Shown here piece by piece: positions 1 to 64,000 of a stretch of DNA of 64,000 nucleotides. The notes under the pieces were generated by a model. It was not told the DNA's origin, did not search any database, and was given only the letters and a program-made list of their open reading frames with translations. Position numbers and translations under genes: made by a program. This DNA is from Aerococcus tenax (GTDB taxonomy: Bacteria > Bacillota > Bacilli > Lactobacillales > Aerococcaceae): assembly GCF_003286645.3 (NCBI RefSeq), contig NZ_CP127382.2:1922001-1986000 (forward strand). Reading direction: 5' to 3'. Each line of letters opens with the position of its first letter. The first letter of the stretch is position 1.

Positions 1-738
1 ATCTTGAATTTTAGCTAAAATCAAATTCACAAGTGAAGAGAACACCTCATTGTCGTCTGTTCCTCCACCTCCCCATAAAACATTGTGAAGATCTTTTTGT
101 AGGGTTGTAATATATTCAGTAGAAAAATTTGTTCTTAAATCATTTTCACTTCCCTTGATATAAGGTACTTTTTGTGCTTTTTCATAGCGTGCAGGTAATT
201 TATTTGTAGCGTTTCTTACTTGTTCCCAATCTACAAATGTCGGTATTTTTTCATAATCAATTACCATACATTCATCATCAAGAGTTTCTTCATTTAAAGT
301 ATATAGAACCAAATATTTTACAATATGACCTTGTGCTTTTTCTAATGCTCCTAAATTAAATAGTTGCTTTTCTATAATTTCATCTTTTGAGTCTTTTGCA
401 TATTCATCGGGTGCTTTTACTTCAATAAATAAAAATGCATTATCATTTTTATCTTTGACAATAACATCTATTCTGCTTGTAATTGTATTTGGTCTTCCTG
501 CTTCATATTGTTTTTCAATCTCTATTCTATCAGCAGGATATCCCAATTCATTTACTAATTTTGTTAATAAATATGCTCTTACAAGCTCTTCATCCTTATA
601 TTCTGTAATAGTCCTATGTTCTATTATTCCTTTATACCTGAATTTATTATTTTCAGTGGACAAGTTTTGAACTATAGAATTGGGCTGACTATTGATAAAG
701 TCGACAATATTTTTTATATTCTCTTTTGCTATTCCCAT
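1..738 (-). CDS. Restriction-modification protein, N-terminal part (HsdR_N-like nuclease domain; runs off the window)
   Basis: An open frame of 246 codons continues past the left edge. Its ATG at 738 lies one base after the TAA of the upstream HTH gene, so the two are translationally coupled. The visible part has a PD-(D/E)xK-like core: IDVIV around residue 94, then FIEVKAP about ten residues later. This resembles the N-terminal domain of HsdR and of single-chain N6-methylase restriction enzymes. The last visible residues (FSSLVNLILAKIQD) resemble the start of an HsdM-type methylase domain. I infer a fused nuclease/N6-adenine methyltransferase. Other HsdR_N-containing proteins are possible because the methylase motifs are outside the window. 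Confidence 0.6.
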   Translation of the reverse strand, partial: MGIAKENIKNIVDFINSQPNSIVQNLSTENNKFRYKGIIEHRTITEYKDEELVRAYLLTKLVNELGYPADRIEIEKQYEAGRPNTITSRIDVIVKDKNDNAFLFIEVKAPDEYAKDSKDEIIEKQLFNLGALEKAQGHIVKYLVLYTLNEETLDDECMVIDYEKIPTFVDWEQVRNATNKLPARYEKAQKVPYIKGSENDLRTNFSTEYITTLQKDLHNVLWGGGGTDDNEVFSSLVNLILAKIQD

Positions 739-739
739 C

Positions 740-958
740 TTATTTGACCTTTTCCTCTTCTTTTACTATTTCTACAACTTCCTCTATCTTGCAATCCAAT
801 GCCAAGCAAATCTTTTCTAATGACTCTAAGTTCACATAAGAGTTTTTGCTCATTCTTGAAACTATGTTGCTTGTTATGTTTGCAGCTCTTTTTAAGTCTT
901 CTTTGTTCATTTCTCTTTCTACCAATAAGTGCCATAATGGTTTATAAGAAATTGCCAT
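740..958 (-). CDS. Small XRE-family HTH regulator, possible controller (C) protein
   Basis: A 72-residue Cro/CI-type helix-turn-helix protein. The helices fall at about residues 18-60 (NKEDLKRAANITSNIVSRM, then LESLEKICLALDC). It ends directly against the start of the restriction-modification gene. AAGGGG precedes the ATG. Size, HTH type and coupling to an R-M gene fit the C proteins that time expression of restriction after methylation. A GACT-TATC-AGTC dyad on its promoter (1009-1020) supports self-regulation. The same kind of small XRE gene also accompanies other ICE cargo, so the C-protein role is inference. Confidence 0.7.
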   Translation of the reverse strand: MAISYKPLWHLLVEREMNKEDLKRAANITSNIVSRMSKNSYVNLESLEKICLALDCKIEEVVEIVKEEEKVK

Positions 959-993
959 ATTATTACCCCTTATCCGTTTTATTGTTAAGATAT

Positions 994-1022
994 ATTATAT
1001 CATAAATAGACTGATAAGTCAC
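994..1022 (-). promoter_or_regulatory. Promoter with C-box-like dyad for the HTH / R-M pair
   Basis: On the minus strand, GTGACT (1017-1022) and TATAAT (994-999) are separated by exactly 17 bp. The dyad GACTTATCAGTC (1009-1020) overlaps the -35 box. Known C-protein operators contain GACT...AGTC half-sites, so this fits an autoregulatory operator. Only one dyad is seen; C-protein operators usually have two. Confidence 0.5.
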
Positions 1023-1057
1023 TTTAGCCTATTTTATACTTGTGCTTACGTTAGTAT

Positions 1058-4000
1058 TTATTGAGATAGTCCTTGTTTTTTTCCTTGTCCCACTTGGAAC
1101 TGCTCCAAATCAGACGGTCTCCAAGGGACGTCTAAATCATGTAAAGCTATTAATTTATTCTGTACATTTGTACCTGCTCCCATTTTTTGAGTAGAACCTA
1201 ATAATACTCTTACTTCTCCTTTTCTTACCTTAGAGAACAATTCATCTTTTTGTTTGTCTGTATCTGCTTCGTGGATAAAAGCTATTTCTTCTTTAGGTAT
1301 TCCCATATTCACTAACTTATTCCTAATATCATCATAGATATTAAATTCTCCATCTCCTTTTGGTGTAGACATATCTGAAAATACTAACTGGGTTGATGAG
1401 CTTTCTTTTGTCTTATCCCAGATTGAAAAGATATTTTTAACGCATACATTTACCTTTGAATTAGGATCATCTGGAAGTAGTGGGTTTATTAATCTTTGGT
1501 CTAGGGCAAGTTTTTTACCATCATTTGTAATTTTTAGCATATTATCTTCTGTTGGCTCGACTTGATTATTTCTAACTGCGTCAGCTCTATCTGAAATAGC
1601 TTCTAGTATTTCTTTTTGTTCCTCAGTAGGTTTTGTTTTAATAACTTCAAAACTTGCTTCTGGTACTGGCAAATTTAACATATCTGAAGTCTTTATATCT
1701 GCTACTTCTTTAAACATAGACATCAATTCTGGTAAATTATAAAACTTTGAAAATCTTGTTTTTTGCCTATATCCAGTGCCTTCTGGAGATAATTCAAAGG
1801 TATTTTCTGTTTCTCCAAAAGTAGAAGCCCAAGCGTCAAAATGTTCTAATCCTCTTGCCTTTAGATCGTCATATTGAAGGTATCTTTGCATAGTATAAAG
1901 CTCTGTCATTGAATTTGATATTGGTGTACCAGTAGCAAATACAACTCCCTTTCCATCTGTCATTTCATCCATATACCTACATTTCATATACATATCTGAA
2001 GACTTAAAGGCTTCACTCTGACCGATACCCGCAACATTCCTCATCTTGGTATGCAAGAATAAGTTTTTGTAATTATGAGCTTCGTCTATAAATAACTTAT
2101 CTACTCCTAGTTCTTCAAAGGTTATTACATCATCTTTTTTAAAGTCATCATTTAGTTTTTCCAGTCTTACCAAGAGTTTCTTCTTTGTCTTTTCCAGTTG
2201 TTTTACTGTGAAATTTTCCCCTCTATTTCTTTTATTCTCATCAATAAAGGAAACTATATCATCAATTTGGTCTTGTATATGTCTTACCTGGTATTCCTTA
2301 GACATCGGTATTTTTTCAAATTGAGAGTGTCCTATGATGACCGCATCATATTCTCCCGTTGCAATCCTACCAATAAATCTTTTCCTATTTTTGGGTTGAA
2401 AGTCTTTTTTATCGGCCACCATAATATTTGCTGACGGATATAACTGCATAAACTCCCTACCAATTTGAGTAGTTAGATGGTTAGGAACTACAAATAATGA
2501 TTTACTTGCAAGTCCTAACTTTTTAGATTCCATAGCAGAAGCTACCATTTCAAAAGTCTTTCCTGCTCCTACTACATGGGCAAGTAGTGTATTTCCACCA
2601 TAAAGAGTCCTTGCTATGGCGTTTTTCTGATGTTCTCGTAGTCTGATTTCAGTATTCATTCCATCAAAAGTTAAGTTAGAACCATCAAATTCTCTATTTC
2701 TAATTGAATTGAATTTTTCATTATAAATCTTCTCTAGCCTATATCTTCTATCAGGATCTTCAAATATCCAATTCTTAAATTCTTCTTTAATCAATTCCTG
2801 CTTTTGACTTGCAAGCATAGTTTCTTTTTTATTTAATACAGAAGTCTTAGACCCATCATCATTTATTACTTGGTCAAATACTTTTGTATCTTTTAAATTA
2901 AGAGCGTTCTCAATTAGCTTATAGGCATTCACTCTACTTGTACCATAAGTCATGTTAGCAAGGTCATTAGTTGAGTCAACACTCTTACCTTCAATATTCC
3001 ATTCACTTGTATGTGGTGAGAACCTAACATTTATATTCCACCTATCATAGCCTGGTGTTTTTAAAAGATTAAAAGTAAAGTCTTCTATATCTTTTTGAGG
3101 TATCCAGGTTGCTCCTAACCTTACATTTATATCAGAAGCAGTTAGTTCTTCAGGCATAACTTCTTGTAATTTTTCTCTTTGATATTTGAGTTTGCCTAAC
3201 TCGTTTAATAATGTGTCTTTCTTTTCAGAAGGTGCTAAATCTATTACATTTTCAATTTCTCCGATATATGAATTGAGGTAGCCAATTTTTTCTCTAATAT
3301 TGCCACTTAAATATTCATCAGCTGATACATATGAAAAATGAAAGGGATCGTCATTGTTAAAGTTTTCAAAGGGCATTCTGTTATTTATTAGGTCTGTATC
3401 CTTAATATCTAAAAATATCTCGCCTTCTAGCTCACCAATTAAGGTGTCCCTATCTTTACTTGTGATAGATTCCATATATTCAAAGTCTACATATCCTTTT
3501 TGTGAAACTGATAAGACTAAGGCTTCAAGGGAAGTATCTACATGATCTACTACCTTTGCCTTTGTTATTGTTCTTTTTGAAAATATATCACTCTTAGCTT
3601 TGAAATTATCCTCATCATCAAGTATTTCTATTGATGATACTAAAGGAAAGTTTGAGTCTTCCTTTAAGGCTCTAGTGTTTGATAAGGAGTTAATAAAGCC
3701 ATGTTTCTTTGAAAAGTTATCATAGACTTCATTTAACTTTGCTTGTGACTCTTTTATTTCTTCATCAGAAAAATCGTCCTTTTGTTTTTCTATTACATCT
3801 TTTAAAGCATTCATTACATCAAGGTAATCTTTTATCTTTTCTTTGCTTTTGTCTGATATATTCTGCTTAATTAAGACTGAGTTTTCTCTTAGGTAGACCT
3901 CTTCATCAATAATAGTGTAAGAAAAGTTTTTAACATCGTCTGTTGCTGGAAGACTTAATTCTTCATATTCCAATAGTTCAACTTCTTCATATTTTGAATT

Positions 4001-7000
4001 TGAAGATATTTCCTTACTTGCAAGATCCATTAAATCTTTTAGATTTTCGTCTTCTTTTTCATCACAAGTAATAGTATTTCCAAATCTTCCAGATACTTCT
4101 TTCATATCCCCTAATACCATTTGAGGATTATCTACAAAGTATTTATTATAAGTCAAACCCTTTTTATCAGTTGCTAGGTGTATCCAATCGTCATCTCTTT
4201 CTATAACTGAATCTCTCTTCTTTAAGAAAATAATATCTGATGTAACTTCTGTACCAGCAAGTCCTTTAAATGTTGTATTAGGAAGCCTCATAGCTCCTAA
4301 AAACTTACATCTTGCATTAATATATTTTCTAACAGATTCATCTTTTTTATCCATAGTTCCAGATGATGTTATGAAGGCAATAATTCCTCCATTCCTAACC
4401 TTATCTATAGACTTTGCAAAAAAATAATCGTGAATCAGAAAGTTATTTCTGTTATATTCACGATCGTTAACTTTAAAATCTCCAAAGGGAACATTTCCTA
4501 TAACTAAATCAAAGAAATTGTTTGAAAAGTTTGTTTCTTCAAAGCCTTTAATTTGAATGTTAGCTTCAGGATAAAGTTCCCTTGCTATTCTTCCGCTTAG
4601 ACTATCTTTTTCTACTCCATAGACTTTAGAGCTTTGTATTTCACTTGGCATACTTCCAATAAAATTACCGACTCCTGCAGATGGTTCAAGGATATTCCCA
4701 GTCTTAAAACCCATATCTGTTATGGTCTTATATATTCCATCCATTACCTCTCTAGGTGTATAAAATGATGTTAGAGTAGACTCTTTAGCATTCAAATACT
4801 CATCATTTGTTAGATTTTCTTTTAAAATATTTCTTGCTTCAAGCCATTGTCCTCCCTTTTCTTCATCAAAGACATCGGCAAGACCACCCCATCCTAGATA
4901 ATCAGCAAGATAGGCTTGTTCATACTCTCTTGGACTCCTATTTTCATTTTCAAGTCTTTTGAGCATCTTAATAGCTTTTATATTTTTATCTAGCTTTTCT
5001 GATGGTGTTAGGTATTCTGAGTAGATATGATTTTTCAAGTCATAATTTCTAGCAAAACTTAGCCTTTCCTTATTAGGTTCATAGCCTAGATTTTTTAAAT
5101 CCTCTTTACCCCTCAATAAGTTTTCGGCTGCTTCTCTTGGAACATTGTATCTATCCATCATTTGGTCAATTTCAAGATTGTGGTTATCTATAAAGCTTTC
5201 TTGCTCTACTTGTCTTTCAATTTGTTTTTCATGCTCAGATAATTTGTATATCTCATAATTTCCACTATCTAAAAGGTCATCAATCTTTCTACTTTCTTCA
5301 AATGTTTCACCTTTATATAAAGGGAATTCTTCCCCATTAACTTCTACCTTAGTTCCAGCTTCAATTAAGTTAATTCCATCAAAGGTATTCTTATCTTCTA
5401 AAATAAATTCTTTTCCAACCTTTACTGCTAATTTTTCTGATGTTTGAGTTAGATTTTCAAAGATTTCTTCAAGGTATGAATCGTTTCTATATGGAATTAC
5501 TTCCGAACCCCTAATCATACCTCCCATATACTCCATATTATCTCTAATGGTTACAGTTTTAAGTCCTCCACTTAGTTCATCAAAATCTGTAATGGTAAAG
5601 TCCTTATCTTTATATCTAACCTGATCACCTATCTTAAACTTAGGCTCTATCTTTTCCTTAACTTCTTCTTGTGAAGCTTTTTCCTCACTTAGTGCAACTT
5701 GCTCTTCTAAATATGAAAATTCACGCTCATTAACTTCTTCACCATCTCCAAGGTCAATTCTATAATGTTCGACAACTTCGCCGTCTACATAGTGATCAAA
5801 ATAGAATTTGAAATATCCGATATAATCATCAGTCATTTCTCCAAATTCATTTTCTCCATGAGTTTGATTATGGTCTTTAATATCAATATCCTTTTGTCTT
5901 AGGATATTGATTAAGTCTTTAGTTACTATCTGCCCACTATAATCGGGAACTAATTCGTGATTTTCATTAAATTCTACAATCCAGTAATCTTTTCTATTTT
6001 CAGTGTTTTTGCCATCAAAAAAAGAAGCTTCATCAGCTTCCTTTTCTGGACTTATTTCATTTTCTAAGCTTCCACGTATTCCTTGATTGCCATTTTCTTC
6101 ACTGTTGCCATCAAGTTGTTCATCTGTCCTTGGTATTCCTCTGGATTCCCTCTCATCATTTTCTCTGTCAATCCTTGTGCTTTCATCATCTTGACTTTCT
6201 CTCTCTTGATAAAGTCCACTGCCTGATTCTGAATTTCCTTCAGGTGGTTCAAAAGTGTTTTCTCCTCGTACATTTTCTGAAGTTTCTTCCAGTTCTCCAT
6301 GTCTTCGCTCCCTACCAGGTAAGACAGTCTTAGAACTGCGTATGTTGGATTCGGAAATCTCTCCATAAATTCCAGATCCTTCTCCATCATGTCCAAGGTT
6401 TTCTCTTCGATCTTCATTGCTATTTCTTCTGTCGCTTCCATCTGTGAAAACTCGTCCATCTCTACTTCTTGACCTATCATCTCGTCTATATAAATCATCT
6501 TGACCTCCTCTATCTTCATTTATATTTTCTATATCTCTATTATAGTCGGCAGCGGCCCTTTCTGTCAGCAGCCTAGCTCGATCCATTTCCTTAGATTTTT
6601 CTATTGTGCTATCTATAATATCTTCGCTAACTCTTGATATTACAAGACCTATCTGTTCTAAAGAAATTGTATTAATCCTAGAAAAATTATTTTTTAAATT
6701 TTCCATATCCATAGGATAGGCTGTATTAAACCTATTAGCTATCGCATAGGATATTGAGTCTCTCATAAACTTTTCAAAACTCAGTCTATCCTCTACATCT
6801 ATTCTCAAATCAGCAATAGCCAAATTAATATATTCATCTCCATAAATTCGACTTAAAGAAAATATATTTTCGTTTAGTGAATCACTAGCTTCAAATGAAG
6901 AATCTCTTATTATTTCTTTTAAAGCCTCGTTATGGTTTTCGTGGTCAAACTGCCATAAGCTAACCTCATTAATATTCCTATCCATTGATGTGGTTTGACT

Positions 7001-7282
7001 AATATCGAAAATATATGAAATTCTTTGATTTACATCACTTCCAACTAAAATTGGAATACCCTTTTGACCTCTCATAACAACTCGACCAAAATATTTCTTC
7101 CACATATCAAATGTCGCACAAGCTCTAGCTTCAGGTTCTTTGTTGTATATACTTAGTTGGCTAGAAAAATCATATTTCTGATTGTTACCTATAACTTTTA
7201 AGAGTTTTAAATATTCTTTTTCATCTTGTAAAACTTCATACTTTATTGCTTCTTGTATGTTCTTAAAATCATTTACTTGCAT
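1058..7282 (-). CDS. ArdC-like / DNA methylase / SNF2 helicase fusion, 3'-truncated
   Basis: A 2,074-residue ICE protein. The N-terminus resembles the ArdC/LtrC ssDNA-binding domain (about 20-100). A low-complexity acidic/Arg-rich linker covers about 250-410. An N6-methylase-like domain follows, with [10 protein letters not shown] near residue 865 and an NVPFGDF motif-IV-like site. A SNF2-type helicase has VGAGKT near 1570, DEAH near 1730, ATGTPISNS and [11 protein letters not shown]. It stops a few residues after [12 protein letters not shown], where relatives continue QRxGRIIRQGN (helicase motif VI) for a few hundred residues. Here the tail is [13 protein letters not shown] then stop. The helicase should be inactive. 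The truncation abuts the HTH/R-M cassette, so an insertion into motif VI is the simplest explanation. GGAGG precedes the ATG at 7282. Confidence 0.88.
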
Positions 7283-7307
7283 TTCCTACCTCCTTTTTTG
7301 AGTAATA

Positions 7308-7346
7308 AAAAAGACGATAGATTTTAAATAATCTACCGTCTATAAT
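7308..7346 (-). terminator. Hairpin with T-tract before the SNF2 gene
   Basis: Minus-strand inverted repeat AGACGGTAGATT/AATCTATCGTCT (7313-7342) followed by TTTTTT. It lies about 30 nt upstream of the helicase start. It can end transcripts from the ATPase gene or act as an attenuator. A very similar hairpin and downstream sequence precede repA (29729-29771). Confidence 0.7.
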
Positions 7347-7364
7347 GTAATATAATTAAATGAC

Positions 7365-9578
7365 CTATATTAATTCTTTAAGTTTTCCATATAAGTTCAA
7401 TAATTCGTTAATATCCATATCCATTATAGGCTCATACATAAAAGAGTTTATATGAATATTTTCTGGAGTCATTATATTAACTTCATTAACTATATTAATT
7501 TGTTCTTCATTCGCAATCTGCTTATATGCATCAAATAATACCCTGGTCATATTATTAGTTTTATCTACATGATTCAGAAATTCCGCTTTATCTCCTGTTT
7601 TCAAATTATTTTTCACTTTCCAATTTAGCATACCATTATAATTATTAATTTTATCTAACATTATTTCCTCAGCTTTAAGTCTACAAGCCATTGATAATAA
7701 AACTTTATGCTCGAGCAAATTTAAGTTACTAGTTAAGTTTTCAGTAGTTTCATAAAGCTTTTCTATAACCAGATCATCCTCTTTAAACTCACTTGGTATA
7801 TCAAATCTCCCTATATATTCTTTATATACTTTCCCTAAAGTTTTAAAATTAATAGTTCCTGAATTTTCTTTTTTGTGTAGTAAATTAGTTAATAGCTCAT
7901 AATCGCTATCATAATAACTTGAATCATTAACAGATTTATCAAAACTATATTCAATTAGATTCCTAACAAATGGTATAAGTGCAAATAAGGAATATTTATC
8001 TGGTTTAGTTTTCCATGTTATAAAAGGTTGTTTTTGATATTTCTCTTCTATCAAATTTAAATCTTGTTTGTTTTCAACGATAAATCTAGATGTACGAGGT
8101 ACATTTAGTCTAGAAGAAATTGTTCTATAAAAATCAAAATTATGAGATAAAATTATCATTCTAAAATTATCAATTGTTGCCATTTCATACAAATATTCTA
8201 CAATAGCATACTTATTTTTATAATCAAAAGAATCTGCTATATCGTCTACTATAAATAGGACTTCATTGCTTTCTTTTTTTATTTTTTCTATGTCAAATAT
8301 TATATTTAACAAATATAAAGATCTTTTCTCTCCTTGACTTAACACGTCTAATTTTTCTAAATTTGATCTATCTAAACTTGCTTGATTTTCACCCTTTTCA
8401 AATATAAACTCCACACGTGGTAGGTTTTCTCCTATTATCGCTCCCTTTAAATTTGATATTTTCATCTTATATGGAACAGTGAACCTATCTTCAAATATTT
8501 CTAAAGAACGATTCCACAATGTATTGTCTATATTGAGATTTTTAATATTCTCCTCTAATTCTTTATATATCTCTAATAAATCATCAAAAGATTTCTTTTC
8601 TTTCTTTATATATGAAGTCCATAATTCTTTTTTTAAATTATCTAAATTTTCTATTTTCAAAAACTCTATTAGTTCAGGATTGTTTTCTATTGTATCTCTT
8701 AATAATATGCCTTTTGTATCACTTAGTAACTTTTCTATCTGTTGAAATTCTGGAATATCTTTAATTTTCCCCTCTATTTCATATATTTTCTCTTGTAGTT
8801 CATCATTATTACCAATTACTATGCTATTATTTAAATTAAGTTTATTATCTCTTACAAAAAAATTATCTGAATCTAAATTTTTTGCAACATTCTTCAATTT
8901 TGGAAATGTGAATTGACCTTTTTCAAAAAAAGTATAACTACTGTATATAGTTTCAGCAGCTTCACAAAACTCTTTTATTTTATTTTGAAAACTACTGTCT
9001 TTTATTTTTTTAATTACACTATCATCAAAAATTGTAGAGTATTTAACATTAGGTAAATACGTTTTATTTTCAGCTTCACATAATTCTTTCAAGCTTAATA
9101 AAAAACTTTTTTCACTTAAATTCATGTCAGAAACTACTGTAGGCTCTAATTCATAAATTTTTCTTCCTTGTTGTGTTTTTTCAATTTTTAATCCTGAATA
9201 TTGCACTAACTTTTTTAAAAAATTATTTTTTTGCTTTAATAAAGTTGTGATAGATTTTTTTGTTTTTTCGTCTACTAATAAATCTGCTACACTACTAGAT
9301 TCATAATAATTCTCAAAGCTTTTTATTACAAACACTTGCTCTTTTCTTATATCTTGTCCATCTATGCTCACATTAACTTCTGCTTTTATATCGAATATTT
9401 CATCACGTATTTCGTCAGCTTTACCATCTTGAATTTTCTTAAAAGTTTTTGCAAAAGAAGTTTTCATCAATCCATTTTTTGCATATACTGTAATCACATT
9501 TGTATTTGTAAAATCAAATTCATGGTTAAACTCATCTATTCCTTAACAATTCTTTAATTTACATTCTAGAATATCCAT
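7365..9578 (-). pseudogene. ABC-type (RecF/PrrC-like) ATPase with in-frame stop at codon 12
   Basis: AGGAGG seven bases before ATG (9578) opens a frame, MDILECKLKNC, that meets TAA at 9543-9545. The same frame continues GIDEFNHEFDF and then a P-loop-like YAKNGLMKTS, so coding clearly resumes after the stop. The rest (710 residues counted from a GTG at 9497 that has no good RBS) has an ABC signature LSQGEKRSL, Walker B VLFIVDDIAD and an H-loop IILSHNFDF, with helical material between. These are features of soluble ABC/SMC-like ATPases, many of which act in phage defence. It follows the C5 methyltransferase by 36 bp. A point mutation or sequencing error seems likely. Restart inside the P-loop region would remove the first strand. 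Confidence 0.7.
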
Positions 9579-9613
9579 ATCATATCCTCCTGTCTTTTAT
9601 TTTATTATATCAT

Positions 9614-10576
9614 TCACAATAATAAGTTTGCACTAACATGCATTATTGAACTAATAATGCACATTAAAACATCAACCACAATAGAATTGCCGGCCTGCTT
9701 ATATAGTTTGCTTGAAGTGCAATTTTTTCTTCTTGAATGCACTTCCTCTAATTTGTCTATATCACTATCATCAAAACCCATGAGTCTTAGGCATTCTCTT
9801 TCTGTTAAATACCTATACCTACCATTTCCAATATCTATTATTCCAGAATTAGGTACTCTCATTTGTTTTGTAGAAATAGTATAAGAAAAATCTTTAATCA
9901 CTTTGAGTCGCCCTCTAAAACTGTTATCTATGCTTTTATTTAAAAATTTCAGCATATAGGGTTGGGTCATTGTATAAAGTTCACTTACATCCTTTTCTAA
10001 AAATTCACTTAGTGGTCTAGTTTCTTTCCTCTCCAATTTATTAAAAGAAAAGTTATTTGCTCCTAGACATGAAACAACAAATATCCTCTCCCTTTTTTGA
10101 GGTATCCCAAAGTCCATTGCATTTAAAATTTCATACTTACTTTCATATCCAAGGTCTTCTAACTCCTTTAGATAAATAAACAAGGAGTCCCTCATATTTC
10201 TATCAAGGACTCCTTTTACATTTTCCCAAATTATCCATTTAGGTTTATCTTTCATTTCTTTGATTATTCTAATTGTTTCAAATAGTAAGCTTGATCTAGT
10301 TCCTGAATTCTTTACTCCTCCTTGCTTTTTCCCTATTCTTGAAAAGTCTTGGCAAGGACTTCCATGCATAATTAAGTCTATCTTCTCATTAGGAGCTTTA
10401 TATCCTACTACTGATTTTGGCTTATAAGCCTCTCCATAAAGTGCGTTGTATGATTTAACACAAGCCTTATCTATTTCTACATAATCAACTACTTCATAAG
10501 ATATCTTTAAATTAATAAAAGCCTTTCTAATAGCACCTATGCCACCGAAAAGCTCCAATATTTTTACCTTATTCAT
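9614..10576 (-). CDS. DNA (cytosine-5-)-methyltransferase
   Basis: 320 residues with the C5-MTase motif order: LELFGGIGAIR (motif I, residues 8-18), GSPCQDFS with nucleophile Cys75 (motif IV), WENVKG (motif VI), a target-recognition region, and QAGNSIVV near the C-terminus (motif X). It should methylate cytosine in a short DNA site. The start overlaps the topB stop by 8 bp, so the two genes are co-transcribed. No cognate nuclease is adjacent, so it is an orphan that may protect the ICE from restriction on entry to new hosts. Its specificity cannot be read from sequence. Confidence 0.92.
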   Translation of the reverse strand: MNKVKILELFGGIGAIRKAFINLKISYEVVDYVEIDKACVKSYNALYGEAYKPKSVVGYKAPNEKIDLIMHGSPCQDFSRIGKKQGGVKNSGTRSSLLFETIRIIKEMKDKPKWIIWENVKGVLDRNMRDSLFIYLKELEDLGYESKYEILNAMDFGIPQKRERIFVVSCLGANNFSFNKLERKETRPLSEFLEKDVSELYTMTQPYMLKFLNKSIDNSFRGRLKVIKDFSYTISTKQMRVPNSGIIDIGNGRYRYLTERECLRLMGFDDSDIDKLEEVHSRRKNCTSSKLYKQAGNSIVVDVLMCIISSIMHVSANLLL

Positions 10577-12290
10577 TTAGATTATTCTTGTACCTATCTA
10601 CAAGCTCCCTTATACTATCTTCTATTTCTCTTAAAAAGTCTTCTTTATCTACTTCACCAGAGCTAATCTTTGCAAGTTTCATTTCCCATTCAGATGTTGT
10701 TTTAGCTGACTTAAACTTATCCTCTACAATTGATACAAGTCTATTGCCTTTTTCTGTTACAAGTAGATTTTTCTTATCTCTTCTTATAAGGTCCTTATGG
10801 ATAAGATTTTCAATAATTCCTGCTCTTGTAGCTGGTGTTCCTAAGCCTTTTCTCTCCACTTCTATATCTTTATCCAGTGATTCAATCCCTGCATTCTCCA
10901 TAGCCTTTAAAAGTGTATCTTCATTATAATGACTTGGAGCTTTTGTAAATTTCTCCGATATATTTTTAGAAGTTAGCTTAATTTTATCTCCAGTCTTTAC
11001 ATCTGGTAATTCATTTTCTTGCTTTTCTTTTCCATAAGCCTTTAGATACTTGGTATAACCTTCATCGATTATAGTCTTTCCACTTGCATTGAAGTTAAAT
11101 TTATCATATTCATATCTGATTTTTCTACTAGATTCCTTTAAGTTATCCGAACATGAAGCAAGTAGTTTATCCTTAATTAGATTATAGACTTTGCTTTCTT
11201 TATCAGATAAATCTTTAACTTTTCCAATACCTGATATAGTAGGAATAATCGCATAGTGGTCTGTAACCTTAGATGAATTAAAAATAGACTTAAAGTTTGA
11301 TTCGTTGATTTTAAAACCTTCTTCAAGTCCTTCTAATAATTCTTTCATAGTAGTAACCATATCATCGGTTAAATACCTGCTATCTGTTCTTGGGTATGTG
11401 ATTAGCTTTTTTTCATACAGACCTTGTGCCATATTTAAAGTGTCATTTGCTGAATATCCAAAATATTTATTTGCTTCTCTCTGTAAGGTAGTGAGATCAT
11501 AAGGCTTATCTGGTTTTGTGCTTATTTCTTTATCCTCTACCTCTGTAATAACTATTTCATCTTCTATCAAGTTTAAAAGTTGCTCTGCCACTTCGATTTT
11601 ATCAATCCTATCTGATACAAGTTTCAATCCTTTATAAGATAGGTCAACTGTATAATATTTTTGCTTCTTAAATAGATTTATTTCACTATCCCTTTTAGCT
11701 ATTAAATATAGAGTTGGTGTTTGTACTCTACCAACTGAATATGTTTCCTTGTAAATGCAAGAATAAAGCCTACTTAAATTCATTCCTACCAGCCAATCAG
11801 AGGTAGCTCTTGCACTTGCCGATCCATATAAGTCTTCAAATTTTTCTCCGTCTTTAAGATTTCTAAAACCATCTTCAATAGCTTTGTTTTCCATTGAAGA
11901 TATCCAAAGTCTTTGAATTTTCTTCTTACATTTAGCTTGATTATATACAAGCCTAAAAATAAGTTCTCCCTCTCTTCCAGCATCACAAGCATTTATAACT
12001 GTGTCGATATTCTTATCGTTTAAAAGTTTCTTTAAAACTCCATATTGTTTTTTAGTGCTTTTAGATACTTCATAAATATATTCTTCTGGAATTATAGGAA
12101 GATTTTCTATTGTCCATTTCTTCCATTTTTCGTCGTGTCTTTCTGGACTTGCCATTTGAATTAAATGACCGACACACCAAGAAACAATGTATCCATTCCC
12201 CTCATAATATCCGTTTTTTCTTGTTCTTGCTCCAATTACTTTTGCAATTGTAACTGCTACGCTTGGCTTTTCTGCTATTACTAATTTCAT
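10569..12290 (-). CDS. topB: DNA topoisomerase III (type IA)
   Basis: The protein starts MKLVIAEKPSVA (Toprim domain), has the metal site NACDAGREGELI, SVGRVQTPTL, and the active-site segment ITYPRTDSRYL with the catalytic Tyr. GGAGGT sits a few bases before the ATG at 12290; a longer frame from 12302 would begin inside this RBS, so I use 12290. At 573 residues it is shorter than the roughly 700 residues of chromosomal TopB, mainly at the C-terminus, as is common for ICE copies. It probably resolves DNA during conjugative processing or replication. Confidence 0.94.
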   Translation of the reverse strand: MKLVIAEKPSVAVTIAKVIGARTRKNGYYEGNGYIVSWCVGHLIQMASPERHDEKWKKWTIENLPIIPEEYIYEVSKSTKKQYGVLKKLLNDKNIDTVINACDAGREGELIFRLVYNQAKCKKKIQRLWISSMENKAIEDGFRNLKDGEKFEDLYGSASARATSDWLVGMNLSRLYSCIYKETYSVGRVQTPTLYLIAKRDSEINLFKKQKYYTVDLSYKGLKLVSDRIDKIEVAEQLLNLIEDEIVITEVEDKEISTKPDKPYDLTTLQREANKYFGYSANDTLNMAQGLYEKKLITYPRTDSRYLTDDMVTTMKELLEGLEEGFKINESNFKSIFNSSKVTDHYAIIPTISGIGKVKDLSDKESKVYNLIKDKLLASCSDNLKESSRKIRYEYDKFNFNASGKTIIDEGYTKYLKAYGKEKQENELPDVKTGDKIKLTSKNISEKFTKAPSHYNEDTLLKAMENAGIESLDKDIEVERKGLGTPATRAGIIENLIHKDLIRRDKKNLLVTEKGNRLVSIVEDKFKSAKTTSEWEMKLAKISSGEVDKEDFLREIEDSIRELVDRYKNNLNE

Positions 12291-12308
12291 TAATACCTCC
12301 ATAAATAA

Positions 12309-12338
12309 AAAAAGAGCGAAAGATTTCTCTCTCGCTCA
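12309..12338 (-). terminator. Hairpin with T-tract upstream of topB
   Basis: Minus-strand arms GAGCGA/TCGCTC (12313-12336) with an AT-rich loop, followed by TTTTTTT. It lies about 20 bp before the topB start, between it and the CD1107-type gene. Confidence 0.65.
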
Positions 12339-12353
12339 AACTTTTAAAAATTA

Positions 12354-13220
12354 TTATAATAGTTCATCTTCATCGTCTTCATCTAAAGATTCTTCATTAC
12401 TTTCTTCATTGTCAGATTCATCTTCTGACTCACTAATATAATCCTTATCATCTTCTTCAAAGTCTTCCAACATTTTATCTTCCTTAGCTTTGACTACCTT
12501 AAAATAGTATCCTGCTCCTATAACTCCTCCAATTACAAGTGCAATAATTAGAAATGAACCTATTCCACTTTTCTTTTCTTCTTTTACTGGAACAGTCTTA
12601 GGTTCTTCTTTTTTTACTTCTTCTTTCTTAGGCTCTTCAACCTTTATAGTATTTTTGTCTTCTGATTCAATCATATTAAGTAGGTCTTTCTCTCCTACTT
12701 CTGTCAATAGCCTTACATTATCTTGATTTGATGAGTGATCCACTATTAGGTGCATAGTTTTTCCACTTTTAGTTTGAAATGTTAAAAATTGTCTCACATC
12801 TACTGGATTTTCTTTATCTTTTTCTGTATCTCCACTTGGTGTTATATCTTTTCCATTCCTATCTACATTTTCAATTACTGAACCTCTTGCCTTATTTTCT
12901 TGTGTCGCAAGATTATTTACTGCCTTTGTATTACCACCTTTTACAAGTGGGGTTTTCTTTGGAGGATTATTTGAAGGCTTATTTGCTTCACTTGTATTTC
13001 CTGGTATTCTTGGAACATCTTGATAAGGAATTTCTTCTTTTGACGGTGTAAAAACATCATCTTTCAACATTTTTTCAAATTCTTCTTTTTGTGGTTCATA
13101 GATTGATTCGTTTTGACTTTCTATTTGCCCTTCATTTGTCATTGCAAATGTAGTTGCTGGTACTGTAAATGTAAAAAGGAGTAACGCTATGGCTACTCCT
13201 CGTTTAATACTCTTATTCAT
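12354..13220 (-). CDS. CD1107-family (DUF4366) ICE membrane protein
   Basis: 288 residues: a signal peptide (residues 1-26, hydrophobic core after NKSIKRG), a Pro/Lys/Glu-rich extracellular part, a conserved segment around FLTFQTKSGKTMHLIVDH that marks the DUF4366/CD1107 family, a Lys/Glu spacer, a transmembrane helix (SFLIIALVIGGVIGAGYYF, about 222-240), and a very acidic tail (EEDDEDELL). The family is found only in conjugative elements between the NlpC/P60 gene and topB, as here. It is presumed part of the transfer apparatus at the cell surface; its exact role is unknown. Confidence 0.85.
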   Translation of the reverse strand: MNKSIKRGVAIALLLFTFTVPATTFAMTNEGQIESQNESIYEPQKEEFEKMLKDDVFTPSKEEIPYQDVPRIPGNTSEANKPSNNPPKKTPLVKGGNTKAVNNLATQENKARGSVIENVDRNGKDITPSGDTEKDKENPVDVRQFLTFQTKSGKTMHLIVDHSSNQDNVRLLTEVGEKDLLNMIESEDKNTIKVEEPKKEEVKKEEPKTVPVKEEKKSGIGSFLIIALVIGGVIGAGYYFKVVKAKEDKMLEDFEEDDKDYISESEDESDNEESNEESLDEDDEDELL

Positions 13221-13234
13221 TTTTCTATCCTTTC

Positions 13235-15586
13235 TTATTTTACATTTTTAAATACATAGACTGCTTTTCTAGCATTGTCCCATTCTATTGTTTGGTTTTT
13301 ACCATCTTTAATATCTCCATTACTTGCTCCAAAAGCTTTAGCAATGTTTGAAATTGAAGCATGGATTCTTCCATTTATAATAACTGGCTTAACATCTGAA
13401 TTGTAGACTTTACCATCTGAATCTTTCATAACACCAGTATCAATATTTAGTCTTAATGTCTTTTTAGCTAGGATATTATTCTCTTTATTGGAGAAAATAG
13501 CTTCACGAGTAGAGTTGTCATACTCAACATTAAAACCTAGAGTATAAGCGATATATCTTACTGGAATCATAGTTCTTCCTTGATCCACATAAGTTTTTAC
13601 ATCCATATAGACTGTTGTCTTACCATCTTTGTTGATAATGTTATAAAAGTTTTTGTCAACTTGGAAAACTGCAAATTCTTTTTCATCTTTAACTTGTTTT
13701 TTGTATTGTTGTTCCTCTTGCTTTTTCATCTTGTTAAGATCAAATTGATTTAGGATGTTCTTGTCATCAGCTTTCAAAAGTTCATCCCACTTCTTATCTT
13801 GAGATTTCTTATCTTCTTTCTTTTCTTTGTTTTCTTTTTGGAGTTTTAGAAGTTCATCTAATTTTTTAGATAGGTCTTGGTTTAGATTTTTATCTTTTTC
13901 ATCTTTAGCTTGTTTCTCAAGTTCTTCTTTTGCTTTTTTATTTGCTTCCTCGATTAACTTCTTTGCTTCTTCGATTTTCTTATCTAATTCTTCTTTTAGC
14001 TTTTTAATTTCTTCTTCAGAAGCTTTTTGTTTTTCTTCTAGTACTTTAATCTTATCTTCTAATTCTTTTTTTGTATTTTCAGAAGATACTTTTAAACTAT
14101 CAATAGCCTTTTGAAGCTCTTCAATTTTCTTACAGCATTCTGACTTAGAATTTTCTGTCTCTTTCTTTTTAGACTCTAAGTCTCTTATCTTAGCATCTTT
14201 TTCATCAAGAGCTTTTTCTAAGTCCTTAATTCTATTATCTTTATCTTCAATTTCTTTAGTCTTCTTTGCAAGTTCCCCTTCTAAAGACTCAAGCTTTTCT
14301 TGCATTTCTTTGATTTTATTTTCGTTTTTATCTGTCTTTTCTTTCTCAGCTTCTAACTCCCATTTTGTAGATGAATAATCTTCTTTTAGTTTTGCATTTT
14401 CATCTTGTAATCTTTTTAATTCATCTTTAAGCTGAGTAATTTCTGCTATTAGTTCATCATTGTTAGAATTTTTAAGTTCCTCAATTTCTTTATTCAATTG
14501 AGCAATCTTATTATCTTTATCTCTAATTTCTTCTTCTAGCTTAGCTTTTTCTTGTTTTAGTTTCTCTCCATTATCTTTGCAAGATTCTAACTTTTCCTTT
14601 AATTCATCTATCTTTGTTTGGTCTTCTTGTTTCTTATCATTTAAGTCTTTGATCTGATTTTCCAAGTCCTTAATATTTTTAGTTAAATCATCAATCTTAT
14701 TGTCCTTTTCATCAATATCTTGCCCTGTTAAATCTGTTTGAGTATCAATGGAATATTTATTTGGATTGTATATAGTCATCTTTCCTTGATACAAATCATT
14801 GTTATAATCAAATTCAAGTTCTACACTATCTACGTTCTTATCAAAGACAAACTCTCCATTTTCAAACCTTAATCCATTAGGAATAGATTTGAATCCTTGA
14901 TTTCCGTTGAAACCAAAATGATTTTCGTAAAATGGATTTTGTTTTGGTCTATACTCAACTTCTTGATTATGGAATACTCCCTTACTGTTAATGTTTGGAT
15001 TGCCTAAAACTTTTACAGTGTGTAGTTTATTTCTTGAAAAAGCATACTGTTCAATTGTCTTCACAGACTTCGGTATAGTTATTTCTTGAAGGTTATTTCT
15101 TTCAAAAGCATTATGTTCAATATTTACCAAAGTATTAGGTAAAGTTACTTCTCTAAGTCCACAATTGAAAAATGCTAAACCACCAAGATAAGTTAGACTA
15201 TTTGATAGTTTTACTTCATCTATACTTGCTTCGTAAAAGGCAGCATAACCTAAATGCTTAACAGAATCAGGAATAATTACTTTATCCCAATGTTTGCCAC
15301 GCCCAAATTCTCTTTTATATCTAAGTTCATCGTTTGAATGACTTAAAGAATAATTTCCATTTATAGACTTCGTTTCTTCAGGAAATACTAGAATATTTGT
15401 CTTTTCTTTCTTTTCTAAGCCCTTATCACTAAAAGCGATTATATTTCCCTCAGAGGAATACATAAAATCATCTTCCGTCCAAGTAACATCAGACTTTGCA
15501 AATGCACTTGTATGCACAGTTGATGTTAAAACTAATAAAAGAGCCATAAAAAAGGCTCTTAGTCTGTTCGTATTAAATTTCTTCAT
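13235..15586 (-). CDS. Secreted BspA-type LRR / coiled-coil / stalk-domain surface protein
   Basis: 783 residues. A signal peptide (1-30) precedes BspA-like LRR_5 repeats (about 90-215; e.g. DSVKHLGYAAFYEASIDEVK). A long Lys/Glu coiled coil follows (about 290-625). The C-terminal domain (about 665-783) resembles the copper-amine-oxidase-N 'stalk' domain (GRTMIPVRYIAYTLGFNVEYD). There is no LPxTG. Its start overlaps the DUF4315 stop by 14 bp, so it belongs to the transfer operon. I infer a surface adhesin or mating-pair stabiliser. Stalk domains are mainly known from Clostridia, which hints at an anaerobe origin for the ICE. Confidence 0.85.
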   Translation of the reverse strand: MKKFNTNRLRAFFMALLLVLTSTVHTSAFAKSDVTWTEDDFMYSSEGNIIAFSDKGLEKKEKTNILVFPEETKSINGNYSLSHSNDELRYKREFGRGKHWDKVIIPDSVKHLGYAAFYEASIDEVKLSNSLTYLGGLAFFNCGLREVTLPNTLVNIEHNAFERNNLQEITIPKSVKTIEQYAFSRNKLHTVKVLGNPNINSKGVFHNQEVEYRPKQNPFYENHFGFNGNQGFKSIPNGLRFENGEFVFDKNVDSVELEFDYNNDLYQGKMTIYNPNKYSIDTQTDLTGQDIDEKDNKIDDLTKNIKDLENQIKDLNDKKQEDQTKIDELKEKLESCKDNGEKLKQEKAKLEEEIRDKDNKIAQLNKEIEELKNSNNDELIAEITQLKDELKRLQDENAKLKEDYSSTKWELEAEKEKTDKNENKIKEMQEKLESLEGELAKKTKEIEDKDNRIKDLEKALDEKDAKIRDLESKKKETENSKSECCKKIEELQKAIDSLKVSSENTKKELEDKIKVLEEKQKASEEEIKKLKEELDKKIEEAKKLIEEANKKAKEELEKQAKDEKDKNLNQDLSKKLDELLKLQKENKEKKEDKKSQDKKWDELLKADDKNILNQFDLNKMKKQEEQQYKKQVKDEKEFAVFQVDKNFYNIINKDGKTTVYMDVKTYVDQGRTMIPVRYIAYTLGFNVEYDNSTREAIFSNKENNILAKKTLRLNIDTGVMKDSDGKVYNSDVKPVIINGRIHASISNIAKAFGASNGDIKDGKNQTIEWDNARKAVYVFKNVK

Positions 15587-15812
15587 TATGAATGTTCTCC
15601 TTTTCTTTTAATTTCTCTTCTCTTTTTCTATCATTGATTTTCTCCATTAATTCTTCCAAGCTAATATTGTTCCTCCTAAGAGTTACAATTATTTCTTCAT
15701 TTTCAACCTGTATTTCTTCATCGCAAATTTCCTTGTATTTTGCATTTAAATCTTTCAATTTCTCTTCTATTTTTTTCTTTTTGTTTCTAATACTTATAAG
15801 CTTCCTGTTCAC
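15573..15812 (-). CDS. DUF4315 family protein
   Basis: 79 residues, nearly all helical and charged (KKKIEEKLKDLNAKYKEI then EIIVTLRRNNISLEELMEKI). This is the DUF4315 pattern seen in Tn1549-type ICEs just downstream of the NlpC/P60 hydrolase gene. It starts with GTG at 15812 after GGGAGA. It lies 14 bp after the hydrolase stop and overlaps the next gene. Function unknown; probably a small coiled-coil accessory of the transfer machine. Confidence 0.8.
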   Translation of the reverse strand: MNRKLISIRNKKKKIEEKLKDLNAKYKEICDEEIQVENEEIIVTLRRNNISLEELMEKINDRKREEKLKEKENIHNEEI

Positions 15813-15826
15813 ATAATATCTCCCTT

Positions 15827-18406
15827 CTATCTAGGTCTTCCAAAACCATAAAAGTGTGATTTCCAATATTTTGAATTTATTGATGTGTATTGAATTGGAT
15901 CTCCTGCGTGAATCATCATTCCATTACCTGCGTATATTCCTACGTGAGATATTGGTGTTCCACTGTTATATGTTGAATGGAAAAATATAATATCTCCAGG
16001 TTGAGCTTCACTTGGACTGACTGGGTTACAATAGTCTTTGTATATTCTCCATGCAGTTGTTCTTGGCATTCTCTTTACACCAGACTTTGTAAATGACCAA
16101 CATACAAAACCTGAGCAGTCAAAGTTAGATGGTCCACTTGCTCCAAACACATATCTTTTGCCTATATGTTTTTCTGCTTCATTAAATAAGGCTTTGGCAG
16201 TAGCTGAATCAAAAGCAAGACCAGGATTTCCAAAGTTTGGATTATCTACTATTTCTCCTAAGTCCCCATTACCTGATCCAAAAACATCTCCCATATTTCC
16301 CTTAGCTTCAAGAAGAGCTTCATAATGAACTACATTGTCTGGATAATCTTTAAATATTTCCCTAACAACTTCATCCATTTCTCTTTTCTTTAAAGTTACA
16401 ATTAACTTTTTATATTCGTACTCTTCTTTTTCATAGCTAGTATAGGGATTACCACGACTATCATATCTAGTTCTTTCTACTGTTCTTGTTCTAATTTCGA
16501 TTTCTTCCTTAAAATCAAGCTTATACATTTTATCGAAAAGCTCTTTTAAAATTCCTTTTACTTCAGATGCTGATTTTACTTCACCACATCTTGAAGTTAT
16601 ATAGGATAAAAGTTCATGGGTATTATGACCAATTTCTCCATCTTTATTTATAATATATTCGTCATATCCAGGATGACTTGTTTTTACACTTTCGATTTGT
16701 GATTGTAGGTCATACACCATTGATGAAAATTCTTGATTAACTTCACTTAGAACTGTATCTTGTGATAGGTATGTTGTTGTCATTACTGAGTTAACAGAGT
16801 TACTTAATCCACTCATACCAACACTTCCACCACCAATCATGATTGATAGCATAAGACCTAGTCCTATTACTAGAAATAGAACCATCTTACTTTTTCTTAC
16901 GATTAGCTCTTTAGAAGCCTTACCTAAACTTAAAATAGCTTTTTTAACTCTATCTACCAGTCTTGTTTCGTGCTTTTTAGCTATCATGCTTTTCATTTGT
17001 TTTCTTTGGTAAAACTTCTTAAATCTATTTTTCTTTATATAGGAGTCTGACTTTTTTAAATCTTCCAAGCCACTTTTAAACTCCAACTTGCTTTTTCTAT
17101 TTCTTATTTTCTTATCAAGTGTAGATAGCTTTTTTAATGACTTTTTCTTTTTGTCTAACTTATACTTCCTTATTCCATGCTGAAGTTTAGAGCTTACATT
17201 AGCGGCCTTTTCTCCAGATTCTACACCAGTATTATCAGATCCTGAACTTAAATAATCTCTCACTAACTCTGATGACTTAGCTCCAGATAATAAAACCCCA
17301 GAAGATAGACTTCCTTTAGTTTTATTCTTTAAAATATTATCCTTTAGCTTGCTTTTAGACTTTTCAAGCTCTCCAATCTTTTTATCTGATATAAAGTCTT
17401 TAACATCTTGTGCCTTCTTAGAATCTTTCGGTGTAACTTTCTTAGATTCATTTTTTAAGTCATCGATTTTCTTTCGAGTAAATTTATCACTTTCATAATT
17501 TTTTCTCTTGTAGTAAGTCTTCTTTTTATTAACTTTCTTTTGTTCTGAAGGTTTAAGGCTTGTTTCTTTTTCATCTTTTATAAATTCTTGATTATTGTCT
17601 TTAAACTCAGGATTATCAAAAGTTTTATCTGTATCAACTTCGTTTAGCTTATTTTCTTTATCTTTTTCTTTAGAAATTTTCTCCTTATCTCTAAACTTCT
17701 TTTCTTGATAAAGTTTCTGTTTTCGCTTTTTATCGATATTAGCATTACTGTCGTTCTTGCTCACTTCATCTTTAACAAGCTTATCTTTTCTATATATTCT
17801 CTTGCTTTTCTCTGCTTCGATAGGTTTATCTTCACTTGTCTGGATTCGCTTAGACTCTTTCTCGTTGATTTTGTCTTGGAATTTATCCTTACTATGGATA
17901 AGTTTATCCTCATAATTTTTAAGAACTTTTCTTTTACTTGATGCCTTCTTATTGCTTATTGGTTGAGCGTTAGCTGAAATATCATCTGTTGTTAATTTAT
18001 TAGAATTAATATTTCTACTGTTTTCACTATCAAAATTTACTTTTTTGAAGTCTACATCTAAGTCTTCATCAAGTTTAATGCTTTCATCTGTCCTTATTTC
18101 AAGATTAGTTTGTTTTGTTTCTTCAACCTTATCCTTATTATCTAAAACTTCTTTTCTGATTCTTTCCTTGTTTTTAGCCTTCTGAAAATCTTTTAGTTTA
18201 TCTTGTTTTTGATCTTTAGCTAATACATTCTCATGAATAAGTTTAGATTCTTTTTCTGAAATTTTATCTCCGAACCTATCCTTATTCTTAATAATCTTAT
18301 TGGTATAATCATCTGAATGAACAAGTTTACTATCCATATTCTTTTCAGGAGCGTCCCTATTTCGTATAATTTTCTTTTGAAAATCTTTTTTTAATTTTTT
18401 ATCCAT
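15827..18406 (-). CDS. CD1108-family conjugation protein with NlpC/P60 peptidase domain
   Basis: 859 residues. The first ~480 are Lys/Asp-rich with diverged internal repeats (KLIHSKDKFQDKINEKES type). One transmembrane helix lies at about 510-530 (VLFLVIGLGLMLSIMIGG). The C-terminal C40 peptidase (about 735-859) shows NFDCSGF with catalytic Cys near 765, then SHVGIYAGNG with the His, then the third site near MMIHAGDP. It should cleave peptidoglycan stem peptides to open the wall for the mating channel. It follows virB4 by 7 bp. The unusually long basic N-terminus is predicted cytoplasmic. Confidence 0.9.
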   Translation of the reverse strand: MDKKLKKDFQKKIIRNRDAPEKNMDSKLVHSDDYTNKIIKNKDRFGDKISEKESKLIHENVLAKDQKQDKLKDFQKAKNKERIRKEVLDNKDKVEETKQTNLEIRTDESIKLDEDLDVDFKKVNFDSENSRNINSNKLTTDDISANAQPISNKKASSKRKVLKNYEDKLIHSKDKFQDKINEKESKRIQTSEDKPIEAEKSKRIYRKDKLVKDEVSKNDSNANIDKKRKQKLYQEKKFRDKEKISKEKDKENKLNEVDTDKTFDNPEFKDNNQEFIKDEKETSLKPSEQKKVNKKKTYYKRKNYESDKFTRKKIDDLKNESKKVTPKDSKKAQDVKDFISDKKIGELEKSKSKLKDNILKNKTKGSLSSGVLLSGAKSSELVRDYLSSGSDNTGVESGEKAANVSSKLQHGIRKYKLDKKKKSLKKLSTLDKKIRNRKSKLEFKSGLEDLKKSDSYIKKNRFKKFYQRKQMKSMIAKKHETRLVDRVKKAILSLGKASKELIVRKSKMVLFLVIGLGLMLSIMIGGGSVGMSGLSNSVNSVMTTTYLSQDTVLSEVNQEFSSMVYDLQSQIESVKTSHPGYDEYIINKDGEIGHNTHELLSYITSRCGEVKSASEVKGILKELFDKMYKLDFKEEIEIRTRTVERTRYDSRGNPYTSYEKEEYEYKKLIVTLKKREMDEVVREIFKDYPDNVVHYEALLEAKGNMGDVFGSGNGDLGEIVDNPNFGNPGLAFDSATAKALFNEAEKHIGKRYVFGASGPSNFDCSGFVCWSFTKSGVKRMPRTTAWRIYKDYCNPVSPSEAQPGDIIFFHSTYNSGTPISHVGIYAGNGMMIHAGDPIQYTSINSKYWKSHFYGFGRPR

Positions 18407-18413
18407 ATCACAC

Positions 18414-20837
18414 CTACTTAGCTTCTTCTGGTTTTGTTGTCATTAGCTTATATAGCATGGTGTCTTTAGGGAATTTATCTATAAATGGAACAATAGTATT
18501 TCCGAAGAATAAGAGTCCTTCACCTGCATTTGAATTAGTAATATAGTTTAACTGATAAGGCGATATTTTTAATTTCTTAGCAAGAATATCTCTATCCCCA
18601 GATGCTTGATTTAACATTAGAACAAAGTCTGTATTGTCAAAGATATTTTCAATTTCCTGACTTGTTAAAAGGTCTTTTACGTTTTGAGTTATGCCTGTTG
18701 GAATACCTCCCCATTTTCTAAATCTTTTCCAGATTTCTACTGAATATGAAGCAGTTTGTGGATCTTTTAATAAAAGGTGGAACTCATCTATATAGTATCT
18801 TGTAGACTTGCTTCCTCTATTTAGGGAAACCTTGTTCCAAACTTGGTCTTGAATTACAAGCATACCTATTTTTTTAAGTTGTGTTCCTAGCTCTTTTATA
18901 TCAAAACAGAGCAGTTGCCTATTTAGGTCAACATTTGACCTATTATTAAATACATTAAGACTTCCCTTAACATAAATTTCCATTTCTGTTGCGAGCTTCC
19001 TACCGACTCCCTCTTCTTGAGATAGGAGCATATCGTATAAATCTCCTAATATCGGCATATTTTCTGGTTTTGGGTCTTCAAAATATTTTTGATATATCTT
19101 TGGTAAGCACCTATCTATAACTGATTTTTCTGCAGCAGTAAGACCAGATCCTCCTACTACAAGTTCAAGCATAGACATTATGAAATTTGCCTTATCCTTT
19201 AAAGGTGCGTCCCCATCTCCATAGTTCATATTTATATCTAGTGGATTTAGATAGTCCTTTGACTTTGCTGAAACTTTAATAACTTCTCCATTAAATTGTT
19301 TTACAAGGTTTGAATACTCGCCCTCAGGATCACAAATAATTACATCATCATCTGTGACAAGAATTGCATTTGCCATCTCTCTCTTTGCCGAGAAAGATTT
19401 ACCAGAACCTGGTGTTCCTAATATTAGTCCATTAGGGTTCTTTAGTTTCTTCCTATCTGCCATAATCAAGTTTTGACTAAGGGCATTTAAGCCATAATAC
19501 AAGGAATTTGCCGAATCAATAAATAGCTCTTCTGTTGTAAAAGGCATAAATACTGCCGTTGATGACGAAGTTAAAAATCTTTTTATTTCGACTTGATTAA
19601 CTCCTAAAGTTAAGACAGAAACAAGTCCTTGTTCTTGTTGATGAGATAATCTTTTTACCTGACAATTATGTCTGTTAGCAATTGATGAAATTTGAGCAAT
19701 GGTATTTTCTAATTTTTGATTAGTCCTAGCAAAATTCATCATTACTATGGTAACTACAAAGAGCCTTTCATCTCTATTTTGTAAGTCAGATAACATGGAC
19801 TTAACATCAGCCCCAAAAGTATTTATATCTGATGGAATAATATCCATATCATACCCAGCACGAACTGCTTTCTTTTGTTCTTCAATTTTCATTCTATCCA
19901 GGTCTGTGTTTTTTCTCTTAATGAGTTTAATGGCTTCTGCTTGTTCAACTACATCTATATGAAAAGCTACATAAATATTGTCATCAATATCTAAAAACTC
20001 AGATAACATTCTGTCTGATAACTCACTTGCAAGTATTTGAAAATGACTTACTGCTCCAATATATTTGCCAAACTTAAAATTATTTGCTGGTACAAAATTA
20101 AAGATATTGGGAGTTATATGTGATTTTGTAGACTCTTTTTTCTTCAAATCTTTATATGAAAAATCAAAGTTTTTGTCTGGATTTAACATATCGTGAACAA
20201 GTCTTAATCTTTCTTCGCCATCAAGACTTTCTGCTCTTACCCCCATAGATTTAAAGTTAGATAAAATATCTACTTCAAGTCTATTTAACTTTGCTCTTGC
20301 TTGCTCTAGATTATCGGCTTCTGTTGTAAAGGTTATATACTTCATCTTTTTAAGTCCGTTATTGCCCTTTGCAAGTTGAAGCTTTAACATTTCCCTAAAC
20401 TCTTTTCTTACATCGTCATAGAAGTCTCCTTTATCAGCAATTTTAATTGCATCTTGTAGGTCTCTATTTCTTCCTAATTGATTTACATATGAAAGTTCAA
20501 TGTGGACACTTGGATCAAAAGAATTTAAAAAGTTGGCAAATTGGTTAAAGATTAAATCTCTATCTTCTTCCAATGCCAACTGGTAATTTATATCTTGAAA
20601 TGAAATTGTCTTTGAATAATTTTTTTCATCTAACTGGCAAATGCCCTCTGGTAACATTCTTATATATGGAATAGTATCCTCAACTGTAAATCTCTTTTTC
20701 TCTTTCTTTAAAAGTACACTTAGAAGACTATTTGTCGGATCTTTCTTTGTTTTTAGCCTTCTTACTTCCTTTCGGTCTTTTTTTAATTGTTTTTCCCTTA
20801 GATTTAAGTCGCTGATTTGCTTTTTTCTTTGCTTCAA
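18414..20837 (-). CDS. VirB4-family conjugation ATPase (CD1110-like)
   Basis: 807 residues with Walker A GTPGSGKS near residue 477, Walker B TRYYIDEFHLLL and the later GGIPTGITQNVKDL segment typical of VirB4/TrbE. It is the motor of the type IV secretion channel at the membrane. The start is a TTG at 20837 preceded by AAGGAGG with six bases between; this overlaps the prgI gene by 110 bp in another frame, an arrangement common in these ICEs. About 40 basic residues precede the conserved core. Confidence 0.93.
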   Translation of the reverse strand: MKQRKKQISDLNLREKQLKKDRKEVRRLKTKKDPTNSLLSVLLKKEKKRFTVEDTIPYIRMLPEGICQLDEKNYSKTISFQDINYQLALEEDRDLIFNQFANFLNSFDPSVHIELSYVNQLGRNRDLQDAIKIADKGDFYDDVRKEFREMLKLQLAKGNNGLKKMKYITFTTEADNLEQARAKLNRLEVDILSNFKSMGVRAESLDGEERLRLVHDMLNPDKNFDFSYKDLKKKESTKSHITPNIFNFVPANNFKFGKYIGAVSHFQILASELSDRMLSEFLDIDDNIYVAFHIDVVEQAEAIKLIKRKNTDLDRMKIEEQKKAVRAGYDMDIIPSDINTFGADVKSMLSDLQNRDERLFVVTIVMMNFARTNQKLENTIAQISSIANRHNCQVKRLSHQQEQGLVSVLTLGVNQVEIKRFLTSSSTAVFMPFTTEELFIDSANSLYYGLNALSQNLIMADRKKLKNPNGLILGTPGSGKSFSAKREMANAILVTDDDVIICDPEGEYSNLVKQFNGEVIKVSAKSKDYLNPLDINMNYGDGDAPLKDKANFIMSMLELVVGGSGLTAAEKSVIDRCLPKIYQKYFEDPKPENMPILGDLYDMLLSQEEGVGRKLATEMEIYVKGSLNVFNNRSNVDLNRQLLCFDIKELGTQLKKIGMLVIQDQVWNKVSLNRGSKSTRYYIDEFHLLLKDPQTASYSVEIWKRFRKWGGIPTGITQNVKDLLTSQEIENIFDNTDFVLMLNQASGDRDILAKKLKISPYQLNYITNSNAGEGLLFFGNTIVPFIDKFPKDTMLYKLMTTKPEEAK

Positions 20838-21138
20838 GGTATGCCTCCTTTCTTATTCTCTTAGTTGGTTGATAAAACTTATGAAGATAGAAAAATTTAA
20901 AATATTTTTCAAAAGTTAAGGTGTCTTTTTCATATAAGGTTATAAAAAAGATTGGAAGGGTTACTATTAGCATTACAATAATTGAAACATCATTAGGTAG
21001 ATATTTCTTAATAAATAAATAGGTTGGTATGCCAATTAGTCCTGCCACAGAAAAACCTATAAGTTGTCTTTTAGTTAAGTTAAAGGCAACCTTTGTTTTA
21101 ATCTTGTCCAAATCTTTTGGTATTGGTACATACGCCAT
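20728..21138 (-). CDS. PrgI family membrane protein
   Basis: 136 residues, MAYVPIPKDLDKIKTKVAFNL then two transmembrane helices (about 27-45 and 50-68), KYFKFFY, and a Lys/Arg-rich tail. This matches PrgI/VirB3-like proteins of Gram-positive transfer systems, always encoded just before virB4. The basic tail is encoded in the stretch that also holds the virB4 start in another frame. It is likely a membrane partner of VirB4. Confidence 0.88.
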   Translation of the reverse strand: MAYVPIPKDLDKIKTKVAFNLTKRQLIGFSVAGLIGIPTYLFIKKYLPNDVSIIVMLIVTLPIFFITLYEKDTLTFEKYFKFFYLHKFYQPTKRIRKEAYLEAKKKANQRLKSKGKTIKKRPKGSKKAKNKERSDK

Positions 21139-21139
21139 T

Positions 21140-21430
21140 TTAATCTCCCTCTACTTCTTCTTTGGAAAGTTCAAGTATATGGTCATAATTAGATATTGTT
21201 TCTTCTTCTAGGTAGCTAATTCTTTCTTCTAATTCTTCTTGTTTTTCTTCATTTCTGTCATTGTATTCGCCTTGATACATAACAAATTCATTGTGACATC
21301 TTCCGAGTCTATTTATTCTCCTCTTTAAGTTTCTAATCTCTTCATTTCTTTTTTCCTCTTTTAAGATTTCATAAGTTCCTCCTAATAAAATTCCAAGTCC
21401 CAATAAAGCACAATTTTTCTTTTTTAACAT
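21140..21430 (-). CDS. Small hypothetical ICE protein, coiled coil
   Basis: 96 residues with a short hydrophobic N-terminal segment (CALLGLGILLGGTYEIL) and then a charged helix that should form a coiled coil (NEEKQEELEERISYLEEETI). It is packed between the virB6-like gene and prgI with 1-9 bp gaps, so it is part of the transfer operon. I do not recognise a named family. It may be a membrane-anchored accessory. Confidence 0.7.
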   Translation of the reverse strand: MLKKKNCALLGLGILLGGTYEILKEEKRNEEIRNLKRRINRLGRCHNEFVMYQGEYNDRNEEKQEELEERISYLEEETISNYDHILELSKEEVEGD

Positions 21431-21439
21431 TTATTCCTC

Positions 21440-22303
21440 CTAGTGCGTATTCATAATACTTTTTGCAACTGTTCCACTCTTAAACATCATAAGTCCAAGT
21501 AGTAGAGCATATCCTAATATACTAAACAAGCTTGCGTGAATATCTGTAATCTGTACCGTTCTTATTAAAACGGTGTAGATACCTAAACATACCATCAAAA
21601 ACAAACCTTGTAGTCCCAAGGCAAAAAGTCCCTTGATATAATTTGTTCCAATCTGACCCCATTCTTTATTTCCCATAGTCGCAAATGGTATGGATGATAC
21701 TGATGAGTAGACATATATTTCAAACATACGCCCATATACTATTAAGGTAATAGTTAAAGATATACATTGAATTGCAATCCTTACAAGGCTTGTTTCAACT
21801 AATATCATTAAAAGCTCACCTATTTCTTTTTCTTTTAATGTATCAACCATTGCAACTATCTGATCTCCTGAAACAGTGGCAGAAGTAGTGATTACCCCTG
21901 CCGCTTTGTTTACAAGATTTTGTGCCACATCAAAGACTGCCATTGAAAATTCAAAGGCATGGCTTGCAAGGTAGACTGCTATAAACATCTTTATAATGTA
22001 TTTGAAAAACTCAAAAGTATCTGTATCGTGCATATTATTCTTTTGCATAACCATATTTATGAGTTCAATACATAAAACTGCTGTTATGATAAGACCTGCT
22101 ATTGGAACGATCACATTATCATTAATGTTTTTTATGAAGTTATACACTTCTCCATTCCAACCCATTGGTGTCTTCCCAACATCAGTTGCAATAACTCCTA
22201 CCTTGTCATTTATATCTAAGAACATGGACTCAAGATTTGCTTTGATACCTCCGAGTAGCATATCCTTAAAAAATTCAGTTAGCTTGTCAAAGATACCAAA
22301 CAT
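21440..22303 (-). CDS. VirB6/TrbL-like ICE membrane protein (CD1112 family)
   Basis: 287 residues with about six hydrophobic segments: IVPIAGLIITAVLCIELI, IIKMFIAVYLASHAF, LVRIAIQCISLTITLIVYG, LFALGLQGLFLMVCLGIYTV and others. The N-terminus MFGIFDKLTEFFKDMLLGGI is typical of CD1112-type proteins. It is placed between Maff2 and prgI, as in Tn1549-type elements. It probably forms part of the inner-membrane channel. ATG at 22303 follows a GGAG-like site. Confidence 0.88.
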   Translation of the reverse strand: MFGIFDKLTEFFKDMLLGGIKANLESMFLDINDKVGVIATDVGKTPMGWNGEVYNFIKNINDNVIVPIAGLIITAVLCIELINMVMQKNNMHDTDTFEFFKYIIKMFIAVYLASHAFEFSMAVFDVAQNLVNKAAGVITTSATVSGDQIVAMVDTLKEKEIGELLMILVETSLVRIAIQCISLTITLIVYGRMFEIYVYSSVSSIPFATMGNKEWGQIGTNYIKGLFALGLQGLFLMVCLGIYTVLIRTVQITDIHASLFSILGYALLLGLMMFKSGTVAKSIMNTH

Positions 22304-22313
22304 AGACTTTCTC

Positions 22314-22529
22314 CTATTTTAAAGCATTTGCAAGTAGTGGAATTAATTTAATACCGATTAGTACAATTCCCCCACCAGCCATAAGCTGCTTAATACCTTG
22401 AGATTTAGCACCAGGGTTATCATTACCATAACCTTCCATTAAGTTAATAACTCCCCATGCTCCTAAACCTGCACCAATTGCAGTTACAAGTGTCTTTAAA
22501 ACTCCAACTCCAGCTGTAAAAAATTCCAT
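22314..22529 (-). CDS. Maff2 family small membrane protein
   Basis: 71 residues: MEFFTAGVGVLKTLVTAIGAG, two Gly-rich hydrophobic segments, and the conserved NLMEGYGNDNPGAKSQGIKQ loop of Maff2. It resembles a VirB2-like pilin or channel subunit in size and topology, though that role is inference. It lies 10 bp before the VirB6-like gene and 1 bp after ssb. Confidence 0.88.
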   Translation of the reverse strand: MEFFTAGVGVLKTLVTAIGAGLGAWGVINLMEGYGNDNPGAKSQGIKQLMAGGGIVLIGIKLIPLLANALK

Positions 22530-22530
22530 A

Positions 22531-22842
22531 TTATTCCTCCTCGTTTTCTTTCTTATTTTCTATTTTATTTAGTGATTTAACTATAAAATTCTTGTAGACC
22601 TTATCTCCTTTTTTGTTTTCTTTGAAATATCCAAAGACATGGATTAGATCTCCTTTATCTAATTCTTTTGCACGTTCGCTTTTTTCTCCGTAGACTGAAC
22701 AATTTATATATTCTTTTCCTTTACCATATTTTTTAATGAGAGTAAAATTTGCTACATCTACTTTTTCTCCATCTCTTTCAAATTCTGATAATTCCACTTC
22801 TTTAACTAAATTTGCATTAATATTTATCATTTCTCTATCCAT
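22531..22842 (-). CDS. ssb: Single-stranded-DNA-binding protein (ICE type)
   Basis: 103 residues with an OB-fold pattern: ANLVKEVELSEF, VDVANFTLIKKYG, EYINCSVYGEKSERAKELDKGDLIHVFGYF. This is a short SSB without the usual acidic tip, although it ends in KENEEE. It likely coats the transferred strand or the rolling-circle intermediate. GGAG lies before ATG at 22842; a hairpin and a leader-sized ORF lie upstream. Confidence 0.8.
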   Translation of the reverse strand: MDREMININANLVKEVELSEFERDGEKVDVANFTLIKKYGKGKEYINCSVYGEKSERAKELDKGDLIHVFGYFKENKKGDKVYKNFIVKSLNKIENKKENEEE

Positions 22843-22874
22843 TAATTTCTTCTCCTTAATCTATAAATTTCAAT

Positions 22875-22914
22875 TAAAAAAGCGACTGGATCTATTTATT
22901 TCCAATCGCTATAC
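22875..22914 (-). terminator. Hairpin with T-tract upstream of ssb
   Basis: Minus-strand AGCGATTGG / CCAGTCGCT with an AT-rich loop and TTTTTT after it, about 30 bp before the ssb start. Possible attenuator. Confidence 0.6.
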
Positions 22915-22935
22915 ATTATTCCTTATTAAATTGTT

Positions 22936-22962
22936 CTAAGTAGGAGCTCTTATCCTTAACAT
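22936..22962 (-). CDS. Possible 8-residue leader peptide (MLRIRAPT)
   Basis: AGGAGG sits six bases before ATG TTA AGG ATA AGA GCT CCT ACT TAG. It is followed within about 25 nt by the hairpin at 22875-22914 and then ssb. The layout resembles a translated leader controlling an attenuator. It could equally be the leftover start of a gene broken when the ClbS/PIN cargo arrived. Confidence 0.35.
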   Translation of the reverse strand: MLRIRAPT

Positions 22963-22985
22963 CTTAACCTCCTAATTTTGAGTAT

Positions 22986-23022
22986 AAAAAAAGCAGTAAA
23001 CTTTATAATTACTGCTTTAATA
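22986..23022 (-). terminator. Terminator after the PIN-domain gene
   Basis: Minus-strand AAAGCAGTAA/TTTACTGCTTT stem with TTTTTTT, starting about 15 bp after the stop of the PIN gene. It is followed by ATACTCAAAA and AGGAGG, the same arrangement as at 7308-7346. Confidence 0.75.
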
Positions 23023-23037
23023 AAATATCCTATATTA

Positions 23038-24507
23038 TTAATCATTAAATGAACAATCTCGACAAATACCACCTACATCTTCTCGCCTATCCTTAAATCC
23101 CTTTCCACATTTAGAGCAAATAAATGCATAATCATTATTGTAATTCTCCTCTTCTAAATAAGAGTCATCGTAGTCTTCTTCATTTTTGTTTATAGAATCT
23201 TGATCTATCTGAATTTCAATTATTTCAATATCTGTATATTCTTTATCATTATTAATATAAAAAGAATCTTCTTCGATATCATCTTTATTAATTAATCTTG
23301 TGACATTAACTATGACACTTCCACTAAATTCTTGTTCTATTGGTGGTGATTGTATGACTTCTTTTGTATCATCATCACGTCCCCAATAATCAAAGGATAC
23401 ACAACTTAAATTTATTAAATATTCTAGCTCATAAGTTATACTAACAATCTCGTCTGTAAACTCTTCATAAGTATCTAATATCTCATTGAATTCACAATTA
23501 TTTATATCTAATTCTTCAATACCCTCACTTCCAATAACATACGATTCTAGATAATAATAGTTGTTATTATAAATACTGTCAACTATATCATTAGAAATAT
23601 CTTGTTTTACTCTTTCTACATATGACACATCTTTTCTATTTAAATCTACATAAACATTAAAATCATATCTATCATATACTTTTGAAGCGAAATTCTGAAA
23701 CATTCCTGTTGTTAAAAATTCAATATTTACATTTGGATTTTTTTCTTTAAATTCACTTAATAATTTATCGTGAACTACTAAATTATCTTGACTATCCTTA
23801 CTCCACCAGTCTTCTTTTATATCATTCGTAATAAAAATAATATCTTTTACTGATTTTTCAACTGGTAAATCTAATATCTCTTTCCAAACAAATAAATCTC
23901 CAAATTTTTCAACTCCATCTTTATTAATGTCCTCATATCCAGGCGGAATTTTATATTTATACCTAAGTTCACCCTCTCTAATAATTTTTAATTGTTCACT
24001 AAACCTTATCCTATTACCTATCCTATTATTTTTTTCTAAATATGAAATAAGATTATCTATATCTTTAATTATTTCAGGAGAATCTGTTGTTATTTCATCA
24101 TATTCAATACCAACACTATTTTTATAAGATTTGATTATTTGTTTTAATTCAACTAACTTGTTATTTAAATCATTCTCCAAATTTTTTCTTCCAAAATAAT
24201 TATATTTAGATGATTTAATCAAGACACTCTCTAAATTTTTTTGACTCCTTTCAATTACTCTTAGTAAATCTTTTTCAAAATTTTGATACTTTTTTTTCAA
24301 TTGTCCGAATACGCTATATTTATTTTTATTAAATTCTTTATACACTTGATTCGGAATCCATATTAAATCCTTACACTCCTTGAAAATTTCTAATATGTTT
24401 TTGCTACTGTATAATGAATATCGAGCTAAGTCAAGTATTACATTTGTATCTAATACTATTATAGAGGTTTTTCTATTTATTATTTTTTTAAATTTTTCAT
24501 AATTCAA
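23038..24507 (-). CDS. PIN-like nuclease domain protein with C-terminal zinc finger
   Basis: 489 residues. The N-terminal ~270 resemble the PIN_8-type PIN domain: VLDTNVILDL (first Asp), PNQVYKEF, later GDLFVWKEI and IFITNDIKEDWW supplying further acidic residues. The middle is acidic and not recognised. The C-terminus has CSKCGKGF...GICRDC, a four-Cys zinc-binding site. The start is TTG at 24507, directly after an in-frame TAA, with only a weak RBS; it lies 17 bp after the ClbS-like gene. Together they look like cargo between ssb and virD4. It is probably an RNase or DNase; a defence role is inferred from context. Confidence 0.7.
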   Translation of the reverse strand: MNYEKFKKIINRKTSIIVLDTNVILDLARYSLYSSKNILEIFKECKDLIWIPNQVYKEFNKNKYSVFGQLKKKYQNFEKDLLRVIERSQKNLESVLIKSSKYNYFGRKNLENDLNNKLVELKQIIKSYKNSVGIEYDEITTDSPEIIKDIDNLISYLEKNNRIGNRIRFSEQLKIIREGELRYKYKIPPGYEDINKDGVEKFGDLFVWKEILDLPVEKSVKDIIFITNDIKEDWWSKDSQDNLVVHDKLLSEFKEKNPNVNIEFLTTGMFQNFASKVYDRYDFNVYVDLNRKDVSYVERVKQDISNDIVDSIYNNNYYYLESYVIGSEGIEELDINNCEFNEILDTYEEFTDEIVSITYELEYLINLSCVSFDYWGRDDDTKEVIQSPPIEQEFSGSVIVNVTRLINKDDIEEDSFYINNDKEYTDIEIIEIQIDQDSINKNEEDYDDSYLEEENYNNDYAFICSKCGKGFKDRREDVGGICRDCSFND

Positions 24508-24524
24508 TTAAAGCACCAACCTTA

Positions 24525-25061
24525 TTATTTAATTACATTCACAAAATTATTAAGTTTTTTCCATTTTCTAATCTTAGTCCTAAATGTTCCAAATGGTGCT
24601 ACTGTATTTACATGGATAAATTTATATACTTCCCAAGTTGCAGTTTTTGTTGCTTCATCTGCCCATTTTCTCATATGTGGTTTAAATAATTCTTCCTCTG
24701 TAAGATTATCTATCAAAGAGTAAATATCTTCTATATTCTGTGATAGTTGTTCTTTTAATTCCTTTAACGATTTATGAGCATAGGTATCTGTAAACCATTG
24801 ATACAATTCTCCAAGTTGATTCCACTTAAATTTGTCAGATGGCGTTTTAACCTCAATTCCCTTTTTTTCATCTTCTTCCCATTTCAAAACTAAAGTTGTC
24901 CAACCTACTTGATAGGCAAGATTTTCAGCTGGTGTCCTATCAACTTGATCTACTCTTTTATCTTTTAATTCTTCTGGGATATTATCAAACTCTGAAATAT
25001 ATTTTCCAAAAGTTTTCTTTATCTCATTTTTTAATTCTTCCTTACTTTCATAAGACCTCAT
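24525..25061 (-). CDS. ClbS/DfsB family four-helix-bundle protein
   Basis: 178 residues. MRSYESKEELKNEI, TPAENLAYQVGWTTLVLKWE and FKWNQLGELYQWF fit the ClbS/DfsB (DinB-like) fold; E. coli ClbS hydrolyses the colibactin warhead. GGAGG is well placed before ATG at 25061. It is probably a small-molecule or DNA-damage protection enzyme. It pairs with the following PIN gene and breaks the usual ssb-virD4 neighbourhood of the ICE core. Confidence 0.8.
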   Translation of the reverse strand: MRSYESKEELKNEIKKTFGKYISEFDNIPEELKDKRVDQVDRTPAENLAYQVGWTTLVLKWEEDEKKGIEVKTPSDKFKWNQLGELYQWFTDTYAHKSLKELKEQLSQNIEDIYSLIDNLTEEELFKPHMRKWADEATKTATWEVYKFIHVNTVAPFGTFRTKIRKWKKLNNFVNVIK

Positions 25062-25122
25062 ATGCCTACCTCCATGGTTTATATAGATATTATACCAAAA
25101 ATATTTTTATCCTAGGCTTAAT

Positions 25123-26913
25123 TCATAATCTTGTAATCAAACTGTTCCTGTTTATTTTTATTTTATCTCTATTTGTTAAATACTCTTCCACATCAAACAA
25201 GTTTTTCTTATCATAATCTTCCAACAACTTGTAATTCTTATGCTTTGTAATATCGAATTTATCAGATAGAAAAGGTCTTACTCCTCTTAACTGATAAATA
25301 CACTTACCGCCATCCATTACAGTTATTTCATCTTGACTCATAAGTTCCTTGCCAGTTTTTTGGTAATTTAGACCAAAAGATTTTTGATTGGATCTTGTTT
25401 CTGATGTGTTATATAGGTCTATGGTTTCTTTTCCTAAGGTTTCAGATAATTCTTTTACTGTTGTTTTTTCTTTTCCTCCTAAAAAGAGTGTAGAGTCGCA
25501 GTTACCAACTATTGTATCTGCATGGTCTTTATAGATTGCTTTTAATTGAGATTGTGCTTGCAGTATTATGCTTGCCGATATTTCTCTTGAACGAATTGTT
25601 GCAATCAATTTTTCAAATTTAGGAATTAATCCTATATTTGCAAACTCATCAAGTAGACACCTAACATGAACTGGAAGTCTTCCACCATACACATCATCTG
25701 CCTTATCACATAGAAGATTAAATAGTTGAGAATACATTATTGAAACTACAAAGTTAAAGGTATCATCTGTATCTGATATTATTACGAATAAAGCAGTTTT
25801 TCTATCTCCAATTTTATCAAGCTCTAATTCATCTTCGCTCATTAGTTCTCTAAGCTCTCTTATATCAAAAGGTGCAAGTCTTGCTCCACAAGATATTAGA
25901 ATTGACTTGGCAGTTTTTCCAGCTGCCAGCTTATATTTCTTATATTGCTTAACTGCAAAATGACTTGGGTCTTTCTTTTCAAGAGCTTCAAAAAGCCTAT
26001 CAATTGGGTTCATATAGGTTTCGTCATCTTCTCTAACCTCACTTGCATCAATCATATCCAAAAGTGTCTTAAAGTTCTTTTCTTCTTCAGGTGCTTCATA
26101 ATATATATAACCGATAAGGGCAGTGTAATATAACTTTTCAGCCTTTACCCAGAAATCTTCTCCTGCCTTTTCTCCATCTCCCTTGGTGTTGGCGATAATT
26201 GTTTGGACAAGTTTTAAAATATCTTTTTCACTTCTCAAATAAGCAAATGGATTGTATTTCATGGACTTTTTGAAGTTTATTGTATTTAATATCTTTATAT
26301 CATATCCATTTTCATAGAGCATTTTTCCACATTCTAACACAAGTGTTCCTTTAGGGTCTGTTACTACATAGGAAGAGTGCATTTGCATTAGATTTGGCTT
26401 TACATAAAATCTTGTTTTACCTGATCCAGAACCACCTATTACTAATACGTTTTTATTTCTAGCGTATTTAGGGTTTTTAGGTCTTGAGTTCATTGTTAGT
26501 CTTTCGGTATTAGTCATTAGTACATTGTTTTCAAACTTAGGGTCAATGTATGGAGCAATATCCTTACTTTCTCCCCATCTTGCAGATCCATACTCTTTAC
26601 CTTGCCTATATTTCTTTTTATTTTTTCCTTTGCTATAAACAATTAGCTTAACAAGACCAGCAACTGAAATACCTACTAACAAGTCCCTTGGATTAAGGCT
26701 TGGTATATAAGATAAAGTTCCTATATCAGAAATTCCCACCATTATTCTATCAATAATATCTCCTCCAACATAAGAATTTATGTGCTTAGAAAAAATATTT
26801 CCAATGTAGAAGAATGATAGATAAGGAATGTTTGATAATATAAATTTCTTTGGGTTGTCTATTTTAATTAAGTTTTTAATATCAGAAAGAATGGCTTCTA
26901 ATACCTTATTCAT
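25123..26913 (-). CDS. VirD4-like coupling protein (CD1115 family, TraG/TcpA type)
   Basis: 596 residues: two N-terminal hydrophobic stretches (about 25-40 and 70-90), Walker A GGSGSGKT near residue 163, VVTDPKGTL, Walker B-like VRCLLDEFANIG and the ILQAQSQLKAIY segment typical of TraG/VirD4 proteins. It should feed the relaxase-DNA complex to the VirB4-driven channel. Its start overlaps the stop of the Bro-N gene by 8 bp. Confidence 0.94.
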   Translation of the reverse strand: MNKVLEAILSDIKNLIKIDNPKKFILSNIPYLSFFYIGNIFSKHINSYVGGDIIDRIMVGISDIGTLSYIPSLNPRDLLVGISVAGLVKLIVYSKGKNKKKYRQGKEYGSARWGESKDIAPYIDPKFENNVLMTNTERLTMNSRPKNPKYARNKNVLVIGGSGSGKTRFYVKPNLMQMHSSYVVTDPKGTLVLECGKMLYENGYDIKILNTINFKKSMKYNPFAYLRSEKDILKLVQTIIANTKGDGEKAGEDFWVKAEKLYYTALIGYIYYEAPEEEKNFKTLLDMIDASEVREDDETYMNPIDRLFEALEKKDPSHFAVKQYKKYKLAAGKTAKSILISCGARLAPFDIRELRELMSEDELELDKIGDRKTALFVIISDTDDTFNFVVSIMYSQLFNLLCDKADDVYGGRLPVHVRCLLDEFANIGLIPKFEKLIATIRSREISASIILQAQSQLKAIYKDHADTIVGNCDSTLFLGGKEKTTVKELSETLGKETIDLYNTSETRSNQKSFGLNYQKTGKELMSQDEITVMDGGKCIYQLRGVRPFLSDKFDITKHKNYKLLEDYDKKNLFDVEEYLTNRDKIKINRNSLITRL

Positions 26914-27640
26914 CGTAGAAACCTTCGCTATCTAATAAAATTAGTAGGTAGTGTCTTCCCTTTGGTGTTATAAATGTTTGTATTCCTACAAGTGTACCCA
27001 GTGGATCAACCCATTCTTTTACTTCAAAATATCCCTTGTTCTTATCTGCATAAGGTAAGAGTTTCTTTTTCTTATCTCTATAAATTAATCCCTTATCCAT
27101 TAGAAAACTTATAAACTGATTTTGTGGTATTCCTAACTCTTTGGCAGTATTTCTAAAATTTGTAAGTAGGTTATAATCTACTAATTTGTCATAATAGTCT
27201 GCCTTTGGTCTTAATTCTTCAATTTCTTCTTCTCTCTCGGCAATAATTCTATTGGCTACTAAAATTGCATCTGCAAGGAGATCTTCATTAGTTTTCTTTT
27301 CTTGCCCTGATATATATCCTCCATTCTTTCTAATACTTGGTAAGACTTCTCTAGTTACCCAAGCTTTGAATATTTTTGCTTGTGGTAGTTTTGATGAGAG
27401 GATGAGTGAATACAATCCTGATTCGTTAATTATTGAAATATTCTGTATTCCTCCAGGGGTGTTCCATTTCGTTACACCCTTATCTTCCTCATCTACATGG
27501 TCATAAACAGCTTTTCTTGGATTGACATATCCCAACATAGTTGCTACTTCATTAGCTATAAAGAAAAACTCACCGTCTTTTTCTATAACAGTGAGTTTCC
27601 CAAAATTCTTATTTTCAAATGTTTTTAAATTACTTATCAT
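26906..27640 (-). CDS. Bro-N / phage antirepressor-like protein
   Basis: 244 residues. The N-terminal Bro-N domain shows GEFFFIANEVATMLGYVNPRKAVYDHV and LPQAKIFKAWVTREVLPSIRKNGGY. The C-terminus (about 150-244) resembles a KilA-C/ANT DNA-binding domain. Such proteins sit between pcfB and virD4 in several ICEs and may sense or relieve repression. It overlaps both neighbours by a few bases. Confidence 0.85.
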   Translation of the reverse strand: MISNLKTFENKNFGKLTVIEKDGEFFFIANEVATMLGYVNPRKAVYDHVDEEDKGVTKWNTPGGIQNISIINESGLYSLILSSKLPQAKIFKAWVTREVLPSIRKNGGYISGQEKKTNEDLLADAILVANRIIAEREEEIEELRPKADYYDKLVDYNLLTNFRNTAKELGIPQNQFISFLMDKGLIYRDKKKKLLPYADKNKGYFEVKEWVDPLGTLVGIQTFITPKGRHYLLILLDSEGFYDE

Positions 27641-28122
27641 AAGCTTTGCTCCTTATGTTTATTTTTAACTTTATCTTTGCTAATGGTGTCCTTAGCCATA
27701 TTTTTAAACTTATTTATAGTCTTTGTTATTGAATCTTTCCTATCGGCCTTTCTTTCAGAAGCCTTAACTGCTTTTTTAAAGGCATGTTCCATTACTTTTA
27801 TATCCTTAGATTGAAAAAACACAGAGTGGTTACCAGTTTCCTTATCTTTCATAACAGAAAACTTCACTCCGTGTTTGTTTAAAATTTTCTTTAATTCTTT
27901 TAACTCAGGATCTTTTAGATTAATTTCTTCTAACTGTCCCTTTTTAACCATATCTTTTAGTTTTACTTCTTCTCCATTATTTTTTATTACATTTTTCAAG
28001 CCTCCTTGATCTTCTATTTGCTTGTGAACTTTCTTTAAGGCATCAAGAATTGCTTTACTTGTTGCTTTTGCAAGCCTTACTTCAAGGTTAAGACTCGACC
28101 TAGATACTTCTTCATTAATCAT
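27637..28122 (-). CDS. PcfB family (DUF3801) protein
   Basis: 161 residues. Starts MINEEVSRSSLNLEVRLAKATSKAILDAL, then helical with LKDMVKKGQLEEI, and ends very basic. This matches PcfB, the small protein encoded next to the coupling ATPase in pCF10-like and ICE systems. Possible relaxosome or coupling accessory. It overlaps the dnaC-like and Bro-N genes. Confidence 0.85.
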   Translation of the reverse strand: MINEEVSRSSLNLEVRLAKATSKAILDALKKVHKQIEDQGGLKNVIKNNGEEVKLKDMVKKGQLEEINLKDPELKELKKILNKHGVKFSVMKDKETGNHSVFFQSKDIKVMEHAFKKAVKASERKADRKDSITKTINKFKNMAKDTISKDKVKNKHKEQSL

Positions 28123-28942
28123 CTATTCCACCTCCATATAAAAGTAACTCTTTGTATTTTCTTAACTTCTCTTGATGGATTTTTCTTCTAAAATCTTCTC
28201 CCGTAACTTTAACTGGTATTGTCATTTCAAGTATTCTTGAATATATCCTCTGATACTCAAGTTCAATATTAGGATTTTGAATAATTTCCAATGATAAGTT
28301 TGTAGTAAAAATTGTCGGCCTACCTTTTAAGTATCTTGAGTTTATAATGTTATATACTTGTTCTCTTGCATAAGATGTATCCCTTTCAATTCCAAGATCA
28401 TCTAAAATTAACAACGGAATGTTTGATAGGTTATCTATAATTTCATTTGAATCTAGCTTAAATGCTGATTTTTGTATTTGATTTATAACCTGAGATAAAT
28501 TCATAATCTTAACTTTAACTTGCTTTCTTTCGATTAATTCATTTGCAATTGAACAAGCAAGGTAAGTCTTTCCACTACCAACATCTCCATAAAATAACAG
28601 TCCAACATTGTCTTTCTTCATTTGTTCAAAACTTTTAGCGTAATTAAAGGCAACCTTGTAGGCTTGACCTTTTTCATTTAAGAATTTCTCAAAAGTATAT
28701 TGGTGCTGGAGCGGCGATGAGAAGCAATCTCTTTTCAATGATGATATTCTCGTTAATATTTCTCTTTCTGCATTTTCCTTATCTCTCTTTATTTCACATT
28801 CACATTTAATTCTGGGAATAAACTTTGTAAAGCCAAGGTCAAGTAATTCTCCATCTACTCTTTTACCACATACCTTGCAATAGATATGTCCATTTCTTTC
28901 AATATCATTTTCTCTTAATACAAAATCTTTTAAGTTTTTCAT
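28115..28942 (-). CDS. DnaC/IstB-like ATP-binding helicase loader
   Basis: 275 residues: an N-terminal Cys cluster (YCKVCGKRV ... IKCECE) that probably binds zinc, Walker A GDVGSGKT near residue 120, Walker B LLILDDLG, and the sensor segment RPTIFTTNLS. This is the DnaC/DnaI AAA+ type. It follows repA with overlapping stop/start, so the two form a replication module, probably loading the host helicase on the ICE circle. Confidence 0.9.
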   Translation of the reverse strand: MKNLKDFVLRENDIERNGHIYCKVCGKRVDGELLDLGFTKFIPRIKCECEIKRDKENAEREILTRISSLKRDCFSSPLQHQYTFEKFLNEKGQAYKVAFNYAKSFEQMKKDNVGLLFYGDVGSGKTYLACSIANELIERKQVKVKIMNLSQVINQIQKSAFKLDSNEIIDNLSNIPLLILDDLGIERDTSYAREQVYNIINSRYLKGRPTIFTTNLSLEIIQNPNIELEYQRIYSRILEMTIPVKVTGEDFRRKIHQEKLRKYKELLLYGGGIDD

Positions 28943-29712
28943 AAACTCTCCCCTATATCGTAATTCATTTTTCTTATTGATTTGTCATTAATGCTTTTCG
29001 CCTGATCATTAAGATACCAATTGATTATCGTTGCCTTGTGGTCTTGATACACTCTGTTATTTGCTTTCATATATGACGACAACCTATCAATATACTCACT
29101 AATCCTGCTTCCTAACTCATTTGTTAAGTCCTTATATTCTTCATCAGTCAAAAATATGTTTTTATATATCCCATAAGGCTTTTGCCCTTTACTAAAATCA
29201 TTATTTCTTAACTCATTATTACTAATATTGTTATAGTTACCTTCTGATTTTCGAAAATCTTGATTTTCGATATTCGAATCTCTTGAATTTCGATTATCGA
29301 ACTTCTGGAATTTTGTTTTTCGAACTTCTTGATTTTTTAATTCCATATTATTAAATATGCTCATAAAGTCTTTAACATAAATTCTGTTAGGCTTTCCAAG
29401 TCCTTGCCTTTTCTTTTCAATCAGTCCTATTCCTGATTTAATATCAAGTTCAGCTATTAATTTATTTGCTTTTTCGCTTGCACAATTAAATTGATCTTTT
29501 ATACTTTCAATTGTGTAGTAAATAAAGACTTTTCCATCTTCATCTATCCAGCCATTTTTATACGAAAGACCCATTCGATTAAGCATATATGAATACAAAA
29601 CTTTAGCTTCAATAGAAATGCTCTCAAAAATCTCATCTTCCATCAATACCATAGGTAACCTAATGAAGTTATACATCTCAGATTGCCTATTATAAAAATA
29701 ATCAAAATTCAT
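28939..29712 (-). CDS. repA: Replication initiator RepA (RepA_N family)
   Basis: 257 residues. MNFDYFYNRQSEMYNFIRLPMVL and AKVLYSYMLNRMGLSYKNGW fit the RepA_N winged-helix domain. GLGKPNRIYV ends the N-terminal domain, and a Ser/Asn-rich linker leads to a C-terminal domain near FLTDEEYKDL. AAAGGAGG precedes the ATG. It is the first gene of the ICE core operon and suggests autonomous replication of the excised circle. Confidence 0.9.
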   Translation of the reverse strand: MNFDYFYNRQSEMYNFIRLPMVLMEDEIFESISIEAKVLYSYMLNRMGLSYKNGWIDEDGKVFIYYTIESIKDQFNCASEKANKLIAELDIKSGIGLIEKKRQGLGKPNRIYVKDFMSIFNNMELKNQEVRKTKFQKFDNRNSRDSNIENQDFRKSEGNYNNISNNELRNNDFSKGQKPYGIYKNIFLTDEEYKDLTNELGSRISEYIDRLSSYMKANNRVYQDHKATIINWYLNDQAKSINDKSIRKMNYDIGESL

Positions 29713-29728
29713 CCCTACCTCCTTTCTT

Positions 29729-29771
29729 TGAAATAAAAAAGACGACAGAATTATTGCTTTCTATCGTCTAA
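29729..29771 (-). terminator. Hairpin with T-tract upstream of repA
   Basis: Minus-strand TAGACGATAGA / TCTGTCGTCT stem followed by TTTTTTATTTC and then AAAGGAGGTAGG and ATG. It nearly duplicates the cassette before the SNF2 gene (7308-7346). It separates repA from the DUF4062-type gene. Confidence 0.7.
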
Positions 29772-29819
29772 GATTTACATGTTAAATTTTCATCATTAGA
29801 TAACCTTAAAAACTCTTTT

Positions 29820-31406
29820 TCATCCACTAATATTGTCTTTAATATATATTTTCCCTTTTATAATTTCAGGTATATGTTTTGATGTAATCTCATATTCTAT
29901 TGATTCTGGAAGGTTTTTAAACATTAAAATAGAAGGAAATGCCATTGAAGAGTTGTGTTTTAAATACTTTATATCAAAAATCAAGATATCAGAATCTGAG
30001 TTTTCAAATTGCTTATATGAAAATATGTCATCTAATAAATCTCGATAATCATATTTGTTATCTTCATATTCATCATCAATGCTTTTTGTTAAAATTGGAC
30101 TAAGTCTATTAACATGTCTAAAATTTAAATTATCCACTTTTGAATCTTCATATCTATTAACAGTATCACTCTCTTTAATTGAAAATATGAAATCAAAAAG
30201 TTTCATGTCAAGTAAGTCTTCTATAATATTCATGCCTGGATCAGGTAAATCTTTATGTTTAAGAATGTATCCTTTTGGTATAATCAATTTAATATCAATA
30301 TCTTCATCAAATGTATTACCTAAATTTGAAATCATTAATTTAATAACTTTAACATTATCTATATATCCAAAATACTCGTTATATTCATTGTATTCTTTTA
30401 TACTAATATAAAGTTTTTTTAACAACGAATAGCGTTTTTTCTCCTCATCAGTTCCATAATACGAAGGTCCACTACTCCCAAATGGAAGCTGTAGCTGAGA
30501 ACTATAACTCTTTAAGTTTCCCAAATTCCAAAAATTTTCTTCAATGTTAATTTGATTTTTATTAGCAAAATCATTAATAGCTTTTATCCATTCGTCACTA
30601 ATTTCTACATAATTATTTATCCCACTAAGTTTACTAATTTGTCCATATGATTTGGTAATATTAGTTAATTCGTTAAAATTATATTTTTCTGAACTTATAT
30701 CTTTACTACGTTCTGGCAAAATAAAGTTATTTAAAGTTTCAATACTCTCTATTATTTTATCTTTTTGATTGTTAATAAATTTTGACTCTAACAACTTATT
30801 CATACTTATTGAACAATATTCTTCTGAAAATGTATTTAAATCTCTTATTTTTAATATAGGATTTAATATTTCACTTTTCAAGTTTCCTGAATCCGAAATT
30901 AATGATAAAAAATATAATGATAAATGATTGGTAAATTGTCGCTGAAAATCAAATTTATCATCAACTATTGCGTATATTCCTTTATCCTTATATTTTCCTC
31001 TAAATTCTAACACTTTTTGATATTGTTCTTGATTGAATTCGGAAGGATTAATAGGAGCATTCAAAAAATACATAAATACTTGCTTATTAGCTAAAAGCAT
31101 CTCTTCTATTTCCTCTTCTGTACCAGATCCATACTTATCAGTTGGTGTACCAAATCTTGTCCAAAAAACTGCAACTGCAGCATCACAATTTCTAACAAAT
31201 TGTTTGTTTAATAATTCTTGTGGTTTATCACCTGATTCAGGATAACTATTTGTAGACCAGTGTTTAGTAACTACTTCGATATTATTTAAATCACCAAAAG
31301 TTCTATTAAAGCTTTCAACACTTTCTTTTATTATTTCTAAAAAATCTGTAACATCGCCTGGACAAGATATTAATAAATCATATATGGTTACCCCTTTTCT
31401 TGGCAT
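29820..31406 (-). CDS. DUF4062/TIR-like domain protein, orphan ICE cargo
   Basis: 528 residues. The N-terminal ~150 has a flavodoxin/TIR-like pattern: YDLLISCPGDVTDFLEIIKE, NNIEVVTKHW, NCDAAVAVFWTRFGTPTDKYG, SGTEEEIEEMLLANKQVFMYF. This matches DUF4062-type N-terminal modules that open many defence and STAND-like proteins. The remaining ~370 residues are not recognised and contain no visible NTPase motif. GGAGG precedes the ATG. It is the ICE gene nearest the right attachment end, a usual cargo spot. A defence role is inference. Confidence 0.65.
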   Translation of the reverse strand: MPRKGVTIYDLLISCPGDVTDFLEIIKESVESFNRTFGDLNNIEVVTKHWSTNSYPESGDKPQELLNKQFVRNCDAAVAVFWTRFGTPTDKYGSGTEEEIEEMLLANKQVFMYFLNAPINPSEFNQEQYQKVLEFRGKYKDKGIYAIVDDKFDFQRQFTNHLSLYFLSLISDSGNLKSEILNPILKIRDLNTFSEEYCSISMNKLLESKFINNQKDKIIESIETLNNFILPERSKDISSEKYNFNELTNITKSYGQISKLSGINNYVEISDEWIKAINDFANKNQINIEENFWNLGNLKSYSSQLQLPFGSSGPSYYGTDEEKKRYSLLKKLYISIKEYNEYNEYFGYIDNVKVIKLMISNLGNTFDEDIDIKLIIPKGYILKHKDLPDPGMNIIEDLLDMKLFDFIFSIKESDTVNRYEDSKVDNLNFRHVNRLSPILTKSIDDEYEDNKYDYRDLLDDIFSYKQFENSDSDILIFDIKYLKHNSSMAFPSILMFKNLPESIEYEITSKHIPEIIKGKIYIKDNISG

Positions 31407-31442
31407 CTAACTACCTCCTTATGTTGATGTACTCTTTACAAT

Positions 31443-31460
31443 AATTATTATATAATAATT
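31443..31460. promoter_or_regulatory. Perfect 18-bp AT palindrome upstream of the DUF4062 gene
   Basis: AATTATTATATAATAATT is self-complementary over all 18 bases and contains TATAAT. It lies about 37 bp before the ATG at 31406, so it could be both the -10 region and an operator. AT-rich palindromes also arise by chance in this DNA. Confidence 0.4.
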
Positions 31461-31463
31461 ACT

Positions 31464-32252
31464 CTAAGCAGCACACCAACTATTTATTTTTTGAGTTTTA
31501 AAATTTGGTAGAAGTCTTGAACTCCTTATATTTACATAACTATTTGCCTCTATCACTATTATGACACGAAACCCCATAGTTGGGTCATAGGCGGTTAATC
31601 CGAGTTTATCTTCCTTGCCTTGAATGGCAATTCGAGTCATTAATTCTGAAACAGGTTGTGGGGTATAGAATTCGCCGGCTTTTTTTCCCGATTCAGAGGC
31701 AAATTGACCCAGTAAGAATTCATAGGCATCCCCTAATAAATCGGAATTCTTAGCAAAGTTTAACCCCGCTAATTCCTTCATCACGGCTGTGATGGTTTGG
31801 TTACGCTTCTGTGGCGTGGGACCTAAACGGCGTGACATCAGGTCAACATCTTCAAATAAGTTCTCAAAATCAGGATGTGAACGTTCAATATCACGGAAGC
31901 CCTGCGCTAAGTCTTCCAACATAAAGTTATTATCATTAATCTTTTCCATGAACTTGGTAAAGGTATAGTCAGGGTGAATGGTGTAAGAGTAGGTATATCG
32001 TAACTCATTGAGGAGGTCTTCTCCGTCCTCTTCATCGTGATAAGTTTCTTCATATAAGGCTTGTGCTTGAGTGAGGTCGACGAAATCTTTCCCCATTAGA
32101 TCACAGGTCTTCTCTAGTAATTGGTCGGATAGAAACTTATAAAAAATAATTCCTAATGTATAGTTCTTATATTCGTTGGCATCCATCTTTGAACGCAGCA
32201 CGTTCGCCGAATTCCAAAGGGCCTGTTGAATTGTCGTTACTTGTTCAGACAT
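31464..32252 (-). pseudogene. hsdM: Type I restriction methylase HsdM, truncated by the ICE
   Basis: The first ~225 residues are normal HsdM (QQALWNSANVLRSKMDANEYKNYTLGIIFYKFL; later GQFASESGKKAGEFYTPQPVSELM) and reach DPTMG, the start of SAM motif I. The rest (FRVIIVIEANSYVN...) is unrelated and encoded by the ICE end. The catalytic NPPF motif is therefore missing and the product should be inactive. GGTGGAG precedes the ATG. The remainder of hsdM, with hsdS/hsdR, should be found beyond the left end of the ICE. Confidence 0.9.
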
Positions 32253-32363
32253 TAATAGTCACTCCACCTTCAAATAATAAAAAGTTTTTAATTTTAATTA
32301 TACTGTAAATCAGTAAAAACTTCTGAAAATATCCTTGACGCAATAAAAATTTCCGCTCAGCCA

Positions 32364-32396
32364 AAAAAGGCTTTGACAACCGTCTCAGCCTTTATT
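32364..32396 (-). terminator. Terminator after the DUF262 gene
   Basis: Minus-strand AAAGGCT ... AGCCTTT stem followed by TTTT, about 15 bp after the DUF262/DUF1524 stop. Confidence 0.55.
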
Positions 32397-32408
32397 TCCT
32401 GTTATAAC

Positions 32409-34508
32409 CTATTTTTTAGGCGGACGCACGTCTACCTGCAATTCACTATATTCAATACCATAGATATCGAAAAGATGGCGAATAATATTCATCTTATTCC
32501 AATTATTGAGACCAGTATCGATATAAATGTTTTTTGTTATCTGATCACGCGAATCGCCTTTACTCGTTGACAAACGGGTTTGCCAACCCCGTGATTTTTC
32601 TTCCTCTGCTATTTGATAAAGGGTTTGATAATCAAGATAGGCAAGTTCTTGTAAAACTTCAATCAGTAAGATTGTCCAATTTTTGACCGACCGATATTCT
32701 TGGTCCCGAAAGATATAGCCCTTGATCTGATAGCTATTAAAGTCTTTTTCTCCATCATAAGTTTCTAAGCCATCTTGGTTTTCGGTTTTAATTTCAAAAT
32801 CTACCTCCGGATAGGGCCATACTTCCAAGGCTTTATCCGCTAAGCGTCGTGTTCTTTCCTTAATGGTTTCCTCATTCCAATGGTCCACTTCCCTAGGCAG
32901 GGCATTAAGATAAACGAAATGGCTCTCATTAAAGCCCTTGTCCATGGTCTTCTTGGTTTGGAAGGACTTGTTACTATATTTGGAATTATAGCCAGTAATG
33001 GTTAGATTTCCTAAACGATTTAAGTAACTTTCATGAATCTCCTCATAATTAGGACCTAGTTCTTTTATCCAATCCTTACTTAACTTTTGCGGCATGATAT
33101 GCTCAATCGAATAATTCCCTTCTTCAATCCCCTGATAAATATTCAAAATTTCATGGTGATTATAATTTTCCAAACGTTCAAAGAGATAGGTACGATAATT
33201 AGGACGAATATTATAGAAATCTCTCATGCGTAAGTCAGCCAACACCTCTTCATCTTTAGGGAAGGCCAGGTTATTCGACTTATTGACCAGTATCGCTGCC
33301 AGGACTTCGACTTTTTCAATGTCTTGCCCCTCTTCCTTAGCCTTTTGATAGAGGCGTTTAAAATAGCGGTATAGCGAGGCATAAAATTTGTTGAACAGGC
33401 TGGTTGAAGATTTAATGATGATGTGGCGGGCAGTAAAGGATTCGATCAATTCTAGCATAGCGACAACCTCATCCTCTAATAAATCGCCCTTATTATAGGC
33501 TAGGACTAAGGACATCAGGAAAGGTCGCATCACGGTGAGATCGATTTGATTTAGTCGGAACAGAATATCATCAATGGCTAGATTCCCTGTATTCGCCGCA
33601 ATCACTTCCTGAAAGGCATAGGAATAATCATTGATTTCTTTAAAGAAGATTTCCTTGTCAGTAAAATTTTTCTCATAAAATCGTTTAAAATCTTCATATA
33701 AGCGGGCCTTTACTGGATACTTACCTTGCTTAATGGCCATGTAGTACCAGAAAAATAAACTTAAATCATATTGGGTCCGTTTTTCAATTGGATGCCAATA
33801 AGTGATAAAATAGCGGTTTTGATCTTCCTGGTTTTCATTCATCAACAGAAAGTTACGTATCTTATCCGCTTCGGTTAGGTCTACCCCAGTGGAATTGAGG
33901 CTTTCGAAGATGAGTTGGGCATCATCATCAGGCGAACTTAAATTCACTCCCATGACTTCAAGCCGGGAAATCACTTGGATGAGATCAACAATCGACAGAG
34001 AAGTCTGGTCAACTTGTTGGTAGAAATAATTATAATTATCCAGGACATTGGTATTCCCCACGTCTACTGCCCGGTCTGCATGTTTAGGATCGGTCAGTAA
34101 TAGCTTATAAATTTTATCGTCTTCTATATTCAAATGTAATTTATATTTATCGCCTTCATTAGATAGGCGGTTCACCAAGTATTCATCGCGAATATTTTCA
34201 CTGGTGAAGGAGCCGTCGCTGACATTATTATCGTACATCCAATTGCATAAAGCGAGAAACAAGAGAGAAACCGTCGTGATCCGCTGTTGGCCGTCGATCA
34301 CAATAGTTTCATCTATAAGGGTACCTGGCTTTACGACGATGGAACCGAAGAAATGTGTCCTGCGCTTTTCCTCATGAATATTCATTAAATCCGAAAATAA
34401 TCGTTTACAGTTATCCAGTTTCCAATCATAGTTCCGTTGGTAAACAGGGATAATAATCTTTGAAGATCGCTTCAGAAAGTTAGCTAAATTTTGAATACTA
34501 CCGTCCAT
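32409..34508 (-). CDS. DUF262/DUF1524 (GmrSD-like) restriction protein
   Basis: 699 residues from the ATG at 34508 (AGGTG upstream; a longer frame from 34556 lacks support). The N-terminal DUF262 has IPVYQRNYDW and the hallmark DGQQR (residues 72-76) nucleotidase-like motif. The C-terminal half carries a DUF1524 HNH-type site, SIEHIMPQKLSKDW, followed by RLGNLTITGYNSKYSN. A ~110-residue C-terminal domain is not named here. GmrSD enzymes cut modified phage DNA in an NTP-dependent way. It lies just upstream of hsdM, so this was a small restriction locus before the ICE arrived. Confidence 0.88.
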   Translation of the reverse strand: MDGSIQNLANFLKRSSKIIIPVYQRNYDWKLDNCKRLFSDLMNIHEEKRRTHFFGSIVVKPGTLIDETIVIDGQQRITTVSLLFLALCNWMYDNNVSDGSFTSENIRDEYLVNRLSNEGDKYKLHLNIEDDKIYKLLLTDPKHADRAVDVGNTNVLDNYNYFYQQVDQTSLSIVDLIQVISRLEVMGVNLSSPDDDAQLIFESLNSTGVDLTEADKIRNFLLMNENQEDQNRYFITYWHPIEKRTQYDLSLFFWYYMAIKQGKYPVKARLYEDFKRFYEKNFTDKEIFFKEINDYSYAFQEVIAANTGNLAIDDILFRLNQIDLTVMRPFLMSLVLAYNKGDLLEDEVVAMLELIESFTARHIIIKSSTSLFNKFYASLYRYFKRLYQKAKEEGQDIEKVEVLAAILVNKSNNLAFPKDEEVLADLRMRDFYNIRPNYRTYLFERLENYNHHEILNIYQGIEEGNYSIEHIMPQKLSKDWIKELGPNYEEIHESYLNRLGNLTITGYNSKYSNKSFQTKKTMDKGFNESHFVYLNALPREVDHWNEETIKERTRRLADKALEVWPYPEVDFEIKTENQDGLETYDGEKDFNSYQIKGYIFRDQEYRSVKNWTILLIEVLQELAYLDYQTLYQIAEEEKSRGWQTRLSTSKGDSRDQITKNIYIDTGLNNWNKMNIIRHLFDIYGIEYSELQVDVRPPKK

Positions 34509-34713
34509 AATTACACCTAATTCCTTTAAAATCTGTATCTTTTTTAAGTATAACAAAGAATAAGGCTACTTTTGTTTTAAAAGTAAAACATACCAATGAT
34601 CAATAATCTAGGAAATTAAAAACATGAAAATTAACTGCAAACTATCTTCTCCTATTCTCCTCAGGACCTATGTTAGTGAAATATCGATAACCTGCCCAAC
34701 TCATAAAAAATAG

Positions 34714-34748
34714 AAAAGCAAGCTACTAATCGTGGTAGCTTGCTTTTT
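34714..34748. terminator. Terminator of the bgl operon (bidirectional)
   Basis: AAAAGCAAGCTAC / GTAGCTTGCTTTTT stem of about 13 bp with T-runs on both sides, 27 bp after the bglA stop. Confidence 0.85.
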
Positions 34749-34774
34749 CAATAATTATTTACTTTTTAACAGCA

Positions 34775-38225
<3,451 letters not shown>

Positions 38226-38236
38226 TTCTTCTCCTC

Positions 38237-39061
38237 CTAAACTTTCATTAGCCGTTGAATATGGATCGTTAAGTAGATCACTTCTTCTATCCCCACCTCT
38301 CGATGGTATTGTTTATCAATAAAATCTCTAATTTTCAAAGCTGCTTGGTAAGCCTTAGGGTAAGAAGCTTGAACTTGCTCATTCAAGAAACTGTCCCCTT
38401 CAGCAGACATATCTTCTGAGGTTAGGCGTTGAACAAAATATTGTAGATGGGTCATAAATCGTTGGAAAGAAATTGAATTCTCGTCAAAATTCCTTCCATA
38501 ATGTAAACGTATGAGCGATAAAATGCGTTCGATCATTCGCAATTGCTCCATGGTCTGTTCGAGGTGATCCCCTTCTTTCTGCGCATTGATCAGATGCAGG
38601 GCAATCGAAGAGGCTTCTCCTTCAGGCAAACTAATATTGAAAATCTGATTAATCATCTCCACAGCTTCTAAGCCTGTTTGATATTCCAACTTAAACAAAC
38701 GCTTCACTTGCCAATGCAAGGGATTCTTCAAATGGATTCCCTCTTGGTAGCGAGCTAAAGCATAATGAATATGATCAGCTAGGGTTACATAGAGATTATT
38801 TTCAAAGCGAACACCTAAACGCTCTTCAGCCTGTTTAATAATCTTAAAAATCAATTCAATCTCATTAGTCGTTAAATCCTGATAAAGTTGGCTAAAGAGA
38901 GAATCATCTTCTAAGACAAAACGTTTTTCAATCTGCTCATCTTGGATGGAGTCCCCTAGTTGCCGTTGAAAGCCAATACCTTTGCCCATAACGACGTATT
39001 CTTTATGATCTTTAGTTTCTGCTTGAACCACATTATTATTTAAGATTCGAGTAATTTTCAT
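38237..39061 (-). CDS. licT: BglG/LicT family transcription antiterminator
   Basis: 274 residues: an N-terminal CAT RNA-binding domain (ITRILNNNVVQAET, VVMGKGIGFQ) and two PRD domains with conserved His (ADHIHYAL, NPLHWQVKR; then FMTHLQYFVQRL, YLTIHIQRL). In the absence of substrate it is phosphorylated by the EII; otherwise it binds the RAT and lets transcription pass the leader terminator. The leader with RAT and terminator is present at 39082-39172, so the gene is autoregulated. Confidence 0.95.
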   Translation of the reverse strand: MKITRILNNNVVQAETKDHKEYVVMGKGIGFQRQLGDSIQDEQIEKRFVLEDDSLFSQLYQDLTTNEIELIFKIIKQAEERLGVRFENNLYVTLADHIHYALARYQEGIHLKNPLHWQVKRLFKLEYQTGLEAVEMINQIFNISLPEGEASSIALHLINAQKEGDHLEQTMEQLRMIERILSLIRLHYGRNFDENSISFQRFMTHLQYFVQRLTSEDMSAEGDSFLNEQVQASYPKAYQAALKIRDFIDKQYHREVGIEEVIYLTIHIQRLMKV

Positions 39062-39081
39062 ATCTTCTCACCCCACTTTCT

Positions 39082-39150
39082 AAAAAAGAAAAGACCTAAA
39101 CAAAAGTCTAAAGCTAGCACACCTAGCCCTACACTTTTATTTAGGTCTTG
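39082..39150 (-). terminator. Leader terminator of the bgl operon
   Basis: Minus-strand AAGACCTAAA pairs with TTTAGGTCTT (39091-39100 with 39141-39150) and a T-rich tract follows. Its 5' arm is shared with the RAT, so the two structures exclude each other. Confidence 0.9.
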
Positions 39151-39172
39151 CCTGATTGAACAGTCACAATCC
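39143..39172 (-). promoter_or_regulatory. RAT (ribonucleic antiterminator) for LicT
   Basis: Minus-strand GGATTGTGACTG...CAGGCAAGACCT matches the RAT consensus of the BglG/LicT family and overlaps the left arm of the terminator at 39082-39150. Confidence 0.9.
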
Positions 39173-39185
39173 ATATCTTATTTTA

Positions 39186-39214
39186 AGTATAGCGAATCCA
39201 CTTCCGCTTTGCAA
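39186..39214 (-). promoter_or_regulatory. Sigma-A promoter of the bgl operon
   Basis: TTGCAA (39209-39214), 17-bp spacer, TATACT (39186-39191) on the minus strand, just upstream of the RAT. Confidence 0.85.
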
Positions 39215-39223
39215 GCGCTTTTA
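39210..39223. promoter_or_regulatory. cre site (CcpA) on the bgl -35 box
   Basis: TAAAAGCGCTTGCA on the minus strand matches the cre consensus TGWAANCGNTNWCA except at position 2, and overlaps the -35 hexamer. CcpA binding there would block RNA polymerase when glucose is present. Confidence 0.75.
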
Positions 39224-39257
39224 TAGAAATAAATAGAAATTAAATTTTAGATTTTTC

Positions 39258-39872
39258 CTAATTCCCCTCGACTGAACCATTATAATCAATCTCCTCCATC
39301 GAATAAGCATTCAAATCCTCATAAAGATAAGACTGTTCAATCCCCTTCATATAAACTTGGCGGCTATCAATTTCATCCGTCAAGGCTTCCTTCAGCAATA
39401 ATTTGATAAAGTGGAGATTAGTAGGGCTCATTGTCATCGCCGATAGATAATCCGTCTTATTAATCTGTTGCCAATCGACACATACAGCTAATTCTTGCTT
39501 TAAAATAAGGTCCAACCAAATCCGAATTGCCCGCCCATTTCCTTCTATAAAAGGGTGGAGAATATTCATTTCAACATACTTATCGATAATCTCGTCAAAA
39601 GTCTGCTGAGGCATCTTCTCAATCGCTTGCGCCGCACTACTTAAATAAATCGCACTAGCAAAGCGAAAACCCTGTTTTGAAATATTTTTATCCCGTAATT
39701 TCCCAGCTTGAAAACCCTCGAGGCCATGGAATAAAGCATAATGGATTTCCTGTAGGCCTTTCATCGTCCCCACTTCAAATTCATGGAGCGCTCTCCTATC
39801 CCAGAGTGCGATAGCATGAGCTTTAGATAAGTATTCTTCAAACTCTAAAGAATCATCTGCCAACTCGCTCAC
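39258..39872 (-). CDS. Fic domain protein
   Basis: 204 residues with the complete Fic motif HPFIEGNGR (residues 106-114). The invariant His and Gly-Asn-Gly-Arg are intact, so AMP- or other nucleotidyl-transfer activity is possible. The frame begins with GTG at 39872; a TTG at 39863 has better spacing to GAGGGG. No [S/T]xxxE[G/N] inhibitory helix or adjacent antitoxin is obvious. Monocistronic. Housekeeping or toxin-like use cannot be decided. Confidence 0.88.
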   Translation of the reverse strand: MSELADDSLEFEEYLSKAHAIALWDRRALHEFEVGTMKGLQEIHYALFHGLEGFQAGKLRDKNISKQGFRFASAIYLSSAAQAIEKMPQQTFDEIIDKYVEMNILHPFIEGNGRAIRIWLDLILKQELAVCVDWQQINKTDYLSAMTMSPTNLHFIKLLLKEALTDEIDSRQVYMKGIEQSYLYEDLNAYSMEEIDYNGSVEGN

Positions 39873-40108
39873 CCCTCACTTTACTCGCTTAATATTATGA
39901 TCCATTTTACCATATAAGCCTTAGTCCACTTATAGTGGAACATTGATTACTGGACAGTGCTCCTAGAACAATTCACCCTTTTAAATTCAAAAAAGCAAAA
40001 TCCCCTTCATCCAGCTTGACAAGCCCCCTCCTACAGGGTTTAATTAAAGAAAAGGCTCCCAAATCGTTTCTTAAGCCTAGAAAAATTCAATAAATGGAGG
40101 AAACAACG

Positions 40109-40804
40109 ATGAATAAAGCAAATCACAAACTCCTATCCCTAACCGCCCTACTCGCCTTATTCCTTGTCGGTTGTCAAAACAACACTGAGAGCTCCACCGC
40201 CAATTCCCAAAGCCAAGCGTCAGTAAGTTCTGAAGCCAGTTCATCTAAGGAAGAATCCAAAGCCAAGGAATCAAGCAAAGAAGAATCTAAAGCCAAGGAA
40301 AAGGAAGCCAGCAAAGAAGAAAAAGAAGAGAACTCTACCAAGGAAGAAAAAGCTGAAAGTGAAAGCCGAGCGAAAGAGACCGAATCAGAAAGTTCAGCCA
40401 ATGAGTCGTCAGTCCCCACCATTGCAGGCGATCTCGCTCGTACTACCTCCCAGCAAGCCCTAGACATCGATCAAATCCAACAAGGAGATCTTTCCACTCT
40501 AGTTGGAACCTGGCGTAATGGTCGAGGGCAAGAGTTTGTCTTTTATGAAGACGGGCGCGTCGATCCTGGCAGTTATCTCAATCTAGATAATTTCAAAAGA
40601 GAAGACCAATTTTTAGTGGCAGACCTTAGATCCAATGGCGGTGTTGGTGGAGCAGCCTTATATATTATTCCGGCTGGAGTAGAAGTTTATACCCCTATCG
40701 ATCACCTAGTCGATGCCTCAGATAAGAGTCGTGACCGCTTACTTGGAGGGCACACTTATGACATGATCGAATACCCTGAAGAATTCTTTTACCGGGTAGA
40801 CTAA
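40109..40804 (+). CDS. Ser/Glu/Lys-rich lipoprotein, DUF6287-like
   Basis: 231 residues from ATG 40109 (GGAGG eight bases upstream; an ATG at 40094 overlaps that RBS). A lipoprotein signal peptide ends LFLVGC, with Cys as lipidation site. A low-complexity region of Ser/Lys/Glu (EESKAKE, SSKEESK repeats) spans about 20-105 and serves as wall-crossing spacer. The globular end has LVGTWRNGRGQEFVFYEDGRV, which resembles DUF6287. Function unknown; anchored outside the membrane. Confidence 0.8.
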   Translation: MNKANHKLLSLTALLALFLVGCQNNTESSTANSQSQASVSSEASSSKEESKAKESSKEESKAKEKEASKEEKEENSTKEEKAESESRAKETESESSANESSVPTIAGDLARTTSQQALDIDQIQQGDLSTLVGTWRNGRGQEFVFYEDGRVDPGSYLNLDNFKREDQFLVADLRSNGGVGGAALYIIPAGVEVYTPIDHLVDASDKSRDRLLGGHTYDMIEYPEEFFYRVD

Positions 40805-40837
40805 GAAATTCTAACCACACCAAAATTTCAAACCACA

Positions 40838-40886
40838 AAAAGACACAGCAATCCCTTCAATCACTAAGGGACTGCTGTGCCTTTTA
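40838..40886. terminator. Bidirectional terminator
   Basis: AAAGACACAGCA.TCCCTT pairs with AAGGGA.TGCTGTG.CTTTT; it serves the lipoprotein gene (+) and the converging UroD-like gene (-). Similar in sequence to the hairpin at 44858-44904. Confidence 0.8.
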
Positions 40887-40923
40887 CTTTCTATACGCTA
40901 TTTTTTAAAACACCACTAAGCTA

Positions 40924-41937
40924 CTAGGCTTCAGTCCTCAAATTAAAGAGGCGATCAGTCTCCGCTTTCACTTCTTTAATATAATAGATCAGCTCGGGGT
41001 CAAAGAAGCTATTGGTCCCACAAGACGGGCTGAATAATAAGCGTTGCCCCTGGGTAGCTTTGTAGATTTGGTAGATTTGGTTTCGGATCAGGTTACGGTT
41101 GAAATCGTTAAAACTAAAGCGGTCCACCCCACAATTCAGGACGAAATCGCTATACTTGAAGACTTCCTCTACGCTAGGCAAGGATTCAAAGGCATGCCAG
41201 TTAAAGACCTGAATCGGATAATCCTTGATCAGGTCAAACATAATATCAGTCCCGTGGGCATGGAAGCTGTTAAACCAGCCCGCCTTAGCTGCTTCTAAAA
41301 TCTTTAGGTCATAAGGTTTACCAAATTCTAAATATTCTTCCTTCGTTACCCGGTCATAGCGAACAAACTGAGAGGCCAGGTAGACACCAGCGGCTCCCAA
41401 GTCCAAGGCTGCCTGAACATATTGAACTTGGACATTGGTCAAGTTTTCTAGGGTTTGGTGAATGAGTTCATTTTCCTCACTGCGGATAAACTCAACTGCC
41501 CGACCCTTAGTCAACTTGTCCAGGATGGTTAGGGGACTGAAGGAAATCACGGTCACAGGGACTTGGTCACCTAAGCGGTCTAATAGGTAAGTCAGCGATT
41601 TCAACTCGCGCTGGTAAGAAGGAGTAGAGATATCGAGGTCATGGGGTAGCTTCTTCAAATCCGCTGGCTGGTTATAGGGGGTTTTGACTACGATGGACAC
41701 GCCACCCTTGTAAACCGGGGAATGGTCGACTTCATCCACATAGTCTTCCACCGTGAAGAGCCCGTTACTGCTGTGGCCAGCGTAATCCAAGTCATACTGG
41801 TGAACTTTTTCCGCTAGGGCCTGGGCATATTTAACCGGGTCATGGTCGACTTCAGGCAAGTGGGATTTAAAGGAAAAAGGGACATAGTCGGTGACTTCTT
41901 TATTAATAACTTTTTTGATTAATTCAATTTTACTCAT
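40924..41937 (-). CDS. Uroporphyrinogen decarboxylase / MetE-like methyltransferase family protein
   Basis: 337 residues from ATG 41937 (GGAG eight bases upstream). URO-D/CIMS TIM-barrel pattern: DYVPFSFKSHLPEVDHDPVKYA, PVTVISFSPLTILDK, FHAHGTDIMFDLI and CGTNSFFDPELIYYI. His and Cys in the latter segments could bind zinc or substrate. Haem-synthesis neighbours are absent; it is the last gene of the metQNI cluster (40 bp gap). I infer methyl transfer linked to methionine rather than haem biosynthesis. Confidence 0.75.
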   Translation of the reverse strand: MSKIELIKKVINKEVTDYVPFSFKSHLPEVDHDPVKYAQALAEKVHQYDLDYAGHSSNGLFTVEDYVDEVDHSPVYKGGVSIVVKTPYNQPADLKKLPHDLDISTPSYQRELKSLTYLLDRLGDQVPVTVISFSPLTILDKLTKGRAVEFIRSEENELIHQTLENLTNVQVQYVQAALDLGAAGVYLASQFVRYDRVTKEEYLEFGKPYDLKILEAAKAGWFNSFHAHGTDIMFDLIKDYPIQVFNWHAFESLPSVEEVFKYSDFVLNCGVDRFSFNDFNRNLIRNQIYQIYKATQGQRLLFSPSCGTNSFFDPELIYYIKEVKAETDRLFNLRTEA

Positions 41938-41976
41938 TTTTGTTTTCTCCATTATCACATGATTTTACAAGGGCTA

Positions 41977-42636
41977 CTATCTTAAGGACTGTTTATAGAG
42001 GTAATTGCCGACAAATTGGGCACAGTGGACAATGAGGATAATCACCAGGACGGTCCCGTACATAATCACTGAGTCAAAGCTGTTGTAGCCGTAGTTAATC
42101 GCCACTGAACCTAATCCGCCAGCGCCAACGGTTCCGGCAGCTGAAGTGGTTCCGATAATCCCGATAATAGCCACGGTTAAGTTCACAATCACCAGGGGAG
42201 CGGCTTCTACTAAGACGACTTCCTTCATGATTTGGTAGTCACTAGCTCCAAATGAACGGATCGCCTCAATCAAGGGCCGGCCCACCTCCCGGAAGGAATT
42301 CTCTAATAAGCGCGCCACAGTAGCGGTTCCGCTGATGGTTAAGGGGACCAAGGCCGCAGTCCGTCCAATCACCCCGCCAACAATCCCCCGCGTTAAGGGG
42401 ATGACGGCTACGACCAGGATAATAAAGGGAAAAGACCGCACAATATTAATGAAAACATCTAAAATGCTATAAATGAGTGCATTGGGTCTTAACCCTTCTT
42501 TATCGGTATAGTACAAGGCCACAGCGATGACAAAACCTAAGGCGGTCGACAAGATCATGGTAAAAAACACCATATAAGCCGTGTCAAAAACCGATGGCCC
42601 TAAAATGGCTGATAATTTTACTAAACTGGCTTCCAT
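41977..42636 (-). CDS. metI: Methionine ABC transporter permease
   Basis: 219 residues from ATG 42636 (GGAGGG upstream). Five or so membrane helices, with the EAA loop EAIRSFGASDYQIMKEVV, as in MetI. It forms the channel with MetN and MetQ for methionine uptake. The start overlaps the metN stop. Confidence 0.93.
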   Translation of the reverse strand: MEASLVKLSAILGPSVFDTAYMVFFTMILSTALGFVIAVALYYTDKEGLRPNALIYSILDVFINIVRSFPFIILVVAVIPLTRGIVGGVIGRTAALVPLTISGTATVARLLENSFREVGRPLIEAIRSFGASDYQIMKEVVLVEAAPLVIVNLTVAIIGIIGTTSAAGTVGAGGLGSVAINYGYNSFDSVIMYGTVLVIILIVHCAQFVGNYLYKQSLR

Positions 42637-42637
42637 T

Positions 42638-43609
42638 CTATTCCCTCCATTCAATCTGATGGTCTTTCAAATATTTTTCCAATAAGGCTTGGTGGCGTGA
42701 ATCGATTTGAATTTTAAAATAAGCGGTCGTCCGGTCGTTGATTTCCTCATAGTGGGCATCCTCGATCGAGTAGGAAATCTGTAAGTCAGAGAATATCTTG
42801 GATAAGAGGTCCTTTTGCTGGTCCACATCAGGGAGAACCAATTTAAATTCAAAGCGACCCGCTGCCACTTGGGATTCGGTCTCAGCTTCAATTCCCATAA
42901 GGCGTCTTAAAGCTGGTGGTTGGTCAAGGAAGAGATCCACCGTATTCCCGGCTGCCACAATCTTACCGTTCTCAAGAATGGCTAACTTATTGCAGATTTT
43001 TTTCACTACTTCAATTTCATGGGTGACCACGATAATGGTTAGCTTCAATTTTTGGTTGATCTTCTGCAAGAGGTCGATGATTGAACGGGTAATGGAGGGG
43101 TCGAGGGCAGACGTGGCTTCATCAGAAAGGAGGAGTTTCGGGTTCAAAGACAGGGCTCGGGCAATGCCCACCCGTTGTTTTTGGCCCCCGGATAGTTTGC
43201 TGGGATAGGCGTCTGCTTTAGCTGACATATCCACTAAATCCAATAAGCTCTGGATACGCTCCTCAGTCTCTTCAATATTCCATAATTTTAGGGGCAAGGC
43301 GACATTCTCACGGACCGTTTTGCGGTTAATTAACTCAAACTGCTGAAAAATCATACCAATTTCTTTCTGCAAGTGTCTGAGCGAATCGCCCGATAAAGTT
43401 TGAATATCTTCATCGAGAACATGAATAGAACCCCCATCAAAACTCTCCAAACCGTTAATGCAGCGCAGCAAGGTAGACTTCCCCGCCCCGCTCTTGCCCA
43501 CCAGGCCATAGATATCCCCTTCATTGATGGTGAGATTGATATCCGAAAGCACCTGAAAATTACCGTAGTTTTTTTGTAAGTGTCTGATTTCTACTAAGGG
43601 CTCGGTCAT
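42638..43609 (-). CDS. metN: Methionine ABC transporter ATP-binding protein
   Basis: 323 residues. Walker A GKSGAGKST, signature LSGGQKQRVGIARAL, Walker B LLLSDEATSALDP and a C-terminal NIL-type domain (about 255-323: FEFKLVLPDVDQQ) that in MetN senses intracellular methionine. ATG at 43609 lies directly after the metQ stop. Energises the MetI permease. Confidence 0.95.
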   Translation of the reverse strand: MTEPLVEIRHLQKNYGNFQVLSDINLTINEGDIYGLVGKSGAGKSTLLRCINGLESFDGGSIHVLDEDIQTLSGDSLRHLQKEIGMIFQQFELINRKTVRENVALPLKLWNIEETEERIQSLLDLVDMSAKADAYPSKLSGGQKQRVGIARALSLNPKLLLSDEATSALDPSITRSIIDLLQKINQKLKLTIIVVTHEIEVVKKICNKLAILENGKIVAAGNTVDLFLDQPPALRRLMGIEAETESQVAAGRFEFKLVLPDVDQQKDLLSKIFSDLQISYSIEDAHYEEINDRTTAYFKIQIDSRHQALLEKYLKDHQIEWRE

Positions 43610-43610
43610 C

Positions 43611-44423
43611 TTAATCACCTGTGTAAGGGAACCAGGTCCCACCACTGACCTCTTTCACCAGTTCAGCGGATTCCTTGGTTTCAAAGGCGTCATGGATAAT
43701 CTTGACCGCCTCTTTATCTTGGTTGCCGTCCTTGGTGGCTAGGATGAGCGCGTTGGCCTTTAAATCTTTGGGTTCAAATTTGTACAGGGCATCTTCGGTC
43801 TTAAAGCCGGCCTTATGTGCCGCTAAACCACTGAAGATGGCAATATCCACCTCATCAAGAGACTCGATCAAGGTGCCGCCACCTAATTCCACAAACTCCA
43901 GATTATGGGGGTTAGAGGTCACATCAAGCGGAGTTAAGGTTTCTCCTTTAGGGATATCTTGTTTGACTTCAATTAATTTGGCCTGTTCTAAGACACGAAG
44001 AGCGCGTTGAATATTTGAAGCATCATTTTGAATCGCTACTTTGGCCCCATCAGGAAGTTCGTCTAGTGATTTATGCTTTCTACTGTAAACGCCGATAAAT
44101 TGCTCAAAGAGGGGTTTGCCGGCTTTGACTAAACTGGCACCACGGTCTTTATTAAATTGGTTCATATAGGCTTCATGTTGCATGATATTCACATCGACTG
44201 ACCCATCCATCAAGCCTTCATTACTTGCAATGGTACTTTCAGCCACAGACAGTTCTAGCTTGTAGCCTTTTTCCTTCAAGGCTTGTTCAACATATTTAGT
44301 CATTCCGGCACTCTGCCCACTGACACCGAGAACCACCTTCTTTTCTTCTTGCTGTCGAGAAAAAAAGATAAAGCCCGCGGCAACGATGGCTATTGCAACA
44401 AGAGACAAGACAATTTTTTTCAT
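43611..44423 (-). CDS. metQ: Methionine-binding protein MetQ (NlpA family), apparently without lipobox
   Basis: 270 residues; NlpA/MetQ core with VVLGVSGQSAGMTKYVEQAL, VNIMQHEAYMNQF, GAKVAIQNDASNIQRAL and ELGGGTLIESLDEVDIAI. The N-terminus MKKIVLSLVAIAIVAAGFIFFSRQQEE is hydrophobic but has no Cys, so unlike most Gram-positive MetQ it cannot be lipidated there; it is probably anchored by an uncleaved helix. GGAGG before the ATG. First gene of metQ-metN-metI-(UroD-like). Confidence 0.92.
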   Translation of the reverse strand: MKKIVLSLVAIAIVAAGFIFFSRQQEEKKVVLGVSGQSAGMTKYVEQALKEKGYKLELSVAESTIASNEGLMDGSVDVNIMQHEAYMNQFNKDRGASLVKAGKPLFEQFIGVYSRKHKSLDELPDGAKVAIQNDASNIQRALRVLEQAKLIEVKQDIPKGETLTPLDVTSNPHNLEFVELGGGTLIESLDEVDIAIFSGLAAHKAGFKTEDALYKFEPKDLKANALILATKDGNQDKEAVKIIHDAFETKESAELVKEVSGGTWFPYTGD

Positions 44424-44512
44424 GTATATACCTCCAAAGGTCATTTCGTTTGATTCCTAGTCAAGAAAAAATACGGGCACTGGGCTCGTAAGTTTCTGAT
44501 CAAGGATTGGAT

Positions 44513-44532
44513 TAATAACTATTCAGTTATTA
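44513..44532. promoter_or_regulatory. Perfect inverted repeat at the metQ transcription start
   Basis: TAATAACTGAATAGTTATTA: 8-bp arms with a 4-bp spacer. It begins about 8 bp downstream of the putative -10, covering the start site, which is a typical repressor position. Confidence 0.6.
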
Positions 44533-44539
44533 GTTTGGA

Positions 44540-44569
44540 AGTTTAGCATATCTATTCTTTGTCTAGCAA
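44540..44569 (-). promoter_or_regulatory. Putative promoter of metQNI
   Basis: TTGCTA (44564-44569), 18-bp spacer, TAAACT (44540-44545) on the minus strand. About 115 bp of leader to the metQ start. No S-box or T-box motif was seen. Confidence 0.5.
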
Positions 44570-44800
44570 TACGAGCAGGATACCCATTCACTATCAGCTA
44601 TAATCGATCTTTTAGGCCTTTTACTATTAAGCTGGTAAAAATACATTCGCTACATTGAATTTATTTTCAAAAAAGCTGTCATTTCAAGCTTTTTCACTCA
44701 ACCTGTTGCTTGATCGAAATCCCCAACCTTAAAAACGATTTCCCTAAACGATCAAAAGCAATCATTTACTTGTCGCTCTGGATTCATTTTTTAGCCAGAT

Positions 44801-44838
44801 AAAAACAGCCAGCTCAAGATCTCTAAGCTGGTTGTTTA
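44801..44838 (+). terminator. Stem-loop terminator-like element
   Basis: AAACAGCCAGCT pairs with AGCTGGTTGTTT. It lies in the 500-bp gap between metQ and the Rpn fragment; no gene was found in the gap. Confidence 0.55.
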
Positions 44839-44857
44839 TAGGGTGGATTCAAGTAAA

Positions 44858-44904
44858 AAAAGACACAGAATCCCTTTAACCACTAAGGGACCTCTGTGTC
44901 TTTC
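44858..44904. terminator. Terminator after the Rpn fragment
   Basis: AAAGACACAGA.TCCCTT pairs with AAGGGA..TCTGTGTCTTT; its loop and arms closely match the hairpin at 40838-40886. Confidence 0.75.
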
Positions 44905-44947
44905 CTTTGTAAACTATTTTTATCAATTCTAAACAAGTGGCAGGAAA

Positions 44948-45190
44948 CTATTGATTACTATCTTCGGAAGCTTCTAGAAACTTCTCAATTTCTTCAAGCG
45001 GTTCACCTAGCGCTTCCGCGATTTGAGCAGTAGTCATCCCGTTAGCTACTAAATTTGGAACGGCTGCTCGAAGAACTTCTTTACGACCTATCTCTTTACC
45101 TTCCTTACGAACTTCTTCAAAACCCACACGTTTTGCTGTCGCTAATAGGGCCTCACTGTTGGCTTTACGATATTCTAATGGATCAATCAT
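44948..45190 (-). pseudogene. Rpn family C-terminal fragment (tandem partial copy)
   Basis: 80 residues that match the last ~85 residues of the neighbouring Rpn protein: LEYRKANSEALLATAKRV versus LEYHKANSEALLATAERV, and ANGMTTAQIAEAL versus ANGMTTGQIAVIL. The nuclease domain is missing. It begins MIDPLEY, corresponding to the MINQLEY of the full copy. It is likely the remains of a second copy after recombination. It may still be translated. Confidence 0.75.
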
Positions 45191-45224
45191 GGTTTCTTTT
45201 CCCGCTATTCACAAAATACAGAAA

Positions 45225-46157
45225 CTATCGGCCACTATCCTCTGGGTTCTCTAGGAATTTCTCAACCTCTTCAATCGGCAGATCTAAAATAACTGCAATT
45301 TGGCCAGTAGTCATACCATTAGCGATCATTTTTTGAATCGTTGATTTGCGTTCCGATTCACGACCTACTTCTATTCCTTCTTTACGCCCTGTCTCTATAC
45401 CTGCCTCACGCCCTACACGCTCTGCCGTCGCCAATAGCGCCTCACTGTTGGCCTTATGGTACTCTAATTGATTAATCATCGTGATCTCCTCTTTCGTCAT
45501 GTTGTCTAGTGCGATCAAATCATAGGCACGGTCAATATAAGCTGGTGCTTGGGGTAAACTGTCTAAGCCATTGAAAAACCGCCACCAATGATAGACTGCG
45601 GAATCTTCTGGCAAGTTCGTATTGGTGAGATCCAAATAAATGAGTTTCACATCTTCAATTTGCCGTCCATTCATTTGGGCGAGGGGCTCGCCGATCTGGG
45701 TATCCTGCATTTCGTAGACACGCAGAGCGGCATGATGTGGCTCATACAAGTTAGAAGCAGAAATATTAATTCCGTAAACAGAGTGAATACTGGAATATTT
45801 ATTACGTTTTTGACGCATGGAGACTTCATCAGCATAAGCTGCTACATAAGCAGAGTAAGCATAATATTGGGTACGTTCGATAAAATAATCGGGAAAACGG
45901 ACCTGCATCTCAATCGTTACTAAATCGCCCGTTGAAGTCCGGGCACGAAGATCAACTTCAGTGTAAATGAGGGTGTTGGCTTGAGCTTCTTCTTGAGCAT
46001 CCTGTTTAAAGCGTTCAAAATTATAGGGCGTCGTCACCTCGACGGCTTCAAAACTTGTCCCGGTTAAATCCTGAATCAATGCTTGGAGGAGGGCTTCGTT
46101 ACCTATACTAGTAAAGGTTTTTTTAAATAGTAAATCATTAGTGGGTTTATATCGCAT
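45225..46157 (-). CDS. Rpn family recombination-promoting nuclease / putative transposase
   Basis: 310 residues. PD-(D/E)xK core: KPTNDLLFKKTF, then VDLRA (Asp69) and TIEMQ (Glu83, Gln85), followed by RTQYYAYSAY. This is the Rpn/PDDEXK_2 family, whose E. coli members cut DNA and stimulate RecA-independent recombination or act in phage defence. The C-terminus has charged GREAGIETGRKEG repeats and a small helical domain. A nearby promoter TTGACT-18-TAAGAT was read at 46229-46258. Confidence 0.88.
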   Translation of the reverse strand: MRYKPTNDLLFKKTFTSIGNEALLQALIQDLTGTSFEAVEVTTPYNFERFKQDAQEEAQANTLIYTEVDLRARTSTGDLVTIEMQVRFPDYFIERTQYYAYSAYVAAYADEVSMRQKRNKYSSIHSVYGINISASNLYEPHHAALRVYEMQDTQIGEPLAQMNGRQIEDVKLIYLDLTNTNLPEDSAVYHWWRFFNGLDSLPQAPAYIDRAYDLIALDNMTKEEITMINQLEYHKANSEALLATAERVGREAGIETGRKEGIEVGRESERKSTIQKMIANGMTTGQIAVILDLPIEEVEKFLENPEDSGR

Positions 46158-46228
46158 AATCGCCTTTAACCTTTCCGATCTCTAGAGATCAAAGCGAAGT
46201 AACAGACAAACCTCCCCTATTTAAGCCC

Positions 46229-46258
46229 ATCTTAGCATGGTCCTTTTTAAGAAGTCAA
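46229..46258 (-). promoter_or_regulatory. Putative promoter of the Rpn gene
   Basis: TTGACT (46253-46258), 18-bp spacer, TAAGAT (46229-46234), about 70 bp before the ATG. Confidence 0.55.
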
Positions 46259-46324
46259 ACAAATACTCAGTACAGTGAGATAGCATGTAAAGCCTCGATT
46301 TTTAAAGGTGCCTTAGCCAAGTAA

Positions 46325-46444
46325 CTAATCTGACAAATCTTTCAAGAAAAAGCGGTCCATGGTGGTATGGATCAAGTTTTCCGGTTGGAAAATTTCTTCA
46401 AAACCATATTTCTGATAGAGACCGATGGCTGCCTTCAAGGAAGA
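46325..46444 (-). pseudogene. GNAT acetyltransferase C-terminal fragment
   Basis: Minus-strand reading SSLKAAIGLYQKYGFEEIF...MDRFFLKDLSD and stop. The AIGLYQKYGFEE pattern is the end of a GNAT N-acetyltransferase. No N-terminal part is present to the right, where a plus-strand remnant begins. Gene debris. Confidence 0.6.
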
Positions 46445-46452
46445 ATGGGACG

Positions 46453-46623
46453 ATTAACCTTTATAATATCCCCTTGCGCTTTGACCTGCCAGACTTTTCG
46501 GCCATTCCAGAGTCAACTTACATCAATGAAACGAATAAAATGGCCCAAACACCCCAACGCATTGCTGTCAATCCCAAGCAGCCTGACCAAGTCATTCAAA
46601 CGATTCAAAAACTGCATTACTAA
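46453..46623 (+). pseudogene. 3' remnant of an unidentified plus-strand gene
   Basis: A plus-strand frame reads NLYNIPLRFDLPDFSAI...TYINETNKMAQTPQRIAVN...IQKLHY then TAA, coding-like in composition but without start or RBS. It meets the GNAT fragment head to head. I do not recognise the family. Confidence 0.45.
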
Positions 46624-46650
46624 GCATTAGCCTAATTTTTATGGCAAACA

Positions 46651-46708
46651 AAAAAGCCTTGATCCAGTTCTTCTTTTCCAGAGAAGTCACTGATTCAAGG
46701 CTTTCTTT
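46651..46708. terminator. Bidirectional terminator-like hairpin
   Basis: AAAAAAGCCTTGATCC pairs with GATTCAAGGCTTTCTTT across a 25-base loop. Confidence 0.7.
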
Positions 46709-46977
46709 ATCAAGTCCCTTTTTCTATTGGGTAACATTCGGCTGATCATTTTTCGCTTAACCACCTCTTTCTCGGCCCAACCACAAGGTCCCAAGCAGCC
46801 TGAATGGAGGCTTGTTAAGAACGCTTTGCGGCTGTCAGCCACATACACAATGCTTGAAGGTCGCGGGGGATTGACTGAGGTCTTTCAGTCAGATGAGACG
46901 AAGTGCCCTGTCAAGCCGTGATCCCGCTCATTCATTTAGTTATAAGTTATTGTGGGTCAATCATAGTGCCTTTAACT

Positions 46978-47010
46978 AAGCCTGTCAATCCCAGATTTGA
47001 TAGGCTTTTT
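46978..47010 (+). terminator. Terminator
   Basis: AAGCCTGTCAA / TTGATAGGCTT stem followed by TTTCCTTCTTTTT on the plus strand. Confidence 0.65.
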
Positions 47011-47340
47011 CCTTCTTTTTCGATACCCTATACCGAAGCCCGTTAAGATCAGCATTTTCAGCTTCCTTAATCGTTTTACTTGATAAATAGCGATATAAAG
47101 TGAATAAGTTTTACTCTTTGGTTATGAAGTGAACATGGCCCCCACAACTAAAATCACCATTGATCACTATTCCATATTCCTGCTAAAAAGCCGATCAGAC
47201 CAAGCTTCCACTGACCGACAGTCTTTGGCTCGCCCCCTCCACTCTTGCTTTTTTCGGTGTGCTTATCTAAGATAAGGGCAATTCAGTCGAACTAATGCAA
47301 CAATAAGTTACTAACGAAAAATTAGAAGGAGTTATGCCCT

Positions 47341-48078
47341 ATGTCACAAGATCTTTCCCAATTACTTAACGCCAAACGCGTCGACCTTTCCCATGAATTG
47401 CACGAAAATATTCCTTTGTTCAATGCCTTTGACCCCATTCAGGAAAAAACCTTGAACACAATCGACCAGGATGGCTTCTACGCCAAAGAATACACCCTAG
47501 CCACCTCTTACGGGACCCATATCGATTCCCCCGGTCACTTTGCAGCAGGTAAACGGCTCTTAGACGGCGTAGGATTGGATGAATTGATCTTGCCGCTCTA
47601 TGTCCTCCACCTAGAAAAAGAAGTCGCTGCTGACTCCGACTTCTCCGTCACTAAAGAGGTCATCTTAGACTACGAAGCTGACCACGGCAAGATTCCCGCG
47701 GGAACTTTTGTTGCCTTTGCCAGTGACTGGTCCAAGCGCTGGGACGATCCCCAAGCCTTCTATAATGAAGACGAAAACGGCCAAGCCCATACCCCTGGTT
47801 GGACCGTGGAGGCCTTAGAATTTCTCGCCCATGAGCGCGATGTCAAAGCCATTGGCCATGAAAACCTGGATACCGATCCTGGGCACATCTACCATGACCA
47901 AGAAGCCTTACCGGGTGAATTCTACTGGCTGGACCAAGACCGCTACCAAGTCGAAGTCTTAAATAACCTCTCCGCCCTACCAACCCAAGGCGCAGTCATC
48001 GTCGTCGCTCCCCTCAAAGTCAAAGGCGCCCCCAGTTTCCCCGCCCGTGTCTATGCCTTGGTAGCTGAAGAGGAGTAA
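47341..48078 (+). CDS. Cyclase family protein (kynurenine formamidase-like)
   Basis: 245 residues. The metal-binding motif THIDSPGHF (His60, Asp62, His66) is the signature of the cyclase/formamidase family (HxDxPxHF). RVDLSHELHENIPLF at the start and GAPSFPARVYALV at the end fit. It likely hydrolyses an N-formyl or cyclic amide. AAGGAG is placed before the ATG at 47341. Stand-alone gene with higher GC than its surroundings; substrate unknown. Confidence 0.88.
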   Translation: MSQDLSQLLNAKRVDLSHELHENIPLFNAFDPIQEKTLNTIDQDGFYAKEYTLATSYGTHIDSPGHFAAGKRLLDGVGLDELILPLYVLHLEKEVAADSDFSVTKEVILDYEADHGKIPAGTFVAFASDWSKRWDDPQAFYNEDENGQAHTPGWTVEALEFLAHERDVKAIGHENLDTDPGHIYHDQEALPGEFYWLDQDRYQVEVLNNLSALPTQGAVIVVAPLKVKGAPSFPARVYALVAEEE

Positions 48079-48131
48079 AGATAATCACCCTATTCATTAA
48101 TATTAAGACTATTTTTCATATTAAAAACTAA

Positions 48132-48168
48132 AACGCGCCCTCTTAAACTCGATCAAGGGCGCGTTGTT
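48132..48168. terminator. Terminator after the cyclase gene
   Basis: AACGCGCCCTCTT pairs with AAGGGCGCGTT, then a T-rich tract. Confidence 0.85.
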
Positions 48169-48210
48169 ATTTTATTCCATAAAGGCACAATTTATTATTG
48201 CATATATAAT

Positions 48211-49146
48211 TTATTTAAATAATTTAAGAACTGATTTTTTATTTTTAAATCCATAATAATTTGCCTTATGATCATTTTCAATTAATTTATTCAATATATT
48301 TCGAATAGAATTAAAACGATAATTAGGATTTATCTGATCCATTAGATACTTAATAATTATTATAGGTAAGGCAATTCTATCTGTAACAATATTATTATCA
48401 TCACCATAGATATAAAGATATTTCTTCCACTCTTCCTTTATTGGAACAGAAGTAATGAAACGTAAGTCAATTAAATCTCGATTATGAGCACAAGTATTTC
48501 GAACTAAATTAAGCATTCTCATCCAGGTATATAATTCATACATCGTACAATTAAAATAATTCGCAATAGGTTCCTTATTACGCCTCGACATTATTTCTAG
48601 CATATAAACTAAATTTCCAAACATAAGCAGATTAATCCCCAACCAAACTGGAGGATACTCGGAATTACCATTCTGTTCAAGTTTATTTATTATTTCACGA
48701 TGGCTATCAGGATTCTTTTTTGCAATCTTAACTTGAGACTTCACCCGATAGTTGACCTTAGATTGGGTTTTAATAATTTTCTTTTTTGAAAAATTATGGA
48801 TATCAGCCCAATTATTTGCTTTAAGATACCCATACTCGCCTGTATTTTTCCCTAAGTAAAAAGCTATCTGTGTTTGTAAAGCCACTTCTATATCTTCAAT
48901 AACATGTAAAATATGTAACCGTAAATTCTTATCTCTATAATACCTTGTAATAACTTCTTCAAATGTAATCGACTTATATTGTTTTACTTCATTGCAATAA
49001 TCTACAAAGGGTTCAGCGAATTCTTTAATTTTATAATAAGATATATAATTTAATGTTTCTTCTGCTCGTTCTGGATCATTAAAATGCATTCCACGTTCTT
49101 GAAATAGACTTACCTGATCTGTAAACTCCTTAGATTCAAAGGCCAT
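48211..49146 (-). CDS. Abi_2 / AbiF family abortive infection protein (HEPN)
   Basis: 311 residues. N-terminal LNYISYYKIKEFAEPF and the RYYRDKNLRLHILHVIEDIEVAL stretch are typical of Abi_2 (AbiD/AbiF). A HEPN RNase motif R-x4-H (RNTCAH, Arg216-His221) sits in the C-terminal half. GGGAGG precedes the ATG. The gene is AT-rich, unlike flanking genes, so acquired. A strongly promoted short structured RNA with terminator lies 70 bp upstream (49217-49293), as reported for AbiF genes. It probably cleaves RNA to stop phage-infected cells and is held in check by that RNA; this last point is inference. Confidence 0.88.
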   Translation of the reverse strand: MAFESKEFTDQVSLFQERGMHFNDPERAEETLNYISYYKIKEFAEPFVDYCNEVKQYKSITFEEVITRYYRDKNLRLHILHVIEDIEVALQTQIAFYLGKNTGEYGYLKANNWADIHNFSKKKIIKTQSKVNYRVKSQVKIAKKNPDSHREIINKLEQNGNSEYPPVWLGINLLMFGNLVYMLEIMSRRNKEPIANYFNCTMYELYTWMRMLNLVRNTCAHNRDLIDLRFITSVPIKEEWKKYLYIYGDDNNIVTDRIALPIIIIKYLMDQINPNYRFNSIRNILNKLIENDHKANYYGFKNKKSVLKLFK

Positions 49147-49216
49147 TTAACTATCCTCCCGTCATACAACTAGAAATAAACATGGTCTTTAGGCATATTA
49201 ACAGAATTTTAAGTAC

Positions 49217-49293
49217 AAAAAAAGCTCCCCGTCAGACGTATCTGTTATGTTCAGTGACCTAAATCACTAAACTGGGGAGCGATTGAGCATTCA
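49217..49293 (-). ncRNA. Structured small RNA upstream of abiF (abiF-motif-like)
   Basis: From a start near 49293 the minus strand folds into an outer stem GCTCCCC/GGGGAGC (49274-49280 with 49224-49230) enclosing two hairpins. Hairpin one is a 9-bp stem GTTTAGTGA/TCACTGAAC with a 6-nt loop. Hairpin two is CAGA-TACG-TCTG. TTTTTTTGT follows the outer stem and makes it an intrinsic terminator. The promoter is TTGACA-17-TAGTAT. The RNA is about 77 nt and ends before the abi gene, so the toxin gene is expressed by read-through or its own start. Confidence 0.7.
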
Positions 49294-49299
49294 CTTATA

Positions 49300-49328
49300 A
49301 TACTACATATTGTGATAGAGATTGTCAA
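49300..49328 (-). promoter_or_regulatory. Sigma-A promoter of the abi-linked RNA
   Basis: Consensus TTGACA (49323-49328), 17-bp spacer, TAGTAT (49300-49305) on the minus strand. Confidence 0.8.
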
Positions 49329-49484
49329 ATTTTTATCTAACTTTTTAGATTAAATTCTAGTACTTGATATATTTATAGCACTAATAGCTTTAAAATTTCA
49401 TGCCAAATAAAACCAACTCCCCCACTAATATCATCACTAATGAGGAAGTTGTTTTTATAGACTTATTCGACTTTTGTCACATTC

Positions 49485-49895
49485 TAACTCAAACCTGTTC
49501 CAAGCGCGAGGTGAGCTCCATTTCAAAAATCCTTGAAAATCCTTTTCAAGGATTTACTGCATACTTCTTCCAATTGCTATAGCTGTTCGAAGTAGAGCGA
49601 GTTACAGATATAGTATGAGTAGCTCTCTCCCCTCTTGATGCGCTTGTCATACTCTAATAGTTGAGTTCGGACGCCAAGCCTTGAAGTTGCTTCAGAAAAT
49701 TCCAAGGCACAGCTTTCCTGTGCTTATGGTATTTTCCTCCAGCAATTCAAGTCTCTGACGGCGTCCTCACATCCTTACAGTTGAGTTTGGAAGGGTGAGG
49801 GGATGTCCTTTCAGAAAAGTTGAATGATCAGCAAGCTGATCTTTTCAACTTTTCTTCCAAGGAAGCGCCCTCCCTGATCCTTCCTCACATCCTTA
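49485..49895. repeat. Mosaic of palindromic repeats, locus 1
   Basis: The gap holds adjacent palindromic modules. (B) AAATCCTTGAAAA-TCC-TTTTCAAGGATTT, perfect 13-bp arms at 49527-49555. (C) the unit 49576-49626 with CTATAGCTGT/ACAGATATAG arms. (A) the 72-nt hairpin 49680-49751 (CTTGAAGTTGCT...AGCAATTCAAG). (D) AAAAGTTGAA...TTCAACTTTT around 49814-49853. Modules are joined by TCACATCCTTA- or TCATACTCT-like links. The same modules recur at 51,190-51,780 and 59,406-59,556. Confidence 0.75.
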
Positions 49896-49897
49896 TT

Positions 49898-51151
49898 CTA
49901 AATAAGCCCTTTTTCTTTAAGTTCAGCAATTTTCTCTTCGGAGTAACCTAGGAGGTCGCCATAGACTAATTCATTATCTTGACCCATGGCTGGAGCACCC
50001 CGCCAGACTTTCCCTGGGGTTTCGCTCATGTGTGGCACCACCCCGAAGGCAGTGACTTCTTCGCCACTGGTTTGGTCGGTATAGGTCACGAAGTTGTTGC
50101 GGGCCTTGAAGTGCTCGGAATTGAGGGCATCTGAGGCCTTGTTCACCTTGGAAGCCGGTACCCGGTGAGCGTTTAGGGTGTCTTCGATTTCCTTAGCGGT
50201 CCGTTGACTACACCATTCTTTAATCTTTTGGTCGAGCTCTTGGCCACGTTCAGACATCACGGCATCTACCCCGTTACCAGCGACTTCATAGGCGAAGTAT
50301 TCCTTGTCGAAGCCGACTGCTTCAAGGAAACGGTTATAAACATTGCGTCCAAAGGCACCAACCACCACGTATTCCCCGTTCTTGTCGAAGAAGAGGCCGT
50401 AAGGTTGGAAGGCCGTGGTCTTGTTACCGGTCCGTTCCTTGTCTTCCCCATTCTCGGTATAGGTCACAAAGGTATCACAGAGGATCCGGGCCATGGCTTC
50501 ATATTGGGCCACATCCACCACTTGGCCTTTACCAGTCTTTTGGGCGTGGATATAAGCCGCTAGGACTCCATAAGTCGCGTTTAGAGCAGACACATAGTCG
50601 TTGAGATAAGGTTTCACGACCATTGGGGCCCCATCCGGTTCCCCGTTCAAGTTCAAGAAGCCACCGTAAGCTTGGCCGATCATGTCAAAGGAGGCCCGTC
50701 CGGAAACCCCTTCTTCGCCACCAAAGGCTTCTTGGCCGAAACCAGAGATGTGGCAGATGACGAGTTTTGGATTAGCTTCTAACATTTCATCATCGTCAAT
50801 GCCTAATTTCTTCAACCACACCATATTGTCCATGAAGATATCGACTTCTTTAATCAAGTCGAGGAAAACTGCCTTGGCGTCTTCATTGTTGAGGTTGGAT
50901 TCTAGGGTAATACTTAAACGGTTCCGCGCGTCTTGCATCCAGCCGTTAGACACCTTGGTTTTTTTAGAGAAAGGCGCCAACATCCGCAGCGAGTCCCCCA
51001 TACCGGGACGTTCGATTTGAATAAATTCAGCCCCTAAGTCGGCTAAGAGGTTACCGACATGTGGCATGGCCACAATGGAACCTAAACCGAGGATTCTCAC
51101 GCCATGTAAGGGACCGTATTCAGGAATTAAGTCTTTACGAGTTTCAGTCAT
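49898..51151 (-). CDS. CaiB/BaiF family (class III) CoA-transferase
   Basis: 417 residues: GVRILGLGSIVAMPHVGNLLADLGAEFIQIERPG at the N-terminus and RASFDMIGQAYGGFL, whose Asp is the expected catalytic residue forming the aspartyl-CoA thioester. ATYGVLAAYIHAQKTGKGQVVDVAQYEA is family-typical. It moves CoA between carboxylic acids. Clustered with a FabK-like flavoprotein and an enoyl-CoA hydratase but separated by a 630-bp repeat-filled gap. Substrate unknown; carnitine- or formyl-CoA-like acids are possible. Confidence 0.9.
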   Translation of the reverse strand: MTETRKDLIPEYGPLHGVRILGLGSIVAMPHVGNLLADLGAEFIQIERPGMGDSLRMLAPFSKKTKVSNGWMQDARNRLSITLESNLNNEDAKAVFLDLIKEVDIFMDNMVWLKKLGIDDDEMLEANPKLVICHISGFGQEAFGGEEGVSGRASFDMIGQAYGGFLNLNGEPDGAPMVVKPYLNDYVSALNATYGVLAAYIHAQKTGKGQVVDVAQYEAMARILCDTFVTYTENGEDKERTGNKTTAFQPYGLFFDKNGEYVVVGAFGRNVYNRFLEAVGFDKEYFAYEVAGNGVDAVMSERGQELDQKIKEWCSQRTAKEIEDTLNAHRVPASKVNKASDALNSEHFKARNNFVTYTDQTSGEEVTAFGVVPHMSETPGKVWRGAPAMGQDNELVYGDLLGYSEEKIAELKEKGLI

Positions 51152-51189
51152 GCTTTATCTTCCTCCTTGAATGATTTTTTCTTTTTAGA

Positions 51190-51780
51190 ATGATTAGGCT
51201 AGGTCAAAAATCCTAGTCTCTTTTCAAACGTGTTCCAGTCACACTCTATTAAACGTGTTCCGGGTGCAGATCGATCTCTACTTCACTAAAGCCCAAGAAA
51301 TTCTTTTCAAGAATTTTTGTTCTTTAGTTCCAGTTGCTATAGCTGTTCGAAGCGTCAGCGAGTTACAGATATAGTATGCGTAGCTCTATCGATCTTTGAC
51401 GCCCCCGTCACACTCTCTTAAAATGTGTTCCAAGCGCTGAGCAAGCGTCCGCTTCACACAGGGTGTGAGACTTGGCGCTGAGGCTTGGATGATTGGAGCA
51501 AGTCAGAATAAAAGCGAAACATTCGCTTGTTTCTAACTTGTGAAATCACTCCAAGTCTGCCAAGGCGAACCCAACTAAAAACTGGTAAGGCTCAGTCTAG
51601 TTGAGTTCATACGCCAGACTTGAAGTTGCTTCAGAAAATTCCAACACACAGGTTTCTGTGCTTATGGTATTTTCCTCCAGCAATTCAAGTCTTTGACGGC
51701 GTCCTCACATCCTTATAACTGAGCTTATTCCAGTTTTCTCCAGCGATTTCGTCCTTTAATGTGACTGTCACACTCTCTTC
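51190..51780. repeat. Mosaic of palindromic repeats, locus 2
   Basis: Contains module C (51336-51387) and module A (51619-51689), both closely matching locus 1, plus a third long hairpin (51484-51555, CTTGGATGATTGGAG...CACTCCAAG). GTGTTCCAAGCGC-type and TCACACTCT links separate them. No ORF with an RBS was found. Confidence 0.75.
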
Positions 51781-51781
51781 T

Positions 51782-52729
51782 TTAAATTTTCTTGTCAGCT
51801 AAGGCGTCAATAACTTCATTGGCTTCTTGGAAGATGGATTCGATAATTTCTTTGACCGGGCGGACTTCATGGATTAAGCCAGCAATTTGCCCGTAAGTCA
51901 CGATTTCTTCCTTCACATCACCGTCTGCAGCAGCCTTGGTGAGGGATGGAATGGTGTAGGCCTCAATGCCTTTAACATCTACATCAGGATCCATATCCAT
52001 GTCGTGGTGTTTCTTGGCGGCAGCGTTCTTTTCAATCCGGATCGGAGCCCCGGTCATGGAGCCTGACACAAAGGTCGCGGTGTCGTTTGCGTCCACGATA
52101 GCTTGTTTGTAGTTGTCATGGATTGGCGCTTCGTTTGAAGCCACGAGGACAGTTCCGACTTGGACGCCGTCAGCACCTAGGGCATAGGCAGCCGCTAAAC
52201 CGTGGCCGTCCGCGATCCCACCTGCTGCAATGACAGGGACATGGTCAACCGCTTCAACGGCTTGGCGGGTTAGGGTCATGGTGGTGGCTTGACCCACGTG
52301 ACCTCCTGCTTCCATCCCTTCAACGACTACGCCGTCCGCGCCAGCATCTTCTACCTTGCGGGCTACCCGGGCGCTTGGCACCACTGGGAAGATCTTAGCG
52401 TCAGCTTCATGAATCATGTCGATGAAAGGCACCGGGTCCCCCGCACCGGTAGTAAAGAATTTCACACCTTCGTCAATAAGGACTTCAAGAACTTCTTTAG
52501 CGTTACCAGAAATAATAGCTACGTTGGCTCCAAAAGGTTTGTCGGTTAATTCCCGGGTCTTTTGCACCGCTTCACGGATCTTGGCTTCGTCTTTCATCCC
52601 AGCGGTCATTAGGATTCCCATCCCACCGGCATTGGAGACTGCAGCGACTAGTTCTGGACGGGAAATTCCTCCCATGGCCCCACAAAAGATTGGGTATTTA
52701 ATTCCTAACATTTCACATACATCGGTCAT
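51782..52729 (-). CDS. Nitronate monooxygenase / FabK-like FMN enzyme
   Basis: 315 residues from ATG 52729 (GGAGG eight bases upstream). TIM-barrel FMN pattern: YPIFCGAMGGISRPELVAAVSNAGGMGIL, FGANVAIIS, GVVVEGMEAGGHVG with the GGH site, PVIAAGGIADGHGLAAAYALGADGVQVGT. Family members oxidise alkyl nitronates or act as FabK enoyl-ACP reductases. Placed 60 bp after the enoyl-CoA hydratase gene, it may reduce an enoyl-CoA product in the same pathway; this is inference. Confidence 0.88.
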   Translation of the reverse strand: MTDVCEMLGIKYPIFCGAMGGISRPELVAAVSNAGGMGILMTAGMKDEAKIREAVQKTRELTDKPFGANVAIISGNAKEVLEVLIDEGVKFFTTGAGDPVPFIDMIHEADAKIFPVVPSARVARKVEDAGADGVVVEGMEAGGHVGQATTMTLTRQAVEAVDHVPVIAAGGIADGHGLAAAYALGADGVQVGTVLVASNEAPIHDNYKQAIVDANDTATFVSGSMTGAPIRIEKNAAAKKHHDMDMDPDVDVKGIEAYTIPSLTKAAADGDVKEEIVTYGQIAGLIHEVRPVKEIIESIFQEANEVIDALADKKI

Positions 52730-52789
52730 TGACATTTCCTCCTTAGGTTTTTCTAATATAATTTTTAATTTAATTAACTATTTTTAAGC

Positions 52790-53575
52790 TTACTTACCTT
52801 GAAAATGAACCTCTTCCTTATTGACAAAGCCCTTGATGGCTTGCTTGAAGTCCTCGGTTGTGGAAAGATATGGGATATTGACCGCTTCACTGAGGCCAAA
52901 TTTAGCCAAGTCTTGGTAGAAGAATTCATTCATGGCTGCTTTTTGTCTAGCTAAGGCCAGGGTTGGCCGGTTCTTCAAGAGTTCGATAAATTCAGCGACG
53001 GTAGCTTCAAAGTCTTCCGGACTAGCTAAACGGGTCACTAACCCCCAGTCATTAGCTTCTTGGGCGGTAATGACTTGACCTAGCGCCATGATCTCATAGG
53101 TCCGACTAAAGCCCAAAGACAGTATCAAGGAATAAATCAAGCCCGTGTCGCCACTTAAGCCAATATTGGAGAAAGCCGGCACGATCTTAGCCTTGTCGCT
53201 CATGATCCGAAAATCACAGGCCATGATAATCCCCGCTGCTCCACCAGCTACGGTCCCGTGAACGGCTGCCACAACTGGTTTAGAGACACTGCGGATGGCT
53301 TGGGCAATTTCATTGGCCCGGTAGATGTCCGTGGAAGCAAAGGACTGGCCTTGGTCAACCATGTCATTCATCCACTCCATGTCTCCGCCACCCGAAAACA
53401 GCTTGCCCTTGGCGCGCAGGACGACCACCCGAACGTCAGGTTCAGTCTCCACACGGCGAAAAGCGGCCACTAAGTCCTTGATCATCCCTTGGTCCATGCC
53501 ATTAGCACTGTCGGGACGATTCATGGTAATGGTCGCCACTTGCTGATCAATTTCATAAAGTAAATTGTCAAACAT
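52790..53575 (-). CDS. Enoyl-CoA hydratase/isomerase family protein
   Basis: 261 residues of the crotonase fold: VVVLRAKGKLFSGGGDMEWM (oxyanion-hole segment), KPVVAAVHGTVAGGAAGIIMACDFRIMSD with the second Gly-rich oxyanion element, and FVNKEEVHFQGK near the C-terminus. Canonical catalytic Glu positions are partly replaced (SNIGLSGDTGLIY), so isomerase or other crotonase chemistry is possible. First gene of the cluster; the LysR gene is divergent. Confidence 0.9.
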   Translation of the reverse strand: MFDNLLYEIDQQVATITMNRPDSANGMDQGMIKDLVAAFRRVETEPDVRVVVLRAKGKLFSGGGDMEWMNDMVDQGQSFASTDIYRANEIAQAIRSVSKPVVAAVHGTVAGGAAGIIMACDFRIMSDKAKIVPAFSNIGLSGDTGLIYSLILSLGFSRTYEIMALGQVITAQEANDWGLVTRLASPEDFEATVAEFIELLKNRPTLALARQKAAMNEFFYQDLAKFGLSEAVNIPYLSTTEDFKQAIKGFVNKEEVHFQGK

Positions 53576-53693
53576 CGTCCAGCTCCTTTCTCGTCATTAA
53601 ACTTTTTTAGTGAAAAATATTCATAATTAAGCTATAGTGATAGTCGTTAGAGGAAAAACTAGATCTTGTCTTTATCTATAAGTTACAGCTAAA

Positions 53694-53707
53694 TGGAAGC
53701 GGTTACT
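53694..53707. promoter_or_regulatory. Possible cre site in the ech-lysR gap
   Basis: TGGAAGCGGTTACT matches 12 of 14 positions of the cre consensus. It lies midway between the divergent genes. Confidence 0.4.
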
Positions 53708-53808
53708 GTTCCTCTTGTGATTAATCATACAATATTTGATTGGAAAAATAAATTGAAATAATTTCTGCTATTAATGAATATTTTTCAATGATTGAAAGGA
53801 TCCCGACC

Positions 53809-54747
53809 ATGAAAGAACTTAACTGGCAGCACCTGACTTACTTTATCAAGGTAGTCGAATGCAAAAGTTTGACTAAGGCAGCTGCCCAACTCTACCTGTC
53901 TCCCTCCACCCTGTCCAAGGCCATTACCAAACTGGAAAAGAAGCTCCGCATCCCGCTCATTGTGAAGTCTGGCCGCGACATTCAAATCACCTACGCCGGT
54001 CACAAGCTGGCTCAACGCCTGGTTCAAGGGATGACCTATATTACCGATAGTATTCGCGAGGTCCAAGAGGAACTGGCCCAGACCAGCGATAGCTTGTCCT
54101 TGTCCTCATCCAATCTCTTTTCGACGACTTACTTTGTTATCCCTGAACTGCTCAAAATCTTTAAGGAAAAATACCCCCAAACCGCCATCAACTATACCGA
54201 GGTTCTCAGCCAGGAAGTGGTCATGGGCGTCATGGACGGCAGTTACGACCTGGCCTGCCTAAGCGGTGAAGAATTCGACCCCGCTTATCCAGGATTAAAA
54301 AGTATTCGTCTGCTTAAGGAACGTCTAGGTATTTTGGTGCCAAAAGACCATCCCCTGGCTAAATATGACTCCATCACTTTCAAGCAAATTCAAGGGGAAA
54401 CTTTCTTCCGCACCTATGATTCCGAGCACCTGCGCCACCTGGCCATGGAGAAGTATGGGCGCTCAACCGGGGATATCCACTACAATGACATCAACATCCG
54501 CCACAAGGTTATGAACGACGCCTCCATCATCTCCCTGGTCCAATCCGGCTTTGGCATTAGTCTAGCTACCAAGTCTGCCAGCCAGACTTATCCCCAGGTC
54601 AAATACTTAGCGGTCCGAGATATGGAACTGTACCGGGAAACCTACCTCATTTACAAGGCCAAGGCCCAACTCAATCCCGCGGCCAAAGACTTTATCCAAC
54701 TCTTCAGTCAGAAAAAAGACCCGCTCACTCAGTCAATTAGTTATTAA
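53809..54747 (+). CDS. LysR family transcriptional regulator
   Basis: 312 residues from ATG 53809 (AAAGGA upstream). N-terminal winged HTH: LTYFIKVVECKSLTKAAAQLYLSPSTLSKAITKLEKKL. The substrate-binding domain follows (about 95-300). Divergent from the ech / FabK-like / CoA-transferase genes, so probably their regulator responding to a pathway acid or CoA ester. Confidence 0.92.
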   Translation: MKELNWQHLTYFIKVVECKSLTKAAAQLYLSPSTLSKAITKLEKKLRIPLIVKSGRDIQITYAGHKLAQRLVQGMTYITDSIREVQEELAQTSDSLSLSSSNLFSTTYFVIPELLKIFKEKYPQTAINYTEVLSQEVVMGVMDGSYDLACLSGEEFDPAYPGLKSIRLLKERLGILVPKDHPLAKYDSITFKQIQGETFFRTYDSEHLRHLAMEKYGRSTGDIHYNDINIRHKVMNDASIISLVQSGFGISLATKSASQTYPQVKYLAVRDMELYRETYLIYKAKAQLNPAAKDFIQLFSQKKDPLTQSISY

Positions 54748-54790
54748 AAAAGCGCTGACTCACGGGATAATCCCGACACGGCGCTTGATT
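54748..54790 (+). terminator. Terminator after lysR
   Basis: AAGCGCTG.CTCACGGGATAATCCCG.CACGGCGCTT hairpin just after the stop. The rest of the gap to 55,043 shows no gene. Confidence 0.65.
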
Positions 54791-55043
54791 AACTAATTTT
54801 CATTTACGGTCCCTTACTTTTTCTGTTGATGACTAATTTTTCAAATTTATTTAGTAGCTACGAGCAGTAGTGACGCTTTGAATTTGGGCGTTAGCCATGA
54901 ATAAGCAAGCGATGTGAAATACGGCTAGTAGGCATCAGCCGTACTAGCCGTTTGAAGCTCGCTAGGTGAGGGACCTTGACCCGAACCGGTGCCATGGCTT
55001 TTCAACGCCAAAAATTCAAAAGCAGAACGAATGCTCATATCTA

Positions 55044-55829
55044 CTATCTATTTATTAAATAGTCCAGAACTTGGTCATGGATCTTGGGATAGGCCATCAG
55101 GACATATTGACGGTCGAGTAGATTCAGGGGCTGGCCTTTAAAATCGGTCACCTTAAAGCCGCAAAGGTCTGCCAGGATTAAGGCCACCGCATTATCCCAA
55201 GGGTAGAGGTGGTTGAGGTAAAGGCCCGTCCGTCCTAGAGCTAGGTGGACCACATCCAAACCCGCACAGCCAAAAATTCTTAAGCCCAGGCTGGCTTTAG
55301 ACAGCTGATAGAGGCCGAGGTCACCATCTAGGGGTAAAGCCTCAGTAGACATGAGGACTTGGTCCAAGCTGACATCTGCCAAAGCTTGTTGCCGCTCCAG
55401 ATCCAGAGGCTGACCATTTAAATAGGCGCCCTCTTGAGCCAGAGCTAAAAGCGACTGACCCGTATCCAAGCCATAGATCAGCCCCACTTGGCCAACCCCA
55501 TCTACGTAACGAGCTAACATGGTCACATAATGGGCCCGCTGCTTAACAAAATTGAGCGTGCCGTCAATAGGATCAATGATCCACACCGCCCCGTCCAGGG
55601 ATTGGGCCTGGTCCCCTTGCCCCTCTTCTCCAAGGATGCGGTCGTTGGGAAAGTGCTTTTTAATTTCTTGGCGGTAAAAGCGTTCCAGTTCACCATCTAA
55701 AACCGTCACCAGGTCGCGGGCACTTGTCTTTTCCTTGACTCTTAGGTCTTGGTTTAGACCAGCATCGACTTGGACCTTAGCTTCTTCTGCCCAGCTGACC
55801 ATGAGCTTGGCAATCTCTTTGTTTTCCAT
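55044..55829 (-). CDS. Inositol monophosphatase family protein
   Basis: 261 residues: LGEEGQGD and WIIDPIDGTLNFV (metal-binding DPxDGT), and late in the protein YPWDNAVALILADLCGFKVTD (WD metal site). Typical of SuhB/IMPase enzymes that dephosphorylate inositol phosphates or related substrates with Mg2+. Monocistronic. Confidence 0.92.
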   Translation of the reverse strand: MENKEIAKLMVSWAEEAKVQVDAGLNQDLRVKEKTSARDLVTVLDGELERFYRQEIKKHFPNDRILGEEGQGDQAQSLDGAVWIIDPIDGTLNFVKQRAHYVTMLARYVDGVGQVGLIYGLDTGQSLLALAQEGAYLNGQPLDLERQQALADVSLDQVLMSTEALPLDGDLGLYQLSKASLGLRIFGCAGLDVVHLALGRTGLYLNHLYPWDNAVALILADLCGFKVTDFKGQPLNLLDRQYVLMAYPKIHDQVLDYLINR

Positions 55830-55896
55830 AGTTATTCCACTTTCTAAACAGCGTCTGACAAAATGTCTTCAGTCTAATTTTTAACTAACTAGAAAC

Positions 55897-55932
55897 AAAA
55901 AGCGCCAGTTACTCTAAAACTGACGCTATTTT
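55897..55932 (-). terminator. Terminator of the trxB-trx operon
   Basis: Minus-strand AGCGTCAGTTTTAGAGTAACTGGCGCT followed by TTTTTGTTT, 15 bp after the trx stop. Confidence 0.85.
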
Positions 55933-55944
55933 TTCAATAAAACC

Positions 55945-56256
55945 TTATTCTGCTTCTTCAATCATCTTTAAAATCACTGGTTTTTGTTGGAGGCCGGCTT
56001 TACGGCTGACTTCTTCGCCGTCTTTAAAGGCGATTAAGGTAGGATAGCCTTCAACGCCGTATTCTTCAACTAAGTCAGGGTTTTCTTCAAAGGAAATTTT
56101 GATGATGGAGAGGTCCTCCCCCTTAGTCTTGCCCACATCGTCTAAGATAAAGGATAACATCTTGCAAGGACCGCAAGTTTTGGAGTAAAAATCGACCAAA
56201 ACGGTCCCATTTTGTAAATCTTCTTTGAAAGTCTCTTTGTCTAATTCTTTGATCAC
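55945..56256 (-). CDS. trxA: Thioredoxin family protein
   Basis: 103 residues with the active site CGPCK (Cys28, Cys31) and the cis-Pro segment GYPTLIAFKDGEE. The Trp before the first Cys of classic thioredoxin is replaced (KTCGPC). It is encoded just after thioredoxin reductase, its likely electron donor, with GGAGTG-like RBS. Cytoplasmic disulfide reductase. Confidence 0.9.
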   Translation of the reverse strand: MIKELDKETFKEDLQNGTVLVDFYSKTCGPCKMLSFILDDVGKTKGEDLSIIKISFEENPDLVEEYGVEGYPTLIAFKDGEEVSRKAGLQQKPVILKMIEEAE

Positions 56257-56317
56257 TCAGGGTCACTCCTTATTGATTAATTTACTTATACTCTAGCATA
56301 AAAGCAGCGACTTTGAC

Positions 56318-57271
56318 TTATTCGTACTTGCCTTCTGCCCGTAATTTCTTGATATAGCCACTGGCTTCTTGGGCTGCGGTCGCACCGTCTGAAGTAGCGG
56401 TAACAATTTGCCGTAAGAATTTACTATTGGAGTCTCCCGCGCCATAGATGCCTGGGACAGCAGTTGCCATATGGGCATCGGTTTCCACATAGCCGTGGGA
56501 CTCGGTAATGCCTAAGTCTTGGATAAATTCGGTACTTGGCACCGCACCGATGTATTCAAAGACCCCATCACATTCAACGACTTGTTCGTTTTCGCCGCTT
56601 TCCTTATCCGCAAATTTAACCCCTTTGAGGCTGCCATCTTCATTGGCTTCAAAACTTTGCACGACTTTATAAGGGTAAACTGTCACGTTGTCTAAGGAAC
56701 GTAAGTAGTCACAGGAAGCTGGGTCAGCCGTCAGGTCAAAGTCGGTAACGATGGTAAGGTGGTTAACAATACCAGCTAGGTAAGTCCCCTCATCCACAGC
56801 CGAGTTCCCGCCACCGATAATCACAACATCCTTGTCACGGTATTTGGCCCCATCACAGATGGCACACCAGGAGATGGCTGAACCCTTGAATTGTTCTTCC
56901 CCAGGGATGTTTAAGGTCCGCGACCGGGTTCCGGTTGCCACAATTACCGTTGGCGCCTGGACGGTTTCTTCATCTTCGGCAAAGTAAATGGTCTTCATGA
57001 CCCCATCATCAGCCACTTGAACCCGGGTAACGGTCTTGTAGTCGAAGTCAGCTCCTAAAGATTGGGTATGTTGGAACATGTCCATACATAATTCGGCTCC
57101 ATTAATCTTGGGTTTACCAGGATAGTTATCGACTTCATTGGTGTTAATCACTTGGCCACCGGGAGCTAATTTATCTAACATTAATACCTTTAAATCGGCC
57201 CGTACCCCATAAATCGCTGCGGTCATTCCGGCAGGTCCGGCCCCCACAATCACTAAATCATATTGTGACAT
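56318..57271 (-). CDS. trxB: Thioredoxin reductase
   Basis: 317 residues: FAD-binding VIVGAGPAGMTAAIYGVRA, redox pair CAIC (Cys136, Cys139) in WCAICDGA, NADPH motif VIIGGGNSAVDEG, and IYGAGDSNSKFLRQIVTATSDGA near the end. GGAGG before the ATG. Operon with the following thioredoxin gene. Confidence 0.95.
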   Translation of the reverse strand: MSQYDLVIVGAGPAGMTAAIYGVRADLKVLMLDKLAPGGQVINTNEVDNYPGKPKINGAELCMDMFQHTQSLGADFDYKTVTRVQVADDGVMKTIYFAEDEETVQAPTVIVATGTRSRTLNIPGEEQFKGSAISWCAICDGAKYRDKDVVIIGGGNSAVDEGTYLAGIVNHLTIVTDFDLTADPASCDYLRSLDNVTVYPYKVVQSFEANEDGSLKGVKFADKESGENEQVVECDGVFEYIGAVPSTEFIQDLGITESHGYVETDAHMATAVPGIYGAGDSNSKFLRQIVTATSDGATAAQEASGYIKKLRAEGKYE

Positions 57272-57444
57272 TATCTTTCCTCCTCATAGTATTTATTAAT
57301 CAATCAACTGACTATCGGTAGTCAATCGAAACTTATCACTTGCTCGAAATATCACATGAGAGCGCTTTATTTCTACACCAATATTATAGCAGAAGCCCAA
57401 GTCTAGTCCTGTTGTCGCGCCAACACTTTTAGTGTAAAAGAGAA

Positions 57445-57480
57445 AAAGAGACCATGAAACTAAATCACAGTCTCTAAATA
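57445..57480 (-). terminator. Terminator after the first nitroreductase gene
   Basis: Minus-strand AGAGACTGTGA / TCATGGTCTCT stem then TTTTTCTCTTTT. Confidence 0.65.
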
Positions 57481-57509
57481 TATTGGTCATTAAGAAAATT
57501 ACAATTAAC

Positions 57510-58166
57510 TTATTCTTCAAAGAAATGAAGAACTTGGTCGACGTCATAACGTTGTTGGTAGACAGCAGCTTGTTCCTCGTTCTTGGCTGGCTTACCGATT
57601 GCTACTGCCAGAACTGGAATATAGCGCTCAGGGTCTAAACCAAGAGTTTGAGCAGCTACCTTACTGTTATAACCAGCAATCGCATTGCCCTCATAACCAT
57701 GGCCTCGAACGACTAAAAGAAGCTGCATAGCCGCCATACTAGAATCGATCATGGCATCCGCCATCAGAAATTCTCGTGAGCCATTCTCATAAAGGGGTAA
57801 GAAGGTCGCAAAGACTTCATCTAATTTTTCCTTAGTGATCCGCCCTGCTTCATAAGCCTCTTCCCAGACACGACGGTAGTTTTTGTGGGACTGGGTATCC
57901 CCAAAGATTAACACCATGGCGGAACAAGAATCAATTTGCGGATAGTTAAAGGGCATAAAATAGGATTTTAACTTTTCCTTACCCGCCTCAGTGTCAACAA
58001 TCTCAAAATGCCAGGATTGTAAGTTACATGCGGAAGGCGCGGTGATGGTTTCTTTGACCATCTCTTGCAATTCTTCCCGACTAATTTTTACCTCAGGGTC
58101 AAATAGACGTACCGACCGCCGCTGCAAAAGGACATCAGAAAAATCATTATTTTTAAATGGACTCAT
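57510..58166 (-). CDS. Nitroreductase family protein, copy 1
   Basis: 218 residues. FSDVLLQRRSVRLFDPEVKI (FMN-binding start, RRSVR), TITAPSACNLQSWHFEIV, GDTQSHKNYRRVW, VRGHGYEGNAIAGYN and YIPVLAVAIGKPAK are the family marks. A flavin oxidoreductase acting on nitro compounds or quinones. It is about 70% identical by eye to the gene upstream (58429-59085), a tandem duplication. Each copy has its own terminator. Confidence 0.92.
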   Translation of the reverse strand: MSPFKNNDFSDVLLQRRSVRLFDPEVKISREELQEMVKETITAPSACNLQSWHFEIVDTEAGKEKLKSYFMPFNYPQIDSCSAMVLIFGDTQSHKNYRRVWEEAYEAGRITKEKLDEVFATFLPLYENGSREFLMADAMIDSSMAAMQLLLVVRGHGYEGNAIAGYNSKVAAQTLGLDPERYIPVLAVAIGKPAKNEEQAAVYQQRYDVDQVLHFFEE

Positions 58167-58320
58167 CTTCTTCGCCTACTTTCTTTTATTTACCAGTGAC
58201 ACTTTCTATAATATTGCATTGTTATGTTTTTCACATAAAGAATAGCATTTTACTTCCCCCAAGTCAAAAGATTGTCTCCCTAGGAACGAATGCTCATAAT
58301 ATTATTTTACATAACCCATA

Positions 58321-58360
58321 AAAAAGTCCGCTCTTCAAGTGAAAAGAGCGGACTTTAGAA
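58321..58360 (-). terminator. Terminator between the two nitroreductase genes
   Basis: AAAGTCCGCTCTT pairs with AAGAGCGGACTTT; a T-run follows on the minus strand. Confidence 0.85.
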
Positions 58361-58428
58361 GGAGTGATTATTAGGATTTTTAAATAAACAAGTATGCGTA
58401 ATTATAAATTGCTAGTAGCCAAAGAGCT

Positions 58429-59085
58429 TTAATCATCCACAAAGTGTAGGATTGTCTCCAAACCATAACGATCGGAATGGTCTTCCTCAGCTGGCCCGTT
58501 TTTAGCAGGCACGCCAAGGGCAACGGCCATGACAGGCAGGTAACGGTAGGGATCCAGACCGAAGGTTTCAGCGGCCTTTGTGGTATCGTAACCGGCGATG
58601 GCGTTACCTTCATAGCCATGAGCCCGGACCACTAAAAGCAGTTGCATAGCAGCCATAGCGGCATCCACGGTGGCATCATTGACTAGGAAGTCACGTGCGC
58701 CCTTTTCATAGCGGTAAAGAATTCTGGAAAAGTTATCTTCCATTGCTTCCTTAGTAATCTTACCGGCATGGTAGTCATCTTCCCAGGCCTTGCGATAATT
58801 CTTATGGGATTGGGTATCGCCAAAAATTAGGATCATGGCAGAACAGGAATCAATTTGTGGGGTGTTGAAAGGAATAAAGTAAGATTTTAATTTTTCCTTG
58901 CCCGCTTCATTATCCACAATCTCAAAATGCCAAGATTGTAGGTTACATGCGGAAGGTGCCGTCACGGTTTCTTTAACGATTTGCTTTAATTCGTCCCGGC
59001 TAATCTTGAAGTCAGGATCGAAATGGCGAACAGACCGCCGCTTAAAGACCACATCCGAAAAATCATTATTTTTTATTCCAGTCAT
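58429..59085 (-). CDS. Nitroreductase family protein, copy 2
   Basis: 218 residues from ATG 59085 (AAAGGTG eight bases upstream). Same marks as copy 1: RRSVRHFDPDFKI, TVTAPSACNLQSWHFEIV, GDTQSHKNYRKAW, VRAHGYEGNAIAGYD. The C-termini (DRYGLETILHFVDD versus QRYDVDQVLHFFEE) and mid-regions differ most, so substrates may differ. Confidence 0.92.
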   Translation of the reverse strand: MTGIKNNDFSDVVFKRRSVRHFDPDFKISRDELKQIVKETVTAPSACNLQSWHFEIVDNEAGKEKLKSYFIPFNTPQIDSCSAMILIFGDTQSHKNYRKAWEDDYHAGKITKEAMEDNFSRILYRYEKGARDFLVNDATVDAAMAAMQLLLVVRAHGYEGNAIAGYDTTKAAETFGLDPYRYLPVMAVALGVPAKNGPAEEDHSDRYGLETILHFVDD

Positions 59086-59234
59086 TATCATAGCACCTTT
59101 CCCTTAATCTGAATAAAATTTATCCATGTAATTATTTTCACATAAAGAATACTCCCTTGTAGCTGCCTTGTCAAAGAGCGATAAACGATCATAGGCTGGG
59201 AAAACTACGACAATTCCGATCAAAAAATCCATAG

Positions 59235-59275
59235 AAAAAGAGGCTGCAACCGAAGTCACAACCTCTCTTCTTTAC
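59235..59275 (-). terminator. Terminator-like hairpin
   Basis: Minus-strand AGAGAGGTTGTG / GCAGCCTCTTTTTC arms. It lies in the gap between fsa and nitroreductase copy 2. Confidence 0.55.
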
Positions 59276-59405
59276 CATGCACTGATAACTAGTTCTCCCA
59301 TAAGGAGTGAACTGATACAATTTTAACACAATTATTCTATTAAGCAAGAAAAGTGACAAAATATTAGTGACAAATGCCGATCAAAAGCCGATTAATACTG
59401 ATGGC

Positions 59406-59556
59406 GTTAGGGGATCATTGATCCTTCCTCATATCCTTACCAAACCTGCTCCAAGCGCGAGGTGAGCTCCATTTCAGAAGTCCTTGCAAATCCTCTTTGA
59501 GGATTTACTGCGCACTTCTTCCAATGGTCTCCCCTCTTTTTGCGCTTGTCGCACTC
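59406..59556. repeat. Palindromic repeat, locus 3 (module B without module C)
   Basis: Carries the links CCTCATATCCTTA and CTGCTCCAAGCGCGAGGTGAGC, then a diverged module B (TCCTTGCAAATCCTCTTTGAGGA), CTTCTTCCAAT and CTCCCCTCTTTTTGCGCTTGTC. It aligns to locus 1 except that the ~50-nt module C present there (49576-49626) is missing, so this looks like an empty site. Confidence 0.75.
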
Positions 59557-60203
59557 TATCTTTTCGTGAAGGCGTCCCAGTCCTTTTTGAAGCCTTCGAT
59601 GCCTTTGTCGGTGAGTGGGTGGCTCCAGAGTTTAGGGAAGATGGTGCCTGGGATGGTGGCAACATGAGCGCCGGCGAGGGCTGCGCCTTCGAAGTGACCG
59701 ATGTGGCGGATGGATGCGGCGATGATTTGTGAGTCGAGACCATAGATGTCTAAGACTTCACGTAATTCAGCGATTAAGCGGAGGCCGTCTTCACCCATGT
59801 CATCAATCCGACCGATGAATGGGGAGATGTAGGTGGCTCCAGCTTTGGCGGCTAAGAGTCCTTGGGAAACGGAGAAGATTAGGGTCACGTTGGTCTTAAT
59901 GCCTTCTTGGGCTAAGGTGTGGGTGGCTTTTAAGCCATCTTCGGTCATTGGAATCTTAACGACCACATTGTCCGCCCAAGCGGCTAATTCGCGGGCTTCT
60001 TTTACCATGCCTTCGTAGTCATAGCTGGTGACTTCAGCTGAAACCGGTCCGTCGACAGTTGAAGCAATGTCTTTAATGATTTCTTCAAAGTCGCGGCCTT
60101 CTTTGTTAATTAAAGATGGGTTAGTGGTTACCCCGTCACAGAGTCCCAAATCATTGATTCGCTTAATTTCATCAATATTTGCAGTATCTAAGAAAAATTT
60201 CAT
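59556..60203 (-). CDS. fsa: Fructose-6-phosphate aldolase / transaldolase (TalC type)
   Basis: 215 residues: [37 protein letters not shown] with Schiff-base Lys83, [31 protein letters not shown], and [12 protein letters not shown]. This is the short decameric TalC/FSA type, which transfers dihydroxyacetone units in the non-oxidative pentose phosphate branch. It lies ~100 bp after transketolase in the same direction and probably shares its CcpA-controlled promoter. Confidence 0.93.
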
Positions 60204-60303
60204 GATAGCCTCCTTGAAAACTAATCGCAGTGATTTTATCTATCAAATCCTAAGTAACAACGCTAATCCATTCATTTTCTTTTTTCCCAATATTGACTAT
60301 TTA

Positions 60304-62301
60304 TTAAAAGGCGTTTTTGTAGGTTTTCACCACATTGTCTAAGCTAAAGCCTAAAGCTTCCATGACTTGACCACCCTTACCGGATTGACCATAGCGGTCT
60401 AAGCCGAGGATGACACCGTGGTCACCCACATAGCGTTCCCAACCAAATGTTGCGGCCATTTCGATAGCCATCCGGTTTTTAACTTCACTTGGAAGGACGC
60501 TTTCTTTATAAGCTTGGTCTTCTTGGTCGAAGAGCTCTTGACAAGGCATAGATACTACGCGGACATCGATACCGTCTTTAGCTAGCTCTTCTTGGGCTTC
60601 CATAGCTAGGTTGACTTCGGAACCGGTCGCAATTAAGATCCCGTCTGGGGTTTGGCCTTGAGCATCCGAGAGAACATAAGCTCCGCGAGCCACGCCTTCC
60701 ATAGCTTTGTCCGCGGTACCCTTGAGAACCGGGAGATTTTGCCGGGAAAGAGCTAGGACAGTTGGAGTGTCTTTAGTTTCGACGGCAATTTTCCAAGCGG
60801 CTGAGACTTCGTTACCGTCAGCGGGACGGATGGTGTTGATATTTGGCATGGCTCTGAAAGTTGCGAGTTGTTCGATGGGTTCGTGGGTTGGCCCGTCTTC
60901 CCCAACGGCAATGGAGTCATGGGTAAAGACAAAGGTTGAAGGTAAGTGGGATAAGGCCGCTACCCGCATAGCTGCCCGGAGATAGTCCGAGAAGACAAAG
61001 AACGTTCCGGCATAAGGAATTGATCCACCGTGTAAACGAATCCCGTTCATGGCAGCGCCCATAGCAAATTCACGGACTCCATACCAAATGTTGCGGCCCG
61101 CGTAATTACCGGCTTCAAAGTCACTATCGCTATCAATATAGGTATTGTTAGAAGACTTCAAGTCAGCCGACCCACCCCAGAATTCAGGGAGAGTTTGGGC
61201 AATGGCTTGGATGGCTTTTTGGCTGGTCTTCCGGGAAGCCATAGCCTCATCATTAACATCATAGCTTGGCAGGCAGTCGGCCCAGTCCGCAGGCAGTTCA
61301 CCAGCATAGGCCCGTTTGTATTGGGCTGCTAAGTCGGCATAGTCGGCTTCATAGGCCTTGAATTGTTCTTGCCATGCCTCTTGAGCCTTAGCCCCGCGGT
61401 CAGCTACCCGTTCTTGGAAACGGTTATAGACTTCTTGAGGAATATCAAAGGCTTCATGTTCCCAACCGTAAATCTTAGCGGCATGGGCCCGGTCCTCTTC
61501 ACCAATAGGGTTACCATGGGTCGCAGAAGTGCCTTCGTTTTCGGATCCGTAACCGATCACCGTTTTGACTTGGATGATGGTTGGTTTATTGCTTTCAGCT
61601 TTGGCTTCTTCCACAGCATTAGAAAGGGCGGCTAAGTCGCGGCCATCTTCCACTAAAATGTGTTGCCAGCCGTAAGCTTCGAAACGGCCCTTGTTGTCTT
61701 CGGTAAAGGCCTTGTCAGTTGGTCCATCTAGGGAAATATCATTGGAGTCGTAGAAGACAATTAGTTTACCTAATTGGAGGTGGCCAGCTAGGGAAGCAGC
61801 TTCGTGAGAAATACCTTCCATCAAGTCCCCGTCCCCACAGAGGGCATAGGTATAGTGGTCAACGATCTTGTAGTCGCCTTGGTTATAGATAGCAGCGTCA
61901 TGGGCTTCAGCCATCGCCATTCCTACCGCATTAGCCAAGCCTTGACCCAAAGGACCAGTTGTTGCTTCCACCCCTTCAGTAAAGTGGACTTCAGGGTGGC
62001 CTGGGGTTTTCGAATTCAATTGCCGGAATTGTTTAATGTCATCCATGGTCAGCTTGTAACCAGATAAGTGTAACAAGCTATAGAGTAAGGCAGAACCGTG
62101 CCCCGCTGATAAAACAAAGCGGTCCCGGTTGGTCCAACGCGGATCACTTGGGTTTTGCACCATATGTTCAGCCCACAAAGCATAGGCCATAGGCGCCGAA
62201 CCCATCGGTAAGCCTGGGTGGCCGGAATTAGCCTTGTTAATCATATCAATACTTAATATACGCACTGCATTAACAGCGAGTTCATCTGTTTGATTAAACA
62301 T
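60304..62301 (-). CDS. tkt: Transketolase
   Basis: 665 residues from ATG 62301 (GGAG upstream; an adjacent ATG at 62304 is possible). Thiamine-diphosphate enzyme: [44 protein letters not shown] (ThDP motif GDG), [21 protein letters not shown]. Interconverts pentose, heptose and triose phosphates. Expression from a promoter with a perfect cre on its -35 (62361-62374), so it is predicted catabolite-repressed. Confidence 0.96.
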
Positions 62302-62346
62302 CATTTTCTCCTTTACTGTTATTGATTTATGCATCTTCTAAAAACA

Positions 62347-62375
62347 ACTATATCGGACTTTGAAATCGATTTCAA
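62347..62375 (-). promoter_or_regulatory. Sigma-A promoter of tkt
   Basis: TTGAAA (62370-62375), 17-bp spacer, TATAGT (62347-62352) on the minus strand. Confidence 0.8.
62361..62374. promoter_or_regulatory. Perfect cre (CcpA) site upstream of tkt
   Basis: TGAAATCGATTTCA is fully palindromic and matches TGWAANCGNTNWCA at every position. It overlaps the -35, as does the cre of the bgl operon. Confidence 0.85.
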
Positions 62376-62504
62376 GCGAATAATCAGCGAGATAATGGCC
62401 CTTACAGCGGTCATTTCTTGTACATTTGTACAGAGAATTCGTCATTTTTTCAGTCGTTTTGGCCGAGGCCATTCTTCAAACGACTTTTCACCCGACTTTA
62501 ATGC

Positions 62505-63164
62505 TTACTTTTGTTCAAAGTGTTTGAGAAAGTCAGCTAAATTTATTTTAGAAAAATCAGAAATAATCTCATCTGCTGCGGATAAATCTTGGCTAGGATA
62601 GTCAGGATTTTCAAAACCAATGGTATAGGCCCCAGAACGGTGGGCGGCTAGACTACCATTTTTGGTATCTTCAAAGACTACGCACTCTTTGGCTGAAAGT
62701 CCTAGTTGGCGAGCGGCTTCAATAAAGATATCGGGAGCCGGCTTAGAATGGTCGACTTCTTCCCCACTAACATAGGCTTGGAAGCAATCTGACAAGCCCA
62801 ATTCTTCCATAAAGTGTTCAATTTCGGCCCGTGGCGAGGAAGAGGCTACAGCTAAGGGTAAACCAGCTTGGTACAGGGACTTAACGAAGTCCACCACGCC
62901 CCTAATCGCTTTCACCCCATCACGAGCGATCATTTCATGGCGTCTTTGATTCATTTCTTGGATATAAAAAGCCACCGTTTCCGGTAATTGGCATTCGTCC
63001 TTCATCACTTGCCACATGTGTTCATGGGTCGTTCCCATAAATTGATATTGATAGCTTTCATCCTTATCAATGCCGCGGTCACGTAGCATTTGCGTCTTGG
63101 TTTCTAGGTAGGTATACTCGGAGTCAACCAGGACCCCATCCATATCAAATAATACTGCCTGCAT
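62505..63164 (-). CDS. HAD-superfamily phosphatase (beta-phosphoglucomutase-like)
   Basis: 219 residues: VLFDMDGVLVDSE (motif I, nucleophile and acid Asp), LAVASSSPRAEIEHFM (motif II), SKPAPDIFIEAARQL (motif III Lys) and VFEDTKNGSLAAHRSGAYTIG (motif IV). It removes phosphate from a sugar phosphate; a mutase role is also possible. 13 bp after rpiA, so co-transcribed. Its 3' end is 130 bp from the tkt promoter. Confidence 0.9.
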   Translation of the reverse strand: MQAVLFDMDGVLVDSEYTYLETKTQMLRDRGIDKDESYQYQFMGTTHEHMWQVMKDECQLPETVAFYIQEMNQRRHEMIARDGVKAIRGVVDFVKSLYQAGLPLAVASSSPRAEIEHFMEELGLSDCFQAYVSGEEVDHSKPAPDIFIEAARQLGLSAKECVVFEDTKNGSLAAHRSGAYTIGFENPDYPSQDLSAADEIISDFSKINLADFLKHFEQK

Positions 63165-63176
63165 AAGTCACCTCAC

Positions 63177-63869
63177 TTAGTCTTGTTTAGGAAATTCGCG
63201 TCCGGAAACAAAGTAAACTTGACCGTCTTGAGCGAGTAAAACATCCTCGGTCATGCCTAAGAAGAGGCCATGTTCCACCACACCCACTAAATGAATCAGT
63301 TCATCGGCCAGAGCCTTAGGATCTTTGATCGCTTCTAAGTGCAGGTCAATAATATAGTTATCATTATCGGTATGGAAGAGGTCGCCATTTTCCGTTTTTC
63401 GCATAGTCGGTTGGTAACCCTTGTCTTCAAAGTGTTTGAAGAGGTGTTGGTGGCCGTTTTTAATCACTTCAACCGCTAGGGGAAAGGCGCCTAAGTGGTC
63501 GACGTGTTTACGCTCTTCGGCGACCCAAATAATCCGTTTACTGTAAGTTGCCACGATCTTTTCTTCTAAGAGAGCACCGCCGCCCCCCTTAATGCCGTCA
63601 AAGTCGTCGGTAAATTCATCCACCCCATCGATGGTTAAGTCGACAGCATCCACTTGGTCAATGGGGAGCACTTCAATCCCCAGGGCCTTGGCTTGGTCAA
63701 TGGACTTGATCGAGGATGACACCGCCTTGAGGCTTAAGCCTTCCTCTTGAACCCGTTTACCCAATTCATCAATAAAGTACCAGGCCGTTGACCCAGTTCC
63801 TAAGCCCACCACGCTATGGTCTTCTACCAGATAGGCTGCTTGACGTCCAACTAATTCTTTATTATCCAT
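63177..63869 (-). CDS. rpiA: Ribose-5-phosphate isomerase A
   Basis: 230 residues: GLGTGSTAWYFIDELG (phosphate-binding loop), TIDGVDEFTDDFDGIKGGGGALLEEKIVA with the catalytic Asp and Lys-Gly-Gly-Gly segment, and VVEHGLFLGMT. Interconverts ribose-5-P and ribulose-5-P. AGGAGG lies before the ATG at 63869; promoter TTATAC-17-TATAAT at 63895-63923. With tkt and fsa, the window holds most of the non-oxidative pentose phosphate branch. Confidence 0.95.
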   Translation of the reverse strand: MDNKELVGRQAAYLVEDHSVVGLGTGSTAWYFIDELGKRVQEEGLSLKAVSSSIKSIDQAKALGIEVLPIDQVDAVDLTIDGVDEFTDDFDGIKGGGGALLEEKIVATYSKRIIWVAEERKHVDHLGAFPLAVEVIKNGHQHLFKHFEDKGYQPTMRKTENGDLFHTDNDNYIIDLHLEAIKDPKALADELIHLVGVVEHGLFLGMTEDVLLAQDGQVYFVSGREFPKQD

Positions 63870-63894
63870 TTTCTATGTCCTCCTTTTTGCTTCC

Positions 63895-63923
63895 ATTATA
63901 CCTATTTTTCCTTGAATGTATAA
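63895..63923 (-). promoter_or_regulatory. Putative promoter of rpiA
   Basis: TTATAC (63918-63923), 17-bp spacer, TATAAT (63895-63900) on the minus strand. Confidence 0.55.
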
Positions 63924-64000
63924 GAATGACACCGATTTCTCTGGGAATTCCATGCCAGACTTTGATCGAGTCCCTGTGACCACTTTGTCAAAGCAAAAAA

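Follow-up and report, generated by a model that had tools for sequence, protein, structure and literature searches.

A conserved three-way-junction RNA paired with a putative AbiF-like HEPN ribonuclease gene in Aerococcus tenax, and stand-alone copies in phages as candidate decoys

In Aerococcus tenax, an abi gene follows a short segment that looks like an RNA gene of its own, which raises the question of whether the two form an RNA-toxin module and, if so, which kind of RNA is involved. We analysed this locus within the window, the whole stretch of 64,000 nucleotides of A. tenax DNA in which it lies (Table 1). The original prediction described a TTGACA-17-TAGTAT promoter, a ~77-nt RNA closed by a 7-bp stem (GCTCCCC/GGGGAGC) around hairpins of 9 and 4 bp, a T7 tract and, 70 nt further on, the open reading frame of a toxin, and nearly all of these parts were recovered. 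A scan of 47900-50000 gave 13 promoter-like sites, among which this promoter, on the minus strand, ranks in the top three; the RNA start was inferred from its position. Computed for 49292-49214, the fold comprises P1 of 7 bp and two hairpins at -28 kcal/mol (z -4.3; 1 of 200 shuffles equally good); the shorter hairpin has the predicted 4 bp and the longer one 10 bp, not 9. From the T7 tract to the ATG at 49146, the spacer measures 70 nt, as predicted, and the order promoter-RNA-terminator-toxin is the one reported for AbiF/RCd22 of Clostridioides difficile (PMC12373285). A chance hairpin was ruled out by the shuffle fold test, covariation and a held-out model match. A. tenax UMB3669 (CP127381.1) has the same Abi protein (100% identity) and the same upstream DNA (194 of 194 bases). 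This 591,691-base circular record (L128) is labelled a plasmid and carries the abi neighbourhood together with metabolic genes; it may be chromosomal sequence mislabelled as a plasmid. Elsewhere in the window, a terminator-like 17-bp inverted repeat lies upstream of the RNA promoter (49414-49451, minus strand), and the sole Rfam match above gathering score is SpF39_sRNA (RF02434; 29735-29838, minus strand, 98 bits).

Table 1. Parts of the abi locus, with positions counted from the first letter of the window
Feature	Position	Strand	Basis
Sigma-70-type promoter, TTGACA-17-TAGTAT	49300..49328	-	10/12 consensus
-35 box TTGACA	49328-49323	-	
-10 box TAGTAT, 17 nt from the -35 box	49305-49300	-	
R1-family three-way-junction RNA, ~77 nt, start ~49293	49217..49293	-	fold, held-out covariance-model match
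Unpaired leader CUCAAUC	49281..49287	-	sequence
Closing stem P1, 5' strand GCTCCCC	49274..49280	-	sequence, fold
Hairpin P2, 10 bp	49249..49272	-	fold
Hairpin P3, CAGA-UACG-UCUG, 4 bp	49233..49244	-	fold
P1 3' strand GGGGAGC, doubling as terminator stem	49224..49230	-	sequence, fold
Terminator T7 tract	49217..49223	-	sequence
Ribosome binding site GGGAGG	49155..49160	-	sequence
abi gene, 311 aa, Abi_2 / AbiD-F HEPN protein	48211..49146	-	ORF, profiles, predicted structure
HEPN motif R216-N-T-C-A-H221	48484..48501	-	conserved in alignments

The assignment of the gene product to AbiF/AbiD-type HEPN proteins with a predicted AbiF fold is supported by profiles and by modelling, in line with the Abi_2 domain and R-x4-H motif proposed for it earlier. 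It matches the Abi_2 Pfam domain at 132.8 bits (cut-off 25.6, E 2.2e-38), PADLOC profiles assign it to AbiD (E 8e-42), and NCBIfam profiles gave no match at 0.001. Within RNTCAH (residues 216-221), R216, N217, and H221 do not vary in two alignments that include the window, one of 26 sequences and one of 28. Among solved structures, a sequence search at E<=1 returned a single relative, 8vz6 (E 7.7e-21), and the AlphaFold2 model (pLDDT 90.8) had this same entry, PbAbiF bound to its ncRNA, as its single PDB match at E<=0.001 (TM 0.74/0.77). Initial scans of genome contigs and viral sequences with a single protein query returned no relative. The kin genome G001, to which 40% of the window's sampled 31-mers are common, was considered as a source of an empty site and gave no DNA match to 46900-52700; thus, the window may hold, elsewhere, mobile DNA common to an unrelated genome. 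Relatives of G001 supplied distant Abi_2 and RF03085 genes and were also searched for the RNA.

The regions upstream of related abi genes are built alike, with a leader that mostly reads GACAAU, a closing stem, a P2 that varies, P3 around CAGAUACGUUCUGA, and a T-run, and we refer to this RNA family as R1. After a strict regular expression, which caught 5 of 54 upstream regions, had been replaced, 86 sources were searched for R1; 56 matched, and 30 did not (L001-L021, L033, L037, L039, L045, L096, L127, and L133-L135). The model was built from 35 of the matched sources, as an alignment of 35 non-redundant copies from which the window was excluded. Covariation in homologous loci, on which the original prediction had been staked, is present: 11 of the 13 pairs proposed by RNAalifold for these 35 relatives show compensatory changes, and paired cells (89.9% vs 78.6%), covariation score (0.455 vs 0.237), and double-change cells (65 vs 20.9) all exceed those in shuffles. 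P3 pairs better than any other hairpin of the family (97.9% of cells), leader columns C18 and A20, which hold the C and the second A of CAA, are 100% conserved in the 35 Abi-linked copies, and two Ts of the T-run are invariant. With the model that excludes it, the window RNA is the top match in the 64 kb (49297-49217, 31.8 bits), at a rough E-value of 2.6e-4 against 0.33 for the runner-up; it is the single match with E below 0.3, i.e., the window has no tandem RNA repeats. The three-helix fold, the leader CAA, and the CAGA...UCUG of P3 are all there, and the window RNA is a member of R1. It is also an outlier, since its P2 is longer than that of its relatives (~2-5 bp in single-sequence folds), and, with the identical copy of L128, it has the lowest score of the 56 matched sources. 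Kissing loops through the ACGU of P3 were considered and dropped by eye because several copies carry AAG or other letters.

Judged by its covariation, R1 is a real conserved structured RNA family, distinct from RF03085. Neither the window nor the relatives' loci gave an Rfam 15 match for it, and searches of an open-licence library brought up no title or abstract start naming an R1-like RNA. R1 precedes Abi_2 genes in Streptococcus, Enterococcus, Tetragenococcus, Lactobacillaceae, Staphylococcus, Veillonella, and a Fusobacteriaceae bin (L044), and it is present in a Melainabacteria bin (L049) as well. In a tree of 62 Abi_2 proteins, made by a quick method and labelled by covariance searches, 37 R1 rows and four Companilactobacillus rows without R1 form one group (SH-aLRT 100), the 11 RF03085 rows fall outside it, and one change separates R1 from RF03085. 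The window protein groups with L052 (96) and L053 (97), both R1-bearing. Neither RNA was detected upstream of the four Companilactobacillus genes (L033, L037, L039, and L045), where it may have been lost, replaced, or gone unrecognised. As read from these labels, RNA type tracks Abi_2 clade, which is a clade-specific pairing.

R1 also occurs away from abi genes. A search of 395 genomes from the order of G250 (the Streptococcus sobrinus genome of L026) gave 25 R1 matches in 21 genomes. Eight have an Abi_2 gene downstream (L160, L165, L166, L167, L170, L171, L183, and L185), seven of them encoding proteins that share 98.7-100% identity with proteins at model loci, so that L183 alone is new; the other 17 have none within the fetched stretches. 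Among relatives of G001, the R1 searches gave one match, L143, likewise without Abi_2 in its fetched stretch. Ten neighbour proteins at nine stand-alone loci were terminase subunits or HNH endonucleases (L143, L168, L173, L175, L176, L180, L187, and L188) or an exonuclease (L181). Some stand-alone loci adjoin tRNA, mcrA, rli62, or rliG RNAs, and ARAGORN found no tRNA in most of them. Decay of former abi loci was rejected as their origin: tblastn at E<=1e-3 found no abi remnant in 39 of 39 loci, within fetched stretches of which some are under 2 kb, and found the gene in 8 of 8 Abi-linked controls. In two cases, an abiF-like RNA below gathering score lies 13-14 nt downstream of a stand-alone R1 (L168:1451-1487, minus strand, 32.1 bits; L229:601-637, plus strand, 30.2 bits); with weak folds and altered bulges, these are a hint only.

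Annotated stand-alone copies are found in Streptococcus phages Javan169 (71 bits) and Javan131 (38 bits) and in Listeria phage PSA (54 bits), and in the Streptococcus thermophilus phages 9872 (57.9), 53 (69.3), and TP-J34 (66.4) R1 follows the lysis genes. The TP-J34 copy is annotated as a terminator, and in phage 9872 an annotated 'hypothetical protein' (L272:3996-4133, plus strand), which may not be a real gene, overlaps the RNA (4055-4117). Searches by blastn with the RNAs of phage 9872 (63 nt), Javan169, and PSA returned 44 phage records, 42 records, and 7 records, respectively, in sets that overlap and hold duplicates and, for Javan169, include Abi-linked copies. We surveyed 28 virus records, some of which may be fragments, picked for an R1 seemingly unlinked to abi, except L154 and L275. 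R1 was found in 27 and an Abi_2 gene in two, Javan131, which has one Abi-linked copy and one array copy, and virus contig G659, where an RF03085-like RNA (31.5 bits, below gathering) adjoins Abi_2 and R1 lies 18 kb away; a truncated abi piece in G672 (L154) was missed by this Abi_2 search. L239, L260, and L261 of a 23-match R1 set were left out of the survey; the former two are Abi-linked, and L261 has no abi gene within its 3.2 kb. A match in Aerococcus phage vB_AviM_AVP (L274) was not R1 (15 bits). This phage has seven tRNA genes and a ROOL RNA within a non-coding stretch, and a 65-base element common to an R1-bearing virus contig.

Abi-linked and stand-alone copies differ in their signals. 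We compared 36 Abi-linked copies, window included, with 28 stand-alone ones, left from 31 after the near copies L212, L238, and L257 had been dropped. A promoter with at least 10 of 12 consensus positions, in a score that requires a -35 box, precedes 26/36 Abi-linked copies (ending no more than 6 nt from the start of the RNA model) and 0/28 stand-alone ones, and a T-run of at least five follows 35/36 vs 10/28, with p-values (1e-9 and 4e-9) that are rough, the rows being related. With TGTTATAAT just upstream and T6-T7 after them, the S. thermophilus copies resemble small RNA genes in their own right that use an extended -10, and the array copies mostly look embedded. Aligned alone, 19 stand-alone copies, which had been picked out with the R1 model or with R1-like patterns and are thus biased toward the R1 fold, show the same three helices with compensatory changes in 12 of 13 pairs, and their leader columns C13 and A15 are 100% conserved.

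Taken with its upstream RNA, the window gene very probably belongs to a two-part RNA-toxin module, in which the RNA would act as an antitoxin and attenuator restraining the AbiF-like RNase. One promoter would drive the ~77-nt RNA, which would end at its own terminator, and occasional read-through would yield the mRNA of the HEPN ribonuclease. The terminator would thereby keep this mRNA scarce, as an attenuator, and the abundant RNA would bind the ribonuclease dimer and hold it inactive. If the RNA were lost, e.g., because a phage shuts off transcription in its host, a presumably toxic ribonuclease would be released and would halt the cell. The original prediction likewise supposed the RNase to be restrained until phage infection. 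The nearly invariant leader CAA and P3 are likely, as putative contacts, to meet the protein. The conserved fold, the clade-specific pairing with Abi_2, the predicted AbiF fold, the catalytic motif, and the promoter-terminator layout speak for this module; the four Companilactobacillus genes of the same clade without upstream R1, the low score of the window copy, and the lack of a PbAbiFr-like bulge speak against it. The same logic is suggested by C. difficile, where the parts stand in the same order with another RNA: AbiF is reported to be toxic, and RCd22, made from a SigA promoter upstream of abiF and equipped with a terminator, to neutralise it in cis and in trans and to bind the protein directly, with abiF mRNA 17-fold higher in its absence (PMC12373285). 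The distance between T-run and start, 11-26 nt in 27 of the 35 modelled relatives (start codon chosen by script), is too short for a second promoter. The 70-nt spacer of the window leaves room for one and may contain a separate weak promoter for abi.

The original prediction went further and took the RNA for the known abiF motif, which did not hold. A cmscan of 401 bases of the window found no RF03085 at E<=10, and none was found at E<=1 in 11 of 11 loci of the gene's relatives; of the 12 loci searched, the C. difficile positive control, L127, was the one to match (37.6 bits). Membership in the Rfam motif is thus ruled out, and that the window RNA is a divergent offshoot of it appears improbable. 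Both RNAs precede an Abi_2 gene, and they resemble each other, by eye, in a C/G-rich closing stem and a single-stranded CAA(A)U; however, the single hairpin and bulge of RF03085 are replaced in R1 by two hairpins, and L001-L021 gave no R1 match. RF03085 itself was found in 9 of 18 distant Abi_2 loci, at L012 on the strand opposite to the gene. Inhibition by PbAbiFr is credited to its single-stranded bulge (PMC12737573), a feature without a direct counterpart in R1. Alternatively, the RNA could be a cis attenuator alone, a structured leader with a terminator that some signal would relieve, and have no action on the protein. Such a leader fits P1 with the T-run that follows it in 35/36 Abi-linked copies and its two invariant Ts, and RCd22 is reported to reduce abiF transcription as well (PMC12373285). 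Yet invariant columns are also present in two parts that are dispensable for a terminator, P3 and the unpaired leader, stand-alone copies keep leader, P3, and covariation although 18/28 lack a T-run of five, and RCd22 acts in trans too according to the same report (PMC12373285). We regard an attenuator alone as quite improbable.

What, then, might the stand-alone copies do? It is tempting to speculate that R1 is a second class of AbiF-type antitoxin RNA and that its phage copies, in late tRNA/ncRNA arrays or as small RNA genes after the lysis cassette, are decoys that would bind the host's Abi ribonuclease, or that of a rival prophage, and silence it, a proposal to which we give slightly less than an even chance. 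Over 55 bases, the copy in Javan169 has 98.2% identity (1/55 differs) with copies in six phages, Javan119, 131, 135, 161, and 170 of Streptococcus dysgalactiae and 491 of Streptococcus pyogenes, among them phages of the same host species. All six copies begin 97 bases ahead of an Abi_2 match in their own phage. Javan169 itself lacks an Abi_2 gene, and this near-identity is what a decoy tuned to the toxin of its host or of a rival prophage would look like. A changed P3 in L182, the missing leader of L188 and L271, a single-sequence fold of L173 without P2 (z -1.4), and the altered bulges and sub-threshold scores of the RF03085-like neighbours count against decoys. R1 could instead be at root a phage RNA with another task, e.g., packaging or RNA processing in late arrays, that was adopted by Abi genes, and in arrays it may have such a role. 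The 17/25 genome matches without Abi_2 downstream and the eight stand-alone loci near terminase or HNH genes agree with this origin; against it, copies also follow lysis genes with no packaging gene annotated within 4 kb (phage 9872) or 2.5 kb (phage 53), and R1 tracks one clade of the Abi_2 tree. On balance, a phage RNA with another task as the root of R1 seems rather unlikely.

The window very probably holds a real defence module, and the decoy role of the stand-alone phage copies is a specific, testable claim. In S. thermophilus, AbiD is reported as the most common accessory defence, in 74/263 strains (PMC12322248). With R1, a likely antitoxin can be named for many Abi_2 genes in streptococci and lactic acid bacteria. 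That a separate Abi_2 clade has an RNA of a second architecture would show the toxin to be capable of switching its RNA partner, and, if stand-alone copies do silence Abi, part of the unexplained phage ncRNA would be a readable anti-defence layer.

ToxIN, CptIN, and TenpIN are laid out as RNA, terminator, and RNase gene, and ToxI consists of tandem RNA repeats. The window resembles these type III toxin-antitoxin systems in layout only, with an RNase gene immediately preceded by an RNA gene and a terminator under one promoter, and differs from them in its HEPN toxin and single RNA copy. Racr anti-CRISPRs are described as defence RNAs that phage genomes carry in solitary copies, and work cited in the discussion of the same paper covers antitoxin RNAs mimicked by phages (PMC10651486). 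Racr RNAs are CRISPR repeats in phages, whereas the R1 copies are of an Abi-type RNA and would be, in parallel to them, putative RNA anti-Abi agents. By its PADLOC assignment, the window protein is akin to AbiD, AbiD1, and AbiF of Lactococcus lactis; AbiD1 is described as controlled at translation (PMC2661086), and a relative, orf57 of Lactococcus phage TP712, has R1 upstream. AbiF is regarded as a Cas13 precursor, and its RNA as a forerunner of the guide (PMC12737573, PMC12948488). With AbiF and RF03085, i.e., RCd22-AbiFCd and AbiFr-PbAbiF (8vz6), the window has in common an Abi_2 HEPN protein with R-x4-H, an upstream structured RNA, a promoter, and a terminator, but its RNA is a three-way junction with a conserved leader and its protein belongs to a separate clade.
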